From Paenibacillus guangzhouensis (GTDB taxonomy: Bacteria; Bacillota; Bacilli; Paenibacillales; Paenibacillaceae): a DNA stretch of 64,000 bases. Each line of letters starts with the position of its first letter. Positions within the stretch are counted from its first letter, which is position 1. The translations under genes and the position numbers were made by a program. Positions 1 to 64,000 of this stretch are shown piece by piece. The stretch spans positions 5,295,001 through 5,359,000 of the forward strand of contig NZ_CP045293.1 of the NCBI RefSeq assembly GCF_009363075.1, read 5' to 3'. Under the pieces are notes generated by a model. That model saw nothing but the letters and a program-made list of their open reading frames with translations, did not search any database and was not told the DNA's origin.

Positions 1-928
<928 letters not shown>

Positions 929-945
929 TCAAACGTTATACCCCT

Positions 946-975
946 ATTATAGCAAGTAGAAACGCCCTCTGCGCC
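946..975 (-). promoter_or_regulatory. Possible extended -10 promoter of lysS
   Basis: The minus strand reads TTGCTATAAT, a TATAAT -10 box (946-951) with an extended TGn element. No good -35 box lies 17 bases upstream. It would give a leader of about 35 bases before the lysS ATG. Confidence 0.35.
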
Positions 976-1004
976 CTTTTTTGTGGACAGAAAGCGTTTC
1001 TACA
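957..1004 (-). other. Inverted repeat between greA and lysS
   Basis: Two perfect 10-base arms, GTAGAAACGC and its complement, are separated by 28 bases. No T-run follows on the transcribed strand, so it is not a standard intrinsic terminator. It sits just before the possible lysS -10 box and could act as a processing or attenuating hairpin. Confidence 0.45.
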
Positions 1005-1016
1005 CGAATTTCGAGT

Positions 1017-1493
1017 TTATCTTTTGATATCTACGATTTTATATTGAATAATGCCCGCTGGAACGTTGACATCAACAACGGTCCCTTTTTTCTTGCCAAG
1101 GATCGCTCTGCCCACTGGGCTCTCATTCGAAATCTTGTTCTGAAGCGGATCAGATTCTGCTGTACCGACAATGGAATATTCCATCGTATCGCCGAATTCC
1201 AAATCTTCAACAACGACTTTGGAACCGATGCTTACTGTATCGACATCAATCTCGTCGTTGTTAATGATGCGTGCGTTGCGAAGCATTTTCTCAAGCGTAA
1301 TAATACGTCCTTCAATAAATGCTTGTTCGTTCTTCGCATCTTCATATTCGGAGTTCTCACTGATATCGCCGTACCCAATTGCGATCTTGATCCGTTCTGC
1401 GACTTCACGGCGCTTCACGGATTTTAGGTTCTCTAATTCTTCCTCCAACCGTTTCAGACCATCCTGGGTCAGAATTACTTCTTTATCGCTCAT
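1017..1493 (-). CDS. greA: Transcription elongation factor GreA
   Basis: GreA binds RNA polymerase through the secondary channel and stimulates cleavage of backtracked transcripts. The 158-residue protein has the expected N-terminal coiled-coil (residues about 1-75, ending in the acidic tip region around [15 protein letters not shown]) and a C-terminal FKBP-like domain ending QYKIVDIKR. The frame stays open for seven codons further upstream. The ATG at 1493 is preferred because AGGAG sits 11 bases before it and the length then equals the family norm. A strong promoter lies upstream, and lysS follows in the same direction. Confidence 0.95.
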
Positions 1494-1653
1494 TTTCACC
1501 GATTCTCCTGTCATGTGAGAGATTTTCGCACCCGATACGATTGCAGATACGAATTCACTTTCTTATTTTAAAAATATATTTCGCTCGGAAATCATGATGA
1601 CTTGAATCATACAGACCGGACTTCTAAAACCGAGTCAAATTTACTAATGCAGA

Positions 1654-1682
1654 ATTATAGGGGAAGCCAATCGAAATGTCAA
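1654..1682 (-). promoter_or_regulatory. Consensus sigma-A promoter upstream of greA
   Basis: On the minus strand TTGACA (1677-1682), a 17-base spacer and TATAAT (1654-1659) match the vegetative consensus at every position. Transcription would start near 1647, giving greA a leader of about 150 bases. Confidence 0.85.
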
Positions 1683-1738
1683 TGACACTTGCCCCTCCCC
1701 ATGAAACCGCTTTATTCGTGGACATGCTCACAATTTGT

Positions 1739-2755
1739 CTAGTGGACGACTGTTTCGCCCGAATCTGAGACAGATTGTTCGGCTTTATCTAATGATTCGA
1801 CAAAATGTTCTAAAATTCGCACCATTTCATCCCGGCGCGTTTCTTCCATAATAACGTCTTTAATGCGCGCAGCTCCGGATAATCCTTTGAGGTACCACGC
1901 CAAATGCTTGCGCATTTCTTTGACCGCAACCGATTCGCCCTTCAAGGCAACAAGACGATCCATATGAAGAATCGCAATCCGGATCTTCTCCTGAGCAGAA
2001 GGGTCAGGCAGTAGAATTCCTGTCGACAAATACTCGACCGTACGATACAGCATCCACGGGTTGCCAAGAGCTCCGCGTCCAATCATAACTCCATCGCAGC
2101 CCGTCTCTTCAAGCATCCGCTTGGCATCTTCTGGCGTAACGACGTCCCCATTTCCAATCACGGGAATCGATACCGCTTGCTTAGCATCTTTAATATATGC
2201 CCAGTCTGCCTTGCCCGTATACAATTGCTCACGCGTACGACCATGAACACTAATCGCTTGACCGCCTGCGCGTTCCACTGCTTTCGCATTCTCAACGACA
2301 TAAATATGATCGGAATCCCAGCCAATACGCATTTTGACGGTAACAGGCTTCTTCACCGCATCCACGACGGCAGATACCATCTCATAAATTTTGTTCGGGT
2401 CGAGAAGCCAACGCGCACCTGCATCACACTTCGTGATCTTCGGAACAGGACATCCCATGTTGATATCAATTATATCGGCATTTGTCTGCGTATCGACAAC
2501 CTTTGCGGCTTCGACAAGCGATTCACGGTCACCGCCAAAAATCTGCAAGCTTAGCGGCTTCTCACGATCATCGACGTAGAGCATTTCGATCGTTCTTTTA
2601 TTTCCATGCAGAATGGCTTTATCACTAACCATCTCTGCGCATACCAGTCCAGTACCGAATTCTTTGGCGATAAGACGAAAAGCCGGATTACAGACGCCTG
2701 CCATAGGCGCAAGCACAACTTGATTCTTCATCTCGATGTTGCCGATTTTAAGCAT
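1739..2755 (-). CDS. dusB: tRNA-dihydrouridine synthase B
   Basis: FMN-dependent enzyme that reduces uridines in the tRNA D-loop. The 338-residue protein begins with the TIM-barrel signature VLAPMAGV (residues about 14-21). It carries the catalytic cysteine in NMGCPVPKI (Cys near 102) and FMN/phosphate-binding segments such as IPVIGNGDV and GCDGVMIGRGALGNPW. The ATG at 2755 has AGAGG eight bases upstream; an in-frame ATG two codons earlier is too close to that site. It follows yazB and the folate genes, as in Bacillus. Confidence 0.95.
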   Translation of the reverse strand: MLKIGNIEMKNQVVLAPMAGVCNPAFRLIAKEFGTGLVCAEMVSDKAILHGNKRTIEMLYVDDREKPLSLQIFGGDRESLVEAAKVVDTQTNADIIDINMGCPVPKITKCDAGARWLLDPNKIYEMVSAVVDAVKKPVTVKMRIGWDSDHIYVVENAKAVERAGGQAISVHGRTREQLYTGKADWAYIKDAKQAVSIPVIGNGDVVTPEDAKRMLEETGCDGVMIGRGALGNPWMLYRTVEYLSTGILLPDPSAQEKIRIAILHMDRLVALKGESVAVKEMRKHLAWYLKGLSGAARIKDVIMEETRRDEMVRILEHFVESLDKAEQSVSDSGETVVH

Positions 2756-2785
2756 GATCATAACCTCTTTCTTGAATTGCCATAT

Positions 2786-3001
2786 TTATCGCATATGCAT
2801 GGCACCCGTTAATTCTTCTATTGTAATACCAAGATGTTCTGAAATTCGGATGAGTAACGTCTCTTCAGGTCTGCGGTTACCGCGCTCAATGGCACCAAGA
2901 ACGGCGACAGAGATGTCCATGCGGTCCGCGAGCTGCTGCTGCGTGAGGCTTTTTAATTTGCGGAATGCTCGGATCCGCTGTGCCAATTGATTGTTCTCCA
3001 A
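2786..3001 (-). CDS. yazB: Small helix-turn-helix DNA-binding protein (YazB-like)
   Basis: A 71-residue protein that is almost entirely one Cro/C1-type helix-turn-helix domain (LTQQQLADRMDISVAVLGAIERG, residues about 19-41). There is no effector domain. Its start lies inside the 3' end of folK (49-base overlap in another frame), so the two are translationally linked. The same small regulator occupies this place in B. subtilis (yazB). Targets are unknown. Confidence 0.85.
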   Translation of the reverse strand: MENNQLAQRIRAFRKLKSLTQQQLADRMDISVAVLGAIERGNRRPEETLLIRISEHLGITIEELTGAMHMR

Positions 3002-3498
3002 CGCCGAACGCCTTCCTTTCCCTCCAGTTTATCCATAGCGTCCTGTACGAATTCGTGCAGAGGTCCTGCGGGGATAATATCTGAGAGCGGAGTCAGCACG
3101 AACAGTCGCTCATGCATCCGTGGATGAGGGAGAATCAATGTCTCAGAGTTCCATGTAAATTGCTGATTGCGGTAAAAAATCAAATCTAAATCAAGGGTGC
3201 GCGGACCCCAATGTATATCCCGAACGCGGCCCAGTTCTTTCTCGGTCTCCATTAACACTTGGAGCAAGGCTTCAGGTTCAAGCGTCGTACTCGCGGCAAG
3301 CGCCATATTCAGAAAAGCGGGCTGATCCACATAACCGAACGGATCGGTCTCATACATCGATGATACACGCAAAACCGTGATCGCTGGATGACGGTCCAGC
3401 AGCTCGATCGCCGTCATCAACGTGTGTTCACGGTCCCCTAAATTAGCCCCTAAAGCAATATAAACCTCAGAATGATCCGAGGGGTTGGAATAAGTCAT
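2953..3498 (-). CDS. folK: 2-amino-4-hydroxy-6-hydroxymethyldihydropteridine pyrophosphokinase
   Basis: Transfers pyrophosphate from ATP to the pterin alcohol, giving the substrate of FolP. The 181-residue protein has the N-terminal signature VYIALGANLGDREH (about 12-25). The HPPK motif GPRTLDLDLIFY (about 98-109) carries the Mg-binding aspartates. The upstream ribosome binding site is poor (GCGAG). The gene is separated from folB by 214 bases holding a full copy of the intergenic repeat, which is unusual inside an otherwise tightly packed folate operon. Confidence 0.95.
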   Translation of the reverse strand: MTYSNPSDHSEVYIALGANLGDREHTLMTAIELLDRHPAITVLRVSSMYETDPFGYVDQPAFLNMALAASTTLEPEALLQVLMETEKELGRVRDIHWGPRTLDLDLIFYRNQQFTWNSETLILPHPRMHERLFVLTPLSDIIPAGPLHEFVQDAMDKLEGKEGVRRWRTINWHSGSEHSAN

Positions 3499-3528
3499 TG
3501 GCTATATTCTCGCTTTCTATACATGCGT

Positions 3529-3695
3529 GTTCAAAAAGTCGGCATTTCAGCACTGAGAAGGTTGCGGGAACCTGAAGAAGGAGGAACGGAGTTTAGGCGA
3601 AACCTAAATGAGTACCGGACTTCGAAGGTGAACGCAAGATTCGATGTCGACTATGCTTCTTGAATGACTTCGTGATCAAATGATGAATTTTGAAC
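3529..3695 (-). repeat. Intergenic repeat copy A (GTTCAAAAAGTC family)
   Basis: A 167-bp element between folB and folK, bounded by GTTCAAAAAGTC at one end and a TTTTGAAC end. Read on the minus strand it is about 96% identical to copy E near 62619. It contains the inner hairpin TTTAGG-TTTCG-CCTAAA and the conserved segment CATCGAATCTTGCGTTCACC. The open frame across it is not a gene. Confidence 0.9.
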
Positions 3696-3712
3696 TACCT
3701 CTAAACATCAAT

Positions 3713-4075
3713 CTAACGTCTTGGGCGGCAAATTTCAACTGTAACGCCTTGAAAATGAATGTCAAATGGCGGATGCGGCTTAATGACGCGTACCGTCACT
3801 TCGTTGATCTTAGTATAAGTGTCGAGTACTACCGATGCAATATTTTCCGCCAAAGTTTCTATAAGTTGGAAGGATTTCTTTTCGACTACTTCTTTGATGG
3901 TGTAGAACACTTCAGCATAGTTCACGGAGGCCGTCAAATCATCGGTTGATCCCGCTGGGTAAAGATCCAGCTTCATCTCCAAATCCACGTAATACCGCTG
4001 TCCAAGTTTGCGCTCTTCTTCGAACACGCCGTGATAGCCGTAGAACTCCATGCGCGTTAATGTTATTTTATCCAT
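3713..4075 (-). CDS. folB: Dihydroneopterin aldolase
   Basis: Cleaves 7,8-dihydroneopterin to the hydroxymethyl pterin used by FolK. The 120-residue length matches the family. The substrate-binding segment FYGYHGVFEEER with its glutamate lies near residues 11-22, and the catalytic lysine is in RVIKPHPPF near 98-106. The ATG at 4075 has AAGGAG about nine bases upstream; longer in-frame extensions lack such a site. It lies 22 bases after folP. Confidence 0.95.
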   Translation of the reverse strand: MDKITLTRMEFYGYHGVFEEERKLGQRYYVDLEMKLDLYPAGSTDDLTASVNYAEVFYTIKEVVEKKSFQLIETLAENIASVVLDTYTKINEVTVRVIKPHPPFDIHFQGVTVEICRPRR

Positions 4076-4097
4076 GATTCCATCTCCTTTGCGTGTG

Positions 4098-4949
4098 TTA
4101 ATAGGTCGGCTCTGCGGCATAGTACATCGCATCGCACATATCGACCGTGCGCTTGATCTTCGCTACATCATGCACTCGCACAATCTGGCACCCTTGAGCA
4201 ATACCAAAAGCAACAGTCGCAGCCGTTCCTTCGACGACATCATCGACCGGAAGACCGAGTACTGTGCGAATAAATAGCTTGCGCGAAGTCGCGAGCAGGA
4301 TCGGATACCCGAGTTCATGCAGCTGATCCAGCTGACGCATAAAATATAAATTCTCTTGCGCATCCTTGGCAAAGCCGATACCCGGATCGACGATGATCCG
4401 CTCATCCGCTACGCCTGCCGCTCGAGCAAGCGAGATGCTCTCCCGAAGGTCACTTAAAATATCTGTCATGTAGTGTCGATAATCCCGATTCTCCCGATTG
4501 TGCATGAGAATGACCGGACAACCCGCTTGCGCAGCGACAGCCGCCATCTCCGGGTCGCGTTTGAATCCCCACACATCATTAATGATGTGTGCGCCCGCTT
4601 CGAGTGCTTGCTGTGCAACTTCTGCCTTGTATGTATCCACAGACAGGATTATCTCGGGTGCTTCGGCATGAATTGCACGAATCACAGGAATGACCCGTTC
4701 GAGTTCTTCTTCTAATGATACGGGAGCGAACCCTGGACGAGTCGACTCGCCACCGATATCGATGATGTCCGCCCCCTCGGCTGTTAGCTGCTTCGCATGG
4801 GCAACCGCAGCGTTGACGGCATTATATCTTCCGCCATCTGAGAATGAATCCGGCGTTACATTCAGAATCCCCATAATCAGCGTCCGGGTTCCAAGCGTTA
4901 ACGTAGAGGGGCCGAGTCGATATTGTCGTTGATAGATGGTTGGCTGCAT
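4098..4949 (-). CDS. folP: Dihydropteroate synthase
   Basis: Condenses the pterin pyrophosphate with p-aminobenzoate; this is the sulfonamide target. The 283-residue TIM barrel shows both family signatures, GILNVTPDSFSDGG (about 27-40) and GADIIDIGGESTRPG (about 58-72), plus the later INDVWGFKRD loop and the C-terminal IVRVHDV. It lies one base after pabC, so it is translated as part of the pab/fol operon. Confidence 0.97.
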   Translation of the reverse strand: MQPTIYQRQYRLGPSTLTLGTRTLIMGILNVTPDSFSDGGRYNAVNAAVAHAKQLTAEGADIIDIGGESTRPGFAPVSLEEELERVIPVIRAIHAEAPEIILSVDTYKAEVAQQALEAGAHIINDVWGFKRDPEMAAVAAQAGCPVILMHNRENRDYRHYMTDILSDLRESISLARAAGVADERIIVDPGIGFAKDAQENLYFMRQLDQLHELGYPILLATSRKLFIRTVLGLPVDDVVEGTAATVAFGIAQGCQIVRVHDVAKIKRTVDMCDAMYYAAEPTY

Positions 4950-4950
4950 A

Positions 4951-5925
4951 TTATTGCACCGCCTTTATATGTTGATCGATGGCTTGTTGATAAGCCTGAT
5001 GTAATAGATGCGTAGTTGGAATAGAAGATCGTAACTCTTCATCGGACGGGCTTCGATCCACGGCCTCGGATACGCCTGTCGACTGACTTCGTGATCCGCT
5101 ACGCCACTGGATACGTTCAAGATCATATAAGGTATGAATAGGAACGATCTCTTGAATCGAATTTGTGATGAACACTTCATCCGCTTCGAGCAGATCTTCC
5201 CACGAATAATACCCTTCTTCCACCACGACGCCTGCCAGCTGCGCCAGCTCCAGCACGAAGCCGCGCGTGATGCCGGGCAGAATGCCGGTATCGACCGCAG
5301 GGGTATAGCATACGCCGTTCTTCACGAAGAAGACATTGCTGACAATGCCTTCGGCAAGGTGTCCTGCGGCGTTCAGCATTAAGCCTTCGGCGGGCGCGCC
5401 ACCTGCCGCGCGGGCCGATGGGGTCTCGCCGAGCTCACGCTTCGCGAGGATGTTGTTCATGTAATGTGCGGATTTGAGACGCACATCCCCTTCCGGGCTA
5501 TTGCGGCGCGTGCGCAATAGCTGCAGGGCTCGGCCCCTCGCCGCCAGTGGTGCGGCCGGGGGCAAGGGCTTCGCGTACACGACGACGTTCGGCGTCATGT
5601 ACAGGCCATCCGGCAGGCCGAGCGCAGCATCGCCGGCCGTGACGGTGTAGCGCACGTAGCCGTCGCGCAGGCCCTGGGCCTGCAGCAGCTCGGCGACGTG
5701 GCGCTCTACCCGCGCAAGCTCGGCGCCGCGCGGGAGCTCGATCCCGACCGCGCGACAGCCGTCCGCGAGGCGGGTGAGGTGCTTGCTCAGCAGGAACGGA
5801 CGTCCGCCATAGGTGCGGAACGTCTCGAACAAGCTGAGCCCGTACAAAAAGCCATGATCCAGTACCGAGATCATGGCCTCCTGCGGCGAAACGATACGAC
5901 CGTTGAATCCGATGTATTGCATCAC
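4951..5925 (-). CDS. pabC: Aminodeoxychorismate lyase (PabC), class IV aminotransferase fold
   Basis: PLP enzyme that splits aminodeoxychorismate into p-aminobenzoate and pyruvate. At 324 residues it is longer than the usual 280-295. The extra length is a polar stretch near residues 270-305 (SGSRSQSTGVSEAVDRSPSD). The PLP lysine sits in LKSAHYMNNILAKRE, and the cofactor phosphate loop is near GILPGITR. The start is GTG, overlapping the region just after the pabA stop; an ATG one codon later is possible. The central part (about 5380-5830) is much richer in G+C than its neighbours. The fold is shared with D-amino acid and branched-chain aminotransferases; context favours PabC. Confidence 0.88.
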   Translation of the reverse strand: MMQYIGFNGRIVSPQEAMISVLDHGFLYGLSLFETFRTYGGRPFLLSKHLTRLADGCRAVGIELPRGAELARVERHVAELLQAQGLRDGYVRYTVTAGDAALGLPDGLYMTPNVVVYAKPLPPAAPLAARGRALQLLRTRRNSPEGDVRLKSAHYMNNILAKRELGETPSARAAGGAPAEGLMLNAAGHLAEGIVSNVFFVKNGVCYTPAVDTGILPGITRGFVLELAQLAGVVVEEGYYSWEDLLEADEVFITNSIQEIVPIHTLYDLERIQWRSGSRSQSTGVSEAVDRSPSDEELRSSIPTTHLLHQAYQQAIDQHIKAVQ

Positions 5926-6522
5926 TTACATTTCACCTTTCGCGGCGTCGGCGCGTAATTGCAAGAAATTATGCAGCATCCGGTGCCCATGGTCCGTCAT
6001 AATCGATTCCGGATGGAACTGCAGACCGACAATGGCATACTCGCGGTGTCGTAGTCCCATAATCTCGCCATCCGCCGTCTCCGCCGTAATCTCAAGACAG
6101 TCCGGCAGCGACGCCCGCTCGACGATCAGCGAATGGTACCGCGTCGCCGTGAATGGGGACGGCAGGCCTTCGAACAGCCCTTCCCCGTTGTGGTGCATCT
6201 CGGACGTCTTCCCGTGCATCAGCTTCTCCGCACGAATAACGTTGCCGCCGAACACTTGTCCGATCGACTGGTGGCCGAGGCACACGCCAAGAATCGGAAT
6301 TTTACCTTTGAAATATGCAATAACCTCCATACTGATGCCCGCTTCATTCGGTGTGCATGGCCCCGGCGAGATCAAGATATGGTCGGGGTTCATCGCCTCG
6401 ATCCCCGCAATATCGATCTCATCGTTCCGGTGTACGACCACTTCTTCACCCAATTCGCCTAAATACTGCACCAAGTTATACGTGAAGGAATCATAGTTAT
6501 CGATTACTAAAATCATGCTCAT
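5926..6522 (-). CDS. pabA: Aminodeoxychorismate/anthranilate synthase glutaminase subunit
   Basis: Class I glutamine amidotransferase that supplies ammonia to PabB; in B. subtilis the single protein also serves TrpE. The 198-residue protein shows [15 protein letters not shown] at the start, the nucleophile loop [15 protein letters not shown] (Cys near 80) and the His/Glu pair in QFHPESI near the C-terminus. GAGAGGAG precedes two in-frame ATGs (6522 and 6516); the first is used here. It is followed at once by pabC. Confidence 0.95.
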
Positions 6523-6564
6523 CTCTTCTCCTCTCAACTCATAAGCTTCATAGCTTGCTAAACT

Positions 6565-8121
6565 CTATCTTTTACTCGTCAAAATGGCGTTCGCTTCCAA
6601 CTCGCTTAGCTGAATGGCCTTGCACATCGCCTTGGCTTTGTTCAGACATTCCGCATATTCCCGTTCAGGCACGGAATCAATGACAATCCCTGCTCCCGTC
6701 TGGATATGCGCCTTCGCGTCCTTCAGCGTCACCGTTCTAATAATTATATTAAATTCCATATTCCCGTTATAGTCAATCCACCCGAAGGATCCCGTGTATG
6801 GCCCACGGCGAACGGGCTCCAGCTCCTCAATGATCTCCATCGTACGCACCTTCGGAGCTCCGGTAATCGTCCCGCCCGGGAAGGTCGCAGCGAGTACATC
6901 ATATGCATCCTTGCCCGCGGCAAGCTCGCCTTCAACCTCTGACACCAAATGCATCACATGGGAATAACGCTCGATAACCATCAACTCGCTAACGCGAACA
7001 GATCCATAACGCGAAATCCGCCCTAGATCATTCCGCTCTAGATCCACCAGCATAATATGCTCTGCCCGTTCCTTCTCATTCGTGCGAAGTTCTTCTTCCA
7101 TCTGAAGGTCTTCTTCCTCCGTACGCCCACGCCGTCTGGTTCCTGCGATTGGCCGTGTACTCACGCGCCCCTGCTCCAGCTTCACGAGCAGCTCCGGCGA
7201 GGCTGAGACAATCTGAAAATCGGGGAAGCGAAGCAATCCCATATACGGTGATGGGTTCACGAGGCGCAACCATTCATACAATTGCTCCGGTGTGGACTCG
7301 ACCGCCATGCTCTGGCGGAGCGACAGATTGACTTGGAATACATCCCCTTGTCCAATATATTGCTGGATGCGGCGTACTGCTTCTTCAAAATCAGCACGTG
7401 GAAATACCGTCTCCATGCCCTCAAGTGTGCCTGATCCGTGATGGACCGATTGACCTTCCTCTTGAAACATTGCCAATCGTCTCGAACGTGTCTCCTGATC
7501 CGCCCCAGTGCCCGAAGCGATGAGCTCATCCCATAATTGCTTCATCCGCTGGATGCGACCTTGCGCTGCGAGATACAACGCATCCAGTTTGTCGGCAGCA
7601 TTATTTTGGTCTTGTTGATCCCATGGCACATGTACGGCGCAGTACAGTTCCTTCGCCTCATGATCCAGGACCCAGACCTCATCCATTCGCATGAAGACAT
7701 AATCCGGCAATCCTAAATCATCTTCCGCAGTAAGCGACAGCCGTTCCAAGGAGCGAACGATATCATAGCTGAGATAGCCGACACAACCTCCAATGAATTT
7801 CGGGGCATGATCGACCGAAGGTGCTTGATACGGTGCCATCCATTGTTTCAAAACCGGTAAGGGTGCCCCTTCGAGCTTCATTCCGTCGCTCGTCTCCGCC
7901 AGATTTCCTTTCCCCCGAATGACCGAAGTCGGTGCCAGACCGAAGAAGGTGTATCTGCCGACTTTTCCACTCTCCAGAACGAAAGAATACTCACTTGCAG
8001 CCTCCCAAGCCTTTCGCCATGATACGATCCCCTGCTCTGACGCTTGCCAAGGGAATTTGTGTACCATCGGTAGGACCGAATACGCCGTACTCCATTCCTT
8101 CCATTGCGTCCTTGTCGTCAT
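6565..8121 (-). CDS. pabB: Aminodeoxychorismate synthase component I
   Basis: Aminates chorismate to 4-amino-4-deoxychorismate using ammonia from PabA. The 518-residue protein has the N-terminal anthranilate synthase-like region. The chorismate-binding domain follows, with PSPYMGLL, ASPELLV, TRPIAGTRRRG, LVDLERNDLGR and TFPGGTITGAPK. The ATG at 8121 is chosen because GTGGAG lies six bases upstream; the frame is open for 29 more codons. TrpE has the same architecture, but the pabA-pabC-folP neighbours identify this as PabB. Confidence 0.93.
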   Translation of the reverse strand: MTTRTQWKEWSTAYSVLPMVHKFPWQASEQGIVSWRKAWEAASEYSFVLESGKVGRYTFFGLAPTSVIRGKGNLAETSDGMKLEGAPLPVLKQWMAPYQAPSVDHAPKFIGGCVGYLSYDIVRSLERLSLTAEDDLGLPDYVFMRMDEVWVLDHEAKELYCAVHVPWDQQDQNNAADKLDALYLAAQGRIQRMKQLWDELIASGTGADQETRSRRLAMFQEEGQSVHHGSGTLEGMETVFPRADFEEAVRRIQQYIGQGDVFQVNLSLRQSMAVESTPEQLYEWLRLVNPSPYMGLLRFPDFQIVSASPELLVKLEQGRVSTRPIAGTRRRGRTEEEDLQMEEELRTNEKERAEHIMLVDLERNDLGRISRYGSVRVSELMVIERYSHVMHLVSEVEGELAAGKDAYDVLAATFPGGTITGAPKVRTMEIIEELEPVRRGPYTGSFGWIDYNGNMEFNIIIRTVTLKDAKAHIQTGAGIVIDSVPEREYAECLNKAKAMCKAIQLSELEANAILTSKR

Positions 8122-8235
8122 TGTCATCTCCACGATCTTATCCCCCTGCGAACAATCTATATGAATGCGCACCGAATACAGCAGCAGCCTCGCCACTTCG
8201 AGGTGCATGTTCGAATGTCTTCTTATATGGTTGCT

Positions 8236-8241
8236 AGTATA
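8236..8241 (-). promoter_or_regulatory. Possible extended -10 box of the pab/fol operon
   Basis: The minus strand reads TGGTATACT, a TATACT -10 box with an extended TG element. The -35 region (TTATTT, 17 bases upstream) is poor. It is the best candidate in the gap between cysK and pabB. Confidence 0.3.
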
Positions 8242-8264
8242 CCATGTTCCCTATACCTAAATAA

Positions 8265-8286
8265 CCCCACAAAGGCATTTGCGGGG
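8265..8286 (-). terminator. Possible terminator downstream of cysK
   Basis: The 9-bp stem CCCCGCAAA/TTTGTGGGG has a four-base loop. It is followed by TTATTTAGG, a weak T-run. A second, looser inverted repeat (AGCCCTC...GAGGGTT) lies between it and the cysK stop. Confidence 0.45.
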
Positions 8287-8371
8287 CCCCTGACAATATG
8301 CAAATAACCCTCTCTGCCTATCGAATCGCAGGAGGGCTATCATGATTTGCATCCGTATAATCAATTTAGGA

Positions 8372-9310
8372 TTAGTTCTCGAAATTAAACAGTGGAGTAC
8401 TGAGGTAGCGCTCACCGTTACTTGGAACAATGGCAACAACACGTTTACCCGCTCCCAGCTCAGCCGCAACCTTCAATGCCGCATGAATTGCCGCACCGGA
8501 AGAAATACCAACCAGGATGCCTTCTTCCTTCGCAACACGACGCGCTAGCTCGAATGCATCATCGTTCTCAACTGTAATGATCTGATCATAAATCTCACGA
8601 TTCAGAATTTCTGGAATGAAGTTCGCACCGATACCTTGAATTTTATGAGGCCCCGGTTTGCCGCCAGAGAGAATTGGCGATGCCGATGGTTCAACTGCCA
8701 CGATACGAATGTTCGGGAAGTTCTGCTTCAACACTTCACCTGCACCGGAAATCGTTCCGCCCGTACCGATCCCTGCCACGAATGCATCCAATTGTCCATC
8801 TAGCGAGTTGATCGCTTCAACGATCTCAGGTCCCGTCGTTAGACGGTGGATCTCAACGTTCGCTTGGTTCTTGAATTGTTGCGGGATGAAATAGCTAGGA
8901 TTCTCTGAAGCGAGCTCTTCCGCACGACGAACGGCACCATTCATGCCTTCTGCTCCTGGTGTTAACACCAATTCCGCACCATACGCGCGAAGCAAGTTGC
9001 GGCGCTCAAGACTCATCGTCTCTGGCATAACAAGAATCGCTTTGTACCCTTTCGCTGCTGCGACAAGTGCAAGTCCGATTCCTGTGTTTCCACTCGTAGG
9101 CTCAATGATGGTGTCCCCTGGCTTAATGCGGCCTTCTTTCTCAGCTGCTTCAATCATGTTGATCGCAATACGGTCTTTCACACTGGAGCCTGGGTTCTGG
9201 TATTCCAGCTTCACGTAAATCTCTGCACTGCCTTCAGGAACAATGCGATTCAAGCGAACAAGCGGTGTATCTCCAATAAGGTCCGTAACATTCTGCACGA
9301 TTCTAGCCAT
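8372..9310 (-). CDS. cysK: Cysteine synthase A (O-acetylserine sulfhydrylase)
   Basis: PLP enzyme that makes cysteine from O-acetylserine and sulfide. The 312-residue protein has the PLP lysine in [11 protein letters not shown] (about 40-50) and the substrate loop TSGNTG near 73-78. The phosphate-binding glycine loop [12 protein letters not shown] and [10 protein letters not shown] near the C-terminus are also present. It has its own promoter and lies between two terminators, so it is probably monocistronic. In Firmicutes cysK is usually repressed by CymR; a CTGATTTAGTCGGAAAT stretch just after the promoter may be the operator, but I am not sure of that. Confidence 0.97.
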
Positions 9311-9376
9311 GATAATGCCTCCCAGTATTCATCATTTTATTATTTCCGACTAAATCAGTAGGTTTAAATTAATATC

Positions 9377-9406
9377 ATAGTATCAAACCTGCGAAGCGGT
9401 TGTCAA
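9377..9406 (-). promoter_or_regulatory. Sigma-A promoter of cysK
   Basis: TTGACA (9401-9406), an 18-base spacer and TACTAT (9377-9382) on the minus strand. Transcription would start near 9370, about 60 bases before the ATG. Confidence 0.65.
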
Positions 9407-9486
9407 CAGGAATGCATGAAAAAAGTACCAGTTCTTTAAAATATCAGGCATATGCCCAGCATTCACACCCAAAATGACTTGTCGGA

Positions 9487-9527
9487 TAAAAAAAAGCTCT
9501 ACAGGTACGGTAAGGTATCTGTAGAGC
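9487..9527 (-). terminator. Terminator after the YacD-like gene
   Basis: Arms GCTCTACAG and CTGTAGAGC flank a short loop and are followed by eight T on the transcribed strand. It begins a few bases after the stop codon at 9535. Confidence 0.88.
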
Positions 9528-9534
9528 ACACAAT

Positions 9535-10494
9535 TTATTGAATCGCCAAATATTTCGAATCCAAGACTTCCGCACCATATTTCTCTAGGAGATCCTGCTC
9601 GATTTCTTGCGAAGACTTTCCTTTGGTATGCGCAATTTCTTTCCGCGCGACCATACGGGACTCCGCATCGCTCATCGAGCGCGCCGCTATTCTGCCGTTC
9701 AATTGAATCACAGCGTATCCTTGTTTGAGCTTGATCGGTCCATCCACTTGCCCAACCTCAAGACGTGCCGCTGAAGCGAGAATAACCGCGTCCGCAAAAG
9801 GATCGTCCAAATCGATAAGACCTAATTCACCGCCCTGATCCGCGGAGAAGGCATCCGTAGAGTACTGTTCTGCTAATGAGGCAAAATCAGCATGATCCGC
9901 AAGCTGCTCCAGGATGGATTCCGCTTCTTGCTTCGTATTCACGGTGATCTGGGAAATGTTAAGCTGCTCAGGCGCATGGAATACCCTCGGATTCTCCGAA
10001 ATATAGCCATCGATCTCATCTTCCCGAACATTTGCATACGCGACCATAATCTTATCCATGAGGAGCCCTCGATAGATATCATCACGAACCCCAGCTCGCG
10101 TTAGCCCGGCCTGCGCGAACATCATCTTATAATACGCATCTTCATTCTCATACCCAGCCACCAGACGACCCAGTTCTTCATCTACCTCAACGGGCGTCAC
10201 CTGAATGCCTAGAAGCTCAGCCTCTTGCGCGACGGCTTTCTCCTTCAGCATGTCTTGAAGCATTTGCACGCCATATTTTTTCGTTAGCTCATGCTGAACC
10301 TGTGCTTCGGTGATCGACTCACTACCAAGACGAGCAATCACGCTCGCATCTTCATGCTGTGACGAGGCGTCTTGACCTTCCTGCTGCTTCGATTCGGACG
10401 CCGACAATCGAAGCAAAATAATACATGATAAAATAACAACACAACCGACCAACACCGCAACAGAGACCCAAAGGCCTTTCTCCATCCTTGTCAT
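9535..10494 (-). CDS. yacD: Membrane-anchored parvulin-type peptidyl-prolyl isomerase (YacD-like)
   Basis: A 319-residue extracytoplasmic foldase. Residues about 6-28 form one transmembrane anchor without a lipobox. A SurA-type N-terminal chaperone region follows (about 50-180). The parvulin domain is near 180-275 (LNISQITVNTKQEAESILEQL, FASLAEQYSTDAFSADQGGELG, QGYAVIQL). The ATG at 10494, with GGGGAAGA just upstream, is preferred over a TTG 11 codons earlier that lacks a binding site. It follows hslO, as in B. subtilis. A second, lipoprotein PPIase is encoded beside mfd. Confidence 0.85.
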   Translation of the reverse strand: MTRMEKGLWVSVAVLVGCVVILSCIILLRLSASESKQQEGQDASSQHEDASVIARLGSESITEAQVQHELTKKYGVQMLQDMLKEKAVAQEAELLGIQVTPVEVDEELGRLVAGYENEDAYYKMMFAQAGLTRAGVRDDIYRGLLMDKIMVAYANVREDEIDGYISENPRVFHAPEQLNISQITVNTKQEAESILEQLADHADFASLAEQYSTDAFSADQGGELGLIDLDDPFADAVILASAARLEVGQVDGPIKLKQGYAVIQLNGRIAARSMSDAESRMVARKEIAHTKGKSSQEIEQDLLEKYGAEVLDSKYLAIQ

Positions 10495-10563
10495 TCTTCC
10501 CCAATGTCCTTTTCCATCGTACTTCAAGACTGATCTAGCAGGTGGTACACCTCGTCATTCTTC

Positions 10564-11457
10564 TTACTTTGTGGCACGCTCTAGCAACGCAGCAAGCTCC
10601 TCGCGGTTGAACTTGTAGGGCTCGTTACAGAAATGGCAGACAACTTCCGCTTGCTCATCATCTGCAATCAACTGTTCAATCTCGGATTTCCCTAGGCTAA
10701 GCAGTGTCGTCTCTACCCGATCACGCGAGCACTTGCAGCGGAACTGAATGTCCATCTGATCCATGATCTGGACATCGTCCACGATCTGGCACAGCATCTC
10801 ATCAAGATCCATGCCTTGATTGAGCAGCGTCGTTACTGTCGGAAGCACACCGAGTGCATTCTCAATCTTCGTAATTTCTTCATCGGTTAATCCAGGCAAT
10901 AATTGAATAATAAAACCGCCAGCTTCAATCACAGAACCATCTGTATCGACGAGAACGCCAAGTCCTACCGCAGATGGCGTCTGTTCTGATTTGGCAAAAT
11001 AGTACGTAAAGTCTTCCGCAAGTTCACCCGAGACAATCGGTGTGCTGCCGCGATAAGGCTCCTTCAGCCCCAAATCTTTAATGATATAGATGAAGCCTTC
11101 ACGTCCTACTGCACCGGCAACATCCAATTTGCCCTGCGCATTACTCGGCAAATGAACGTCAGGATTGTTCACGTAACCGCGAACATCACCGTGCGCATTC
11201 GCATCGACCACGATCTGTCCGATAGGCCCGTCGCCTTTGACCTGAATGGTCAGCTTCTCTTCGCCCTTCAGCATGGCTCCCATCATGGCAGCTGCCGAAG
11301 CCGTACGTCCGAGTGCCGCTGTCGCAGTCGGATAAGTATCATGACGGCGTCGTAACTCATCCACCAGCTGTGTCGTCCGTACTGCAAACACACGTACTTT
11401 TCCGTTGTAAGCCGTACCCCGAATTAAATAATCTTTCTGTTGTCCTGCTTCTGTCAT
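10564..11457 (-). CDS. hslO: Redox-regulated chaperone Hsp33
   Basis: Holdase chaperone activated by oxidation of a zinc site. The 297-residue length is typical. The zinc-binding cysteines are visible as CKC (FRCKCSRDR, about residue 238) and CHFC (VVCHFCNEPY, about 271) near the C-terminus. The N-terminal domain contains the conserved ATAALGRTASAAAMMGAMLKG. The start has AGGAGG seven bases upstream. It lies 26 bases after coaX, probably in the same transcript as the NAD genes. Confidence 0.96.
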   Translation of the reverse strand: MTEAGQQKDYLIRGTAYNGKVRVFAVRTTQLVDELRRRHDTYPTATAALGRTASAAAMMGAMLKGEEKLTIQVKGDGPIGQIVVDANAHGDVRGYVNNPDVHLPSNAQGKLDVAGAVGREGFIYIIKDLGLKEPYRGSTPIVSGELAEDFTYYFAKSEQTPSAVGLGVLVDTDGSVIEAGGFIIQLLPGLTDEEITKIENALGVLPTVTTLLNQGMDLDEMLCQIVDDVQIMDQMDIQFRCKCSRDRVETTLLSLGKSEIEQLIADDEQAEVVCHFCNEPYKFNREELAALLERATK

Positions 11458-11483
11458 GTTCGAACCTCCTGCTCTGCACTTCG

Positions 11484-12257
11484 TTATGATATATGCTGAT
11501 TCCGTTGATAGATGAGACGCAATCCCTCTAATGTCAGCATCGAATTGATCTCATCAATCGATCTTGATTCCTTCGCGATCAACGCCGCCAGCCCGCCTGT
11601 GGCAATGACTTTAGGGTTCTCACCGGTCTCGGCTTTCATCCTCTCCACAATCCCATCGACTTGCCCTGCATAGCCATAAATGATACCTGCTTGCATGGAA
11701 TGGACGGTATTACGCCCGATGACGGATTTCGGCTTCGATAGGTCAATTCTCGGCAGCTTCGCTGCCCGTTGATACAATGCCTCCGTTGAGATGCCAAGGC
11801 CCGGGACGATGGCTCCGCCTAGGTAGTTCCCCTTCTGATCAATATAATCGAAGGTCGTCGCTGTACCAAAATCCACAACAATCAGCGGTCCGCCATACTG
11901 TTCAATCGCAGAAACGGAATTTACGATACGGTCCGCCCCGACTTCACGCGGATTCTCGTAACGAATATTTAGTCCCGTCTTGAGCCCCGGCCCAACGACG
12001 AGCGGTGTCTTGCCTAAATACGTCTCACACAAATGCTCAAGTGTCCCCATAATCGGCGGCACAACGCACGAGATGATCACCCCATCAATCGCATCCGTCT
12101 CGACACGGCCCATGCGGAATAAATTATGAATTTGAATGCCGTATTCGTCTACCGTAGCAGACCGATTCGTGCTTAACCGCCAGTGGTGCAGCAGCTCTCG
12201 GCCTTGATAGAGCCCCAATACGATATTCGTGTTCCCTACATCGATAACCAGTATCAC
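11484..12257 (-). CDS. coaX: Type III pantothenate kinase
   Basis: First step of coenzyme A synthesis. The 257-residue protein has the ASKHA-fold phosphate loop [11 protein letters not shown] at the N-terminus. The [12 protein letters not shown] motif with the catalytic aspartate lies near residues 105-116, followed by the DFGTATTFD second phosphate motif near 128-136. The start is a GTG two bases after the nadC stop, and GGAGG lies within the end of nadC, so the two are translationally coupled. Confidence 0.96.
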
Positions 12258-12259
12258 TT

Positions 12260-13126
12260 TTATGCCTCCGCCTTCTTCTCATTTAGATCTAGACTGATGT
12301 CCAAGGCTGCAACGGAATAGGTTAATCCGCCAACAGAGATCACTTCAACGCCGCTCTCTGCTTTCTCACGAATACTCTCGAGTGTGATCCCGCCGGATGC
12401 CTCTGTGACAATATGCGGCGCACGCGACTTCACGAGTCGCACAGCCTCTGCCATACGCGATGGGCTCATATTATCGAACATAATAATATCTGCCTGTGCT
12501 TCAAGCGCCTCTTCGAGCTGGTCGAAATTCTCAACTTCAACTTCGATTTTCATGGTATGCGGAATGTTCATACGCGCCCGTTCAACGGCTGGTTTAATGC
12601 CGCCCGCGCCCTTAATATGATTATCCTTAATCATGACCGCATCATACAACCCAAAGCGATGATTGGCGCCTCCGCCAACACGTACGGCATATTTCTCTAG
12701 AGCCCTGTGGCCTGGTGTCGTCTTTCTTGTATCGACAAGGCGAGTCGGAAGCCCCTCTAATGCATCAACGAATTTTCGCGTCTTCGTCGCAATCCCTGAT
12801 AGACGCTGCATCAAGTTCAGTGCAAGGCGCTCTCCTGTCAAAATGCTATGCGTACTTCCTTCGACAATAAGCAGCGTTGTGCCTTTATCAACATATTGCC
12901 CATCTTCCACCTGCGCATAACATATCAGTGTAGGATCCACAATTTCGAATACGAGCTGCGCCACAGGAATCCCTGCGATCACACCCGCTTCCTTCGCATG
13001 AATGATGCCCTTGGACTGTGTGCCAGCCGGGATCGTAAAGGCTGTCGTTACGTCCCCCGTCCCGATATCCTCCTGAAGCCATGCGCGAATCTGGTCGCGC
13101 AGCGCCTGATTATATACATTAAACAT
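12260..13126 (-). CDS. nadC: Nicotinate-nucleotide pyrophosphorylase (quinolinate phosphoribosyltransferase)
   Basis: Converts quinolinate and PRPP to nicotinate mononucleotide. The 288-residue protein carries the conserved [10 protein letters not shown] near 18-27, the RKTTPGHR substrate-binding segment and [20 protein letters not shown]. The C-terminal barrel has [10 protein letters not shown] and EASGGITLE. The ATG at 13126 overlaps the end of nadB by eight bases and has GAGGAG ten bases upstream, inside nadB. An open frame 50 codons longer upstream is nadB shadow. Confidence 0.96.
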
Positions 13127-14741
13127 GTTCAATCCGCTCCTCTGTAATGCCATGATTGCGGCGGCACACGGTATGTTTGTGCCACGCCAGATCATCACGT
13201 TCAGGGTAATCCTCACGAGCATGCGCACCGCGGCTCTCTTCTCTCCATAACGCGGATTCCGTGACAAGTGTTGCACACGTCAGCATATTGGCAAATTCAT
13301 ATTCTTCACGTTTGGTTAAGCAAGCATGATAAATGGGATATTGTCGCTTTAATTCGTCCAGACCCTTGAGCAGTCCCACAGCATGTCGGCGTAGTCCGGC
13401 ATAGCGAACCATCACCTTCTGCAGCTTCAGACGCCGTTCCACAATCGCTTGGATCGGCACCTCCTTGCGATCTTCCGTATAGAAGATATCGCTTGGGGTG
13501 TTCGTCTGAGGTAGCAACGTATTGATCCGTTCAATAATCCGTCGCCCGAAGACAATCGCTTCGGATAGAGAGTTACTAGCTAATCGGTTCGCGCCATGAA
13601 CACCGGTTGAAGACACTTCACCGCAGGCGAACAGCCGCTTCAAATTCGTCTCGCCGTTCAGATCCGTCTGCACGCCTCCCATCGTATAGTGGGCAGCTGG
13701 GGCTACTGGAATCCAGTCCGCAGCCATGTCCAAACCGTACTTCAGGCAAGTCTCATAGATGGTTGGGAAGCGATGCTTAATGAAATCTTCTGATGCATGG
13801 GTGATGTCGAGGAATACGAACGTCGAATTCGTCTCTTCCATTTCACTCACGATTGCACGAGCAACGACATCACGCGGAGCCAGTTCCAACTGGTGATGGT
13901 ATTTATCCATAAACCGCTCTCCCTTGATATTACGCAGATAAGCACCTTCTCCACGTACCGCTTCAGAGATCAGAAATCTTGGTGCACCCGGGTAACAGAG
14001 GGATGTTGGATGAAATTGAATGAATTCCATGTCTTGAATAAAAGCGCCTGCCCGATAGGCCATCGCGATACCATCGCCTGTCGCCACATCCGGATTCGTC
14101 GTATACCGATACAATTGCCCCGCGCCGCCGGAGCACAGGATCGTGGCTCGCGCCTGCACGAATACACGACTGCCATCTGGCTTTTGCGTCAATACACCGA
14201 TGCATTCCCCATCATGCGTAATTAAATCAATGACGAAATGGTCATCCCAGATATCGATCTTCGGATTTACCTTGGCTTTCTCCGATAACGCACGGACGAT
14301 CTCATATCCCGTCGCATCCCCGTTGGCATGCAGAATACGGCGGTGACTGTGCGCCCCTTCCTTCGTCAATGCCAATTCGCCATCCTCCAGATCGAATTCA
14401 GCGCCCATCGTCATGAGCTGCCGAACCCCTTCCGGTCCTTCGTGAACCAGCACGTTGACAGCATCTTCCGAGCAGAGTCCCGCTCCGGCCGTTAGTGTAT
14501 CTTCCCGGTGATAGGCCGGTGAATCATCTTCTGAGATCACCGCTGCGATACCACCCTGCGCATAACGTGTATTGCTGTCCATCAGCGACTTCTTCGTGAT
14601 CATAATCACTTGATTCTGCTCGCTGGCCTTAATCGCAGTGAATAACCCCGCAATGCCGACACCAATCACGATCACATCGGTCTCGATTTTGGGCAAATCC
14701 TGTAGAGAAAAATCTACCAAATACTGTGGAATCATCTGCAT
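13119..14741 (-). CDS. nadB: L-aspartate oxidase
   Basis: FAD enzyme that oxidises aspartate to iminoaspartate, the substrate of NadA. The 540-residue protein has the Rossmann motif DVIVIGVGIAGLFTAIKASE (about 22-41) and the capping-domain signature TRYAQGGIAAV. Flavin- and substrate-binding segments HRRILHANGDATG, EFIQFHPTSL, HYTMGGV and GVHGANRLASNSL follow. The start is uncertain (GTG at 14747 or ATGs at 14741 and 14735 around GAGGATAGGTGG). No convincing promoter is seen upstream. Its partner nadA is 6.7 kb away, beyond the transporter block. Confidence 0.94.
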   Translation of the reverse strand: MQMIPQYLVDFSLQDLPKIETDVIVIGVGIAGLFTAIKASEQNQVIMITKKSLMDSNTRYAQGGIAAVISEDDSPAYHREDTLTAGAGLCSEDAVNVLVHEGPEGVRQLMTMGAEFDLEDGELALTKEGAHSHRRILHANGDATGYEIVRALSEKAKVNPKIDIWDDHFVIDLITHDGECIGVLTQKPDGSRVFVQARATILCSGGAGQLYRYTTNPDVATGDGIAMAYRAGAFIQDMEFIQFHPTSLCYPGAPRFLISEAVRGEGAYLRNIKGERFMDKYHHQLELAPRDVVARAIVSEMEETNSTFVFLDITHASEDFIKHRFPTIYETCLKYGLDMAADWIPVAPAAHYTMGGVQTDLNGETNLKRLFACGEVSSTGVHGANRLASNSLSEAIVFGRRIIERINTLLPQTNTPSDIFYTEDRKEVPIQAIVERRLKLQKVMVRYAGLRRHAVGLLKGLDELKRQYPIYHACLTKREEYEFANMLTCATLVTESALWREESRGAHAREDYPERDDLAWHKHTVCRRNHGITEERIEHV

Positions 14742-14961
14742 TCCCACCTATCCTCGTACTAGAGTGCTGCGATGTCGCATTCTGTAGGATGTTATTTATT
14801 CTTTTATCTCATTTTCCATGATGTTCTATGAATTCGATATACGCTTGGAGCTAATGCTTTCAAGCCTTCCGCATAAACTGTATCTATTTTAATGCTGTTG
14901 AGAGTATAAATAAACCCCTTAGCAAAAATACTTTTTCACAAACTTTACAATTCGAAGTCGA

Positions 14962-14991
14962 GAAAATAAAAAGAGCGCCTGCTAGGCGCTC
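14962..14991 (-). terminator. Terminator of the ABC transporter/two-component operon
   Basis: Arms GAGCGCC and GGCGCTC are followed by TTTTTATTTTC on the minus strand, a few bases after the response regulator stop. It separates that operon from nadB. Confidence 0.88.
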
Positions 14992-15003
14992 ATAAGTCGA
15001 TTT

Positions 15004-16197
15004 CTATTCTTGATGAGCATGGCATACAGTCGAGCATGGCGCATGCGCGCGATACTCTGACGGAGTAAGGCCCGTTTTTTTACGGAAAATTTGAGAGAAA
15101 TGCCGGACATCCGGGTACCCCACCCGTTCTGCAACCTCACTCACCTTTAGCTCCGACTCCCGCAGCATAGCCATGGCACGATCCAGTCGCACATCGGTCA
15201 CATACGTTTTGAAGCCTTTCCCCGTCTTCTGCTTGAACAACTGGCTGAAGTAGACTGGATTCAAATAGATCACGGACGCGACCTTCTCCAGCGACAATTC
15301 TGAGGCATAGTGCGCATGGATATATTGAAGCGATACATTCACCGCATGCTCGCCGCCCGTCGCATAATGATCATAGACTTGTGAGGCGGAATTCTTGTAC
15401 ATTTGCTGTACTTGCGAAGGAACACCCTCTACATCTGAAATCCGGCCGGAATAGAGCACTTGAAAAGGAATCTTCAAATACCGCTTCAGATGGCTGCGCA
15501 ATTGCTCAATTAACGAATTCAATCCTTCTTCGTGATTCAGCGTAATAAGTCCTAACAGGCTCTTCGTATCCATATTTGCGACGAACCCTTTACCCTTTTG
15601 ATCAATCAACTCTGTAAGCACATTCTCCACAATGAAGTGCTCTAGCTTCATATTGGAATCGCTCTCGAGACGGACCATAATTAAATGGAAATGCGGAAAA
15701 TTACCCGTAATCGGAGTCAGATCAATTCCGCCTAAGTCCAGACCAGCAGCCCAACGAGCCAGCAGTCCTTCCCTCCAAAATCGCAGATTCCGCTTCAAAA
15801 GCTGTGTTTCCTGTGTTCTCTCGTTTTCCTGCGAAATTTCTTCCGTCAGCTCTTCGATTTTACTGACCAATATTTCTTTGCCGATGGGCTTAAGCAAATA
15901 ATCCTTGGCTCCAAGGCGTATGGCTTCCTTGGCATAAGCAAATTCGGAATAGGCGGAGATAACTATCCATTTGATATGCGCATGGCGTTTGCGAGAAATC
16001 TCCATCAATTCGAGACCCGTCATGCCTGGCATCAGAACGTCCGTCAGGACGAGCGTAATTGGAACGTTCGTTAATAAATCGACCGCTTCCTCGGGATTGG
16101 CGGCTTGAAAGACACGATGCTGCGGGAAATTCCGATGAATCGTACGCTCGATCCCTTCTCGAATGACAAGCTCATCGTCCACGACCAGAATATTCAT
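15004..16197 (-). CDS. AraC-family response regulator (YesN-like)
   Basis: Output half of the two-component system. In the 397-residue protein an N-terminal receiver domain (about 1-120) shows DD near 7-8, the phosphorylated aspartate in LTDVLMPGM near 54 and the lysine in YLLKP near 104. A middle region resembles the YesN linker. Two AraC-type helix-turn-helix units fill about residues 295-390, ending in the family signature GYPDVRHFSQIFRKKTGLTPSEYR. The ATG overlaps the kinase stop by four bases. It probably controls the adjacent sugar transporter; the inducer cannot be read from the sequence. Confidence 0.93.
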   Translation of the reverse strand: MNILVVDDELVIREGIERTIHRNFPQHRVFQAANPEEAVDLLTNVPITLVLTDVLMPGMTGLELMEISRKRHAHIKWIVISAYSEFAYAKEAIRLGAKDYLLKPIGKEILVSKIEELTEEISQENERTQETQLLKRNLRFWREGLLARWAAGLDLGGIDLTPITGNFPHFHLIMVRLESDSNMKLEHFIVENVLTELIDQKGKGFVANMDTKSLLGLITLNHEEGLNSLIEQLRSHLKRYLKIPFQVLYSGRISDVEGVPSQVQQMYKNSASQVYDHYATGGEHAVNVSLQYIHAHYASELSLEKVASVIYLNPVYFSQLFKQKTGKGFKTYVTDVRLDRAMAMLRESELKVSEVAERVGYPDVRHFSQIFRKKTGLTPSEYRAHAPCSTVCHAHQE

Positions 16198-17990
16198 GCT
16201 TCCTGTCCCTCCTTATCAGGAATTGGGAACGAGGCAATCACCGTCGTTCCTCGGTTACGGACACTCTCGACACGGATACCATAATGATCACCGTACATTA
16301 AGCGAATGCGGCGATGCACATTCAATAGACCAATGCCGCGACGCGTACTTGCCTCTACTTGATCCGGCTCTAACACCGGGGTGTCTGTAAGGAGACGCGA
16401 CAGCTGAGCTAATACCTCCTCATGGATACCTTGCCCATCATCCTGTACAACGATCTCAAGCCGGTCCTCTATTTGTCTGGAGTAGACCTGCAGCAGACCC
16501 TGACGGCTCAGCGGTTCGAGTCCATACTTCACCGCGTTCTCGACGATCGGTTGCAGGATCATCTTCGGCACTTCGGCATCTAGCCATCGTTCCTCGACAT
16601 CAATCACCGTCTTCACGCGTCCTCCGACCCTCGTCTCAATGACCGTCAAGTAATGCTGCAGCTGATCGAGCTCCGTTCGAAGCTTCACGCGAGAAGCTTC
16701 CTGCCAATCACTGCTGTATCGGAACATTTGAGATAAAGCCAGAATGACTTTGCCAAGTCGGTCATTCTCCCGTTCATCCAGCATCCAATAAATCATATCA
16801 AGGGTATTGAACAGGAAATGGGGATTCACTTGGGATTGTAAGGCTTGAAGCTGTGCGTTCTTCTCACTAATCGAAGCCAGCTTGGTCCGCTCAATCAGCT
16901 CATCCATTTGATAGACCATCCGGTTAAAGGAACCGACGAGCACATTCAGCTCATCATACGAGTCGACATGCACTTTCCCATTAAAATTCCCGAGCTCCAC
17001 TTGCTTCATTTGCTGGATCAGCCGTTTGAATGGTGAGGAGAACGAACGGGATACGAACGTCGCCACGACCGTAGCCGCCAGCACGAGCACAATGATTACG
17101 GTGAGCAGAAACTGCTGCGTCTCTTTGACTTCTAATTTTAGTTCGCGATCAGGCGTCACGCCGATGACCGTCCAATGGGCCATATTGATCCGGGCCGCGG
17201 TCACTAACGCTTGATTCCACTCACGAACAGCAACGGTATTCGGTTTGATATCCCCGGGCCAGTTCGGCGGTATAAGGCTCTGATCCTCCTTCGCTTTATT
17301 CGTTCGGATAATCTCCTCGCCTTCCGCCCCTCGGATGATCACGCTGCTGCCAGGTGCCAGGCTCGCGTTGGATAGTGCGGATACGATGGCACTGGCATCC
17401 GTCTCAACCAGTACAAGTCCGATCGGCTTCAAGCTGCTCAATTCAAATAATTGACGACCAAAAGCGAAAATAGACCGGTCGATATCGCTGCTCATCAACG
17501 ATTTCGGATAAACGCCCAGCCATTTCATCTCCCCCGTCGACTTCTTCAGCTCTGAGAACCAAGATTGGCCTGCGAATTCCAGCGTTTCTGTTCGGATGGA
17601 GCGGTCAAAGCTGAAGACGGTCCCTTCATTCGTGATGACGTGGATGCCTACGATATCATTGCGCGAATAGAAGACCACCCCGAGAATATCCGTAATCCGG
17701 CGTTCGATATTCACCGCTTCGACGGAATTCACTGATTTATGAACCCGGAGCAATCGCATCAATTCATTGTTGCTATTCAGGGACTTGGTTACGCCGTCAT
17801 AGCCTTTGAGCATCAAATCGAACAGACCTGCGGTCTGTGAAATATTTTTTTCAGCAACAACACTGACTTTCTCCCTGATCTGCTCGGTCGCCCGTTGGTA
17901 GTAAACCAAGCTAACGATGAGCAGCAGGCCAAGCATGCTAAATAGGAAAATCATGAACAAACGGCCATGAATGGAATTGTAACTTTTCAT
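16194..17990 (-). CDS. YesM-type sensor histidine kinase
   Basis: In this 598-residue membrane kinase the first transmembrane helix is near residues 11-30. A large extracytoplasmic Cache-like sensor follows (about 35-285), then a second helix near 290-310, then HAMP (about 310-365). The phosphoacceptor histidine is in SQVNPHFLFNTLD near 395. The ATPase domain has QPIVENAVKYGLEP and VQDDGQGI. Kinases of this family sit beside sugar ABC transporters and sense the sugar directly or through the binding protein. It overlaps the regulator gene and starts nine bases after the permease. Confidence 0.93.
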   Translation of the reverse strand: MKSYNSIHGRLFMIFLFSMLGLLLIVSLVYYQRATEQIREKVSVVAEKNISQTAGLFDLMLKGYDGVTKSLNSNNELMRLLRVHKSVNSVEAVNIERRITDILGVVFYSRNDIVGIHVITNEGTVFSFDRSIRTETLEFAGQSWFSELKKSTGEMKWLGVYPKSLMSSDIDRSIFAFGRQLFELSSLKPIGLVLVETDASAIVSALSNASLAPGSSVIIRGAEGEEIIRTNKAKEDQSLIPPNWPGDIKPNTVAVREWNQALVTAARINMAHWTVIGVTPDRELKLEVKETQQFLLTVIIVLVLAATVVATFVSRSFSSPFKRLIQQMKQVELGNFNGKVHVDSYDELNVLVGSFNRMVYQMDELIERTKLASISEKNAQLQALQSQVNPHFLFNTLDMIYWMLDERENDRLGKVILALSQMFRYSSDWQEASRVKLRTELDQLQHYLTVIETRVGGRVKTVIDVEERWLDAEVPKMILQPIVENAVKYGLEPLSRQGLLQVYSRQIEDRLEIVVQDDGQGIHEEVLAQLSRLLTDTPVLEPDQVEASTRRGIGLLNVHRRIRLMYGDHYGIRVESVRNRGTTVIASFPIPDKEGQEA

Positions 17991-17999
17991 AGCTACATC

Positions 18000-18881
18000 T
18001 TACCCTTTTACTGCGCCAGCGACCATACCCTTCGTAATCTTCTCAGCCAGCAAGAAATAGATAACGATAACCGGTAAGGCACCGAGAACAAGGAATGCCC
18101 CTATCGCCCCATAATTGACGGAGTATTGGCTTACAAAACTATATACGCCGAAAGGAAGTGTCTTCAGCTTCTCCGAAGAAATGAAGGTCGCAGCCAAAAT
18201 ATACTCATTCCAAATATTAATGAACGTTAGAATACAGACGGTCATAATCGGTGGAATGGACACCGGCAGGATCATGCTGCGGAATATCCGGAACACCCCC
18301 GCGCCGTCCATAATGGCCGACTCTTCAATCTCATGGGGAATCGTCTTCATGAACCCGCTCAGAATAAAGACTGCGATCGGCGTCTGGAATGCAATGTACG
18401 GCAAAATTAGAGATAAATGCGTATTTAGGATGCCGACGTTCTTAAAAATAACCATCAAGGGAAGCAGCGTCCCCTGCATCGGGATCATCATCCCTAGCAA
18501 GAAGACCAGCATCACCGCCTGCCCGTACTTCCACCGGAACCGCGTAATGGCGAACGCGACCAAGGAAGAGAGGAAAATAACGCCGACCATGGTGACTGAG
18601 GTCACGAGCAGACTATTCGACAGGTAGCTCCAATACTTCCCGCCAGCTACGGCATTAGCGTAATTCTCCCACTGCCACGCCGCTGGAAAGGCGAAGAAGC
18701 TGCCGGACAAGATCTCTTCATTCGTCTTGAGCGAATAGATAAGTAACCATAACAATGGGTACAGCTGCGTAACGAGGAGGATGCCGAATAAGATAAATAC
18801 AATCGTCTTTTTGATCGAGTAACCACGAAGCCGCTTGGCGATAACGGGTTTCGTAGCTGGAGTGATTACGGATTGGCTCAT
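18000..18881 (-). CDS. Sugar ABC transporter permease (MsmG/MalG type)
   Basis: One half of the membrane channel of a carbohydrate importer. The 293-residue protein has about six transmembrane helices. The coupling loop ESAIMDGAGVFRIFRSMILP (the EAA motif that contacts the ATPase) is near residues 195-215. An N-terminal cytoplasmic tail precedes the first helix, as in MalG-type subunits. No ATPase gene is present in this cluster; in Gram-positive bacteria such importers share a general ATPase (MsmX/MsmK) encoded elsewhere. Confidence 0.94.
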   Translation of the reverse strand: MSQSVITPATKPVIAKRLRGYSIKKTIVFILFGILLVTQLYPLLWLLIYSLKTNEEILSGSFFAFPAAWQWENYANAVAGGKYWSYLSNSLLVTSVTMVGVIFLSSLVAFAITRFRWKYGQAVMLVFLLGMMIPMQGTLLPLMVIFKNVGILNTHLSLILPYIAFQTPIAVFILSGFMKTIPHEIEESAIMDGAGVFRIFRSMILPVSIPPIMTVCILTFINIWNEYILAATFISSEKLKTLPFGVYSFVSQYSVNYGAIGAFLVLGALPVIVIYFLLAEKITKGMVAGAVKG

Positions 18882-18898
18882 CGTTAAGCGCCTCCTTC

Positions 18899-19792
18899 TT
18901 ACGAGTATCGTTTGTCTAAGCGATTGAACAAGAAGTTGATGATGACGGTTGCGAGCAGGCAGACGAACACCAAGAATGTGGCGATAGCACTACCGTACCC
19001 ATATTTCATGGATAAGAAGGACATATTGTACATATGGCTGGAGATCACATCAGTTGCATGCGCTGGTCCGCCGCCCGTCATGACCATGATCAGATCGAAG
19101 GACTGGAGCGAACCAATGAATGATAAGACGACGGAAATTTTGAATATAGGAACGATCATCGGCAATGTAATATATCGATCGGCCTTGAAGCCTTCGGCGC
19201 CATCAATTTTGGCAGCTTCATAAATATCAGCCGGAATGTTCTGAATGCCAGTAAACTGAATTAAGATGTGGTAGCCGAGGTACTGCCATAAGCTGACCAG
19301 AATGACAGCAAAGATCGCAACCTTCGGTTCAGTTAGCCAGGAATGCGTCCATGAATCGAGCCCGAGCCCAATGAGAATCTGATTGATCATACCGCCCATC
19401 GATGCCGGGTTATAGATGGTCTTCCACAACTGGCCAATGACGACCACGGATAGAATGACGGGTAAAAAATAGCTGGATACAAGGAAATTCGGTCTACGAA
19501 CATAACGACTAATGAGAATGGAGACGAATAGCGCGATTGGTACTTGCACAAGCATGGAGAATCCAGCTAATAGGAACGTTCTGCCTAAGGCCGGCCAGAA
19601 TACGGAATCATTCGTAAACATCTTCGTAAAGTTCGCGAGTCCAATGAATTTCGATGCGCCGATCCCGTTCCAATCCAGCATACCGCTATAAATGGATACA
19701 AGAATCGGAATGAATACGAGACACACATATAGGAGCAAACACGGTAGCACAAATGCTGCAATGACCCATCCAGATACTTTTAATACGTTCAA
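18899..19792 (-). CDS. Sugar ABC transporter permease (MsmF/MalF type)
   Basis: Partner permease of 297 residues with six predicted transmembrane helices. Its EAA loop is YEAAKIDGAEGFKADRYITLP near residues 195-215. It is followed after 17 bases by the second permease and preceded by the binding-protein gene. A GC-rich hairpin in the 89-base gap before it probably lowers its expression relative to the binding protein. Confidence 0.94.
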   Translation of the reverse strand: MNVLKVSGWVIAAFVLPCLLLYVCLVFIPILVSIYSGMLDWNGIGASKFIGLANFTKMFTNDSVFWPALGRTFLLAGFSMLVQVPIALFVSILISRYVRRPNFLVSSYFLPVILSVVVIGQLWKTIYNPASMGGMINQILIGLGLDSWTHSWLTEPKVAIFAVILVSLWQYLGYHILIQFTGIQNIPADIYEAAKIDGAEGFKADRYITLPMIVPIFKISVVLSFIGSLQSFDLIMVMTGGGPAHATDVISSHMYNMSFLSMKYGYGSAIATFLVFVCLLATVIINFLFNRLDKRYS

Positions 19793-19832
19793 GGCTTCCG
19801 CCTCCTTTACGTCCCTCTCGTCGACAACGAAA

Positions 19833-19854
19833 GGGGGGCGTGAGACGTCCCCCC
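19833..19854 (-). other. GC-rich hairpin between binding protein and permease genes
   Basis: GGGGGG and CCCCCC arms enclose a ten-base loop, with only TTT after it on the transcribed strand. Such a hairpin could stabilise the upstream mRNA end or cause partial termination, giving more binding protein than permease. Confidence 0.6.
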
Positions 19855-19881
19855 TCGTATGCCATCGACGGATTTAATGCA

Positions 19882-21252
19882 TTATTTATTCTCTTCGTAA
19901 GCAGTCTGATGTTCCTTCGCCACTTCCGCCGCATCCTTCTTCGCTACGAATAGGTTCTGAATACTGGATAAGTGCGCTTGCGCTGTCCCTGGGTTCATCG
20001 TGTTATCGAATGCCAGGTCGCCGCCCTTCACTTCTTTGAACAAGTTCAAGACATCCATGGCCATATCGGAGTAGCCAGCTGCTTTGAAGTCGCCATCCAC
20101 AGTTTGTGCAATGCCCACCGCGCCTTTCGCTGCGAAGGTTTCTTTTGGATAATTGAGCATGAAGTAATTCAAGAAATCTAACGTTTCTTTCAAATGCTTG
20201 CTGTCTTTGGATACGGCGAATGCGCTGCCCGGAGCTAACATGAACTCATCTGGGTTACCTTTGCCGTTTACAGTTGGGAATTTGAATACGCCAACATTGT
20301 TGTCCTTGCCTGCCTCGGATGTCTCAATGCCGCCGGTTGCCCAGCTGCCCATGAAGTACATGGCTGCTTTGCCTGTCTTGAACAAGTTCTCGCCCGCATT
20401 ATAATCGAAGGAGGTAACGCCGTCTTGGAAGGCGCCTGCTTGAATCAGAGACTCAAATGCATCTACAGCTTCCTTGAAGGCAGGATCTTCGAACGTTTTC
20501 TTCCCGTCTACCACGTCCTTCAAGAAGCCCGGTCCACCATTCGTACGGAGCAAGACGTTCATGAATAAGAAGGAACCCGTCCAGGAGTCTTTCTCACCGA
20601 TCGCCATTGGCGTGATGCCTTTTGCTTTGAGCTGCTTCACGACGTCGACCATTTCCTCGAATGTGGTCGGTACTTTCACGCCAGCTTTTTCGAACAGCGA
20701 CTTGTTATAGTAGACGACAGCGATGTTATTACCATCCGGCAACGCGTAAACATTATCGTTGAATGTGTAGTAATCCAAGATGCCTTTCTGGAACGTATCC
20801 TTCAGTCCGTTCTGCTCGATCATCTCATTCAGCGGAGCGAACAGGTCTGCATCAATGAATGGCTGCATTTGCGCTGCAGGGTTGACGATTGTAATATCCG
20901 GCACTTCTTTGGACGCCGCTTGCGTTTTGAGCTTCAGCTTCTGTTGGTCTGTATTGAGCGAATCCAGCTCGATCGTAATGTTCGGGTGATCCTTCTGATA
21001 TTGATCCACAATTTTATGAAGCATTTTGTTTTTCGGATCCGTTGTATCAGGATAAATATTTTGGAAGGTAATCGTGACTTTCTCATTGCTGGTGTTATTG
21101 TTGTTATCTGTTGTCGTTGTCGTATTGGTTGAAGTGTCCGATGGTGTTGACGATGTATCACTCGTACTGCTACTGCCGGAACCACATGCAGCAAGACTTA
21201 ACGCGAGTACCCCAGCCATAACCGCTCCGAGCATTCGAGATCTTTTTGTCAT
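19882..21252 (-). CDS. Sugar-binding lipoprotein of an ABC transporter
   Basis: The 456-residue extracellular receptor starts with a lipoprotein signal: charged MTKRSR, a hydrophobic run, and the lipobox LSLAACGS with Cys near 23. A Ser/Thr/Asn-rich linker (about 25-60) follows. The mature part is family 1 solute-binding (MsmE/MalE-like), with ALPDGNNIAVVYYNKSLFEKAGVK and AMYFMGSWATGG. It is the first gene of the block and has a canonical ribosome binding site (AAGGGGG). The promoter just upstream overlaps a cre site. The sugar is not predictable. Confidence 0.93.
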   Translation of the reverse strand: MTKRSRMLGAVMAGVLALSLAACGSGSSSTSDTSSTPSDTSTNTTTTTDNNNNTSNEKVTITFQNIYPDTTDPKNKMLHKIVDQYQKDHPNITIELDSLNTDQQKLKLKTQAASKEVPDITIVNPAAQMQPFIDADLFAPLNEMIEQNGLKDTFQKGILDYYTFNDNVYALPDGNNIAVVYYNKSLFEKAGVKVPTTFEEMVDVVKQLKAKGITPMAIGEKDSWTGSFLFMNVLLRTNGGPGFLKDVVDGKKTFEDPAFKEAVDAFESLIQAGAFQDGVTSFDYNAGENLFKTGKAAMYFMGSWATGGIETSEAGKDNNVGVFKFPTVNGKGNPDEFMLAPGSAFAVSKDSKHLKETLDFLNYFMLNYPKETFAAKGAVGIAQTVDGDFKAAGYSDMAMDVLNLFKEVKGGDLAFDNTMNPGTAQAHLSSIQNLFVAKKDAAEVAKEHQTAYEENK

Positions 21253-21284
21253 ATCCTTGTATCCCCCTTCAGGTTTATGCCCTC

Positions 21285-21313
21285 ATTATCCAAGATTAAG
21301 CAATCGCTTACAA
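21285..21313 (-). promoter_or_regulatory. Sigma-A promoter of the sugar transporter operon
   Basis: TTGTAA (21308-21313), a 17-base spacer and GATAAT (21285-21290) on the minus strand, about 33 bases upstream of the binding-protein start codon. Confidence 0.7.
21299..21312 (-). promoter_or_regulatory. Catabolite repression site (cre) over the transporter promoter
   Basis: TGTAAGCGATTGCT matches 12 of 14 positions of the CcpA consensus TGWAANCGNTNWCA. It covers the -35 box and spacer of the operon promoter, so CcpA bound there would block RNA polymerase when preferred sugars are present. Confidence 0.65.
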
Positions 21314-21380
21314 TGCAGTTAATTAGGGAGTGATGTTTGTTTTTTTAAGGTCCGTGGAAGGACGATTCTACTTATTATGG

Positions 21381-21409
21381 AAAAAGAAAAAACCCTTGAT
21401 GTACAAGGG
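21381..21409 (-). terminator. Terminator after nadA
   Basis: The palindrome CCCTTGTACATCAAGGG is followed by six T, then CTTTTTC, on the minus strand. It isolates nadA from the transporter operon. Confidence 0.88.
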
Positions 21410-21446
21410 CTCTTGGCATATTCAATAGATATGATGAGAACAAGTG

Positions 21447-22385
21447 CTACTTCACTTCTAACATGCGCTCCAGCGATAAACGCGCTTTGTCTGCTACATG
21501 AGGAGGAACATAGATTTGCGGTTGCATCGTCTCCAAGCATTTCACGAGCTTCTTCAGATTGTTCACTTTCATATTCGGACATACAAGGAATTTCGACGCA
21601 AAATGGAACTGCTTATTCGGGCTATCTAACCGAAGCTGGTATCCGGTGCCGTCCTCTGTACCCACGATAAACTCTTGGCAGTCGGACTTGCGGCAATATT
21701 CTAAAATCGCTGTCGTACTGCCGACGAAATCACCCATCTCCACCACTTCTGGACGGCATTCCGGGTGCACGACGAACTGCGCGTTCGGATATTTCGCTTT
21801 CATCTCAACGACATCTTTCAGTGTAAGCATGTCATGCGTATTGCAATAGCCTTCCCAGATAATCATCTTCTTGTCTGTGAATTGTTGAACATAGTGGCCC
21901 AGGTTTTTGTCCGGAACCCAAATAATCTCCTCAGAATCAACCGATTGAATCACCTTGACTGCATTCGCAGACGTACAACAAATATCCGTCTCTGCTTTGA
22001 TCTCTGCAGATGAATTGATATACGTGACCACGGTTGCATTCGGATGCTCTGCTTTGAGCTTGCGAAGTCCATCGACATTGACCATGTCCGCCATCGGGCA
22101 GCCTGCACGCTCATCCGGGATAATGACTGTCTTATTCGGTGCTAGAATCTTCGCGCTCTCTCCCATGAAATGAACCCCACAGAACACGATCACTTCCGCA
22201 TCGGTCTCTGCCGCTTTCTGCGCGAGCAGGAATGAATCTCCACGGAAATCCGCAACCTCTTGAATTTCATCTCGTTGATAATAGTGCGCAAGAATAATTG
22301 CATTACGTTCCTTCTTCAACTGCATCAGCCGTTCCCGCAGCTCGCGATTCTGTTCCGCCTTATGCTGCAATGCCAAAGCTTCCAC
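21447..22385 (-). CDS. nadA: Quinolinate synthase A (4Fe-4S)
   Basis: Condenses iminoaspartate with dihydroxyacetone phosphate to quinolinate. The 312-residue protein shows the AHYYQRDEIQ segment near 34. Candidate cluster cysteines lie in DICCTSANA, HPECRPEV and LVCPNMKV. The GTG at 22385, eight bases after AAGGGG, is preferred to a GTG three codons earlier that touches the binding site. It has its own promoter and terminator, so it is expressed separately from nadB-nadC although the three enzymes form one pathway. Confidence 0.95.
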   Translation of the reverse strand: MEALALQHKAEQNRELRERLMQLKKERNAIILAHYYQRDEIQEVADFRGDSFLLAQKAAETDAEVIVFCGVHFMGESAKILAPNKTVIIPDERAGCPMADMVNVDGLRKLKAEHPNATVVTYINSSAEIKAETDICCTSANAVKVIQSVDSEEIIWVPDKNLGHYVQQFTDKKMIIWEGYCNTHDMLTLKDVVEMKAKYPNAQFVVHPECRPEVVEMGDFVGSTTAILEYCRKSDCQEFIVGTEDGTGYQLRLDSPNKQFHFASKFLVCPNMKVNNLKKLVKCLETMQPQIYVPPHVADKARLSLERMLEVK

Positions 22386-22455
22386 TAGACCCACCCCTTC
22401 TGTATGTCGTACATCTACGCTTATCGCGTTATGACCCTCAAATCAGTTACCATAT

Positions 22456-22484
22456 AATTTACACACCCTTGCGTTGCATGTCAA
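22456..22484 (-). promoter_or_regulatory. Sigma-A promoter of nadA
   Basis: TTGACA (22479-22484), a 17-base spacer and TAAATT (22456-22461) on the minus strand, about 70 bases before the start codon. Confidence 0.72.
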
Positions 22485-22608
22485 TGCGCCAAAACAGCAA
22501 AAAACACCCACAAAGCGGGGTTTTGGCTGCGAATCGATTCAAATCCTTAGCAGGGGACCACGAGATGATAAAAACCTATTTTCTAGTGCACGTGCTGATG
22601 CGAAAATG

Positions 22609-22640
22609 AAAAAAACCGGAACAATAAAACTATTGTCCGG
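22609..22640 (-). terminator. Terminator after ftsH
   Basis: The stem CCGGACAATAG/CTATTGTTCCGG-type hairpin is followed by TTTTTTT on the minus strand, beginning just after the ftsH stop. The stretch from here to the nadA promoter shows nothing else recognisable. Confidence 0.88.
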
Positions 22641-22653
22641 TTTTTCTGATGAA

Positions 22654-24708
22654 TTACTCTTTTTTATCCGTGTCTTCGTTATCGTTACGCACGTCTGTGC
22701 TTGGGTTTTCTTTGCTTTCATCTTCGACCTTGTCTGAACCAAATTTGTTCGACTGATCGGCATCGGATTGCGATTGGATATTCACTTTTACTGCGTTAGC
22801 AGTATCTGTGGACTCAACCGTCTGACTTGTCTCGATCGATGATGAGTTCTCATCTACCTCAATCGTCGTACCGTCAATGGATCCTGTCTCGATCAATTGC
22901 TTAATTTGTTCAAGCTCAAGCGTCTCTCTCTCGAGCAATGTCTTCGCAATGATATGCACTTCACGAGAATGCTTCTTCAGAAGGTTCTGTGCTTTCTCAT
23001 AACATCCACGAATAATGGATTGCATCTCTTGATCGATCTCGTAAGCGATCGAATCACTGTAATTCTGCTCATGACCGAAATCACGACCTAAGAATACTTG
23101 GCCTTGCGAATTACCGAACTGCATTGGCCCGAGACGATCGCTCATCCCGTACTCCATAATCATGCTGCGAGCAATACCTGTTGCTTGTTTGAAGTCGCTG
23201 TATGCGCCGGTACCAATCTCACCAATGAAGATCTCTTCCGCCACACGACCCCCGAGGAGTCCCGTAATCTTATCGAGAAGCTCTTGCTTCGTTACAAGCA
23301 AGCGGTCTTCCTTCGGAAGCATGATGACGTATCCGCCAGCGCGTCCACGAGGAACAATCGTTACTTTGTGTACAGTATCAGCATGCTCCAAGAAGTAACC
23401 GATGATTGTATGACCTGCTTCGTGGTAAGCCACGATACGTTTTTCGCGGTCACTGATCACGCGGCTGCGCTTCTCGGTACCCACGATAACGCGGTCAATT
23501 GCTTCATCCACTTCTTGCATCGAGATATCTTTACGATTCTTACGGGCTGCGAGCAGCGCCGCTTCATTCAATAAGTTCTCCAGATCTGCACCTGTAAAGC
23601 CCGTTGTACGCTTCGCAATGACATCCATCTTCACGTCTTTGGCAAGCGGCTTATTCTTTGCATGCACTTTCAATACAGCTTCGCGGCCTTTCACATCTGG
23701 ACGGTCAACCGTAATCTGACGGTCAAAACGTCCCGGACGAAGAAGCGCCGGGTCAAGAATATCTGGACGGTTCGTCGCAGCGACGATAATAATTCCTTCA
23801 TTCGCACCAAAGCCGTCCATTTCAACGAGTAATTGGTTGAGCGTCTGTTCGCGCTCGTCATGTCCGCCGCCGAGTCCGGCGCCGCGTTGACGACCTACAG
23901 CATCAATCTCATCGATGAAGATAATACATGGTGCGTTCTTCTTCGCATTCTCGAACAAGTCACGAACACGGGAAGCACCGACCCCGACGAACATCTCAAC
24001 GAAGTCCGAACCGGAGATGCTGAAGAACGGTACGCCTGCTTCACCAGCAACCGCGCGGGCAAGCAATGTTTTACCTGTTCCCGGAGGACCGTTCAGCAAG
24101 ACCCCTTTCGGGATACGAGCACCGACAGCTGCGAATTTACGAGGGTCTTTCAAGAACTCAACAACCTCAACAAGCTCTTGCTTCTCCTCATCGGCACCTG
24201 CCACATCTTCAAACGTAACTTTCTTCTTCTCTTCATTATATAGGCGAGCACGGCTTTTGCCGAAGTTCATAACCTTACCGCCGCCGCCCTGCGCTTGATT
24301 GAACAAGAAGAAGAATAGGACGAACATAATAACGAAAGGAATAATCGATGTCAGGAACGTGAGCCAAATGCTCTCGCCTTCCATCGGTTTAACTTTAAGT
24401 GAGAATCCATTGGACTTACTTGCGTCCATGACTTCTTTATAAGCATTGGGGTCGTCAGGCATGACAGAGTAGAAACTATCCGTCTTGGCACCCTCAGGCA
24501 CTTTAACAAACTTACCTGTCACCAAGTTGGCTCTGCCTTGATATTGGACCGAGATATCCGCTACGTTCTTAGCCTCTAACGCTTCGCGAAGTTGGCTATA
24601 TTGTATTTCTACAGCGGATTCGTTGCGATTGCCTATAAATTGAACAAGACCCACCACGACCAAAAATAGAATCAAATAAAAACCCGAATTACGGATGAAC
24701 CGGTTCAT
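22654..24708 (-). CDS. ftsH: ATP-dependent zinc metalloprotease FtsH
   Basis: Membrane AAA+ protease for quality control. The 684-residue protein has two transmembrane helices (about 6-26 and 105-127) around an extracytoplasmic domain. The AAA module carries Walker A GPPGTGKT, Walker [10 protein letters not shown] and the second region of homology [19 protein letters not shown]. The zinc site is HEAGH. After the protease domain comes a low-complexity acidic tail of about 75 residues rich in Ser, Asp, Glu and Asn. The ATG at 24708 has AGGAGG six bases upstream; a TTG two codons earlier lies next to that site. Confidence 0.98.
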
Positions 24709-24737
24709 CCCCAACCTCCTCTCAAGACACTTTAATT

Positions 24738-24767
24738 ATTTTACCATAGCATGTCTTACCACCACAA
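24738..24767 (-). promoter_or_regulatory. Probable promoter of ftsH
   Basis: TTGTGG (24762-24767), an 18-base spacer and TAAAAT (24738-24743) preceded by an extended TG element, on the minus strand. Confidence 0.45.
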
Positions 24768-24797
24768 TAGAACCGCGGTAAGCATCGATTGCAGCTG

Positions 24798-25337
24798 TTA
24801 GTTCGAGTAGACCTCTGGTTTCAAGATCCCAATGTAGGGGAGGTTACGGTATTTCTCAGCATAATCGAGACCATATCCGACAACAAACGCGTCGGGTAGT
24901 TCAAATCCTTTATAATCCGCTTCGAGGTCGACTGTCCGACGAACCGGTTTATCAAAGAGCGCAACGACACGTGTCGAGTTCGCATTGCGTCGCTCCAGAA
25001 CATCAATCAAATAGCTAAGCGTCAAGCCACTGTCAATAATATCTTCGACAATGATGACGTCGCGACCTTCTACAGGCACATCTAAATCTTTCAAAATTTT
25101 AACAACGCCGGATGATTTCGTCGCTTTGCCATAACTGGATACAGCCATGAAATCAAGCTCAAGCGGAATAGTCATGCTCTTCACAAGATCAGACATAAAA
25201 ATAAATGCACCCTTCAACACACAAATCACGAGTGGATTTCTCCCATCGTAATCGCGGCTTAGTGCTTCCCCTAATTCCTTAATTCTCGTCTGAATTTGCT
25301 CTTCGGTGTACAGTACTTCTTGAATGTCGTTAAACAA
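24798..25337 (-). CDS. hpt: Hypoxanthine phosphoribosyltransferase
   Basis: Purine salvage enzyme joining hypoxanthine or guanine to PRPP. The 179-residue length is typical. The PRPP-binding loop [17 protein letters not shown] is near residues 95-111 and the [15 protein letters not shown] flexible loop is near 67-81. Translation starts at a TTG with AGGAGG eight bases before it. The tilS-hpt-ftsH order matches Bacillus. Confidence 0.97.
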
Positions 25338-25404
25338 TGATGGCCCCTCCTAATGTATACTATGAAAGCTTCTTGCCTTCCATTACATTTCAAAGCTGAT
25401 GTTG

Positions 25405-26859
25405 CTACCCTTCCTGCTTGCATAGCTCGATTCGAATAAGCCGCTTCGTCTGCTCCTGAACCGTTGCGTGTGCTGAACGGCGAACGCCTGGAATCCACAG
25501 CAGTTGACCTGTGGCGTCCGTTAATACAGGCCATGTGTCACGAAGCATCGGTGCAATCTTCTCATCAATGAAAATATCTTGTACTTTTTTGGACCCATTT
25601 AATCCAAGGATTCGCATTCGATCACCAGGTTGGCGATTCCGCACGATGAGCGGAAACGGTATGCAGTCCGCATCAAAAAAAGCAATAAAACGATGCTGCG
25701 GCTTCGCTCGATCGGATTCCGAATCGTAGTCGATTTCATCCCAGCTCAACAGCCCTGAATGATCAGCAATCCACTGTTCCCCGTGCCCCCGTTCTATTCG
25801 ATATTCATACGATACAGGTCCTTCAGAATCAAGTCTATGTATAAATTCGATCTGATCGTAGGACCGAACGCACTGGATTCGCTCCGAAATATCGAGCATC
25901 CACGTCGTAGGCAGTGCTTGAAGAATGCCCTGCCTTATCGCTTCAATCTTCTCATAATCGAAGGAATCGGATTCTGTATCCGTTTTTTGTGCAAGATAAC
26001 TTAATATTAGTTTAATAAATCTTCGTTGTAAAGCAACATGTGTGCTCACGAAACCAGCGCGGTCAAGCTGATATCCACCCTTCGTTTGCTTCAGAATCGC
26101 GGTTAATTGGACGGATGCTTCCTGCTCCAAATAATCACTATCGGCACGAAGTAAGTCTGCGGTTCGGTTCAATGCCTTTGCAATCTGCTCATTATATTGC
26201 CCCAAAAATGGCAACACATCCAACCGAATCTGATTCCTTACATATTTGCGGGAGTCATTACTCTCGTCAGTTACATATTGTAAGCCACTTTCTTCACAAA
26301 AGTCCACTAAATCTGTTTTGTATATACGTAGGAATGGGCGAATAAGTTCCACATTTTTTTCAGATCTTGAAATCGCCATGCCCGCAAGTCCCGCTGCACC
26401 TGATCCACGGATAAGACGCATCATCACGGTCTCGGCTTGGTCATCTGCGTGATGTGCAGTAGCAATATGCGTAGCATTATACTTGGCTGCTGTCGCATGC
26501 AAAAAGGCATAGCGCTGCTCTCGCGCTGCCGCCTGACTGTTCATCCCTGTCCGTTCGATATATGCGGGCATCTCTAGATTCGCGACTTCACAAGGAACCC
26601 CGAGATCCGAAGCGATTCGCTTCACAATCTCCGCTTCGGCAACCGACGCTTGCCGGAATCCATGATTCGCATGAGCGACAATCAACCGAAGTCGATGCCG
26701 CTCATGGGTAGCCAGCATATGTAGAACATGCAGCAGCGCAACCGAGTCCGGTCCGCCCGACACAGCGACCACGATTGTGCTGCCAGGAGTCCATAGCTGA
26801 TGCTCCCTCACCGCTTGCTCGACTTGCCCCGCAAGGGCGTATAGCTTCGTCATTCGCAT
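25405..26859 (-). CDS. tilS: tRNA(Ile)-lysidine synthetase
   Basis: Modifies C34 of the AUA-reading tRNA-Ile to lysidine, an essential step. The PP-loop SGGPDS is near residues 34-39 of this 484-residue protein. The ATHIATAHHADDQAETVMMRLIRGSG and RPFLRIYKTD segments typical of TilS follow. The C-terminal substrate-binding domains include QPGDRMRILGLNGSKKVQDIFID. The start is uncertain: the ATG at 26859 lies downstream of GAGAGGGG with rather long spacing, and the frame is open to a TTG overlapping the yabT stop. Confidence 0.93.
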   Translation of the reverse strand: MRMTKLYALAGQVEQAVREHQLWTPGSTIVVAVSGGPDSVALLHVLHMLATHERHRLRLIVAHANHGFRQASVAEAEIVKRIASDLGVPCEVANLEMPAYIERTGMNSQAAAREQRYAFLHATAAKYNATHIATAHHADDQAETVMMRLIRGSGAAGLAGMAISRSEKNVELIRPFLRIYKTDLVDFCEESGLQYVTDESNDSRKYVRNQIRLDVLPFLGQYNEQIAKALNRTADLLRADSDYLEQEASVQLTAILKQTKGGYQLDRAGFVSTHVALQRRFIKLILSYLAQKTDTESDSFDYEKIEAIRQGILQALPTTWMLDISERIQCVRSYDQIEFIHRLDSEGPVSYEYRIERGHGEQWIADHSGLLSWDEIDYDSESDRAKPQHRFIAFFDADCIPFPLIVRNRQPGDRMRILGLNGSKKVQDIFIDEKIAPMLRDTWPVLTDATGQLLWIPGVRRSAHATVQEQTKRLIRIELCKQEG

Positions 26860-26896
26860 CGATTCATACCGCCCCTCTCTATAGAACCTATATCCG

Positions 26897-27865
26897 CTAA
26901 TCAAATTGAAGAATGATGTAAAGCGTCGAGCCTAACAGAATAATCGAGGCGACGAATATTCCCTTTAACCAACCAGGCGTGTTCTTTCGAATCGGCGGAG
27001 ATGAAATTTTGCTTCCACTTCGAATCGCTGCCTGCTTCCATTCGCTGCACGCATCCTTCGAGGATGTGAACTGACCGGTAATGGCCCGCTTGAACCACGA
27101 TTCATAGGGTTTAAGCCGAATATGGGTATGTGCCAGATTCACCAAATCACTTGCACTTCGCACTTGCGGCAGCTGATCCGGTCCTTGCCGACGCAGACGT
27201 GCGCCATCCATAACATGCAGCCATAACACAGCAAAGGCAAAGAGGTCATAACCAGGATCAGCTGTCCGAGACCCCGCATTCCAATATCCCCGGTCATACC
27301 GTTCAGTGAATTGCTTCACGCTTCGCCCAATTCGGCTTACGCCGCCGTAATCGACCAGCTCGACCTGTCCGTACGACGAGACCATAATATTCTCGGGCTT
27401 CAAATCGCCGAAGACATAGCCTGCCTCATGGAGATCCGACAGCTTCTGCAGTAGGCGATATCCGATCAGTCCGAGCCATTCGGGTCCGTTCTTCTCCATA
27501 TATTGCTGCAGCGTAACGCCTTCAACATAGCGCATAACATAGAATTGCACGTCCATCTTCCCGAGCTTGCAATCATCAACATCGAGCAGAAAAGGCCGCG
27601 ATGCTGAACTGCGCATGCGGCGATCTGATTTATTCTGATGTGCATCAAGCGATGTCAGTACATTGATCTCCGATTGAAGGTCCACTGCATCATACCCTAT
27701 CTTCAAAGCAGCCAGCTCTGTCCCGCGCCCTCGCCTCACCAGGTAGACAGCGCCGTTCGCACCTCTGCCGAGCAGACGCTCTATCAAGTACCTGCGATGA
27801 TGCCATTTGCCTTCAATCCACGTACCCGGTGCGAGGCTAGAGCCTGCATTAAACGACGTAGTCAC
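26897..27865 (-). CDS. yabT: Membrane-anchored serine/threonine protein kinase (YabT/PrkD-like)
   Basis: A Hanks-type kinase; the B. subtilis counterpart acts in the forespore and phosphorylates DNA-binding targets such as RecA. In this 322-residue protein the glycine loop LGRGANGAVYLV (about 32-43) and lysine ALKIG (Lys55) are present. The catalytic loop reads FGDLKPENI (153-160), with Gly in place of the usual Arg of HRD, and the metal motif is DYG (172-174) rather than DFG. One transmembrane helix lies at the C-terminus (about 297-317). It begins at a GTG inside the end of yabS. Confidence 0.9.
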   Translation of the reverse strand: MTTSFNAGSSLAPGTWIEGKWHHRRYLIERLLGRGANGAVYLVRRGRGTELAALKIGYDAVDLQSEINVLTSLDAHQNKSDRRMRSSASRPFLLDVDDCKLGKMDVQFYVMRYVEGVTLQQYMEKNGPEWLGLIGYRLLQKLSDLHEAGYVFGDLKPENIMVSSYGQVELVDYGGVSRIGRSVKQFTERYDRGYWNAGSRTADPGYDLFAFAVLWLHVMDGARLRRQGPDQLPQVRSASDLVNLAHTHIRLKPYESWFKRAITGQFTSSKDACSEWKQAAIRSGSKISSPPIRKNTPGWLKGIFVASIILLGSTLYIILQFD

Positions 27866-28592
27866 CTAACATCCCATCCGTTTCTGACTGATTGCGAAAT
27901 CCAAGATCGCTTCCACCCATTCTATCATATTGAATGAATTCGATCACCTTATAGATCGCCGGCCCCGTCGGTGTCGCTCCGCGCATCTGCAATCGTCGGA
28001 ATAATGATCCTATGCCGGACAAATCTTGCGTCCAGTCCAGATCCATAACCGTCTCGTCAGAAGCCCGGCCTGGAAAATGGAATACGGCGATCTCGCTCTT
28101 CCCTTGGCGCGCCTGCAGACTCAGCATGAGATCGCGAATCGCTTCTTCAACCGCCTGCAGCTTCGGCTTCATACTCGCACTAGCATCAATTAGCAGCGCC
28201 ACCTGCAGTTCACTTGTCTCGGTCAACTCATCCATGACCTGCACAACCTCAGACCGCTGTTGCGGTGGTAAATCTTCAATATGGGTCGCATCCGTGTGCA
28301 GAATTTGCCGCAGCTCACGCTCGACTACCTGGTGAATCGTCTGCACGACAGTCTTCCTCGTCATCATCTGGATGGTCTGAGACAACTGATGGGGCTGAAC
28401 GATCCGGTCCATCCCGCCGCCTGCTTTGGCAATCTGGGCAATCTCTGCCGCGCCAAGCTCTCCAATGGCACCTTGATCGACAACACCCACGACATTCACC
28501 GTAATTCCTTCTTCACGTGCATGCGCCGCAGCCACAATCGGGCTTACACCGACATTTGAACAACCGTCTGTAATCAATAGAATTTGTTTCAC
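27849..28592 (-). CDS. yabS: von Willebrand factor A domain protein (YabS-like)
   Basis: A 247-residue cytoplasmic protein. The C-terminal half carries a VWA fold with a complete metal site DASASM (about residue 133). The N-terminus (QILLITDGCSNVGVSP) looks like the end strand of a second such fold. It precedes the kinase gene with a 17-base overlap, as in Bacillus where the pair is sporulation-associated. A role as partner or substrate platform of the kinase is inference. Confidence 0.85.
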   Translation of the reverse strand: MKQILLITDGCSNVGVSPIVAAAHAREEGITVNVVGVVDQGAIGELGAAEIAQIAKAGGGMDRIVQPHQLSQTIQMMTRKTVVQTIHQVVERELRQILHTDATHIEDLPPQQRSEVVQVMDELTETSELQVALLIDASASMKPKLQAVEEAIRDLMLSLQARQGKSEIAVFHFPGRASDETVMDLDWTQDLSGIGSLFRRLQMRGATPTGPAIYKVIEFIQYDRMGGSDLGFRNQSETDGMLGDYVV

Positions 28593-28670
28593 TATGAACC
28601 CTCCCTAAAGAATAAGATGAATACGATTCTCTATTCTATCCTTTCCATTTTTGAGAGAGTTTAATCCGTA

Positions 28671-29339
28671 TCAGCCCTTGAATCGTGCTAGAATGGCCCA
28701 GCGCCGCTGCTTCCGCTTATTATACTTCGGCAAGGAACGATAGATTTCCAAAGTCTCACGATAGGCACTTCGCGCATCCTCCGCGCGGCCCAGCTGCTCG
28801 TAGAGCTGCCCTAACCGATAGTAGGCTTCACAAGAGGAAGAATTCACCTGACGAAATTGTTCCAGCATCGCAATGGCCTTCTCTGGCTGCGTCGTACGGT
28901 ATGCCTCGGCAAGATGCAAGTAAGGATCCCCATATCCGACACGAGGATTCAATGCGAGAGCTCGGTGCATATGCGTCTCTCCCGCTTCCATTCGCCCTAG
29001 CTTCAAGTGACATACGCCGACTTCAAAATGATAATCTGCCGACTCCTCCATTGCGCGTTCGATTTGCTCGAGATGACTGTATGCTTCCTGGTATTTCTTC
29101 TGTGCCATGTATAATCTAGCGAGCTCAAAACGCGATGTCGAAGCATGCGGATTCGCCCGCAGCTCATCCTTCAACCTCGCCATGCGGCGATTCCGGCTGA
29201 ACGGCTTGAACAAGCTTGGTGTAAGTCCGACATAACGCCGATCGAGCACATAGAGGATCACAAGGAGAAGTATAATGGCGATAATCGGATTCCGTGTAAT
29301 ATAGAGTAAGAACGAGAACAAGAAAAATTTCGATAACAA
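28671..29339 (-). CDS. Membrane-anchored tetratricopeptide-repeat protein
   Basis: I do not recognise a named family. The 222-residue protein has one N-terminal transmembrane segment (about 8-30), a basic linker (RNRRMARLK) and about four TPR units (about 60-215) with alternating small and aromatic residues, for example AYYRLGQLYEQLGRAEDARSAY. It resembles a scaffold facing the cytoplasm. It starts at a TTG with GGGGGG eight bases upstream; that binding site lies in one arm of an inverted repeat. B. subtilis has tRNA genes and no such protein between spoIIE and yabS. Confidence 0.75.
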   Translation of the reverse strand: MLSKFFLFSFLLYITRNPIIAIILLLVILYVLDRRYVGLTPSLFKPFSRNRRMARLKDELRANPHASTSRFELARLYMAQKKYQEAYSHLEQIERAMEESADYHFEVGVCHLKLGRMEAGETHMHRALALNPRVGYGDPYLHLAEAYRTTQPEKAIAMLEQFRQVNSSSCEAYYRLGQLYEQLGRAEDARSAYRETLEIYRSLPKYNKRKQRRWAILARFKG

Positions 29340-29343
29340 GCAA

Positions 29344-29410
29344 AAAGCCCCCCTCTTATTTTCAAAATAACGGCATTCTGCTCATTATTTTACCATATAA
29401 GGGAGGCTTT
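29344..29410 (-). terminator. Inverted repeat after spoIIE that overlaps the TPR gene's ribosome binding site
   Basis: AAAGCCTCCCTTA pairs imperfectly with TAAGAGGGGGGCTTT, followed by a short T-run, so it could end spoIIE transcription. The distal arm contains the AGAGGGGGG binding site of the TPR gene, so read-through RNA would mask that site. Confidence 0.45.
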
Positions 29411-29442
29411 GTTTTATTGTCTTCTTCTCACTTCGTTTTTCT

Positions 29443-31872
29443 TCAGCTCACCGTCCTTGGGCGTTCTAATCGAGTTGAGCCCGGCCAATGCACCGTAGAC
29501 CACTCAGGAATATGCCGCTCAATACGCGACACTACGACCGTCATATCATCCGAAATACTTCCATGGTGCCACCGCACGACCATCTCCAGCAGCGAATCCG
29601 CGATCGTCTGTGGGTCTTCTGACTTCATCTCTTGGAGTATCCGTTTCATCCACAACTCCTTATTCACCGCATGCCCCGGCGCGTCGTAGATTCCGTCAGT
29701 CATCATCACCAGCGTGTCACCCGGCTCCAATTGAACCGTAAGGAGATCCACTTCGATGTCCTGCAATATGCCGATCGGCAGATTAGATGCCGAGATCGAG
29801 ATCACCTCATTCTTGCGAATAATAAAGCTCGGCGTCGAACCAATCTTCATGAAGGTGGTCTTCGCCGTATATTGATCGATAATGGCCATATCGACGGTCG
29901 CGAACACCTCCTCCGCAGAGCGCAACAACAGGACGGAGTTCACCGATTTAATCGCCATCTGCTCATCCATCCCCGACTGCAGCAATCGTTCAAGAATAGA
30001 TAGCGCCGTGCTGCTCTCAAGCTGCGCGCGCTCGCCGTTGCCCATACCATCGCTGATGGCGACCGCGAACTTCCCATTGCCAAGCTCTACCGTGCTGTAG
30101 CTGTCTCCAGATAATGCGCTGCCCCCCTTCGCCGCGCTTGCCACCCCCGTATCAATGTCGAATGCCTTCGCCGAGCCGAAGGTGACCATGACCACCCCAT
30201 CTTTGCCCCCATCGGCTGCACCGAACCGTTCGCTTGCGACAACAATATGCTCCCCTAGAATATCAGACAAGACTGGTGCAATAATTTTACGGCATTCATC
30301 GTGCCCCCTTCGGAATGTATGAACAATCTCGATCTCAATCTGACCGACGTCCAGACTAATAATATCGATATCTTGAATCGGGAGCCCAAGTTCCTCGAGC
30401 ATGGTTCGAATCTGTTCCTCCTGTTTATGCAAAGCTGCCCCTTCTCTTTGGATTTCTCGAACGAGGCTATCCATGACCTGTGAGACCCCGCTTAATTGCT
30501 CAGCCACAAATTGCCGGCTGTCGATGATCTGTCTTTTCCAATGCAAATCATTCTTGTAAAGATCGTACTGCCCCTTCATCGCCTCCATCACTTGATCTGT
30601 CTTACTGCACAGCTTCAGCCATGACCCCGGTAGATCCTCCTTCTTCAGCTTAGGGTTGTCTTCGATTGCCGTCATCATGTCGGTCATAAACGAGTAGGTC
30701 TGGTGAAATCTCCCCTCCCAGCATTGATCTTTGCGATAACAATTAGAACATGTCTGTGTCGTGACAGTATTAATAAAATGATCGAACTCTTCCTCTTTGC
30801 GTACCATCTCCCCGCTGCTCGCGACTTGCCCGAAGCTTCTTGCCAGCTGGCGGAACACCTCCGAGAATTGATTCACGCGCTCAGCAGTCATATCTCGAAT
30901 CCGCCGCGCATATTCATGCTGCGTAGAGGCATGTTCCTGCGTGCCAGGCACATATTTGGCGATCATCGTAATCATCGATTTAGGGGTTAAAAGGAATAAC
31001 ACGATCGCAGCGACCGTCTCGCTCGTAGACATAATCACCTCGGTTGTAGTGCCGAGATAGATCACTAGAATGGAGGAGCCGAGCAGCATGCCGCCAGCTA
31101 CCCACCATCGCTTCCCTTCCCGCAGCATCCCAGCTAGCATTCCCGCAAAAGCAAGTAGACTCATCTGATAGATGGCATGCAAGTCAGCAAGACTTAAGAT
31201 TAATCCGGTCACAACGCCAACGGAAGCACCAAGTGGCGCACCGCCAACAAAAGCGAATAAGAGAATGAGATACCGAGAGAAGATATGATCTGGCGACAGG
31301 CCATAGATCGTAAATCCAACAGCACCTGTCATGACCGATGCGAGCAGGATGATCAGACAGATAATTTCTTCGTTCTTGAGCGCCGTCTGTTTGCGAACGC
31401 GCGTCAGAATCGGCAGTGCCTGCATAAACACAATCGTCAGAACAAAGCTTAATCCTCCATCCATCACCGCCATCAGAATCGTATACCATGATATTTGATT
31501 GCCGATCACAAGCTCGAACAACCGGACGAGCATCATGGATGAGAATACGATTATAGGCATATAAGAGGATTCCGGTCGATTATACGCTTCAATTCCCCGT
31601 TGAATGAGGAGAACAAGAAGCATTTGTGCAGCCAATGCCCATATCCCTGGTTCGGCCGAGAAGTAATTGCCAGCGAGCAGCGCAAGTGCGAGCCAGCCGC
31701 TAAGATCACGCCTTAGCATATAGATCACTGCGAAATACGCTACCGCGAACGGCGCAAGTTCATTAAGTATCATTGCTTTCCCGAGCAGGAAGCCCATACC
31801 TGTCAATACAATCGTCCATTTGCGAACGGCGATCCCTTCATAAGCCCGAGTCATCACATTAGGGGTTTGCAT
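29443..31872 (-). CDS. spoIIE: Stage II sporulation protein E, PP2C phosphatase
   Basis: Dephosphorylates SpoIIAA to release sigma-F in the forespore, and acts with FtsZ at the polar septum. The 809-residue protein has about ten N-terminal transmembrane helices (about 20-300) and a central region with ETFS-like coiled segments. The C-terminal PP2C domain shows GDSYSTVELGNGKFAVAISD, GMGNGERAQLESS and VMMTDGIYDAPG. An ATG 20 codons earlier overlaps the -10 box of the promoter, so 31872 with AGAGG upstream is preferred. Length is close to the 827 residues of B. subtilis. Confidence 0.95.
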   Translation of the reverse strand: MQTPNVMTRAYEGIAVRKWTIVLTGMGFLLGKAMILNELAPFAVAYFAVIYMLRRDLSGWLALALLAGNYFSAEPGIWALAAQMLLVLLIQRGIEAYNRPESSYMPIIVFSSMMLVRLFELVIGNQISWYTILMAVMDGGLSFVLTIVFMQALPILTRVRKQTALKNEEIICLIILLASVMTGAVGFTIYGLSPDHIFSRYLILLFAFVGGAPLGASVGVVTGLILSLADLHAIYQMSLLAFAGMLAGMLREGKRWWVAGGMLLGSSILVIYLGTTTEVIMSTSETVAAIVLFLLTPKSMITMIAKYVPGTQEHASTQHEYARRIRDMTAERVNQFSEVFRQLARSFGQVASSGEMVRKEEEFDHFINTVTTQTCSNCYRKDQCWEGRFHQTYSFMTDMMTAIEDNPKLKKEDLPGSWLKLCSKTDQVMEAMKGQYDLYKNDLHWKRQIIDSRQFVAEQLSGVSQVMDSLVREIQREGAALHKQEEQIRTMLEELGLPIQDIDIISLDVGQIEIEIVHTFRRGHDECRKIIAPVLSDILGEHIVVASERFGAADGGKDGVVMVTFGSAKAFDIDTGVASAAKGGSALSGDSYSTVELGNGKFAVAISDGMGNGERAQLESSTALSILERLLQSGMDEQMAIKSVNSVLLLRSAEEVFATVDMAIIDQYTAKTTFMKIGSTPSFIIRKNEVISISASNLPIGILQDIEVDLLTVQLEPGDTLVMMTDGIYDAPGHAVNKELWMKRILQEMKSEDPQTIADSLLEMVVRWHHGSISDDMTVVVSRIERHIPEWSTVHWPGSTRLERPRTVS

Positions 31873-31930
31873 GAGTGAACACCAACCTCTTCTCGTAATC
31901 TCATAATCTCTTAATGAGTGAGTGATTCTC

Positions 31931-31998
31931 ATTATAGAAAGGAGACCTTAGAAAGTTTGTCACAATGCGTAGGCTCGTCAAAAAAAGTTTCCGACAAA
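31931..31998 (-). promoter_or_regulatory. Spo0A-activated promoter of spoIIE
   Basis: On the minus strand GTGACA (31958-31963) and TATAAT (31931-31936) are 21 bases apart, the abnormal spacing seen at Spo0A-activated sigma-A promoters such as spoIIG and spoIIE. Two Spo0A-box-like sequences lie upstream: TTTGTCGGA (31990-31998) and TTTGACGAG (31974-31982). Confidence 0.65.
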
Positions 31999-32242
31999 AA
32001 CAAACGTAAGCGCCGACACGACCAACCCCTTGCTAGACAAGGGATAACGACGCTAGTCATTGATAACGGATTGAGAATGATGTCTGAATTTCTAACGGAT
32101 TTGCAGATGCATTCGAGGGAAGTCTACGGCAAATCGCCAGAACTTCAAGGAATGCCGTAGGAACCTGTCGGTATTTTTGTCTTGCGTCGACGAGCTCCAT
32201 CGAACGAAGTGATTCCTCAGCACCGGAACCCTAAAAAACAAA
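31999..32242. other. Gap between spoIIE and yabR without a gene
   Basis: No gene is seen here. B. subtilis has two tRNA genes at this place, but no cloverleaf or T-loop sequence was found. Two hairpins stand out: CCCTTG/CAAGGG near 32027-32043 and CTACGGCA/TGCCGTAG (32124-32160). Neither has a T-run on either strand. Confidence 0.5.
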
Positions 32243-32274
32243 ATAAAAAACCGCAGCAGCCGGAGCTGTTGCGG
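32243..32274 (-). terminator. Terminator after yabR
   Basis: CCGCAACAGCTCCGGCTGCTGCGG folds on itself and is followed by TTTTTTATTTTG on the minus strand. Confidence 0.88.
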
Positions 32275-32303
32275 TGTTCATTATTTCATGATGAAATTGT
32301 GAA

Positions 32304-32786
32304 TTACATGCGTTTCGCGCCGCGGCCTCCGCGCTTCCCTTCGGTGTTCTTCTTCAGGGAAGAAATGCGCTCCTCACTATCTTTTAAGAAACGGGACATT
32401 TTATCTTCGAAAGTAGCCTTGTTCGCAGGTGGTTTGAATGAACGCCCACCTCGATCTCGTTGAAATCCGCCTGGTCTGTCACCGTCTGGACGTCCGCCTT
32501 GACGATCAGGTCTTGGCGTTCTTGGCGGCCTAGTCTGCGCTTCAACTGGCTTATCCACTGCTTGCTTGATGGATAGACCAATCTTGCCGTCCTTATCAAC
32601 GTTAATGACTTTTACCGTGACAACATCATCAATTTTCAAGTGATCATTGACGTCCTTCACATAGTTGTCGGCGATCTCCGAGATGTGAACGAGACCCGTG
32701 ACACCTCCTGACAGATCTACAAATGCTCCAAAATGCGTAATCCCTGTCACTTTTCCTTCTAACTTGGTGCCCACTTCAATTGCCAT
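32304..32786 (-). CDS. yabR: S1 RNA-binding domain protein (YabR/general stress protein 13 type)
   Basis: A 160-residue protein with one S1 OB-fold at the N-terminus (about 3-75: GTKLEGKVTGITHFGAFVDL, LVHISEIADNYV, KIGLSIKQA). A long basic Arg/Gly/Pro-rich tail ends in GKRGGRGAKRM. The fold suggests binding to RNA or the ribosome. The ATG at 32786 has GGGAGG about 12 bases upstream; 37 further open codons upstream have no binding site. It follows divIC. Confidence 0.9.
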   Translation of the reverse strand: MAIEVGTKLEGKVTGITHFGAFVDLSGGVTGLVHISEIADNYVKDVNDHLKIDDVVTVKVINVDKDGKIGLSIKQAVDKPVEAQTRPPRTPRPDRQGGRPDGDRPGGFQRDRGGRSFKPPANKATFEDKMSRFLKDSEERISSLKKNTEGKRGGRGAKRM

Positions 32787-32919
32787 AGAATAAAATGATC
32801 CTCCCTTAAAAATATACAAATCCGTAGATTCTGATACTTTAAAATCTTTGGCTATGGTGATTATACCGAATGCCGAAGCTTTGGTCAACAGACGCATATC
32901 ACGTCACGACTTCATTCCG

Positions 32920-33240
32920 CTATTTGAGCATTCCCTTATCAATCGGGGTCTCACCTGGCGGATACATATCGAGTGTCTTCCTTGCAATCTGTCCGATATA
33001 TTCATCCTCATTCAGCCGAGCAATCTCTTGCTCTAGTTGTGTCTGCAGCAGCTTTGTCTCCTGATGCAGCTTATGATTATCTTCCAGCTTGACGCGTTCA
33101 CTTGCCAGTGTCACCGTCTGATGAATGAAAGTATAAATCCCCCAGCTGAAGAACAAGACCATGAACATCATCCAGAGCCGAATTCGTTTCCGAGCGCCCG
33201 CATATTTAGTTGGTTGTTCCTGACGAACCCTAGACGACAT
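32920..33240 (-). CDS. divIC: Cell-division septum protein DivIC (FtsB-like)
   Basis: Bitopic divisome protein that works with FtsL and DivIB. The 106-residue protein has a short basic cytoplasmic tail, one transmembrane helix (about 23-43) and an extracytoplasmic coiled coil (about 47-80). The conserved tail ARKTLDMYPPGETP follows. The ATG at 33240 is chosen for the AGGAGG nine bases upstream. The yabP-yabQ-divIC order matches Bacillus. Confidence 0.92.
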   Translation of the reverse strand: MSSRVRQEQPTKYAGARKRIRLWMMFMVLFFSWGIYTFIHQTVTLASERVKLEDNHKLHQETKLLQTQLEQEIARLNEDEYIGQIARKTLDMYPPGETPIDKGMLK

Positions 33241-33274
33241 ACCGTAATCCCTCCTGTGATGTTCTAGCATGATT

Positions 33275-33862
33275 CTATTCTTCACGCTTACGTTTGAAGA
33301 GGCGGTTCCATAATCTTGTCCCGTAATCGAGCGAACGTTTCACCCATACCGGAACTTTGAAATGTCTCCATAAGGGACGCGTTAGGAATTTGAACAACCT
33401 CCAAAACGGACTTAACAATTGTAACACAATCCTGCCTATGAACATAGCGGACAGGAACAGAAATCGAACGAGAAGTTTTGCCAATTTATACAAGCCGATG
33501 ACTGGCTTCAGTAAGAAGATCTCCACCAAGCGCTGAATCAACCGGACAATCTGTTTGATAACCTTCATTAAGATTACCACAATGCGTACGGTTGTAAAGC
33601 TGAACCATAAAAAATAGAACCAAACGCCTAGAAAGAGCCCAAAAAAGACATAAAAACGCAATTCTCCCTGATTTGTGATATATAACATTCGAAAAATGAA
33701 GCAAACCGCAATCACCCAGTAACAGAAATCTAGTACAGGCTTGGTCCATTTTGGAAAGTGAAGCTGGTGGGCAACCACCCGGTATCCGTCGAAAATGATC
33801 CCCATGCATAACCCACTAACCAACATCGCGAACATGGCCACAAATTGCTCATTCAAGCTCAT
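33275..33862 (-). CDS. yabQ: Spore cortex protein YabQ
   Basis: Integral membrane protein needed for cortex formation in B. subtilis. The 195-residue protein has about four to five hydrophobic segments (about 5-25, 42-62, 68-90, 125-145) and a very basic C-terminus (FKRKREE). It overlaps yabP by four bases (ATGA), so the two are translated together. Confidence 0.88.
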   Translation of the reverse strand: MSLNEQFVAMFAMLVSGLCMGIIFDGYRVVAHQLHFPKWTKPVLDFCYWVIAVCFIFRMLYITNQGELRFYVFFGLFLGVWFYFLWFSFTTVRIVVILMKVIKQIVRLIQRLVEIFLLKPVIGLYKLAKLLVRFLFLSAMFIGRIVLQLLSPFWRLFKFLTRPLWRHFKVPVWVKRSLDYGTRLWNRLFKRKREE

Positions 33863-34140
33863 TTAAACAACTTCCCTAGAAACCCTTTAGATTTGCCTTG
33901 GGAGTTCGCATCTAAATACGTCAGGGAGTTAATCATGCCTTCAATCGCGATCAGGCCTTGTTCGAGACTTAGGTTCTTGATATGTAAATTTTGCCCCCGA
34001 ATTGCGAGGAATCCGCATTCCGTATTGAGCAGAAATTCCTCATTATCGAAACTCTCCACGTTGCTTACGCCGGTAATCTCGAGCTGTTTACGATTTAGCA
34101 TCTTCACTTCTTGCCGTTTCGTCTTCACCTGTTCCACCAT
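33859..34140 (-). CDS. yabP: Sporulation protein YabP
   Basis: A 93-residue YabP/YqfC-family protein. The core LNRKQLEITGVSNVESFDNEEFLLNT near residues 15-40 and GFLAIRGQNLHIKNLSLEQG match the family. It is required for sporulation in B. subtilis, where it is expressed with yabQ in the mother cell. No clear sigma-E promoter was found in the 67 bases between its start and the upstream repeat copy B. Confidence 0.9.
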   Translation of the reverse strand: MVEQVKTKRQEVKMLNRKQLEITGVSNVESFDNEEFLLNTECGFLAIRGQNLHIKNLSLEQGLIAIEGMINSLTYLDANSQGKSKGFLGKLFK

Positions 34141-34207
34141 CGCATGGCCCCTCCTTTACTAAGACTAGCTTATGGGGAGGACGTCCACTTTAGAACTCAA
34201 AGAGGAA

Positions 34208-34410
34208 GTTCAAAAAGTCCGATTTTGATCACGAAGATTTTAAGGGAGTAACTCGGCATCGAATCTTGCATTCACCTTCGAATTCCGGTACTCATGTAGG
34301 TTCTGCCTACACTCCGTTCCTCCTTCTTCAGCTTCACGCAACCTTAGTAACGCTTACGATGTCAGTTTTCTACGAAAACTTTCAGGTACTGAAAATCGGA
34401 CTTTTTGAAC
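34208..34410 (+). repeat. Intergenic repeat copy B (GTTCAAAAAGTC family)
   Basis: A 203-bp element between yabO and yabP with 19-bp perfect inverted ends (GTTCAAAAAGTCCGATTTT). It has the conserved CATCGAATCTTGC core. The inner hairpin TGTAGG-TTCTG-CCTACA differs from copies A, D and E by a paired base change. It carries one module with the GTTTTC-TAC-GAAAAC hairpin. Together with the yabO terminator it fills the 350-base gap. Confidence 0.9.
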
Positions 34411-34433
34411 CTGCAATTTAATAACTACCGCCA

Positions 34434-34474
34434 AAACAAAAAGAGACGAAAGCGATTAACGCTTCCGTCTCTTC
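34434..34474 (-). terminator. Terminator after yabO
   Basis: Arms AAGAGACGGAAGCG and CGCTTTCGTCTCTT (one mismatch) surround a short loop, followed by TTTGTTTTGG. It separates the yabN-HU-yabO unit from yabP. Confidence 0.88.
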
Positions 34475-34491
34475 CGTGTCCCTATGTATGT

Positions 34492-34770
34492 CTACCAAGG
34501 AAAATCATTCGATTTCGCAATCGGCTCTTCCTTGATCACCGTATAAAGCTGCGCAGCTTCATCCTTCTTAGTCGTCTCAGCCGTACGCTCGACACGAACG
34601 GTAACCAACTTCTGGCCGAATTGAATCGTAATCTCATCGCCCTCTTTGACGCTGCTGCTTGGCTTCGCCTCTCGTCCATTCACGAGCACGCGTCCTTGAT
34701 CGGACACATCCTTCGCAACGGTACGACGCTTAATTAATCGGGATACTTTCAGGAATTTATCGACACGCAT
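34492..34770 (-). CDS. yabO: S4-domain RNA-binding protein (YabO, Hsp15/RqcP family)
   Basis: A 92-residue protein whose first 60 residues are an S4 domain (MRVDKFLKVSRLIKRRTVAKD, GRVLVNGREAKPSSSVKEGDEI). The B. subtilis homologue (RqcP) assists ribosome-associated quality control on stalled 50S subunits. It lies one base after the HU gene, indicating coupled translation. Confidence 0.93.
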   Translation of the reverse strand: MRVDKFLKVSRLIKRRTVAKDVSDQGRVLVNGREAKPSSSVKEGDEITIQFGQKLVTVRVERTAETTKKDEAAQLYTVIKEEPIAKSNDFPW

Positions 34771-34771
34771 C

Positions 34772-35044
34772 TTACTTTACAGCGTCTTTAAGCTTGTTGC
34801 CTGCTTTGAATGCAGGAACGTTCGAAGCTGGGATGTCGATTGTTTTACCTGTTTGTGGGTTGCGGCCTGTACGACCTGCACGTTTACGAGTTTCGAAAGT
34901 ACCGAATCCGATCAATTGAACTTTGTCGCCGCCAGCAAGCGCATCTGTAATTTCGCCTAGGAAACTATTTAATACTGATTCAACGTCTTTTTTAGTTAAT
35001 CCGCTTTTTGTAGAAATGTTGTTTACCAAATCTGTCTTGTTCAT
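34772..35044 (-). CDS. hup: DNA-binding protein HU
   Basis: Nucleoid protein of 90 residues with the full family pattern: N-terminal helices MNKTDLVNNIS, the LIGFGTFETRKRAGRTGRNPQTG signature (about 44-66) and the proline-tipped arm IPASNVPAFKAG. A canonical GGGAGG precedes the ATG. It sits between yabN and yabO, where B. subtilis has no HU gene at this spot. Confidence 0.97.
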   Translation of the reverse strand: MNKTDLVNNISTKSGLTKKDVESVLNSFLGEITDALAGGDKVQLIGFGTFETRKRAGRTGRNPQTGKTIDIPASNVPAFKAGNKLKDAVK

Positions 35045-35190
35045 TATTAGTTCCTCCCATAATTAGAAAAATAGATCGATTATGTATTCTTGTTTTGTTA
35101 GTAAATTCCTGCTTCTTTTGACAGCTTTTTTCGAAAAAGGTCAAATAGAGAAGAATTCTGTCCGGGAATAGGTCGATCTTGAGCCCCTAG

Positions 35191-36669
35191 CTACCGGTGT
35201 TTGGCGGCTTGCCACCATTTTTCCATCTCTAGTAAATCAGTTTGGTCAAAAGATTTACCATTTATACGGAGCTGGTCTTCAATATAGTGAAAACGAGAAG
35301 TAAATTTGCGATTGGTTCGCGCTAGCGCCTCTTCTGGGTCCGCATCGATAAATCGTGCCGCATTGACGACAGCAAACAATAAATCTCCCAGCTCGCCGAT
35401 TCTCTCATCGTGCGAGTCGCCATTTGCAACGGCCTGCTTCAGCTCCGCAAATTCTTCTTCGATTTTGGAGTATACACCATTTAAGTCCTCCCAGTCAAAA
35501 CCAACCTTCGCAGCCTTCTTCTGAAGTTTGTAAGCCTTCATGAGTCCCGGCAGGTCTCTCGGCACACCATCGAGTACCGAAACGGCGGATTGATCGAGCC
35601 CTTTACGCTGTTTCTCTTCCGCTTTCATCTGCTCCCAATTCTTCAGCGCTTCGCTTGCATCGCCAGCCGATTGATCGCCGAAGACGTGCGGATGACGGAA
35701 CAGCAGCTTCTCATTGAGCGTCTGTATCACATCATAGACGGTGAAGGTTCCGACTTCCTCTTCCATCTGCGAATGCAGCATAACTTGCAACAGAAGATCC
35801 CCCAATTCTTCCTGCATATGGATTGGATCATCATCGTCAATGGTCTCGAGCACTTCGTACGTCTCCTCGATCAGGTTCTTGCGAATCGATTGATGTGTCT
35901 GCTCCTGATCCCATGGACAGCCTTCAGGGCTGCGCAAAATTCCGACAATTTCGTGTAATCTTGCAAAGGTCCGGTTACGCAGCTGTTCATCGTCGCTTCG
36001 GGGCACCCAAATTAGCGATAAATTACCATAACCTTCGACACGATCCAGCTCATAGAGCGGCACGTGCAGAATCTGCTCTTCCCCTTGAACGCCGAGCGCA
36101 TGTCCTACAACGACTTCATAATCGTCTGGATACAGCTCCATCAAGACCAGCTTCACGTCGGATGCTGTAAATGTATCGTAGACCTGACCAATCACGGTAT
36201 GAAGCTGAGGCTGAAGCCACGAGGACGACATGCCGCTGCTATCGAGCAGCTGGAATCCCTCAATCGGATCGAACCCCAGGCGTGTAAAGGCCTGATCCAA
36301 GAAGCTCTCTCCACCTGTAATATGCAGGGCAATTCCCGCTTCGCCGCAGCGCTGTCTAAGCTGTTGTACGGTCGATTCCGCGACCATCGGGTGGCCAGGC
36401 ACCGCATAGACGATAGGGCCTTGTTCACCAGCTAATACGATCAACTGGTCCGTAATTGCGCGATAGACTTCCAGGAAGTCGTCATGTTGCTCATAGAGCG
36501 AATCAAAGGACGTATAAGCAATCCCTTCCTCCCGCAGCAGTGTCATCATCGGATGATGCTCTGTACGTACGAACACATGAGCCGCAGACTTCAGTTTTCT
36601 CCAGTTGCCTAGGGTCAGCTGATCCGGATCCCCTGAACCAAGCCCTAGCACCGTTATTGATTTATCCAT
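35191..36669 (-). CDS. yabN: YabN: tetrapyrrole methylase-like plus MazG pyrophosphohydrolase fusion
   Basis: A 492-residue two-domain protein. The N-terminal half (about 1-225) has the SAM methylase start VLGLGSGDPDQLTLGN and YAVPGHPMVAESTV. The C-terminal half is MazG, a nucleoside triphosphate pyrophosphohydrolase thought to clean abnormal NTPs, with metal-site glutamates in LIEETYEVLETI and MQEELGDLLLQV. It is followed by HU and preceded by yabM at 14 bases. Confidence 0.94.
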   Translation of the reverse strand: MDKSITVLGLGSGDPDQLTLGNWRKLKSAAHVFVRTEHHPMMTLLREEGIAYTSFDSLYEQHDDFLEVYRAITDQLIVLAGEQGPIVYAVPGHPMVAESTVQQLRQRCGEAGIALHITGGESFLDQAFTRLGFDPIEGFQLLDSSGMSSSWLQPQLHTVIGQVYDTFTASDVKLVLMELYPDDYEVVVGHALGVQGEEQILHVPLYELDRVEGYGNLSLIWVPRSDDEQLRNRTFARLHEIVGILRSPEGCPWDQEQTHQSIRKNLIEETYEVLETIDDDDPIHMQEELGDLLLQVMLHSQMEEEVGTFTVYDVIQTLNEKLLFRHPHVFGDQSAGDASEALKNWEQMKAEEKQRKGLDQSAVSVLDGVPRDLPGLMKAYKLQKKAAKVGFDWEDLNGVYSKIEEEFAELKQAVANGDSHDERIGELGDLLFAVVNAARFIDADPEEALARTNRKFTSRFHYIEDQLRINGKSFDQTDLLEMEKWWQAAKHR

Positions 36670-36683
36670 TCTTCATCCCTCCA

Positions 36684-38327
36684 TTAATGCCTCTTCAACA
36701 ACCCAAGCCGCTCCAACTTAGGTATATATTTCTTCGCGCCGGGGAGCATAGCCAGCTCCTGCGCCGTAATCGCGCCAAGCCATATCCCACTACCTGCAAA
36801 GGCGGCAACGCCAATCACGATGCCTACAAGGCTAACGATCACAGCTTCCACACGCTCATTTCCCAGTCCTATGCCTTGCAGCAGATCCGGCAGCAGCATG
36901 TTCGCTACGATCACCCCGGCAGACAAGAATCCCATCATGAGCAGCGGCTTCACGACCAGGTCGCGCCATGAGATGCGAAGTCTAAGCGTCCGTAAAAGTA
37001 CGATCGCATTCAACAATGCCGCGATACCATAGGCAGCAACACCTGCTATCGCTGCACCATTCAAGCCTAATACCGGGACGAGCCAGAGATTGAGCACAAT
37101 TTTGACGCCGACAGCGACCAACAAGTGCCAGGCCGGTGCATTCACTTTGCCAATCCCCTGCAAAATCGCTCCCGTCATAATGTTAATCGTGCTCACGACC
37201 GCCATACAAGCCACCCAAGCCATCGTATCCGTCCCATTCGAATCGCTGTATAACGCGATGTTGATCGGTTCTGCGAGCAGTACAAGTCCGAGCGTCGATG
37301 CTGCACCCAAGATCCAAGACCATCGAATCAAGATCGTCGATCGCTGCCGCAGCTTGTCCAGCTTGCGGCTCATATGGTCCTGTGTAATCGCTGGAATGAT
37401 CGATACGGAAATCGAACTCGCCACCATGCCAACGAGTTGGACGAGAGGCAGTCCGCGATTATACACGCCAAATGCCGCCATTGCCTGCAGCTCGTCCCCG
37501 TATGACATCTTCAATAGCCTTGGTACAGTAAACGTATCGACAATGCTCATCATTGGTACTACAATAGCCCCAAGACACACCAGTACCGCATATTGCACAA
37601 GCCGCCATACAAGTGAACGCAGAGGTTCCGCCGCTTGTTCATCGGCTGATACAGAGGCCTTACTACGATCTTTATGATAGTAATACATCATGACCAGCAT
37701 CCCGGCTATGCCCCCAGCTGTCGAGCCAAGCGCTGCACCCGCAGCGACGACCGACTCCTCCACGCCTCCACGTGTTAGGAAGAGCAGCAAGAAGAGCATC
37801 GTCGCTACTCGAATGACTTGTTCCGCAACTTGTGAGACCGCCGTCGGGACCATCATCGATTTGCCCTGGAAATAGCCGCGGATGGCGGACATGAGCGGCA
37901 CAATTAGCAAGGCAAAGGACGAACAGCGGATGGCTTCTGCCGTATGAACATTATCCATCCAGCCTGCAATTCGATCCGCGCCTTGATTCAGAAGAATACA
38001 TCCGACGATCCCTGCTGCCCCGAGCAAGACCATGGATACGCGCAGAATCCGCCTAGCTCCCACATCGTCGCCCTCAGCTACCCGCTCCGCTACGAACTTC
38101 GATATCGCCACGGGGAAGCCGGCTGTCGCAAGGAATACAACCAAAATATAAAAAGGATACACCGCATTATAAATGCCAAAAACGCCGTCTCCCGCAATGT
38201 TCTGTAGCGGAATCTTCTGCAGCGTTCCGATCAATTTCGACAGTAGCGCTGCAAGTCCGAGCACCATTGCGCCCTTAACGACATGAGAATCCGAATGCAT
38301 CGAACCCATGTCCTGCTGCTCCTTCAT
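36684..38327 (-). CDS. yabM: MOP-superfamily membrane flippase/polysaccharide exporter (YabM/SpoVB-like)
   Basis: A 547-residue membrane protein with about 13-14 transmembrane segments, showing the SpoVB/MurJ-type core (GIYNAVYPFYILVVFLATAGFPVAISKFV near 50-78, RGYFQGKSM). Relatives move lipid-linked sugars across the membrane. The ATG at 38327 is chosen for the GAGAGGG six bases upstream; more upstream methionines exist. It follows the spoVT terminator and precedes yabN, as in Bacillus. Confidence 0.88.
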   Translation of the reverse strand: MKEQQDMGSMHSDSHVVKGAMVLGLAALLSKLIGTLQKIPLQNIAGDGVFGIYNAVYPFYILVVFLATAGFPVAISKFVAERVAEGDDVGARRILRVSMVLLGAAGIVGCILLNQGADRIAGWMDNVHTAEAIRCSSFALLIVPLMSAIRGYFQGKSMMVPTAVSQVAEQVIRVATMLFLLLFLTRGGVEESVVAAGAALGSTAGGIAGMLVMMYYYHKDRSKASVSADEQAAEPLRSLVWRLVQYAVLVCLGAIVVPMMSIVDTFTVPRLLKMSYGDELQAMAAFGVYNRGLPLVQLVGMVASSISVSIIPAITQDHMSRKLDKLRQRSTILIRWSWILGAASTLGLVLLAEPINIALYSDSNGTDTMAWVACMAVVSTINIMTGAILQGIGKVNAPAWHLLVAVGVKIVLNLWLVPVLGLNGAAIAGVAAYGIAALLNAIVLLRTLRLRISWRDLVVKPLLMMGFLSAGVIVANMLLPDLLQGIGLGNERVEAVIVSLVGIVIGVAAFAGSGIWLGAITAQELAMLPGAKKYIPKLERLGLLKRH

Positions 38328-38383
38328 CCTGTTCCCTCTCATCATCCATTCTTGCCGAATTTTTATGCATTCATTATAACACA

Positions 38384-38440
38384 TAAAAAACTCCCATAAT
38401 CGAGCATACGACTGGTACGTATGATTCGAGTATAGGAGTT
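38384..38440 (-). terminator. Terminator after spoVT
   Basis: A long stem runs from AACTCCTATACTCGA through CATACG/CGTATG to TCGATTATGGGAGTT, followed by TTTTTATG on the minus strand. Confidence 0.82.
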
Positions 38441-38460
38441 CATTAAAATCGGCCGCCCGA

Positions 38461-39003
38461 TTATTGTTCCATTTGTTTACCTAAGAACGCAGCTGCTGTC
38501 TCAGCCATCTTTGTCTCAAGAACACTCATCTTCGTATTCTCGTCTTTGCTAAGCATCACAACGGTACCAATAGGGTCGCCACCCGCAATGATTGGTGCTA
38601 CCACGAAAGAGCTGATTGTTTCTTGGTTGTCTCTTCCGATTTCGTATGTGCCGGAATTCGTCTCAATAGATGTTTTACGATTCTCCATACATTCCTCAAC
38701 CAAAGATCCGATGGACTTGTCCAAATATTCTTTCTTGGATCCGCCAGCTACAGCGATAATATTATCACGATCTGTAATCAATGTTGTATGATTCGTGCTC
38801 TCGAATAGAGACTCCGCATATTCCTTCGCAAAGTCGCCAAGCTCACCAATCGGGGAATATTTCTTAAGGATAACTTCACCATCGCGATCAACAAAGATTT
38901 CAAGTGGATCTCCCTCGCGGATACGAAGAGTACGACGAATTTCTTTAGGAATGACGACCCGTCCGAGATCATCAATACGACGAACAATACCAGTAGCTTT
39001 CAT
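38461..39003 (-). CDS. spoVT: Stage V sporulation protein T
   Basis: Forespore transcription factor that adjusts sigma-G genes. The 180-residue protein has an AbrB-type swapped-hairpin DNA-binding domain at the N-terminus (MKATGIVRRIDDLGRVVIPKEIRRTL). A GAF-like C-terminal domain spans about 55-178. It shares the N-terminal domain with AbrB at 58010 but is twice as long. GAGG precedes the ATG at long spacing. No firm sigma-G promoter was found. Confidence 0.96.
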   Translation of the reverse strand: MKATGIVRRIDDLGRVVIPKEIRRTLRIREGDPLEIFVDRDGEVILKKYSPIGELGDFAKEYAESLFESTNHTTLITDRDNIIAVAGGSKKEYLDKSIGSLVEECMENRKTSIETNSGTYEIGRDNQETISSFVVAPIIAGGDPIGTVVMLSKDENTKMSVLETKMAETAAAFLGKQMEQ

Positions 39004-39079
39004 ATTTCTTGTTGCCTCACTTTCTTATCAGTTGTACTTCTACTACGGTTCATGGAAATGAGGAGAGACCTTGCGGTTA

Positions 39080-39141
39080 GTTCAAATAAACCTGAGTCTG
39101 CTACTTGAAACACATCGTGATCAAAAGATGACTTTTTGAAC
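39080..39141 (-). repeat. Intergenic repeat copy C, internally deleted
   Basis: A 62-bp derivative between spoVT and prsA. It keeps both ends (GTTCAAATAAAC and GACTTTTTGAAC) and the GATCACGA-type outer segment, but lacks the whole centre of the other copies. Confidence 0.7.
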
Positions 39142-39276
39142 AACCTCTTTAACTGGTGGTTGATTTAAAATCTGACCATAGTATTCATCTGCTCCCAGTT
39201 TCTTATACATCTCGATTGTACGCTCATTTAAAGGAATCGTTTCATAAAAAAACAGAAAATAGTGAAAAAATTTCAC
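39121..39276 (-). pseudogene. Possible coding remnant next to repeat copy C
   Basis: A 51-codon open frame from a GTG without a ribosome binding site. Its first third runs through the prsA terminator. The middle reads like real protein (IPLNERTIEMYKKLGADEYY, then GQILNQPPVKEV). The last codons and stop come from the repeat. I do not recognise the family. It may be the end of a gene destroyed when the repeat arrived; chance is also possible. The rest of the spoVT-prsA gap holds only the repeat and the terminator. Confidence 0.25.
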
Positions 39277-39286
39277 GTATTTTCTG
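39246..39286 (-). terminator. Terminator after the PrsA-type gene
   Basis: CAGAAAATA...GTGAAA pairs with TTTCAC...TATTTTCTG and is followed by seven T on the minus strand. Confidence 0.88.
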
Positions 39287-39331
39287 CTTGTTCATAAAAT
39301 AGTCAATTTTATTTACAGATGTTACATTTAA

Positions 39332-40387
39332 TTACTTTTTATCACTGGTTGGTTCTGTCTTTTCATCGGTTTTCTTACCTGTTTCTTGCTTCGGCTCTTC
39401 CTTTTTCTCTACCTTAGGCAGATCAATCTTCGTAATAAGACCTGGCAGTTCCTTCTCCATGAATTGATTCATGCTCGCACCGGATACTTGGCCACGAAGC
39501 GATTCCTTCTGGTCTGCCGACAATTTGTCGAACGTCATCTCCACACGGGATTCCACTTTCATGACATGGTAACCGAACTGTGTCTCAACCGGATCGCTGA
39601 TTGTGTTTAGTGGAAGCTCAACGGCTGCTTTCTTGAATTCCTCAACCCATTGGCCCACCGCTGCATCTTTATACAATCCGCCATTGTCTTTGGAACCTCC
39701 GTCATCGGAGTACTCCTTCGCAATTTTGTTCCAATCCGCATTTGGTGCTTTCAACATCGCTTGAACTTCTTTCGCGCGTTTCAGTGCTTCTTCTTTCGTA
39801 CGCTTCGTTTTACCGTCTTGTGTCTCAAGCGCAACAAGAACGTGGCGGACGGAGGCCGTAGTGAAGCTTTCTTTGTTCTTCTCGAACTCAGCCTTTACCT
39901 GGTCATCGGTTACTTTGGCATTATAATCCGCAACAACGGTAAGAAGGCGCGTCATATAATCGAGCACGTCTTGATCTGTTAATTTAAGCTTGTCCAGCTC
40001 GGTTTTGTATTGATCCCCAGCTGATTTTTTCATTTGATCCAATTGCTCTTTTGCTTTCTTCTCGCCGTCTTTCTTTGCTGCGTTTGTTGCTTTCTCAGCT
40101 AGAATTTTGTAGGCGATCTCTTGCTTAAGCAAGTATTCTCTGAACTCATCCATCGTTACGACTTGCGCGTATTGCGGATAGAGCAGCGTCATCATGCTGA
40201 GCTCTTTATTAAATTCATTCTCAGTAATCGTTCCGCCTTTGTACGTCGCAACGACTTTGCTCTTATCTCCTTTGGCAGCGGAACTCTCATTCTTCTGTCC
40301 GCATCCCGCGATGAGCGACACCATGAGTACCGCTACAAGCGTGATCATCAAGGATTTCCAAGCACTTTTACGGTTACTTAACAACAT
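39332..40387 (-). CDS. prsA: Foldase lipoprotein PrsA (parvulin-type PPIase)
   Basis: Helps exported proteins fold outside the membrane. The 351-residue protein has a lipoprotein signal peptide with lipobox LIAGC (Cys near 29). A SurA-type chaperone region follows, then a parvulin domain near 180-280 (ASVRHVLVALE, FGYHVMKV). The C-terminus is a charged low-complexity Lys/Glu/Thr tail (about 320-351). The ATG at 40387 has GGGAG nine bases upstream and overlaps the end of mfd by 14 bases. Confidence 0.93.
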   Translation of the reverse strand: MLLSNRKSAWKSLMITLVAVLMVSLIAGCGQKNESSAAKGDKSKVVATYKGGTITENEFNKELSMMTLLYPQYAQVVTMDEFREYLLKQEIAYKILAEKATNAAKKDGEKKAKEQLDQMKKSAGDQYKTELDKLKLTDQDVLDYMTRLLTVVADYNAKVTDDQVKAEFEKNKESFTTASVRHVLVALETQDGKTKRTKEEALKRAKEVQAMLKAPNADWNKIAKEYSDDGGSKDNGGLYKDAAVGQWVEEFKKAAVELPLNTISDPVETQFGYHVMKVESRVEMTFDKLSADQKESLRGQVSGASMNQFMEKELPGLITKIDLPKVEKKEEPKQETGKKTDEKTEPTSDKK

Positions 40388-43300
40388 CTTGTAATTCTCC
40401 CTTCGTTTTGAACGCCTCTTTGGCGCTTTTGAGCACATCTTCTAACAATTGCAGCATCTGCGAATCATCTAGCCCTTTACATCTCACATTCATTATAATA
40501 CTTGGACCCTGCTCAAAGCGAATGCGCTTGTCGAATTGTGCCCCCAGTTGCGCTAACTTATCGCGATATATGTGATCGGTCTGGCTCGCAGCAATACGGA
40601 TGACGACGTCGTCTCCTTTACGCGAAATCGCCTCGATCCCGTAATAACGGCCATAAATTTTGAGCCTTGCGACGGCGAGCAGATGCTGTACGGCAAGCGG
40701 TAAGTCGCCGAAGCGGTCTACCAGCTCATCCTGCAGCTCATCGCCCTCATCGAAGGAGCGCAAGGAAGCAACTTTTTTGTAAATCTCAATCTTCTGAATA
40801 CTATCATAAATATAATCGGATGGTAAATATGCATCGACACTCAGGTCGATCACTGTCGATACCTCTTTCGGAGGCGCGACATAATCTCCGCCCATCTCAG
40901 CTTTCCGCTTCTGAATCTCGTCTGCTAGCATTTGCGAGTAGAGATCGAATCCGACCGACGCAATGAAACCATGCTGTTCCGCACCGAGCAGATTACCCGC
41001 TCCGCGAATCGACAAGTCGCGCATCGCAATTTTGAATCCTGAGCCAAGCTCTGTGAACTCTTTGATGGATTGCAGTCGCTTCTCCGCAACCTCCGTCAAC
41101 ACTTTGTCCCGTTGATATGTGAAGTACGCATAAGCGATGCGATTCGAACGCCCGACACGTCCCCGTAGCTGATACAACTGGGACAAGCCCATTTTGTCGG
41201 CGTCATGGACGATTAGTGTATTCACGTTCGGAATATCGACACCCGTCTCAATAATACTCGTGCTCACGAGCACATCGTATTCCCCATCCAAGAAATCGAG
41301 AATTGTCTTCTCCAGCTCTTGCTCAGACATTTGACCATGCCCTACAGCGACTCTAGCGTCCGGCACCAATGCAGAGATCTGCTCGGCCATCTGGTAAATC
41401 CCTTGAACGCGGTTATATAAATAGTATACCTGTCCACCGCGCGCTAATTCACGCTCAATGGACTCGCGGATCAATGCATTGCTATGCTCCACGACATACG
41501 TCTGTACGGGGAAACGGTTCTCCGGCGGCGTCTCGATAACCGACAAATCGCGTACTCCAAGCATCGACATATGCAGCGTACGCGGGATTGGCGTAGCCGT
41601 TAGCGTCAGCACGTCGACATTCGTCTTCAGCCGCTTCAGCTTTTCTTTGTGAGATACGCCAAAACGCTGCTCTTCATCGACGATAAGCAGTCCCAGATCT
41701 TTGAAGATCATATCCTGCGACAGAATCCGATGGGTCCCAATAACGACATCTACCGTACCGCGTTTAATACCCTTGATTGTCTCGTTCTGTTCCTTCTTCG
41801 AACGGAAGCGGCTCAGCACTTGAATATTCATCGGATACCCTGAGAACCGCTCGCGGAATGTCTCATAATGCTGCTGTGCCAAGATCGTCGTCGGAACGAG
41901 GACAGCCACCTGCTTGCCTTCCATCGCTGCCTTAAATGCAGCACGTACGGCAACCTCCGTCTTCCCGTAACCTACGTCACCGCATAACAGACGGTCCATT
42001 GGTACATTTTTCTGCATATCCTTCTTGATTTCTTCAATCGCGCGCAGTTGGTCAATCGTCTCATCATACGGGAACATCGCTTCAAATTCTTGCTGCTCAG
42101 GCGTGTCCTTCTCGAAAGCAAAGCCAGGTGCAGATTGGCGCTCTGCGTACAGCTTGACCAGATCATCCGCAATATCCTGCACGGAGGAACGGACTTTATT
42201 TTTAACCTTCGCCCAGTCGTTGCCGCCAAGCTTATAGATCTTCGGTTCTTTCTCCTCTGACCCGACATATTTCTGGATCATATCAATCTGTTCGATCGGT
42301 ACAGACAACTTGTCGCCACCCGCATACAGAATATGCAGATAATCTTTATGAATGCCGTTGATCTCCAGTGTCCCAATCCCCATGTATTTCCCGATCCCAT
42401 GGTTCTGGTGCACGACATAGTCGCCAACCTTCAGCTCGGTGTAGCTCTTAATGCGCTCGGCATTATCGACCTTTTTATCGATTTTACTACGAACTTTACG
42501 CTGTTTCTGCGAGAACATCTCACCTTCGGTAATAACGACAAGATGAATTGAGGACAACTCGAACCCGGTCTGCAGGTTACCCTTGAGAATCATCGGTTCC
42601 TCAATCTGATAGTCTTGAAGCACGCGACGCATCCGTTCGGTCCGCTCATCATTGCTCGCGAGCATCATGACCTTCGCGCCGGACTTCTTCCAACGTTCCA
42701 TCTCAGCCTTGAGCACATTCATCTGACCATGGAAATCCTGCATCGCGCGGCACATGAAATTCACGATATTTTGCGGTTGCGTATGTGGAATTTGGCGCAA
42801 GAACAGGGACAAGAACAATGTCTGGAAGGGCGGATGATGCAGCATATGATCTGCGGTATGACCCAGCACGAAGCCTGGCATCGACTTCCCGTTCTGCATC
42901 AAATGCAGATTCCATTCACTCTCGTCGCGTTCAAGCTGCTTGGAAATCTCCAAGATTCGCGTTGGTTCGTCCAGAATAAGGAGCGTGTCTTTCGCCATAT
43001 AGTCGAATAACGTCTCTCGTTCTGGAAACAACATCGAAATATATTTATAGAGGTCTGGAAAATAAATCTGCTCCCGCAGCATCTCCAGCTCACGTCCGAT
43101 TTCTTCGCGCAGCAGACTTTTAGCATTGCGGTCCGCCATCTTCTCCAGCTGTTTTTCGAGCAGTTCTGACGCATGCACCGCCGCATTCTGGAATCGCCCT
43201 GCATCCGCAATAATCTCCTTGCATGGCGGAATGACAATCGCTTCTTCCTTATCCACGGAGCGTTGGTCTGCCGGATCAAATGTACGGATGGAATCAATAT

Positions 43301-43901
43301 CGTCACCGAACCACTCTACTCGGTAAGCAAGGCGAGCAGTTAGTGGATAGAAGTCGACAATCCCCCCGCGAACGCTCATTTCGCCGCGTGATTGGACTTG
43401 CTCTACCCGCTCATACCCCAGCTCCACCATACGCTTCATAAAGGCGTTAATCTCGAGTGTCTCTCCAACTTTAATATCAAGATGCGCGCTCTTCATCATC
43501 TCGCGTGTCGGAATGAATCGGCGCACACCGGAATACGGAGCTACAATGACACCACGAAAACCACGGGAAGACTTCATCAAGACATCGATGCGCTGAGCTA
43601 ACGTCTCAGGGCTTGAAATTGCTGATTCCGCTGCAACCAGTTCATTAGCTGGATATAACATCACATGCTCTGGTGAAATGCACTCCTGCAGATCCTCTGT
43701 AATTTTCTGCGCTGCGAACATATTATGGGTTACGATCAGCATCGGACGCTGCAGCTTCTCGAACAACGCCGCGATCACAACTTGGCGCGAAGAACCCGTG
43801 AGTCCTGATATGAGCTGCTCTCGCATCCCAGATTCCAGTCCTGCTGTTATGGATTTAAAATCTCGATCTTCGGATAATGCTTGAATAAGTGCGTGTAGCA
43901 A
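40374..43901 (-). CDS. mfd: Transcription-repair coupling factor
   Basis: Removes RNA polymerase stalled at DNA damage and recruits UvrA. The 1175-residue protein has UvrB-like domains at the N-terminus, a CarD-like polymerase-interaction domain (LKVGDYVVHQNHGIGKYMGI) and an SF2 translocase with Walker A CGDVGYGKTEVA and Walker B IVDEEQRFGV. The TRCF domain is C-terminal. A TTG at 43901, eight bases after GAGAGG, is preferred to a GTG three codons earlier that touches the binding site. fin lies upstream, as in Bacillus. Confidence 0.97.
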   Translation of the reverse strand: MLHALIQALSEDRDFKSITAGLESGMREQLISGLTGSSRQVVIAALFEKLQRPMLIVTHNMFAAQKITEDLQECISPEHVMLYPANELVAAESAISSPETLAQRIDVLMKSSRGFRGVIVAPYSGVRRFIPTREMMKSAHLDIKVGETLEINAFMKRMVELGYERVEQVQSRGEMSVRGGIVDFYPLTARLAYRVEWFGDDIDSIRTFDPADQRSVDKEEAIVIPPCKEIIADAGRFQNAAVHASELLEKQLEKMADRNAKSLLREEIGRELEMLREQIYFPDLYKYISMLFPERETLFDYMAKDTLLILDEPTRILEISKQLERDESEWNLHLMQNGKSMPGFVLGHTADHMLHHPPFQTLFLSLFLRQIPHTQPQNIVNFMCRAMQDFHGQMNVLKAEMERWKKSGAKVMMLASNDERTERMRRVLQDYQIEEPMILKGNLQTGFELSSIHLVVITEGEMFSQKQRKVRSKIDKKVDNAERIKSYTELKVGDYVVHQNHGIGKYMGIGTLEINGIHKDYLHILYAGGDKLSVPIEQIDMIQKYVGSEEKEPKIYKLGGNDWAKVKNKVRSSVQDIADDLVKLYAERQSAPGFAFEKDTPEQQEFEAMFPYDETIDQLRAIEEIKKDMQKNVPMDRLLCGDVGYGKTEVAVRAAFKAAMEGKQVAVLVPTTILAQQHYETFRERFSGYPMNIQVLSRFRSKKEQNETIKGIKRGTVDVVIGTHRILSQDMIFKDLGLLIVDEEQRFGVSHKEKLKRLKTNVDVLTLTATPIPRTLHMSMLGVRDLSVIETPPENRFPVQTYVVEHSNALIRESIERELARGGQVYYLYNRVQGIYQMAEQISALVPDARVAVGHGQMSEQELEKTILDFLDGEYDVLVSTSIIETGVDIPNVNTLIVHDADKMGLSQLYQLRGRVGRSNRIAYAYFTYQRDKVLTEVAEKRLQSIKEFTELGSGFKIAMRDLSIRGAGNLLGAEQHGFIASVGFDLYSQMLADEIQKRKAEMGGDYVAPPKEVSTVIDLSVDAYLPSDYIYDSIQKIEIYKKVASLRSFDEGDELQDELVDRFGDLPLAVQHLLAVARLKIYGRYYGIEAISRKGDDVVIRIAASQTDHIYRDKLAQLGAQFDKRIRFEQGPSIIMNVRCKGLDDSQMLQLLEDVLKSAKEAFKTKGELQDVVK

Positions 43902-44073
43902 CGCGGGCACCTCTCTCTAATAACTCATCTCTTAAGAGAATCCGTTGGATGACATGGCAATGACGTTCATGAACACTTCCCAACACCATGTAGAAATGGC
44001 TTCGCCGTCTTCATGACGGGAAGCGCCTTGACATTGTATATGGGCTGTACCATTCTTCGGATCTTTTACAAAT

Positions 44074-44100
44074 AAGCCTCGGCGAACATGCCAAGGCTTC
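44074..44100 (-). terminator. Possible terminator after fin
   Basis: AAGCCTTGGC and GCCGAGGCTT arms are followed by ATTTGTAAAAG, a weak T-run. Confidence 0.42.
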
Positions 44101-44120
44101 TATTATCTGTACTTCAACTT

Positions 44121-44351
44121 CTACTGTAGTGGATTGGATAGCAGCGACAATTCCGGATGGTTATCGAGTGCTTCTCTACAGTAATCACATGTTACACGAA
44201 CGGTAACATCCCCATTTGAGTTATACGATATTATATCGTTGCGCTCTTCCGGGGTCAAGGAATGAAACCCAAGCTTGGTCTCACTTACATGATCCTGATC
44301 AATACGGCCTAGCGACGTTCCGCAATGCCTGCAAATATAGTTTACTGACAT
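44121..44351 (-). CDS. fin: Anti-sigma-F factor Fin
   Basis: A 76-residue zinc-ribbon-like protein with CRHC at residues about 7-10 and CDYC near 55-58. The B. subtilis homologue (YabK) binds sigma-F and helps the switch to sigma-G. Position between pth and mfd is conserved. AGGAGG lies seven to eight bases before the ATG. I looked for a sigma-F promoter upstream and did not find a convincing one. Confidence 0.9.
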   Translation of the reverse strand: MSVNYICRHCGTSLGRIDQDHVSETKLGFHSLTPEERNDIISYNSNGDVTVRVTCDYCREALDNHPELSLLSNPLQ

Positions 44352-44434
44352 CTATATGCCTCCTGAGAGTAGGATATACCCTAAGTATGCCCATCCTGTT
44401 CAGAATTAGCCGTATTTTCCAGTATGGATTCCTG

Positions 44435-44995
44435 TTAGCCGTTGAATTTCGCCATCGTTGTCTCGAACGAATTCTGCATTGCGAACTCCAGCGCATCGCA
44501 AGTTGCACAAATCATGCTCTCGAGCGGCATTGCTTCCGCCTTCGGGAAGTTATTCAGGACATAATCAGCAATATTGAATCCTGCTGGTGGTCTCGAAATC
44601 CCCATCCGAACTCGATTGAAAGTTTGTGTGCCTGTGTGCTGGATGATCGATTTAATCCCATTGTGTCCGCCTGCGCTGCCTTGATAACGAAGACGAATTC
44701 GCCCAATCTCCGTATCCAGGTCATCGTAGACCACGATCATATCCTCCAGACTCACTTTATAATAATCCATGAAAGCACGAACCGACTCTCCTGATAGATT
44801 CATATACGTCATCGGTTTAATCAAGGCAACCTTCTTCCCGTTCATATGCCCCTCACCGATCAACGCTTTGCATTTGCTCTGGGTGACAGCGATATTATGA
44901 CGCTTCGCCAGTTCATCAATCGCCATAAATCCGACATTGTGCCGCGTCTTCTGATAAGACGTACCGGGATTCCCAAGTCCGACAATCCATTTCAT
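44435..44995 (-). CDS. pth: Peptidyl-tRNA hydrolase (SpoVC)
   Basis: Recycles tRNA from peptidyl-tRNA released by ribosomes. The 186-residue length is typical. Signature segments are MKWIVGLGNPGTSYQKTRHNVGF with the catalytic histidine near residue 20, KPMTYMNLSGES near 63-74 and GSAGGHNGIKSI. The ATG at 44995 has GAGG about 12 bases upstream; 23 further open codons upstream lack support. B. subtilis has ctc between prs and this gene; here there is none. Confidence 0.96.
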   Translation of the reverse strand: MKWIVGLGNPGTSYQKTRHNVGFMAIDELAKRHNIAVTQSKCKALIGEGHMNGKKVALIKPMTYMNLSGESVRAFMDYYKVSLEDMIVVYDDLDTEIGRIRLRYQGSAGGHNGIKSIIQHTGTQTFNRVRMGISRPPAGFNIADYVLNNFPKAEAMPLESMICATCDALEFAMQNSFETTMAKFNG

Positions 44996-45062
44996 ATGTG
45001 TGTAATTCCTCTCTATGCCTGCTTCTATAGGTGAAACATATAGATTCTTATATTTGAACGAC

Positions 45063-45101
45063 AAGGGCTACTTCTCCGCTAGGCGCGGAGCTGTAACCCT
45101 T
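45063..45101 (-). other. Hairpin between prs and pth
   Basis: AAGGG...GCTCCGC pairs with GCGGAG...CCCTT around a five-base loop. No T-run follows, so termination is doubtful; it may separate or process the prs and pth messages. Confidence 0.4.
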
Positions 45102-45149
45102 CATCATTCGTATGCTTAACTGTTAGTATGCGTTTGAACTGCTTCTAAA

Positions 45150-46103
45150 TTATTCGATTTCGAACAGCTTGCTGATCGATAACTCTTCATGTACACGAAT
45201 AATCGCTTCACCCATCAATGGCGCGACGGACAATACTTTGAGCTTGCTTGTTGGGTTCGGATGCGTAATTGGAATGGTATCCGTCACGATGACTTCCGTG
45301 ATCGGTGCATTCTCAAGACGCTCCATAGCAGGGCCGGACAAGACCGGATGCGTACAACAAACATAGATTTCTTTGGCGCCCGCATCACGTAATGCATTAG
45401 CACCTAATACAATCGTTCCAGCCGTATCGATAATATCATCGATGACAATCGCTGTTTTCCCTTTGACTTCACCGATAATGTTCATTACTTCGCTCACATT
45501 CGGCTCAGGGCGACGTTTGTCGATGATAGCAAGCGGAGCTTTCAAGAAATCAGCCAATTTACGAGCACGAACAACACCACCATGGTCAGGTGAGACAACA
45601 ACGACATCTTCGAATTGTTTCGAACGGAAATATTGCGCCAGAATCGGAACACCCAGCATATGATCCACTGGAATATCGAAGAAACCTTGAATTTGCGTTG
45701 CATGCAAATCCATCGTAATCACGCGATGAGCGCCTGCCGTCTCGATCAAGTTCGCAACGAGTTTCGCTGTGATTGGATCGCGTGAACGTGCCTTACGGTC
45801 TTGACGTGCGTAACCGTAGTACGGGATCACGACATTGATACTCTTCGCGGATGCACGCTTAAGTGCATCAACCATGACGAGCAGCTGCATCAAGTTATCA
45901 TTAACCGGTGCGCATGTCGATTGAACGACATAGACGTCACAACCGCGAACACTCTCGGTCAACTTGATATGGATCTCCCCATCACTGAATGCGAGTGTCT
46001 CCGAATCTCCCATCGGTACGCCGATATGTTCAGCAATACGATGTGCCAAAGACGTATTCGAGTTGCATGTAAAAATCTTTAATTTTGAGTCACAATAAGC
46101 CAT
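45150..46103 (-). CDS. prs: Ribose-phosphate pyrophosphokinase
   Basis: Makes PRPP, the donor for purine, pyrimidine, NAD, histidine and tryptophan synthesis. The 317-residue protein has the class I signature [25 protein letters not shown] near 100-124. The metal-binding segment [11 protein letters not shown] near 133-143 and the PRPP loop [11 protein letters not shown] near 220-230 follow. The ATG at 46103 has GGAGGG ten bases upstream. PRPP also controls PurR, encoded two genes upstream. Confidence 0.97.
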
Positions 46104-46197
46104 AGAATAAAAACCCTCCGTGCCAGTCGTTGTATTGTCAGTGTTGCCATCATAACCTAGTTCGTCTTGTTCCTGCTGATCGTCAAAGTCCAATGAT

Positions 46198-47592
46198 TTA
46201 AGAGTTGCGTTCTTTCTTCGCTCTAGCACGGGCTCGCAGTTTCTCCGCATATCCCGGCTTATTCACTTGGCGTTCTCTTGCAACAGCCAGTTCGTTCTCT
46301 GCTACATTATGCGTAATCGTGGAGCCAGCCACGACATATGCCCCTTTGCCAATCTTAACTGGCGCAATGAGGTTCACGTTACTGCCGACAAAGGCATCAT
46401 CTTCGATCTCTGTAACAGATTTATTATACCCGTCATAGTTGACCGTAATCGCTCCGCAGCCGATATTTACATTCTTACCTACCGTTGCATCGCCAATATA
46501 ACTTAAATGACTTACTTTTGCACCGTCATCTAACGTTGCATTTTTTATTTCAACGAAATCGCCGATTTTCACTTGTTGGCCAATTCGAGCGCCGGGACGC
46601 AAATAAGCGAACGGTCCGATTCCCGAGCCGTTACCTACTTTCGCCTCCGACAATACGGATTGCTTCACAATAACGCCATCGCCAATCTCTGAATCTTCAA
46701 TTTCGGTATGAGGACCGATGATGCATTCATTCCCAATGATTGTCTTCCCGCGAAGCACGGATCCTGGGTAGATGATACTATCTTGTCCAATCACGACGTC
46801 GGCACCAATGTAAGTGGATGCTGGATCAATCAAGGACACGCCATTGATCATATGCTGGCGGTTAATACGTGCACGCATCAGCTGCTCCGCTTCCGACAGA
46901 GCAACGCGATCATTCACGCCGATTGCTTCCGCTTCATCTGTCGTACAATAAGCATCAACAATATCCCCAGCAGCTCGCAGAATACCAATAACATCTGTCA
47001 AATAATACTCCTGCTGCACGTTCTGATTCGTTACTTGCTCAAGCGCAGCAAAAAGCTTCGCATTATCGAAGCAATAAGTTCCTGTATTAATCTCTTGAAT
47101 CGCTTGTTCATCCGGTGTGCAATCTTTCTGCTCCACAATCTTCTGAACCGATCCGTCGGTACCACGAATAATCCTTCCGTAACCGGTAGGATTCGCCATA
47201 TGGGCTGATAGAATCGTTGCGGATGCACCCTTCTCGGTATGCAGCGCAATCAAACGCTCAAGCGTCGTCTCTGTTACTAGCGGCGTATCTCCGCATACAA
47301 TGAGTGTCAAACCTTCTTCATGTCCTAGCAGCGATTTCGCTTGCTTTACCGCATGACCGGTACCTAACTGTTCTGCCTGCAATACATATTCAGCACGATC
47401 GCCCAAATATGATTTCACGGCATCAGCTCCATGACCTACAATCACGACTGTACGCTCACAGGATGCACGCAATACGGTATCCACGACGTGACCTACCATC
47501 GGTTTGCCGCATACTGGATGCAACACTTTATACAATTTCGACTTCATGCGTTTGCCCTGTCCTGCAGCAAGCACAACTGCCATTCTTTTCAA
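46198..47592 (-). CDS. glmU: Bifunctional N-acetylglucosamine-1-phosphate uridyltransferase/glucosamine-1-phosphate acetyltransferase
   Basis: Makes UDP-GlcNAc for peptidoglycan. The 464-residue protein has an N-terminal nucleotidyltransferase with [21 protein letters not shown] (about 6-26) and CGDTPLV. The C-terminal left-handed beta-helix has hexapeptide repeats ([39 protein letters not shown]). A TTG at 47592 with GGGAGG eight bases upstream is the best start and gives the usual N-terminus. Confidence 0.96.
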
Positions 47593-47700
47593 GGTTCCTA
47601 CCTCCCAAAAGCTTCTTACCATATGCTCATTCATGACATATTACCTATAGACATACTTCGCACATGTTAATCAGTTCATTAAAGAATATATCCTATTCTG

Positions 47701-47734
47701 AACAAAAAGAAAAGAGAGCCGTCCTCCGGCTCCC
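47701..47734 (-). terminator. Terminator after spoVG
   Basis: GGGAGCCGGAGGACGGCTCTC forms a GC-rich hairpin followed by TTTTCTTTTTG on the minus strand. Confidence 0.88.
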
Positions 47735-47758
47735 TTCCTCTAAGCGCAATTACAAACC

Positions 47759-48043
47759 TTAAGCTCCCTCTTCGATGACTTCTTCTTCCGTAGCTGCGCG
47801 CTCATATTCAGCGAGAACTGCTGCTTGAATCTTCTCGCGAGTTGTGGAAGAGATCGGGTGAGCGATATCGCGGAATTCACCATCTGGTGTCCGCTTACTC
47901 GGCATGGCAACGAACATCCCATTGTTCCCGTCAATGACGCGAATGTCGTGCACAACGAATTCATTGTCAATAGTGATGGAAGCAATCGCCTTCATTCTCC
48001 CTTCGGAGTTGACGCGGCGGAGCCTTACATCGGTAATTTGCAT
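47759..48043 (-). CDS. spoVG: Regulator SpoVG
   Basis: A small nucleic-acid-binding regulator that affects septation and cortex formation. The 94-residue protein has the highly conserved [20 protein letters not shown] start, [14 protein letters not shown] (about 39-52) and [14 protein letters not shown] (about 59-72), then an acidic tail. AGGTGG precedes the ATG. A strong sigma-H promoter match lies upstream. Confidence 0.97.
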
Positions 48044-48083
48044 GTGTGTTCACCACCTTTTTCCATCAGAGACTTGGTGTATA

Positions 48084-48110
48084 ATTCCACACACTCATGC
48101 TAATTCCTTC
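48084..48110 (-). promoter_or_regulatory. Sigma-H promoter of spoVG
   Basis: GAAGGAATT (48102-48110) fits the -35 pattern RNAGGAWWW and GTGGAAT (48084-48090) fits the -10 pattern RNNGAAT, with 11 bases between. The -10 region GTGGAATT is the same as I recall for the B. subtilis spoVG promoter. Confidence 0.8.
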
Positions 48111-48163
48111 TTTTTTTTACCATTGTTATGAATATTTTTTGAATTTAAAACTAATATTTAAGC

Positions 48164-48180
48164 GATTCGACATTTGTCGT
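48164..48180 (-). promoter_or_regulatory. Spo0A-box-like pair upstream of spoVG
   Basis: The sequence ATTCGACATTTGTCG holds two inverted Spo0A-box cores (TGTCGAA and TTTGTCG). It lies about 60 bases upstream of the sigma-H -35 box and directly after the yabJ stop. Confidence 0.5.
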
Positions 48181-48181
48181 A

Positions 48182-48559
48182 TTAAATCGACGCGATTAAT
48201 TCAATTTCGACAAGGACATCCTTAGGGAGACGGGCGACTTCAACGGTTGATCTAGCCGGCTTATGGTCCCCAAAATACGATGCATAAATTTCATTTAAAT
48301 CTGCAAATTGATTCATATCTTTAATAAACACCGTCGCCTTGATTACGTCCGAGAATGATGCTCCTGCCTCAGCCAACACAGCTTGTAAATTACGGAAAAC
48401 TTGATGCGTCTGTTCGGCAATGCCGCCTTCAACGACTTGTCCATCTAATCCAAGTGGAATTTGGCCAGAAGTGAACAATAAATTACCAAATTTCATGGCC
48501 TGTGAGTATGGTCCAATTGCTGCTGGAGCATTCGTTGTTGCAACCGCTTCGATTTTCAT
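48182..48559 (-). CDS. yabJ: RidA-family enamine/imine deaminase (YabJ)
   Basis: Hydrolyses reactive enamines from PLP enzymes. In B. subtilis it is needed for full PurR function. The 125-residue protein shows [27 protein letters not shown] near 9-35, the substrate arginine in [13 protein letters not shown] near 102-114 and EIELIA at the end. The ATG at 48559 is seven bases after the purR stop; longer frames upstream are purR shadow. Confidence 0.95.
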
Positions 48560-48566
48560 CCTTGAA

Positions 48567-49400
48567 TCACGCTTCCTCTCTGAAATAATTACCAGGCTCG
48601 ACTGCGATCTGCTTCGTCTTAAAATCAATATGCGTTAGCTTCGCAAGCGAAATATAATCATTCAACAATCGTTCATTGCTCTCGAGGTCGCCAGATTCCA
48701 CGAGAACGCCTACGCCAGCAACCACAGCTTCGAATTCATGCAGCAGGTCAATCATGCCTTGCACCGTTCCGCCTGCTTTCATGAAGTCATCAATAATGAG
48801 GACGCGCGATTTCTCTTTGAGCGCTCTACGGGCTAGTGTCATCGTATGGATGCTCTTATTGGAGCCCGAGACATAGTTAATGCTTACCGCAGAGCCCTCC
48901 GTCACCTGATGGTCACGGCGAACGAGCACCACAGGGAGATTAAGCTGCGCAGCCGTCGCATAAGCGAGAGGGATCCCTTTTGTCTCTACCGTCATGACCA
49001 CATCGATCTGAGCGTCTGCAAAAGCGGCCGCGAACATTTTACCCACCTCGTTCATCAAGGCAGGCTGTCCCAGTAAATCCGTCATATACAAGTAGCCACC
49101 TGGCAAGATCCGATCCGGCTCCTCTAGCTTGCGAGACAACTCTTCAATGATAGGAAGCGAAATAGATTTCGGCATACGCGGAATAAATTTCACACCGCCA
49201 GCTGCGCCTGCGAGCGTAAGCAGATCTCCCATGCCTTCTTCTTCGAACACTTCTTTTATAATGACAAGATCCTCACTGATCGATGACTTCGCTGCATTGT
49301 AGCGCTCGGCAAAGGTCGTGAGCGGGATTAATGTATGCGGCCGATGCAGTAAGAACTGTGTCATTTCCACCAGACGGGCGCTTCTCTTTAACTTTTTCAT
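48567..49400 (-). CDS. purR: Purine operon repressor PurR
   Basis: Represses purine genes when PRPP is low. The 277-residue protein has an N-terminal winged-helix domain (about 1-75: [23 protein letters not shown]). The C-terminal phosphoribosyltransferase-like domain has the PRPP loop [16 protein letters not shown] near 202-217. Two inverted PurBox-like sequences overlap its own promoter, suggesting autoregulation. Confidence 0.97.
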
Positions 49401-49417
49401 TCTACTCCCCCTCTGCT

Positions 49418-49462
49418 AAATCCGAATATTATAATGAGAATATATCATTTTCATACGGATTT
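49418..49462 (-). promoter_or_regulatory. purR promoter with paired PurBoxes
   Basis: AAATCCGAATATT (49418-49430, read on the plus strand) matches 12 of 13 positions of AWWWCCGAACWWT. A weaker copy in opposite orientation (AAATCCGTATGAA, 49450-49462) lies 19 bases away. The -10 box TATAAT (49428-49433) overlaps the first box. Confidence 0.6.
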
Positions 49463-49484
49463 TACCAACATTTCCTTCAATTTA

Positions 49485-50339
49485 TTAGGTGAGCATACGA
49501 ACCGCGTATACTTCCTTACAGAATCCTCGAAGCCCATTATAGATTCTCGCCACTTTGGACTCCTTCGATACGAGCCCGAAGACCGTTGGCCCGCTCCCTG
49601 ACATTAACACCCCGTCAGCTCCGAGCTTCACCATGGCATCCTTCAACTGATGCACTTCAGGATATAACGATAAGGTGACGTCTTCCAGCACATTGCCTAG
49701 CTGCCCGCAGACATCATGGAACCGCTGGTTCTCAATCGCTGCGATCATGTTCGCCATCGAAGGGTGGCTGTTCAACTTGTCTACCCGAAATCTGCCATAG
49801 ACATCGGCCGTCGAGACATTAATCGGCGGCTTCGCCAAGATCACCCAACACTGCGGCGGATTCGGAATCATCTCTAATTTCTCACCGCGCCCTCTAGCAA
49901 TGGCTGTGCCCCCGGTCACACAGAAAGGGACATCTGAGCCAAGCTCAGCACCGAGCTCCTGAAGCTCATGATCGGGTATATTCAGCTTCCAGAGGCGGTT
50001 TAACCCGCGTAAAGTCGCTGCTGCGTCGCTGCTACCCCCTGCAAGGCCAGCAGCAACCGGGATTTTCTTATCCAGATGGATATAGACCCCCTGCTTGACG
50101 TCATATCGGTTCTTAATGAGCTTCGCCGCTTGAAAGGCAAGGTTCTTCTCATCGAGCGGGATATACCCGGCTTGACTCGAGATAATGATCGTGTCGCGAG
50201 GCAATTCCTCCATCTCGAGACGATCCGCGAGATCGACCATCGTCATAATCATCTCGACTTCATGGTAACCGTCTTCTCTTTTATGTAACACGTCCAGCAG
50301 CAAATTGATCTTGGCTGGCGCTTTCTCATATACTTTCAC
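49485..50339 (-). CDS. ispE: 4-diphosphocytidyl-2-C-methyl-D-erythritol kinase
   Basis: GHMP-family kinase of the MEP isoprenoid pathway. The 284-residue protein starts [16 protein letters not shown] and has the ATP loop [16 protein letters not shown] near 93-108. Near the C-terminus is the third GHMP motif [14 protein letters not shown]. The GTG at 50339, eight bases after AGG, is preferred to a GTG three codons earlier. It has its own promoter. Confidence 0.96.
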
Positions 50340-50388
50340 GGTCTTCACCTACTTTATCTGATCGAACGTTCTTAGAACAACTTAACAT

Positions 50389-50417
50389 ATTATATCAGAA
50401 TCATATATTGAAGTCAT
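50389..50417 (-). promoter_or_regulatory. Sigma-A promoter of ispE
   Basis: ATGACT (50412-50417), a 17-base spacer and TATAAT (50389-50394) on the minus strand. Confidence 0.65.
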
Positions 50418-50468
50418 TTGAAGCTATCACGTTAAAATAACCCCCATACCAGAGACTTCTCTTGGATA

Positions 50469-50513
50469 TAAAAAAAAGCGAAGAATGCCACTTATACCCG
50501 GACATCCTTCGCT
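50469..50513 (-). terminator. Terminator after sspF
   Basis: AGCGAAGGATGTCC pairs with GGCATTCTTCGCT, followed by eight T on the minus strand. Confidence 0.88.
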
Positions 50514-50521
50514 CATGATGA

Positions 50522-50695
50522 TCATTTTCTTGATGCGGCTTGTTCAGCCAATTGGATGGCGCGTTTTACCATATTTCCTGCATCCTTCGCCTTGATGTTA
50601 GCCCAGCCTTCATTCTGGACCGTCTCATAGAACCCAAGATCCTTCGCTAGCTCCTCTTTTAACTGCTCTGACATGACACTTCTTCTGCGGCTCAT
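50522..50695 (-). CDS. sspF: Small acid-soluble spore protein SspF
   Basis: A 57-codon gene coding for a minor alpha/beta-type spore DNA-binding protein. It begins [20 protein letters not shown], continues [14 protein letters not shown] and [18 protein letters not shown], and matches the conserved SspF pattern. AGGAGG lies seven bases before the ATG, a terminator follows, and a sigma-G-type promoter lies about 60 bases upstream. Position between veg and ispE is the same as in Bacillus. Confidence 0.93.
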
Positions 50696-50754
50696 CTCAG
50701 GTCCTCCTTTAAAGGGATATCATAATGAATGGAGTATATTCGCTGCCCTACCGT

Positions 50755-50784
50755 TAGTATGGCTGTTCCCCATCTAGATCATAC
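50755..50784 (-). promoter_or_regulatory. Sigma-G promoter of sspF
   Basis: GTATG (50780-50784), 18 bases and CATACTA (50755-50761) on the minus strand match the forespore consensus GHATR-N18-CATNHTA fully. Confidence 0.75.
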
Positions 50785-50801
50785 TTCCCTCCCGTGCCAT
50801 G

Positions 50802-50828
50802 AAAAAAGACAGCCCCGAAGGGCTGCCG
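50802..50828 (-). terminator. Terminator after veg
   Basis: GGCAGCCCTTCGGGGCTGTC hairpin with a UUCG-type loop, followed by TTTTTT on the minus strand. Confidence 0.92.
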
Positions 50829-50846
50829 TGATGCGTACTGCAAATC

Positions 50847-51122
50847 TTAATTCTGGATATACGTGATGCGCACTTGGCCATCGTCCTCGCATACCGATAA
50901 TTCCACAGACTCCGTCAATATGTCGGCGTAACTGTATGAAACACGCTTAAATGCGTTCTGATCCTGGTCAAGTTTAACAATGAAAACAGATGGGTAGGTT
51001 TCTTCAAGTACACCGGTACGTTCAATGGTCTTTCGGCGACCACCGTTTGCTCGCAGCATAATTTTGCGCCCGACATGGGCTTCCAGGCTACGTTTAATTT
51101 CCAACAGCGCATTTTTAGCCAT
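50847..51122 (-). CDS. veg: Veg protein
   Basis: A 91-residue KOW/SH3-like small protein ([40 protein letters not shown]). In B. subtilis it is abundant and stimulates biofilm formation through SinR. The ATG at 51122 has GAGGTGG nine bases upstream. Two near-consensus promoters in tandem agree with high expression. It is enclosed by its own promoters and terminator. Confidence 0.95.
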
Positions 51123-51149
51123 TGTCAACTACCACCTCTTTCCTTGTCC

Positions 51150-51178
51150 ATTATAACCAATTCAAGGGGTGATGTCAA
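51150..51178 (-). promoter_or_regulatory. veg promoter P2 (full consensus)
   Basis: TTGACA (51173-51178), a 17-base spacer and TATAAT (51150-51155), a perfect sigma-A promoter. Confidence 0.88.
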
Positions 51179-51188
51179 ATAACTGAAT

Positions 51189-51218
51189 ATTATATCAGCG
51201 ATTATTTAAAGTTGTCAA
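51189..51218 (-). promoter_or_regulatory. veg promoter P1
   Basis: TTGACA (51213-51218), an 18-base spacer and TATAAT (51189-51194), 40 bases upstream of P2. Confidence 0.75.
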
Positions 51219-51247
51219 CGACAATTTTGTTAATTTTCGAAAATTAT

Positions 51248-52141
51248 TCACGGAATCGACGGAACAATGTCCAAAGTGGATAAATCCCTGAGTTTTGGAA
51301 GCCCAATGCGATAGCTACCCCGGGTCTCAATTCCTCCCACACCATCTGTCCCCGTAATCGTCTGGGATAGCACTTCCACAATATTTATGGTCTCCCGAAT
51401 CGGTGTGAAAGATGCCTTCGCCGCCACATACACCGGATCAAGTGCATGGATGAGAATGCGTCCTGGAGAGCTTGCGAAGTTCGCGCCTGCCTGTAGCAGC
51501 GCCTCAAAATGCGACTGGCATGCCCCGGCCACGATATTAAGCACATCGAAATTCCGTTCATAATTCCGTGCTGTCTTAATTGCATTCACGAAATTCTGCG
51601 AATTCTTATAACTGGATAAGCTGTACAAATCGCGGTTCTTCAAATGCTTATAGACGCCGTCATGTCCTGTGATAACGACGATATCCGGTTTGACACGTGG
51701 GAGCAGCCGGTAGAGAACGTCCGACATGTTCGCTTCCGTTACGTAATGACCTTCCGCAGGTACCCGCAGTTGATTGTACAAATCTAGACTTTTCCTCAAA
51801 TAATTGGGGTCCCCATCCAGATGAAGTACTTTACCGGGAACTTCAAAGAAGGGTTGGTGATTCATCATTTTCTGATTCAAATCCGCTTGATTCCGCTCGG
51901 TCTGTACACGACGATGCTGTTCCAGAAGCCGAGTGGATTCCATTGCACGAATAAACGCCTGCTTCTCTTTCTGATGTGGAGGCTTCCCCTCGGTTACGGG
52001 CATCAGATCATTCGTGGGCGCATCCGCCAATAGACGAAAGTCAATCCCCTTGATAATCACTAAATCTTTCATAAACGCCTCGATGCGGAACGTGACGTCT
52101 CCGCCATACGATTTTCGAACGACAAGATCTCCTTGCTTCAT
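51248..52141 (-). CDS. yabG: Sporulation-specific protease YabG
   Basis: Coat-associated protease that processes spore coat proteins in the mother cell. The 297-residue length matches the family. It starts MKQGDLVVRKSYGGDVTFRI and includes VLHLDGDPNYLRKSL, PDIVVITGHDGVYK and ACQSHFEALLQAGANFASSP, the last two with likely catalytic His and Cys. The ATG at 52141 has AGAGGTG nine bases upstream. A sigma-K promoter match lies directly before it. Confidence 0.95.
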   Translation of the reverse strand: MKQGDLVVRKSYGGDVTFRIEAFMKDLVIIKGIDFRLLADAPTNDLMPVTEGKPPHQKEKQAFIRAMESTRLLEQHRRVQTERNQADLNQKMMNHQPFFEVPGKVLHLDGDPNYLRKSLDLYNQLRVPAEGHYVTEANMSDVLYRLLPRVKPDIVVITGHDGVYKHLKNRDLYSLSSYKNSQNFVNAIKTARNYERNFDVLNIVAGACQSHFEALLQAGANFASSPGRILIHALDPVYVAAKASFTPIRETINIVEVLSQTITGTDGVGGIETRGSYRIGLPKLRDLSTLDIVPSIP

Positions 52142-52163
52142 GGCCCAAATCACCTCTTCTGTC

Positions 52164-52192
52164 TATCGTATGGAGGGGCTTATGGATTGGTG
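52164..52192 (-). promoter_or_regulatory. Sigma-K promoter of yabG
   Basis: CACC (52189-52192), 16 bases and CATACGATA (52164-52172) match the late mother-cell consensus MACM-N16-CATANNNTA. yabG is sigma-K-dependent in B. subtilis. Confidence 0.75.
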
Positions 52193-52244
52193 CCTATCTT
52201 ATGGAAATCCGCATCGATTGCATGTATATGGTCATCTATAGCGT

Positions 52245-53704
<1,460 letters not shown>

Positions 53705-53741
53705 GTACAATCCGCTTCCTTTCTTCCCTTCCGCAAAATAC

Positions 53742-53766
53742 AAAAAGAAGAGGTTTCCCTCTTCTT
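53742..53766 (-). terminator. Terminator after yabE
   Basis: AAGAAGAGG and CCTCTTCTT with a short loop, followed by TTTG, on the minus strand. It overlaps the region just upstream of rnmV. Confidence 0.78.
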
Positions 53767-53848
53767 ATCATGGCATATTGTTATCGATAATACTATATGA
53801 TTAATACACGATTGGCAAATGATGCATGGCCTACAATTACGACCCTCA

Positions 53849-54973
53849 TTAGCTCGCCGACGGTTTGACCGGTCCTATAACATAGACGGTATGCCCCTTT
53901 TTGCGGCCGAATTTATTCGCCACCTTCAGAGATTCAATATACACGTCAATTTTATTGCCCTTAATAGCGCCGCCTGTATCTTCCGCACGTCTAAACCCGA
54001 CACCTTCGATGTATACCCACCAGCCGATCGGAATGACGTTCTTATCTACAGCGATTGTTCGCCCTTCGGTTACGGTCGTGCCTGAAGCCGTCCGCGTTCC
54101 AATGCCATCTTCCTCAGAAGAATAGGCGGTTAACGTTACATTTTTCAGCACTTTTGCATACTTCACATGCTTACCAAGGCCTTTGATTTCTGCCACTCCC
54201 GGTCCGCCAGCGGACAGAGTGCGGACTTTAGCCTCAGGTTTCTTCGTTCCATAAGCAACAATTTTGTGTGTCGCCTTGGATTTATAGGTCTTATCAACCA
54301 TTTTACTCGAAACCAACTTGCCATCCTCGAAGACTTTCTCGATCTTCTGAACAACAAGCCCAGACTTACCGTCTTGAATCAGCTTTTGTTTGCCTTGTAA
54401 GAGCGTTGCATCGGGCTTTTTGATGAATTCAAAAGGAACCGATACTTCGCGATTTACCAATTTCGTATTGACGCGTGTAATCTTAATATCCAATTTGTTC
54501 GAAATCGGTGTATTCAGCGCAGGTGTAATTTTATCGTCTTCAGATAATTTTATATTCGCAGCTGCAAGTACTTCTTTGACTGTTTTTTCGGTCGTAAACA
54601 AATTTTTTGTCTGACCATCTGCTGTGACAAGAACGGGAACCGCACGCCAAATTTCTACGCTGTCGCCATCTTTAAGCTCTGCTTGGAGCGGCATCGACAG
54701 TTTGTCGTATGCGCCGACTTGTATAGCTTGTTCATCCAGTAGGTGCTGTAATACTGTGTTTGTCGTTTCGACCTGGATATGTTGTCCGTCTACCACCAGA
54801 GAAATGTTCTTCTTGGCGTAAACATTCAGCACCACCATTAACATGAAAGTCATCGCGAGTGACATAAGAGCCACGAGTGATATCAAACGCACGTTTTCAT
54901 GCATCCATCGCAATGCGAAAGACATGCTGGATGATCGTGTACCATGGGATTCCTCCGTTTGAAAAACGCCCAC
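53849..54973 (-). CDS. yabE: Cell-wall protein YabE (DUF348-G5-3D, resuscitation factor-like)
   Basis: A 374-residue exported protein that probably cuts peptidoglycan. One N-terminal membrane segment spans about 30-52. DUF348 repeats follow (about 55-220: ISLVVDGQHIQVET, NLFTTEKTVKEVLAA, LDIKITRVNTKLVN). A G5-like part and a C-terminal 3D domain come next (about 285-370), with TAYSSEEDG, TASGTTVTEGRTIAVD and acidic residues in NKIDVYIES. It starts at a GTG with AGGAGG seven bases upstream. Its leader holds a c-di-AMP riboswitch and terminator. Confidence 0.92.
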   Translation of the reverse strand: MGVFQTEESHGTRSSSMSFALRWMHENVRLISLVALMSLAMTFMLMVVLNVYAKKNISLVVDGQHIQVETTNTVLQHLLDEQAIQVGAYDKLSMPLQAELKDGDSVEIWRAVPVLVTADGQTKNLFTTEKTVKEVLAAANIKLSEDDKITPALNTPISNKLDIKITRVNTKLVNREVSVPFEFIKKPDATLLQGKQKLIQDGKSGLVVQKIEKVFEDGKLVSSKMVDKTYKSKATHKIVAYGTKKPEAKVRTLSAGGPGVAEIKGLGKHVKYAKVLKNVTLTAYSSEEDGIGTRTASGTTVTEGRTIAVDKNVIPIGWWVYIEGVGFRRAEDTGGAIKGNKIDVYIESLKVANKFGRKKGHTVYVIGPVKPSAS

Positions 54974-54975
54974 GT

Positions 54976-55086
54976 CTAGACCTCCTTCATAGTCCCGCCG
55001 TCAGGTGTTACGCATGATTCTAAATTGACGAAGACTATATACTGTATTTTTGCACAGGTAATCGCATCTACCTTGCATGTGATCAT
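54976..55086 (-). CDS. Possible 36-codon leader peptide before yabE
   Basis: An ATG preceded by AAAGGA at ten bases opens a frame reading MITCKVDAITCAKIQYIVFV and further, with a TAG stop inside the yabE binding-site region, two bases before its GTG. It lies after the riboswitch terminator, so it is transcribed only when yabE is. The family is unknown and it may be chance; translation ending there would couple to yabE. Confidence 0.3.
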   Translation of the reverse strand: MITCKVDAITCAKIQYIVFVNLESCVTPDGGTMKEV

Positions 55087-55160
55087 CTGTACACCATCCT
55101 TTGTCAGGTACGTCCCTCACCTCCTGCTTGTAACAGTATGACGTCCTAATCAACTTTATT

Positions 55161-55207
55161 CAAAAAGAAAAGAAGCCTAGCGTAAAGAGGGTCTCTTTCG
55201 TGGCTTC
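55161..55207 (-). terminator. Riboswitch-controlled terminator in the yabE leader
   Basis: GAAGCC/GGCTTC outer arms enclose AAAGAG/CTCTTT, followed by TTTCTTTTTG. It begins about 45 bases after the aptamer. Confidence 0.85.
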
Positions 55208-55251
55208 CTGCTGGAAACGAATAGTTGATGGCCGCACGAGGGTACCTCTCC

Positions 55252-55422
55252 CTGCACGCTTACGAGGTTAGCTGTCGGATTCGGACGTGAGAGTCGCCCT
55301 AAGGATCCAATCCCGCTCATGGCGAGAAGCACCCTATTCACCCCTTTAAGAAATCAATTACGAACCCTCCTGAGAAGGTCCATATCGGTTCCCCCGCTCT
55401 CCATATTGGAGACTCAGCGATA
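55252..55422 (-). ncRNA. Cyclic-di-AMP riboswitch (ydaO/yuaA class)
   Basis: The minus strand carries the conserved aptamer blocks in order: ATCGCTGAG, GAGAGCGGGGGAACCG, AAAGGGGTGAAT, CCGAATCCGACAGCTAACC and TCGTAAGCG, with the first and last forming the closing stem. In this class high c-di-AMP favours termination and lowers expression of wall hydrolases and osmolyte genes. Here the target is yabE. Confidence 0.93.
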
Positions 55423-55458
55423 CAAAATGGATGGAACAATATTCAAACTCTGATTTGA

Positions 55459-55488
55459 ATCATACTCTGAATGCTCTATGCTTGTAAA
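55459..55488 (-). promoter_or_regulatory. Promoter of the riboswitch-yabE transcript
   Basis: TTTACA (55483-55488), an 18-base spacer and TATGAT (55459-55464). The start near 55452 falls about 30 bases before the aptamer. Confidence 0.6.
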
Positions 55489-55610
55489 GAAGACACCAAA
55501 CTCATTTTTTCATATTAATGGTTAAAATTTTGTAATATTCTTCGATTTTTCAGATGAAAGGCACCTATTTCACCCGTTTATTAAGTTTCTTCTTTCATTT
55601 TCTCCGTTTT

Positions 55611-56378
55611 TCATCCTAAGCGGAAACAAGCTTGGGCATTTTTCATCGTAATTTTAGCAACTTCTTCCAAATTTAACCCTTTTATTTCCGCCGCTGCCTC
55701 CGCAACCAGACGCACATAACCTGTCTCATTTCGCTTCCCTCGGTAGGGGTGCGGAGTCAAATATGGGGAGTCCGTCTCGATCAAAAAACGGTCATTCGGG
55801 ACGTTCGCAAGCACCTCTTTTGGGACCCTTGCGTTCTTGAATGTAATTGGACCTCCAAATGAGATATAGAAGCCCAAATCCAGGCATTGTTTGGCAATTT
55901 CCCAACTTCCCGAGAAGCAGTGCATAACGCCCCCGCATTCCTCTGCATGCTCTTCACGCAGAATGCGAACAACATCCTCATGCGCATCACGATTATGAAT
56001 GACAATCGGCATATTCAGGCGTTTCGCTAGCCGAATTTGTTCACGAAAAACATGGTGCTGCACATCCTTCGGTGAGGTATCCCAGTAGTAGTCCAGTCCG
56101 ATCTCACCAATCGCCACGACTTTCTCATGCGCGCATAGTTGCTCGATCCACTCCAGGTCTCCTGGCTGCATCGTAATTGCGTCTTGTGGGTGCCAACCGA
56201 CGGCCGCGTAGATGAAATCGTATTTCTCTGCCAATTCCATCGTCGTCGGGATCGTCTCGCGGTTGAAGCCGATGTTGATCATCTTGGTCACGCCTTGCTC
56301 CAGCGCTCTTGCAATGACTTCCTCCCGATCTTCGTCGAATTGTTCTGCGTCTAAATGCGTATGTGTGTCGAATAACAT
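55611..56378 (-). CDS. yabD: TatD-family metal-dependent DNase (YabD)
   Basis: A 255-residue TIM-barrel hydrolase of the TatD group. The metal-binding DTHTHLD is at the start (about 4-10), IGEIGLDYYW near 89, VIHNRDAHEDV near 124-134, GGVMHCFSGS and the final ETDSPYLTPHPYRG. The ATG at 56378 has AGGAG about 11 bases upstream and gives the usual MLFDTHTHL start. It follows the HD-domain gene rather than metS. Confidence 0.94.
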   Translation of the reverse strand: MLFDTHTHLDAEQFDEDREEVIARALEQGVTKMINIGFNRETIPTTMELAEKYDFIYAAVGWHPQDAITMQPGDLEWIEQLCAHEKVVAIGEIGLDYYWDTSPKDVQHHVFREQIRLAKRLNMPIVIHNRDAHEDVVRILREEHAEECGGVMHCFSGSWEIAKQCLDLGFYISFGGPITFKNARVPKEVLANVPNDRFLIETDSPYLTPHPYRGKRNETGYVRLVAEAAAEIKGLNLEEVAKITMKNAQACFRLG

Positions 56379-56429
56379 CAGTCCATAATCTCCTTCGAAT
56401 GTCTTAATTTGATATCTTTTGCCCATGAA

Positions 56430-57725
56430 TTATGTCGTATGCATATCGAATAAATTGGCAATTTCCCGATCTAACAGATGGGCGACGGCCCGTAGTTTAT
56501 TTTCCGGAAAATATAGATGAAATTTGCCTTTGCGAATGCCGCTGATCGAACGTACAATTTCGGACACTTCGGATATTTCCCGCAGCTGTTCACGGCGATC
56601 TAGGAGCACAATCTGCTTGCCCATCGGATGCTCTCCGGAACGATATATCGAGTACGATAAATCGGTTGGCGAGTCGATTTCCAGATCGTAAGCAGGATTT
56701 AACCCGGCATGTACGAATTGCTCACGTATTTTATTCTTTTGCTGGTCATCCAAGTGATCTAATGTGACATACTTATAGAGCCTCCGCTCCATGAAGCGAT
56801 CGCATAGGTCGGCCAAAATCTCATCCTTCTCCTGTGTCCACTGCATAAATAATGTCTGAATAAGCGCTTCATCTAAGCGGATATATTGTTCCATCGAAAT
56901 TTTTCCTTCAAATAAAGAAGGCAATGGCTCGAGCATAAATTGGAAAGGATACCCGCCCTGATACAATTCCTGTGCACGCTTAAAAATTTGTCTCAATATA
57001 ATCTCGGAGCTTCGCGTCACGGGGTGGAAATATACCTGCCAGTACATCTGGTACCTCGACATTAAATAATCTTCGATTGCGTGCATGCCGCTCTCCTTCA
57101 CGACAATGCGGCCCCGATAAGGTCTTAACACCCGGAGAATGCGATCCATGTCGAATGTCCCGTAGTTCACACCGGTAAAATAAGCATCTCGAAGCAAGTA
57201 ATCCATCCGATCCGCATCCAGCGCACTGGAAACGAGGTGAACAACAATAGGTTTATCGTACGTCTTCTGAATAACAGATGCAACCCGCTCCGGGAAGTCG
57301 TCCGAGATCCGCTTTAGAATCTCATGGATCTCTGAGTTCTCCCTTATGATTCGACAAGTCCAATCCTCATGATGCATCTTGAACGCTTCCTCGATCGAAT
57401 GCGAGAATGGTCCATGGCCAAGATCATGCAGCAGTGCTGCACATAGCGCAAGAAGACGCTCTTCTTGCGGCCAATCAACATACCCGCTTCGTTCGAATTG
57501 CGATATGATTCTACGCGTTATCTCATATACACCTAAGGAATGGGAGAATCGACTGTGCTCCGCGCCATGGAAGGTCAAGTAGGACGTACCTAATTGCCGT
57601 ATGCGACGTAGACGTTGGAATTCTTTGGCATTAATCAAGTCCCAAATGGTCTGATCCTGCACGTGAATATACTTATGTACCGGGTCTTTAAATACCTTTT
57701 CTTCTTGTAATTGTAAACTATACAA
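56430..57725 (-). CDS. HD-domain phosphohydrolase (YwfO-like)
   Basis: A 431-residue cytoplasmic HD-superfamily protein. Metal ligands are visible as HSRFSHSLGVYE (about 57-68), ALLHDLGHGPFSHSIE (about 97-112) and SSALDADRMDYLLRDAYFTG (about 168-187). Relatives degrade dNTPs or (p)ppGpp; the substrate here cannot be told. A TTG at 57725, nine bases after GGGAGG, is preferred to a GTG three codons earlier. It is divergent from abrB and occupies the place of metS in B. subtilis. Confidence 0.88.
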   Translation of the reverse strand: MYSLQLQEEKVFKDPVHKYIHVQDQTIWDLINAKEFQRLRRIRQLGTSYLTFHGAEHSRFSHSLGVYEITRRIISQFERSGYVDWPQEERLLALCAALLHDLGHGPFSHSIEEAFKMHHEDWTCRIIRENSEIHEILKRISDDFPERVASVIQKTYDKPIVVHLVSSALDADRMDYLLRDAYFTGVNYGTFDMDRILRVLRPYRGRIVVKESGMHAIEDYLMSRYQMYWQVYFHPVTRSSEIILRQIFKRAQELYQGGYPFQFMLEPLPSLFEGKISMEQYIRLDEALIQTLFMQWTQEKDEILADLCDRFMERRLYKYVTLDHLDDQQKNKIREQFVHAGLNPAYDLEIDSPTDLSYSIYRSGEHPMGKQIVLLDRREQLREISEVSEIVRSISGIRKGKFHLYFPENKLRAVAHLLDREIANLFDMHTT

Positions 57726-57908
57726 TAAACTCACCCTCCCTATAGAACTAGAATAAAGTCGTACAACTATAGATTTTGTCGAATCATGTCATTTTCGTTT
57801 TTCCAATTGATTTTCGTAGATTTTTAGACCCAAAAACCCGTCTTCCCTTTGTTTATCTACAACTAGTAGAAGTCCATATATTACTAAGTCTAGCACCGAT
57901 TTTATAGG

Positions 57909-57937
57909 TTGACTATTTTGGGAATGCTTGGTACTAT
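57909..57937 (+). promoter_or_regulatory. Sigma-A promoter of abrB
   Basis: TTGACT (57909-57914), a 17-base spacer and TACTAT (57932-57937); transcription would start near 57944. Confidence 0.75.
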
Positions 57938-57962
57938 TATATTTATGAAAAACATAGAATTA

Positions 57963-57979
57963 TGTCGACATTTGTCGAT
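57963..57979 (+). promoter_or_regulatory. Spo0A boxes downstream of the abrB start site
   Basis: TGTCGACA followed by TTTGTCGAT (8 of 9 to the Spo0A box TTTGTCGAA), at about +20 to +36. Spo0A also represses abrB from just behind the start site in B. subtilis. Confidence 0.65.
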
Positions 57980-58009
57980 TCTTTAATTGGTGAGAGGAGC
58001 AATATCAAA

Positions 58010-58264
58010 ATGATGAAAAGTACGGGCATTGTAAGAAAAGTTGATGAGTTGGGCCGCGTCGTTATTCCGATTGAACTGCGTCGCACATTAGGCATTGGAG
58101 AGAAGGACGCGCTTGAGATCTATGTTGATGGTGAGCGTATTATGCTTAAGAAGTACGAGCCAGCTTGCATTTTCTGTGGTAATGCCGAGAACGTTACATA
58201 CTTTAAAGGAAAAATTATTTGTCACGAATGCCTATCTGATATCCCAACACCTGTGACAAAATAA
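58010..58264 (+). CDS. abrB: Transition-state regulator AbrB
   Basis: The only plus-strand gene here. The 84-residue protein has the AbrB DNA-binding domain (MKSTGIVRKVDELGRVVIPI, ELRRTLGIGEKDALEIYVDG). Its C-terminal part carries two CxxC pairs (Cys53/56 and 71/74: ACIFCGN, IICHEC), a likely zinc knuckle that replaces the multimerisation domain of B. subtilis AbrB. The ATG at 58010 has GAGAGGAG ten bases upstream. It keeps repressing starvation genes until Spo0A lowers its level. Confidence 0.94.
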   Translation: MMKSTGIVRKVDELGRVVIPIELRRTLGIGEKDALEIYVDGERIMLKKYEPACIFCGNAENVTYFKGKIICHECLSDIPTPVTK

Positions 58265-58326
58265 AAAAATTAGTATATAATAGATTTACCAAACTTATTA
58301 ATTCTAACCTTTTTATATCTCCTTGG

Positions 58327-58368
58327 TACCTTCCGTGGCCTAACCTGCCCAGAAGGTATATTTTTTTT
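58327..58368 (+). terminator. Terminator of abrB
   Basis: TACCTTC and GAAGGTA arms with a loop of about 18 bases, followed by TATTTTTTTT. Confidence 0.8.
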
Positions 58369-58380
58369 CTCCATATGGAA

Positions 58381-58618
58381 GTTCAAAATCGACTTATGAT
58401 CACGAGGCTCCTCGAGAAGTGTATTCGACATCGAATCTTGCGCTCAGCCTTGAATAGCATATGCTTCCGATGTATGTTTCCTTTGGAAACATTTCAGGTG
58501 CTCATTTAGGTTTCGCCTAAACTCCGCTCCTCTTTCTTCGACTTCACGCAACCTAAGCATATGCTTCCGATGTAGTTTTCTTCGAAAACTTTCAGATGCT
58601 GATAAGCCGATTTTGAAC
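58381..58618 (+). repeat. Intergenic repeat copy D, longest form
   Basis: A 238-bp copy between the convergent ends of abrB and rsmI. Its inverted ends are GTTCAAAATCGACTTAT-like (16 of 18 paired). It holds the CATCGAATCTTGC core, the TTTAGG-TTTCG-CCTAAA hairpin and two copies of a module of about 48 bases beginning AGCATATGCTTCCGATGTA. The modules' small hairpins are GTTTCC-TTT-GGAAAC and GTTTTC-TTC-GAAAAC. Apart from this and the abrB terminator the gap is empty. Confidence 0.88.
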
Positions 58619-58655
58619 CTTTATTTAAAGACATAGCTTAATCCAAAACCTATAA

Positions 58656-59540
58656 TTACAATAAAGAGTTATAAATATCCCGCCGTGAGACGTTGCGATC
58701 TGCCGCAGCCTGTTTCATGGCTTCTTTGCGATTGCCCCCGTTACGCTCCTCATAATGCGCGACATGCGCTTCGATCGACAGCGACTCCCACCATACCGTC
58801 TGGTCTGCCGACTCTAAGCCATCAGAAGGCTCTAACACAAGACAATATTCCCCTTGGGGCGGATGCTCCTCCAGCCAAGAGAGACATTCTTCAATGGTCC
58901 CACGAGCGAACTCCTCATATTTCTTCGTCAGTTCCCTCGCCATTACGACCCGGCGGTTCCCTAGCACCCTGTGCATATGTTCTAATGTCTTCGACACGCG
59001 ATGTGGTGACTCATAGAACAGCAATGTGCCTTCGGCCATACGCAGAGACTCCAGTACTTGCTCCACCGATTTCTTATCCCGTGGCAAGAATCCGACGAAC
59101 GTAAACCGTTCCGTAGGCAACCCCGATACGATAAGCGCCGATAAAGCTGCATTCGCACCCGGAATCGGCACGACCGAGATGCCATTTTCGATCGCGAGCG
59201 CCACAAGATCTGTCCCAGGATCAGAAATGGCCGGCAGACCCGCGTCGCTGACGAGTGCTATATTTTTTCCTTCTATTAAAAAACGGATCAGCTCTGGACC
59301 GCTCGCATGTTTATTATGCTCATGATAGCTGTATAACGTTTTCGACGGGATTTCAAAATGCGAGAGCAATTTTCGGCTCTGGCGCGTATCTTCTGCCGCA
59401 ATGACATCCACTTCTTGTAATGTGCGTACCGCACGATAAGTCATATCCTCCAAATTGCCGATCGGCGTTGCAACCAAATATAGCGTACCTGACGTCTGGT
59501 CCGGCCCCGGCTGAAAGCTTTTCTGTAAATTCCAAGTCAT
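58656..59540 (-). CDS. rsmI: 16S rRNA (cytidine 1402-2'-O)-methyltransferase
   Basis: Adds the 2'-O-methyl group to C1402 in the decoding centre. The 294-residue tetrapyrrole-methylase-fold protein has GTLYLVATPIGNLEDMTYRA near 18-37, ISDPGTDLV and PGANAALSALIVSGLP. LTKKYEEFARGTI follows near residue 202. The ATG overlaps the preceding methyltransferase stop by four bases. Confidence 0.96.
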   Translation of the reverse strand: MTWNLQKSFQPGPDQTSGTLYLVATPIGNLEDMTYRAVRTLQEVDVIAAEDTRQSRKLLSHFEIPSKTLYSYHEHNKHASGPELIRFLIEGKNIALVSDAGLPAISDPGTDLVALAIENGISVVPIPGANAALSALIVSGLPTERFTFVGFLPRDKKSVEQVLESLRMAEGTLLFYESPHRVSKTLEHMHRVLGNRRVVMARELTKKYEEFARGTIEECLSWLEEHPPQGEYCLVLEPSDGLESADQTVWWESLSIEAHVAHYEERNGGNRKEAMKQAAADRNVSRRDIYNSLL

Positions 59541-60295
59541 GTCGTTCCCCCCTCAGTAGACCCGTAGTAGATATGCATCAGTTCCTCGCAATACATATTG
59601 TTCTCATTATAGACAATGAGAGGTGGTAATAACCGAAGGTCCGGCTTACCGTCACGAATGGCCTCAATCAACACCATATTCGCTTCCTGATCCATCCTTG
59701 GATGCACGAAGCGAATTCGTTTGGGCTCAAGCTTGTGCTCCCGCATCATGCTAATGATCTCGCCAAGTCTCGATGGTCGATGAACCATCGACACCTTCCC
59801 GCCCGTCCGAATCAGCCGCTTGCAAGCAACAATAACATCTTCCAACGTACAACCAAGCTCATGCCTTGCCATCGCTTGATGCACATTGAGCTTATGCTCC
59901 CCGGTTAACATTTTCATATATGGCGGATTAACGGTAATGGCATCATAGACTTCATATCCGACTTCCTGATAATACGTCTTCAAATCCCCTTGCACCATGC
60001 GAATTCTCTCTTGCAGCCCGTTCATTTCAACACTTCTGCTAGCCATATCATGCAGACGGGGTTGAATTTCTACCCCATCGATCTGTGCTTCTGTCCGTGT
60101 GGAGAGAAGGAGAGGAACGACACCATTGCCTGTACACAAATCGAGAATACGTCCCCGTTTGGGAATGGAGGCGAACCGCGCCAATAAGACAGCATCCATC
60201 GAGAAGCTGAATACTTCATCACTCTGGATGATTCGAAGTTCATGCGTGAGCAGATCATCTATCCGCTCCGACGGCTGTAATAACTGTTCATTCAA
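59537..60295 (-). CDS. yabB: tRNA1(Val) A37 N6-methyltransferase family protein (YabB)
   Basis: A 252-residue SAM methyltransferase with motif I ILDLCTGNGVVPLLL near 50-64 and the adenine-N6 motif NPPY near 123. The TrmN6/YfiC family methylates A37 of tRNA-Val; the exact target here is inferred. Starts are TTGs; 60295, downstream of GGGAG, is used. B. subtilis has yazA between this gene and rsmI; here the two overlap. Confidence 0.9.
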   Translation of the reverse strand: MNEQLLQPSERIDDLLTHELRIIQSDEVFSFSMDAVLLARFASIPKRGRILDLCTGNGVVPLLLSTRTEAQIDGVEIQPRLHDMASRSVEMNGLQERIRMVQGDLKTYYQEVGYEVYDAITVNPPYMKMLTGEHKLNVHQAMARHELGCTLEDVIVACKRLIRTGGKVSMVHRPSRLGEIISMMREHKLEPKRIRFVHPRMDQEANMVLIEAIRDGKPDLRLLPPLIVYNENNMYCEELMHIYYGSTEGGTT

Positions 60296-60325
60296 GACGT
60301 TCTCTTGCTCCCTTCGCAATCAATT

Positions 60326-60358
60326 AAAAAAAACCGTAGGCAGAGTCTACCTACGGTC
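60326..60358 (-). terminator. Terminator after yabA
   Basis: ACCGTAGG and CCTACGGT with a short loop, followed by eight T on the minus strand. Confidence 0.88.
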
Positions 60359-60359
60359 G

Positions 60360-60770
60360 TTATTTATTCAAAAATGACAGACAGAACAGGCAATCGCCTT
60401 CAGTCCGCAAATGTCCGTAATATACGTTACAAATATGAAACCCTTCATGATACAAACGAGCCAGATTATCATGGCCTTCACCGACAATGGCACTTGCTGC
60501 TGCATTCGCCATCGCTTCCGCATGAGCCGGAACCTTCGACGATTTAGGAACGGCAACGGCTTGGTTCTGAGCCTCGACATGGACATGCTGTTCTTGCGGC
60601 ATGGATTCTCGCTTCAGCACACGTCTTAACTGCTGGTTCTCCATACTGAGTCGTTTGTTTTCCTCCAACAACTGCTTAATCACGAGCTTCAGTTCACCTA
60701 ATTGCTCATGCAGGTTCCCTGCTTGTGATTCAATATTATGAATTTGTGTGAAAATCTCTTTTTTCTCCAA
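60360..60770 (-). CDS. yabA: Replication initiation control protein YabA
   Basis: Negative regulator that bridges DnaA and DnaN. The 136-residue protein has an N-terminal leucine-zipper coiled coil (about 5-55), a variable linker and a C-terminal zinc-binding domain ([21 protein letters not shown]). It starts at a TTG with GGGGTGG upstream and follows ricT, as in Bacillus. The stop lies against the terminator. Confidence 0.95.
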
Positions 60771-60798
60771 GTTCCCACCCCAGAGCGATCAATTGTAC

Positions 60799-61599
60799 TT
60801 ATTTTACCACAACATCATCAAAAGGAAGTTCTTTCACTTTACCCAAATCAAATATTTGAACGTGTACGGTGCGCTCACCCGCATTGATACCTACGACTTT
60901 TCCTTCACCGTATGAAGTAACAACAAGTTTACCGGTGCTTGGAAGTTCTTCCTTCACGCTTTCATAGTTATCATGCTCAAATTTCAAGCAACACATGAGA
61001 CGTCCGCATAAACCGGATATTTTCGTTGGATTTAAGGATAAGTTCTGGTCTTTCGCCATCTTGATCGAGACCGGCTCGAAATCTCCAAGCCAGGATGAAC
61101 AACATAAAATACGTCCGCATGGGCCAATGCCGCCCAGCATCTTCGCTTCATCACGAACACCGATCTGACGAAGTTCAATCCTTGTCCGAAAAATGCTCGC
61201 TAAGTCCTTAACCAGTTCCCTAAAATCTACACGCCCTTCGGCAGTAAAATAGAAAATGATTTTATTCCGATCGAACGTAAACTCGACGTCCACCAATTTC
61301 ATCTTCAATTGATGATCTCGGATTTTATCTAAACACGTTGTGAGCGCATTTCGTGCTGCAAATTTGTTCTCTTCAACAATACGTGCATCGTTATCATCTG
61401 CGATCCGAATGACTTTCTTTAGCGGTAAGACGACATCTGACTCGCCTACGCTCTTCGGCCCAATGACAACCTTGCCGTATTCTACGCCGCGTACCGTCTC
61501 CACAATCACATGCTGATCTCGCTCGACCGGCAGGTCTAATGGATCGAAATAATAGATTTTGCCCGCTTTCTTGAAACGGACACCCACCACGTTGTACAC
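60799..61599 (-). CDS. ricT: RicT (YaaT), RNase Y specificity and sporulation factor
   Basis: PSP1-domain protein; with RicA and RicF it directs RNase Y to mRNA maturation and promotes the Spo0A phosphorelay. The 266-residue protein starts YNVVGVRFKKAGKIYYFDP. It has the cysteine cluster region GGIGPCGRILCCSSWLGDF and SGLCGRLMCCLKFEHD (about 160-205). The GTG at 61599 with AGGGGGG five bases upstream gives the family start. It begins one base after holB. Confidence 0.96.
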   Translation of the reverse strand: MYNVVGVRFKKAGKIYYFDPLDLPVERDQHVIVETVRGVEYGKVVIGPKSVGESDVVLPLKKVIRIADDNDARIVEENKFAARNALTTCLDKIRDHQLKMKLVDVEFTFDRNKIIFYFTAEGRVDFRELVKDLASIFRTRIELRQIGVRDEAKMLGGIGPCGRILCCSSWLGDFEPVSIKMAKDQNLSLNPTKISGLCGRLMCCLKFEHDNYESVKEELPSTGKLVVTSYGEGKVVGINAGERTVHVQIFDLGKVKELPFDDVVVK

Positions 61600-61600
61600 A

Positions 61601-62578
61601 CTAACCCCCCTGTACTCCAACTAGGAATTGTTCAAAAGCTAACTGCGGATTCACATTCGCGCGCAGACGCTTCTGCATGTCCGTCGCCAGCTCCATACAG
61701 CGCACCCACGATTCCGCGTCGCGAGTAAACGCATATTTGCTGATCGATTCCAGCTGATCTATGAAAATGATACTTTCTGTTCGGTTGACTTGATAATGAA
61801 TCATATCTTTGAACCAAAGCAGGAATAATTGCATTAGAGTGTCCAGATGTTCAGCCAGTGGTGTCTTGAACAGCTGCTGATGCGCTGTCACCATCGCCGT
61901 ATTCATCTGATTTAGACAATCCTTACCTAATTGTAACATTAGATTTCGAATTTCTGCAAACCAATTCTGTTGGATAATTTCTCTACATGCATCAAGTCCA
62001 GAAGCAAGATGAACGACACAGCGTGCCGTTGTCTGCGGATATCCTTCTTGGACTAAAATCTGCATCATTGTCTCCGGGTCCATCGGGGTAAATGGAATCC
62101 ACTCTGCTCGCGATTGTATGGTGGGCAACATCGCTTGTCCATTCTCCGTGAGGAGAATAGCGACGACAGGAGACAAGGGCTCTTCCAAAAATTTAAGCAG
62201 ACTGTTGGCAGCTTGAACCGTCATCTGGTCTGCTTGCTCCATAATATATACTTTACGGTTACCATCCCCGGTACGATAAGCAAACTCCCGCTGCAATGCA
62301 CGGATTTGTTCGATTTTGATCGAGGCACCATCCGGGCGAATCACATGCACATCCGGATGATTCTGATGATCAACCTTCCGGCATTCCAGACATTGATCAC
62401 AGCAATCGTCTTCTCGCTCCGCACAAAACAATGACTTGGCAAGTGTCAGCGCCATTTGCCGCCGGCCCGAGCCCTTCGGACCAGCGAATAGATACGCATG
62501 AGAGACCGTATTATTCCGCAGCTCATTTTGCAGTATCTGCTTGGCGCGCACTTGGCCGATAATATCTTGAAAAGACAT
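61601..62578 (-). CDS. holB: DNA polymerase III delta-prime subunit
   Basis: Clamp-loader subunit. The 325-residue protein has an AAA+ fold with a degenerate P-loop GPKGSGRRQ (no lysine), as is normal for delta-prime. A zinc module CCDQCLEC follows near 58-66, then EQADQMTVQAANSLLKFLEEP and the SRC-like motif TIQSRAEW. A repeat copy lies in the gap upstream. Confidence 0.95.
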   Translation of the reverse strand: MSFQDIIGQVRAKQILQNELRNNTVSHAYLFAGPKGSGRRQMALTLAKSLFCAEREDDCCDQCLECRKVDHQNHPDVHVIRPDGASIKIEQIRALQREFAYRTGDGNRKVYIMEQADQMTVQAANSLLKFLEEPLSPVVAILLTENGQAMLPTIQSRAEWIPFTPMDPETMMQILVQEGYPQTTARCVVHLASGLDACREIIQQNWFAEIRNLMLQLGKDCLNQMNTAMVTAHQQLFKTPLAEHLDTLMQLFLLWFKDMIHYQVNRTESIIFIDQLESISKYAFTRDAESWVRCMELATDMQKRLRANVNPQLAFEQFLVGVQGG

Positions 62579-62618
62579 AGTAGCCTCACTTTCACATCCA
62601 TTATTGCTTCTAGAGGTT

Positions 62619-62786
62619 GTTCAAAAAGTCATCATTTGATCACGAAGTCATTCAAGAAGCATAGTCGACATCGAATCTTGCGTTCACCTTTGAAGTCCGG
62701 TACTCATTTAGGTTTCGCCTAAACTCCGTTTCTCCTTCTTCAGGTTCTCGCAACCTTCTCGGTGCTGAAATGTCGACTTTTTGAAC
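62619..62786 (+). repeat. Intergenic repeat copy E (GTTCAAAAAGTC family)
   Basis: A 168-bp copy between yaaR and holB inside a co-directional operon. Inverted ends GTTCAAAAAGTCATCATTT pair 17 of 19. Core and hairpin are the same as copy A, which is in the opposite orientation at about 96% identity. Confidence 0.92.
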
Positions 62787-62794
62787 TCATATTT

Positions 62795-63238
62795 CTAGAA
62801 GCAATAATTAATTAACAACCCACGAACCTCGCCAATCTTATTCAATAATTCGATTTTCCCTTCTTCGCTGTTCAACAGCTCTTCCGCCATTGCAATCAAC
62901 GTCGAATCGATTTCTTCTAATAATTTGTAGCGTTTACCACGACCTCTTCGATCCCAGCCACGCGCGTCTTTAATGCCAAGTCCTCGGCGAACGGTATCCT
63001 CCAAGAACCGCTTCACCATCGTTCGATAGAGATATAATTCTCTTACCGTCATTGATTTCGCAAGGCGATCTCCTTGCTGGTGAATTTGTTGGAGGCGTTG
63101 ATTGAGCTCCTCCTTCGAGGCATGCTGGTCTTGTTGGTACATGAAATCAGCGAAATTTTTCTGGCCAATCTGTTTCGAAGCATTGTCTGTCAGCTTGAGC
63201 TCCTGACCCAGCGGCCGAAAACCCGGATTAATCTTCAT
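62795..63238 (-). CDS. yaaR: YaaR-family protein (DUF327)
   Basis: A 147-residue, mostly helical protein of unknown function that is conserved between yaaQ and holB in Firmicutes. Basic centre RRGLGIKDARGWDRRGRGKRYKLLEEID near 85-112 is the family hallmark, and the tail ends GEVRGLLINYCF. The ATG at 63238 has GAGAG upstream with rather long spacing. Confidence 0.88.
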   Translation of the reverse strand: MKINPGFRPLGQELKLTDNASKQIGQKNFADFMYQQDQHASKEELNQRLQQIHQQGDRLAKSMTVRELYLYRTMVKRFLEDTVRRGLGIKDARGWDRRGRGKRYKLLEEIDSTLIAMAEELLNSEEGKIELLNKIGEVRGLLINYCF

Positions 63239-63274
63239 TCTATAACCCAACTCTCTATGGTCAACTTCGATTGA

Positions 63275-63616
<342 letters not shown>

Positions 63617-63643
63617 TTAACATTTGAATAAATACCCTCTCTA

Positions 63644-64000
63644 CTAATTTGACGCGGAGGGTGGAAAATCCTCTTGTGATGCGGTCAGGATCTGTAGGAT
63701 CTGCCTTGCGACTTCCGGTAATGACAGGCTTGCATCCACCTTGTGAATCCGTTCCGGAAATTGTGCCGCTACTATATTATAGCCTTCTCGCACCTTTAGG
63801 TGAAAACTTAATTGTTCCAGATCGAGCCGATTCACTTCACGCTGTGCATTGGCCTCAATACGGGCAAGCCCAACCTCTGGCTCAATATCCAAATAGAGCG
63901 TCAAATCTGGCATGACATCTCCAATCGCAAACTGGTTAATGGACCAGACTTCATCCATTCCCAAACCTCGGGCATGTCCCTGATAGGCCAGACTGCTATC
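63644..64000 (-). CDS. tmk: Thymidylate kinase (5' part missing)
   Basis: Phosphorylates dTMP. Only the C-terminal 118 codons are in the window; the frame is open to the right edge and starts within [19 protein letters not shown], the conserved mid-protein helix. [18 protein letters not shown] is the phosphate-contacting strand. The N-terminal P-loop is outside the window. Confidence 0.93.

Follow-up and report, generated by a model that had tools for sequence, protein, structure and literature searches.

The intergenic repeats analysed here probably belong to a widespread family of non-autonomous, MITE-like elements with a structured, modular interior, which would be moved by a DDE-type transposase acting in trans and whose spread might be aided by an RNA fold. 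Our best reading is that this family is new and that selection acts on the folded interior as such, with RNA more probable than DNA as the selected form. The family ranges from Paenibacillus to genomes outside the class and can reach dozens of copies in a genome; a single one of its modules appears to be all that had been described. An initial annotation of the region had left a choice between a MITE-like and a structured-RNA repeat. The first half of this description is borne out by a copy (copy E) with a 5 bp duplication and an empty site in a sister species, the second by compensatory changes in the interior fold, and the two halves seem to describe one thing.

Copies in the window and across the query genome

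The window is the whole 64 kb stretch of DNA that was analysed (G000:C1:5295001-5359000) and lies in the 6.95 Mb genome of Paenibacillus guangzhouensis (query genome G000). All five copies reported by the initial annotation were found in their places (Table 1), and copy E corresponds to a match of the covariance model R1 at G000:C1:5357612-5357791. Inverted ends had been ascribed to all five copies; this holds in general, but copy C is without a good right end, and the ends of copy D and the left end of copy A are mutated. Copies A and E do have opposite orientations, with an identity of 94 % over 177 nt and not the 96 % first given. The folded strand of copy E is the minus strand, which is presumed to be the RNA sense.

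Table 1. Positions of the element copies and of the target duplications of copy E in the window
Feature	Position	Strand	Description	Basis
Copy A	3523..3701	-	Short-form unit, orientation opposite to copy E	
Copy B	34202..34416	+	Unit whose right arm carries one hairpin module; without clear target duplication	
Copy C	39080..39147	-	Left-end fragment (loss internal or of the right end)	
Copy D	58375..58624	+	Diverged older unit with two hairpin modules and mutated ends; without clear target duplication	
Copy E, left target duplication	62608..62612	.	TTCTA	Sequence, sister-species comparison
Copy E	62613..62792	+	Complete short-form unit, 180 bp	Sequence, site empty in G001, model R1 match
Copy E, right target duplication	62793..62797	.	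TTCTA	Sequence, sister-species comparison

Pfam matches of the neighbouring genes agreed with the earlier placement of the copies between genes, two of them in gene pairs that proved co-directional. Copy A separates folB (PF02152) from folK (PF01288), and copy E separates a DUF327 gene (PF03885), previously read as yaaR, from the gene for DNA polymerase III delta' (holB; PF13177). Copy B is flanked by a YabP gene and an S4-domain gene, copy C has a spoVT-type gene on one side and a PPIC-type PPIase gene on the other, and copy D lies between convergent AbrB/MazE-type and TP_methylase genes. At gathering score, Rfam matched the window at a single place, a c-di-AMP riboswitch (RF00379; 55243-55429, minus strand, 83.8 bits).

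The family extends past the window: BLAST detected it elsewhere in the genome, and both BLAST and model R1 detected it in relatives. Exact matches to the 12-mer GTTCAAAAAGTC number 58 in the 6.95 Mb genome, compared to a single one for the reversed control. A BLAST comparison of the five copies with 49 stretches of the genome (184,330 bases, outside of which diverged copies may be missed) identified 50 places with the family, 30 of which have both ends. The units sit between genes.

Ends, target site and mobility

The ends and target site were defined from 201 copies, each with both ends within one mismatch and AGG before the left repeat. In the consensus, the ends of the unit read GAGGTTGTTCAAAAAGTC and GACTTTTTGAACACGCAY, and a 5 bp target of the form TWWWA is duplicated. 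Left and right flanks match at the three central positions in 76–78 % of cases versus 39–45 % expected, and the T...A frame is almost fixed (T in 167 and A as last base in 187 of the 201 left flanks), with CTWWWAG as the preferred target. Unit length is ~150–400 bp, under the ~500 bp that delimits MITEs, and the terminal inverted repeats and target site duplication of MITEs are both present. The 5 bp duplication, inverted ends and preferred target together suggest a DDE-type transposase acting in trans. This enzyme would recognise the ends and may be encoded elsewhere by a gene without these ends, or in other strains.

Target-site duplications and empty sites in relatives, which the initial annotation had proposed to look for, were found for copy E. 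At this locus the sister species (G001) reads GCTTCTAGAAGC with no element, in flanks that are 87 % identical, and G002 is also without the element (flanks 76–78 %). The simplest account of the perfect duplication and the empty sister-species site is a recent insertion of copy E that duplicated TTCTA. The site of copy A is occupied in G001 and unoccupied in G002; copy A is older than copy E, and its duplications (3518-3522 and 3702-3706) match at four of five bases. The repeats had been proposed to be either recently mobile or maintained by gene conversion: recent movement applies to copy E, copy A is older and common to the sister species, and there may be conversion between copies.

Elements also change without moving. 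The G001 element at the site of copy A has three hairpin modules and copy A has none, which indicates that modules are gained or lost without relocation of the element, whether through deletion, insertion or gene conversion. Two Paenibacillus species have a full and a deleted form within the same flanks (L236, L196), so that deletion in place is possible. Many forms of ~40–80 bp retain both ends, several of them with a duplication visible by eye, and the persistence of such ends-only forms suggests that the ends alone may suffice for movement.

Tandem arrays of three to four units with a period of ~185 bp were observed at L098/L113 (G014), L114 and L117 (G018), L115 (G019) and L257 (Paenibacillus oryzae), the last with a 5 bp duplication between successive units. 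Matches to the element were also present in three plasmid records and one phage record, all from Paenibacillus. Paenibacillus cellulosilyticus has 25 places on NZ_CP054613.1 (2.7 Mb) and three on NZ_CP054609.1 (0.5 Mb), both records classed as plasmids, and Paenibacillus phage Pd_22F (MZ092003.1) has a partial match. The left-end pattern was detected in seven viral contigs, with a real element in one (L136, an IMG/VR contig), where the element is complete and has an extra left domain; the other six appeared unrelated by eye. The copies on L136 and MZ092003.1 raise the possibility that viruses are vehicles between hosts.

Search for an autonomous partner

By the tested features the family is MITE-like, with the exception of an autonomous partner, none of which was seen. 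Neither a transposase-bearing copy nor an IS with the same ends that might supply a transposase was seen in G000, in G413 or, among the matches listed, in G148. G000 has 65 left-end matches at up to three mismatches, with ~19 expected from the control; the surroundings of 14 of the 58 exact 12-mers and of 10 further stretches were read. G148 has 86 copies and at least 107 left-end matches, and 29 stretches were read around ends unexplained by those copies. In both genomes, the ends read that did not belong to known copies were truncated or internally deleted forms, or lone and probably chance matches. The 19 matches in G413 consisted of 13 known copies, five modular or deleted forms and one lone match. 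A pair of ends 1.27 kb apart (L384) encloses aspartate kinase and semialdehyde dehydrogenase genes. At 10 loci, 18 ORFs next to lone ends were compared with Pfam; 14 belonged to ordinary families, four had no match, and none was a transposase.

Conserved fold of the interior

The strand opposite to copy E folds as a long branched hairpin closed by both ends. This fold was evaluated in an alignment (A1) of 58 of the 63 short copies, the five omitted being four from tandem arrays and one with an internal deletion. Paired cells made up 94.8 % of the total versus 82.3 % in shuffles, 33 of 48 pairs had changed on both sides among these 58 distinct copies, and the covariation score was 0.365 compared to 0.141 for shuffled and 0.037–0.070 for slid alignments. 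None of 500 shuffles scored as high on any fold measure; related sequences can exceed such shuffles, for which the pair- and type-counting measures are safer, and both of these beat all shuffles. The basal helix GAAG/CUUC was omitted from the model because it showed no covariation. An internal loop, GGA/GA, adjoins a G-U pair that is retained in 56 of the 58 copies, and the unpaired stretches are also conserved; both features look like those of RNA. A Bacillaceae-type set (18 copies from 20 rows, two having been dropped for wrong orientation) is built along similar lines, and changes on both sides were counted in 18 of its 45 pairs. The interior retains one branched fold through compensatory changes in distant relatives. 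The element encodes nothing obvious yet its fold is maintained by compensatory change, and whether RNA or folded DNA takes part in the spread of miniature transposons can therefore be tested directly.

Hairpin modules and Bacillaceae-1

Elements of the query genome have up to three homologous hairpin modules of ~40 nt, whose positions in the arms are constant and of which the second has the reverse orientation; an extra domain of ~105 nt can sit before the core. The arms of Bacillaceae relatives hold other modules. The modules are exchangeable within the arms of the fold and present in either orientation. Another module type, with hairpins resembling AAGACTTGCC...GGCTTAGTCG, was observed outside the class Bacilli at L406, L407 and L410 (G413), and a type TTGGAAAAG...CTTTTCCTGCGTGCGA is inserted near the core terminal loop at L247, L253, L234 and L192 in Bacillaceae relatives.

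One Bacillaceae module type is the Rfam family RF01690 (Bacillaceae-1), with 16 matches in 10 of 27 distinct loci (sets of 12 and 18 were scanned, with three loci common to both). Ten of these matches were placed inside elements by script and five in elements with decayed ends by eye, with one outside; 20 of the scanned loci were 8 kb stretches picked for an element end, of which the element makes up a few per cent. The matches occur on both element strands. Bacillaceae-1 has been listed as certainly RNA and probably not cis-regulatory (Weinberg et al. 2010, PMC2864571). To our reading, it is a module of the mobile family that has hitherto stood in Rfam as a separate sRNA.

The initial annotation had recognised no named family in the repeats, and no Rfam family matched the window copies at gathering score across the whole window; yet, as described, a module of relatives in other genera does match RF01690. 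The window copies had no match to RF01690, either at gathering score across the whole window or, for copy D, at E up to 10; the best match of any family to copy D at that threshold had an E of 0.37 and fell far short of its cut-off. No Rfam 15 family matched the core in the stretches scanned, the Bacillaceae-1 module being the only part of the elements that was matched.

Distribution across the Bacillota

BLAST detected the family in 23 of 59 relatives. Model R1 matched 66 of the 148 genomes scanned in the bacterial family, in a patchy distribution with many genomes without a match, 31 of 250 genomes of the class and eight of 199 genomes of the phylum; each of these counts includes the query genome, and all are low estimates because the scans were run with stricter filters. 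Strong full-length matches, with E near 1e-39, were obtained in another family of the class (f32/g56). Weaker full-length matches (E ~1e-5 to 1e-10; all R1 E-values are rough) were obtained within the class in G080, G120, G148, G212 and G222, and outside it in G342, G378, G408, G413 and G418. Apart from one G080 copy with poor ends, the copies read from G080, G120, G148, G212, G222, G408, G413 and G418 mostly have the usual ends and kind of core.

Among the matches listed, elements were found in Oceanobacillus, Lentibacillus, Terrilactibacillus, Terrihalobacillus, Fredinandcohnia, Priestia, Bacillus and Pseudalkalibacillus, and some matches to named records, including one in Brevibacillus, were attributed to chance. 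Weak matches in G129, G132, G140 and G293 are without the usual ends or in other contexts, and we are not sure that they are members. At L167 (G129) and L168 (G293), core-like hairpin stretches adjoin 5S rRNA; those at L167 are repeated together with 5S-like fragments, and the usual element ends are absent there. Annotation of the family could put a name to unexplained intergenic repeats numbering in the thousands, a figure guessed from copy counts.

Strand and possible role of the fold

On the folded strand, the raw ratio of G-U to A-C cells was 121:16. This is inflated because the copies share ancestry, and changes were therefore counted on trees instead. For 63 copies, tree-counted G-U and A-C changes stood at 52:16 in total and 24:16 in the inner helices; the terminal helix contributed most of the total, and preferences specific to the ends could produce such a signal there. 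The ratio was 11:5 in the Bacillaceae set. For 99 copies it was 56:27 (P=0.002), with 33:16 (P=0.02) in the inner helices and 23:11 (P=0.06) in the terminal part, these P values taking changes as independent. The strand signal is modest and favours, without proving, RNA on the minus strand of copy E.

The relevant form of the fold might instead be single-stranded DNA or a cruciform, for example in replication or in a transposition complex, which we regard as possible but doubtful. Both strands fold near-identically, with 50 common pairs, the ends pair with each other, and DNA tolerates G-T better than A-C, all of which count towards such a role. However, the folded strand is the more stable of the two (-80.1 versus -62.1 kcal/mol), and the retained G-U lies beside a purine-rich internal loop, as in RNA.

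The inverted ends, constant 5 bp duplication and miniature size would also suit an ordinary MITE of an unrecognised IS, with the fold retained only because folded insertions that are terminator-like or neutral to the mRNA are least harmful to the host. The insertions are intergenic and often within co-directional gene pairs, and the A5/T5 runs of the ends lie next to stems, in keeping with this unlikely account. Limitation of harm would, however, affect both strands alike, contrary to the strand bias, and would leave the conservation of unpaired motifs across families unexplained.

Copying of the RNA by a reverse transcriptase in trans, as a bacterial SINE-like element, is very improbable: the RNA-like fold, the strand bias and the fact that no transposase-bearing copy was seen are consistent with it, but inverted ends, a constant 5 bp duplication and a short preferred target typify a DDE transposase. 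The conserved fold and location between genes might suggest a cis-regulatory or attenuator RNA kept for host benefit at each site, but this is hardly credible given unrelated neighbouring genes, the lack of copies E and A at the same sites in related species, and the lack of orientation bias (of 33 co-directional gene pairs, 13 have the folded strand in sense and 20 in antisense orientation, counted for the 50 places with a crude ORF caller).

As none of the insertions checked is shared by more than close species and no orientation preference was observed, a host role of single copies does not account for a fold that persists in distant relatives. Most simply, the fold would be of use to the element itself. 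Its active form would be RNA, with the sense of the strand opposite to copy E, and it may be retained since the spread of the element depends on it; both of these steps are less sure than the action of a transposase in trans. An RNA partner in spread would rank first among the roles of the fold, followed by folded DNA and then by harmless insertions. A further, tentative proposal is that these are RNA-dependent miniature transposons, which would require their own folded modular RNA, would rely on a solo transposase whose gene lies elsewhere and lacks such ends, and would have had modules, including Bacillaceae-1, swapped between them as interchangeable arms. If this were true, the class would reach past the Bacilli and would explain an Rfam 'sRNA' without an assigned role.

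Comparison with known systems

A literature search yielded no description of the family; most subscription literature was outside its reach, and this is weak evidence of novelty. HEARO and OMEGA-RNA elements and IStrons resemble the family in being mobile elements that carry a structured RNA. They differ in that the present family has inverted ends and a 5 bp duplication, which IS200/IS605-type elements do not have, and no Rfam match to HEARO, OMEGA RNA or the IStron intron was obtained in the scanned stretches (E up to 10, 5 and 1). The BOX elements of Streptococcus pneumoniae are presumably also similar, as modular structured intergenic repeats with variable internal modules; by description, the modules of the present family are distinguished as arms of one fold that occur in either orientation. 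BOX elements are named in PMC10969869.

The bcr1 and other repeats of Bacillus cereus are likewise interspersed, 100–400 bp long and present in many copies per genome, with mobile features (PMC6542083, where Okstad 2004 and Kristoffersen 2011 are cited for bcr repeats), and stem-loop folding has been reported for bcr elements (PMC2267715). As far as these descriptions go, bcr elements are set apart by a TTTAT motif and by being specific to the B. cereus group, whereas the present family has a far wider spread and a T-W-W-W-A duplication, the last base of which was A in 187 of 201 left flanks. A duplication of ~5 bp is shared with IS families such as IS1634 and ISH3, but the terminal bases listed for these do not fit GAGGTTGTTC / GTGCGTGTTC (PMC2266710), and no transposase of such families was seen beside the examined ends.

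Bacillaceae-1 (RF01690) is one of the hairpin modules inside Bacillaceae-type copies and is absent from the window copies. It is a 67 nt piece, and the available part of its description includes no mobile unit with ends, core and duplication (PMC2864571). The Bacillaceae-1 'sRNA' can accordingly be re-read as part of a mobile element.
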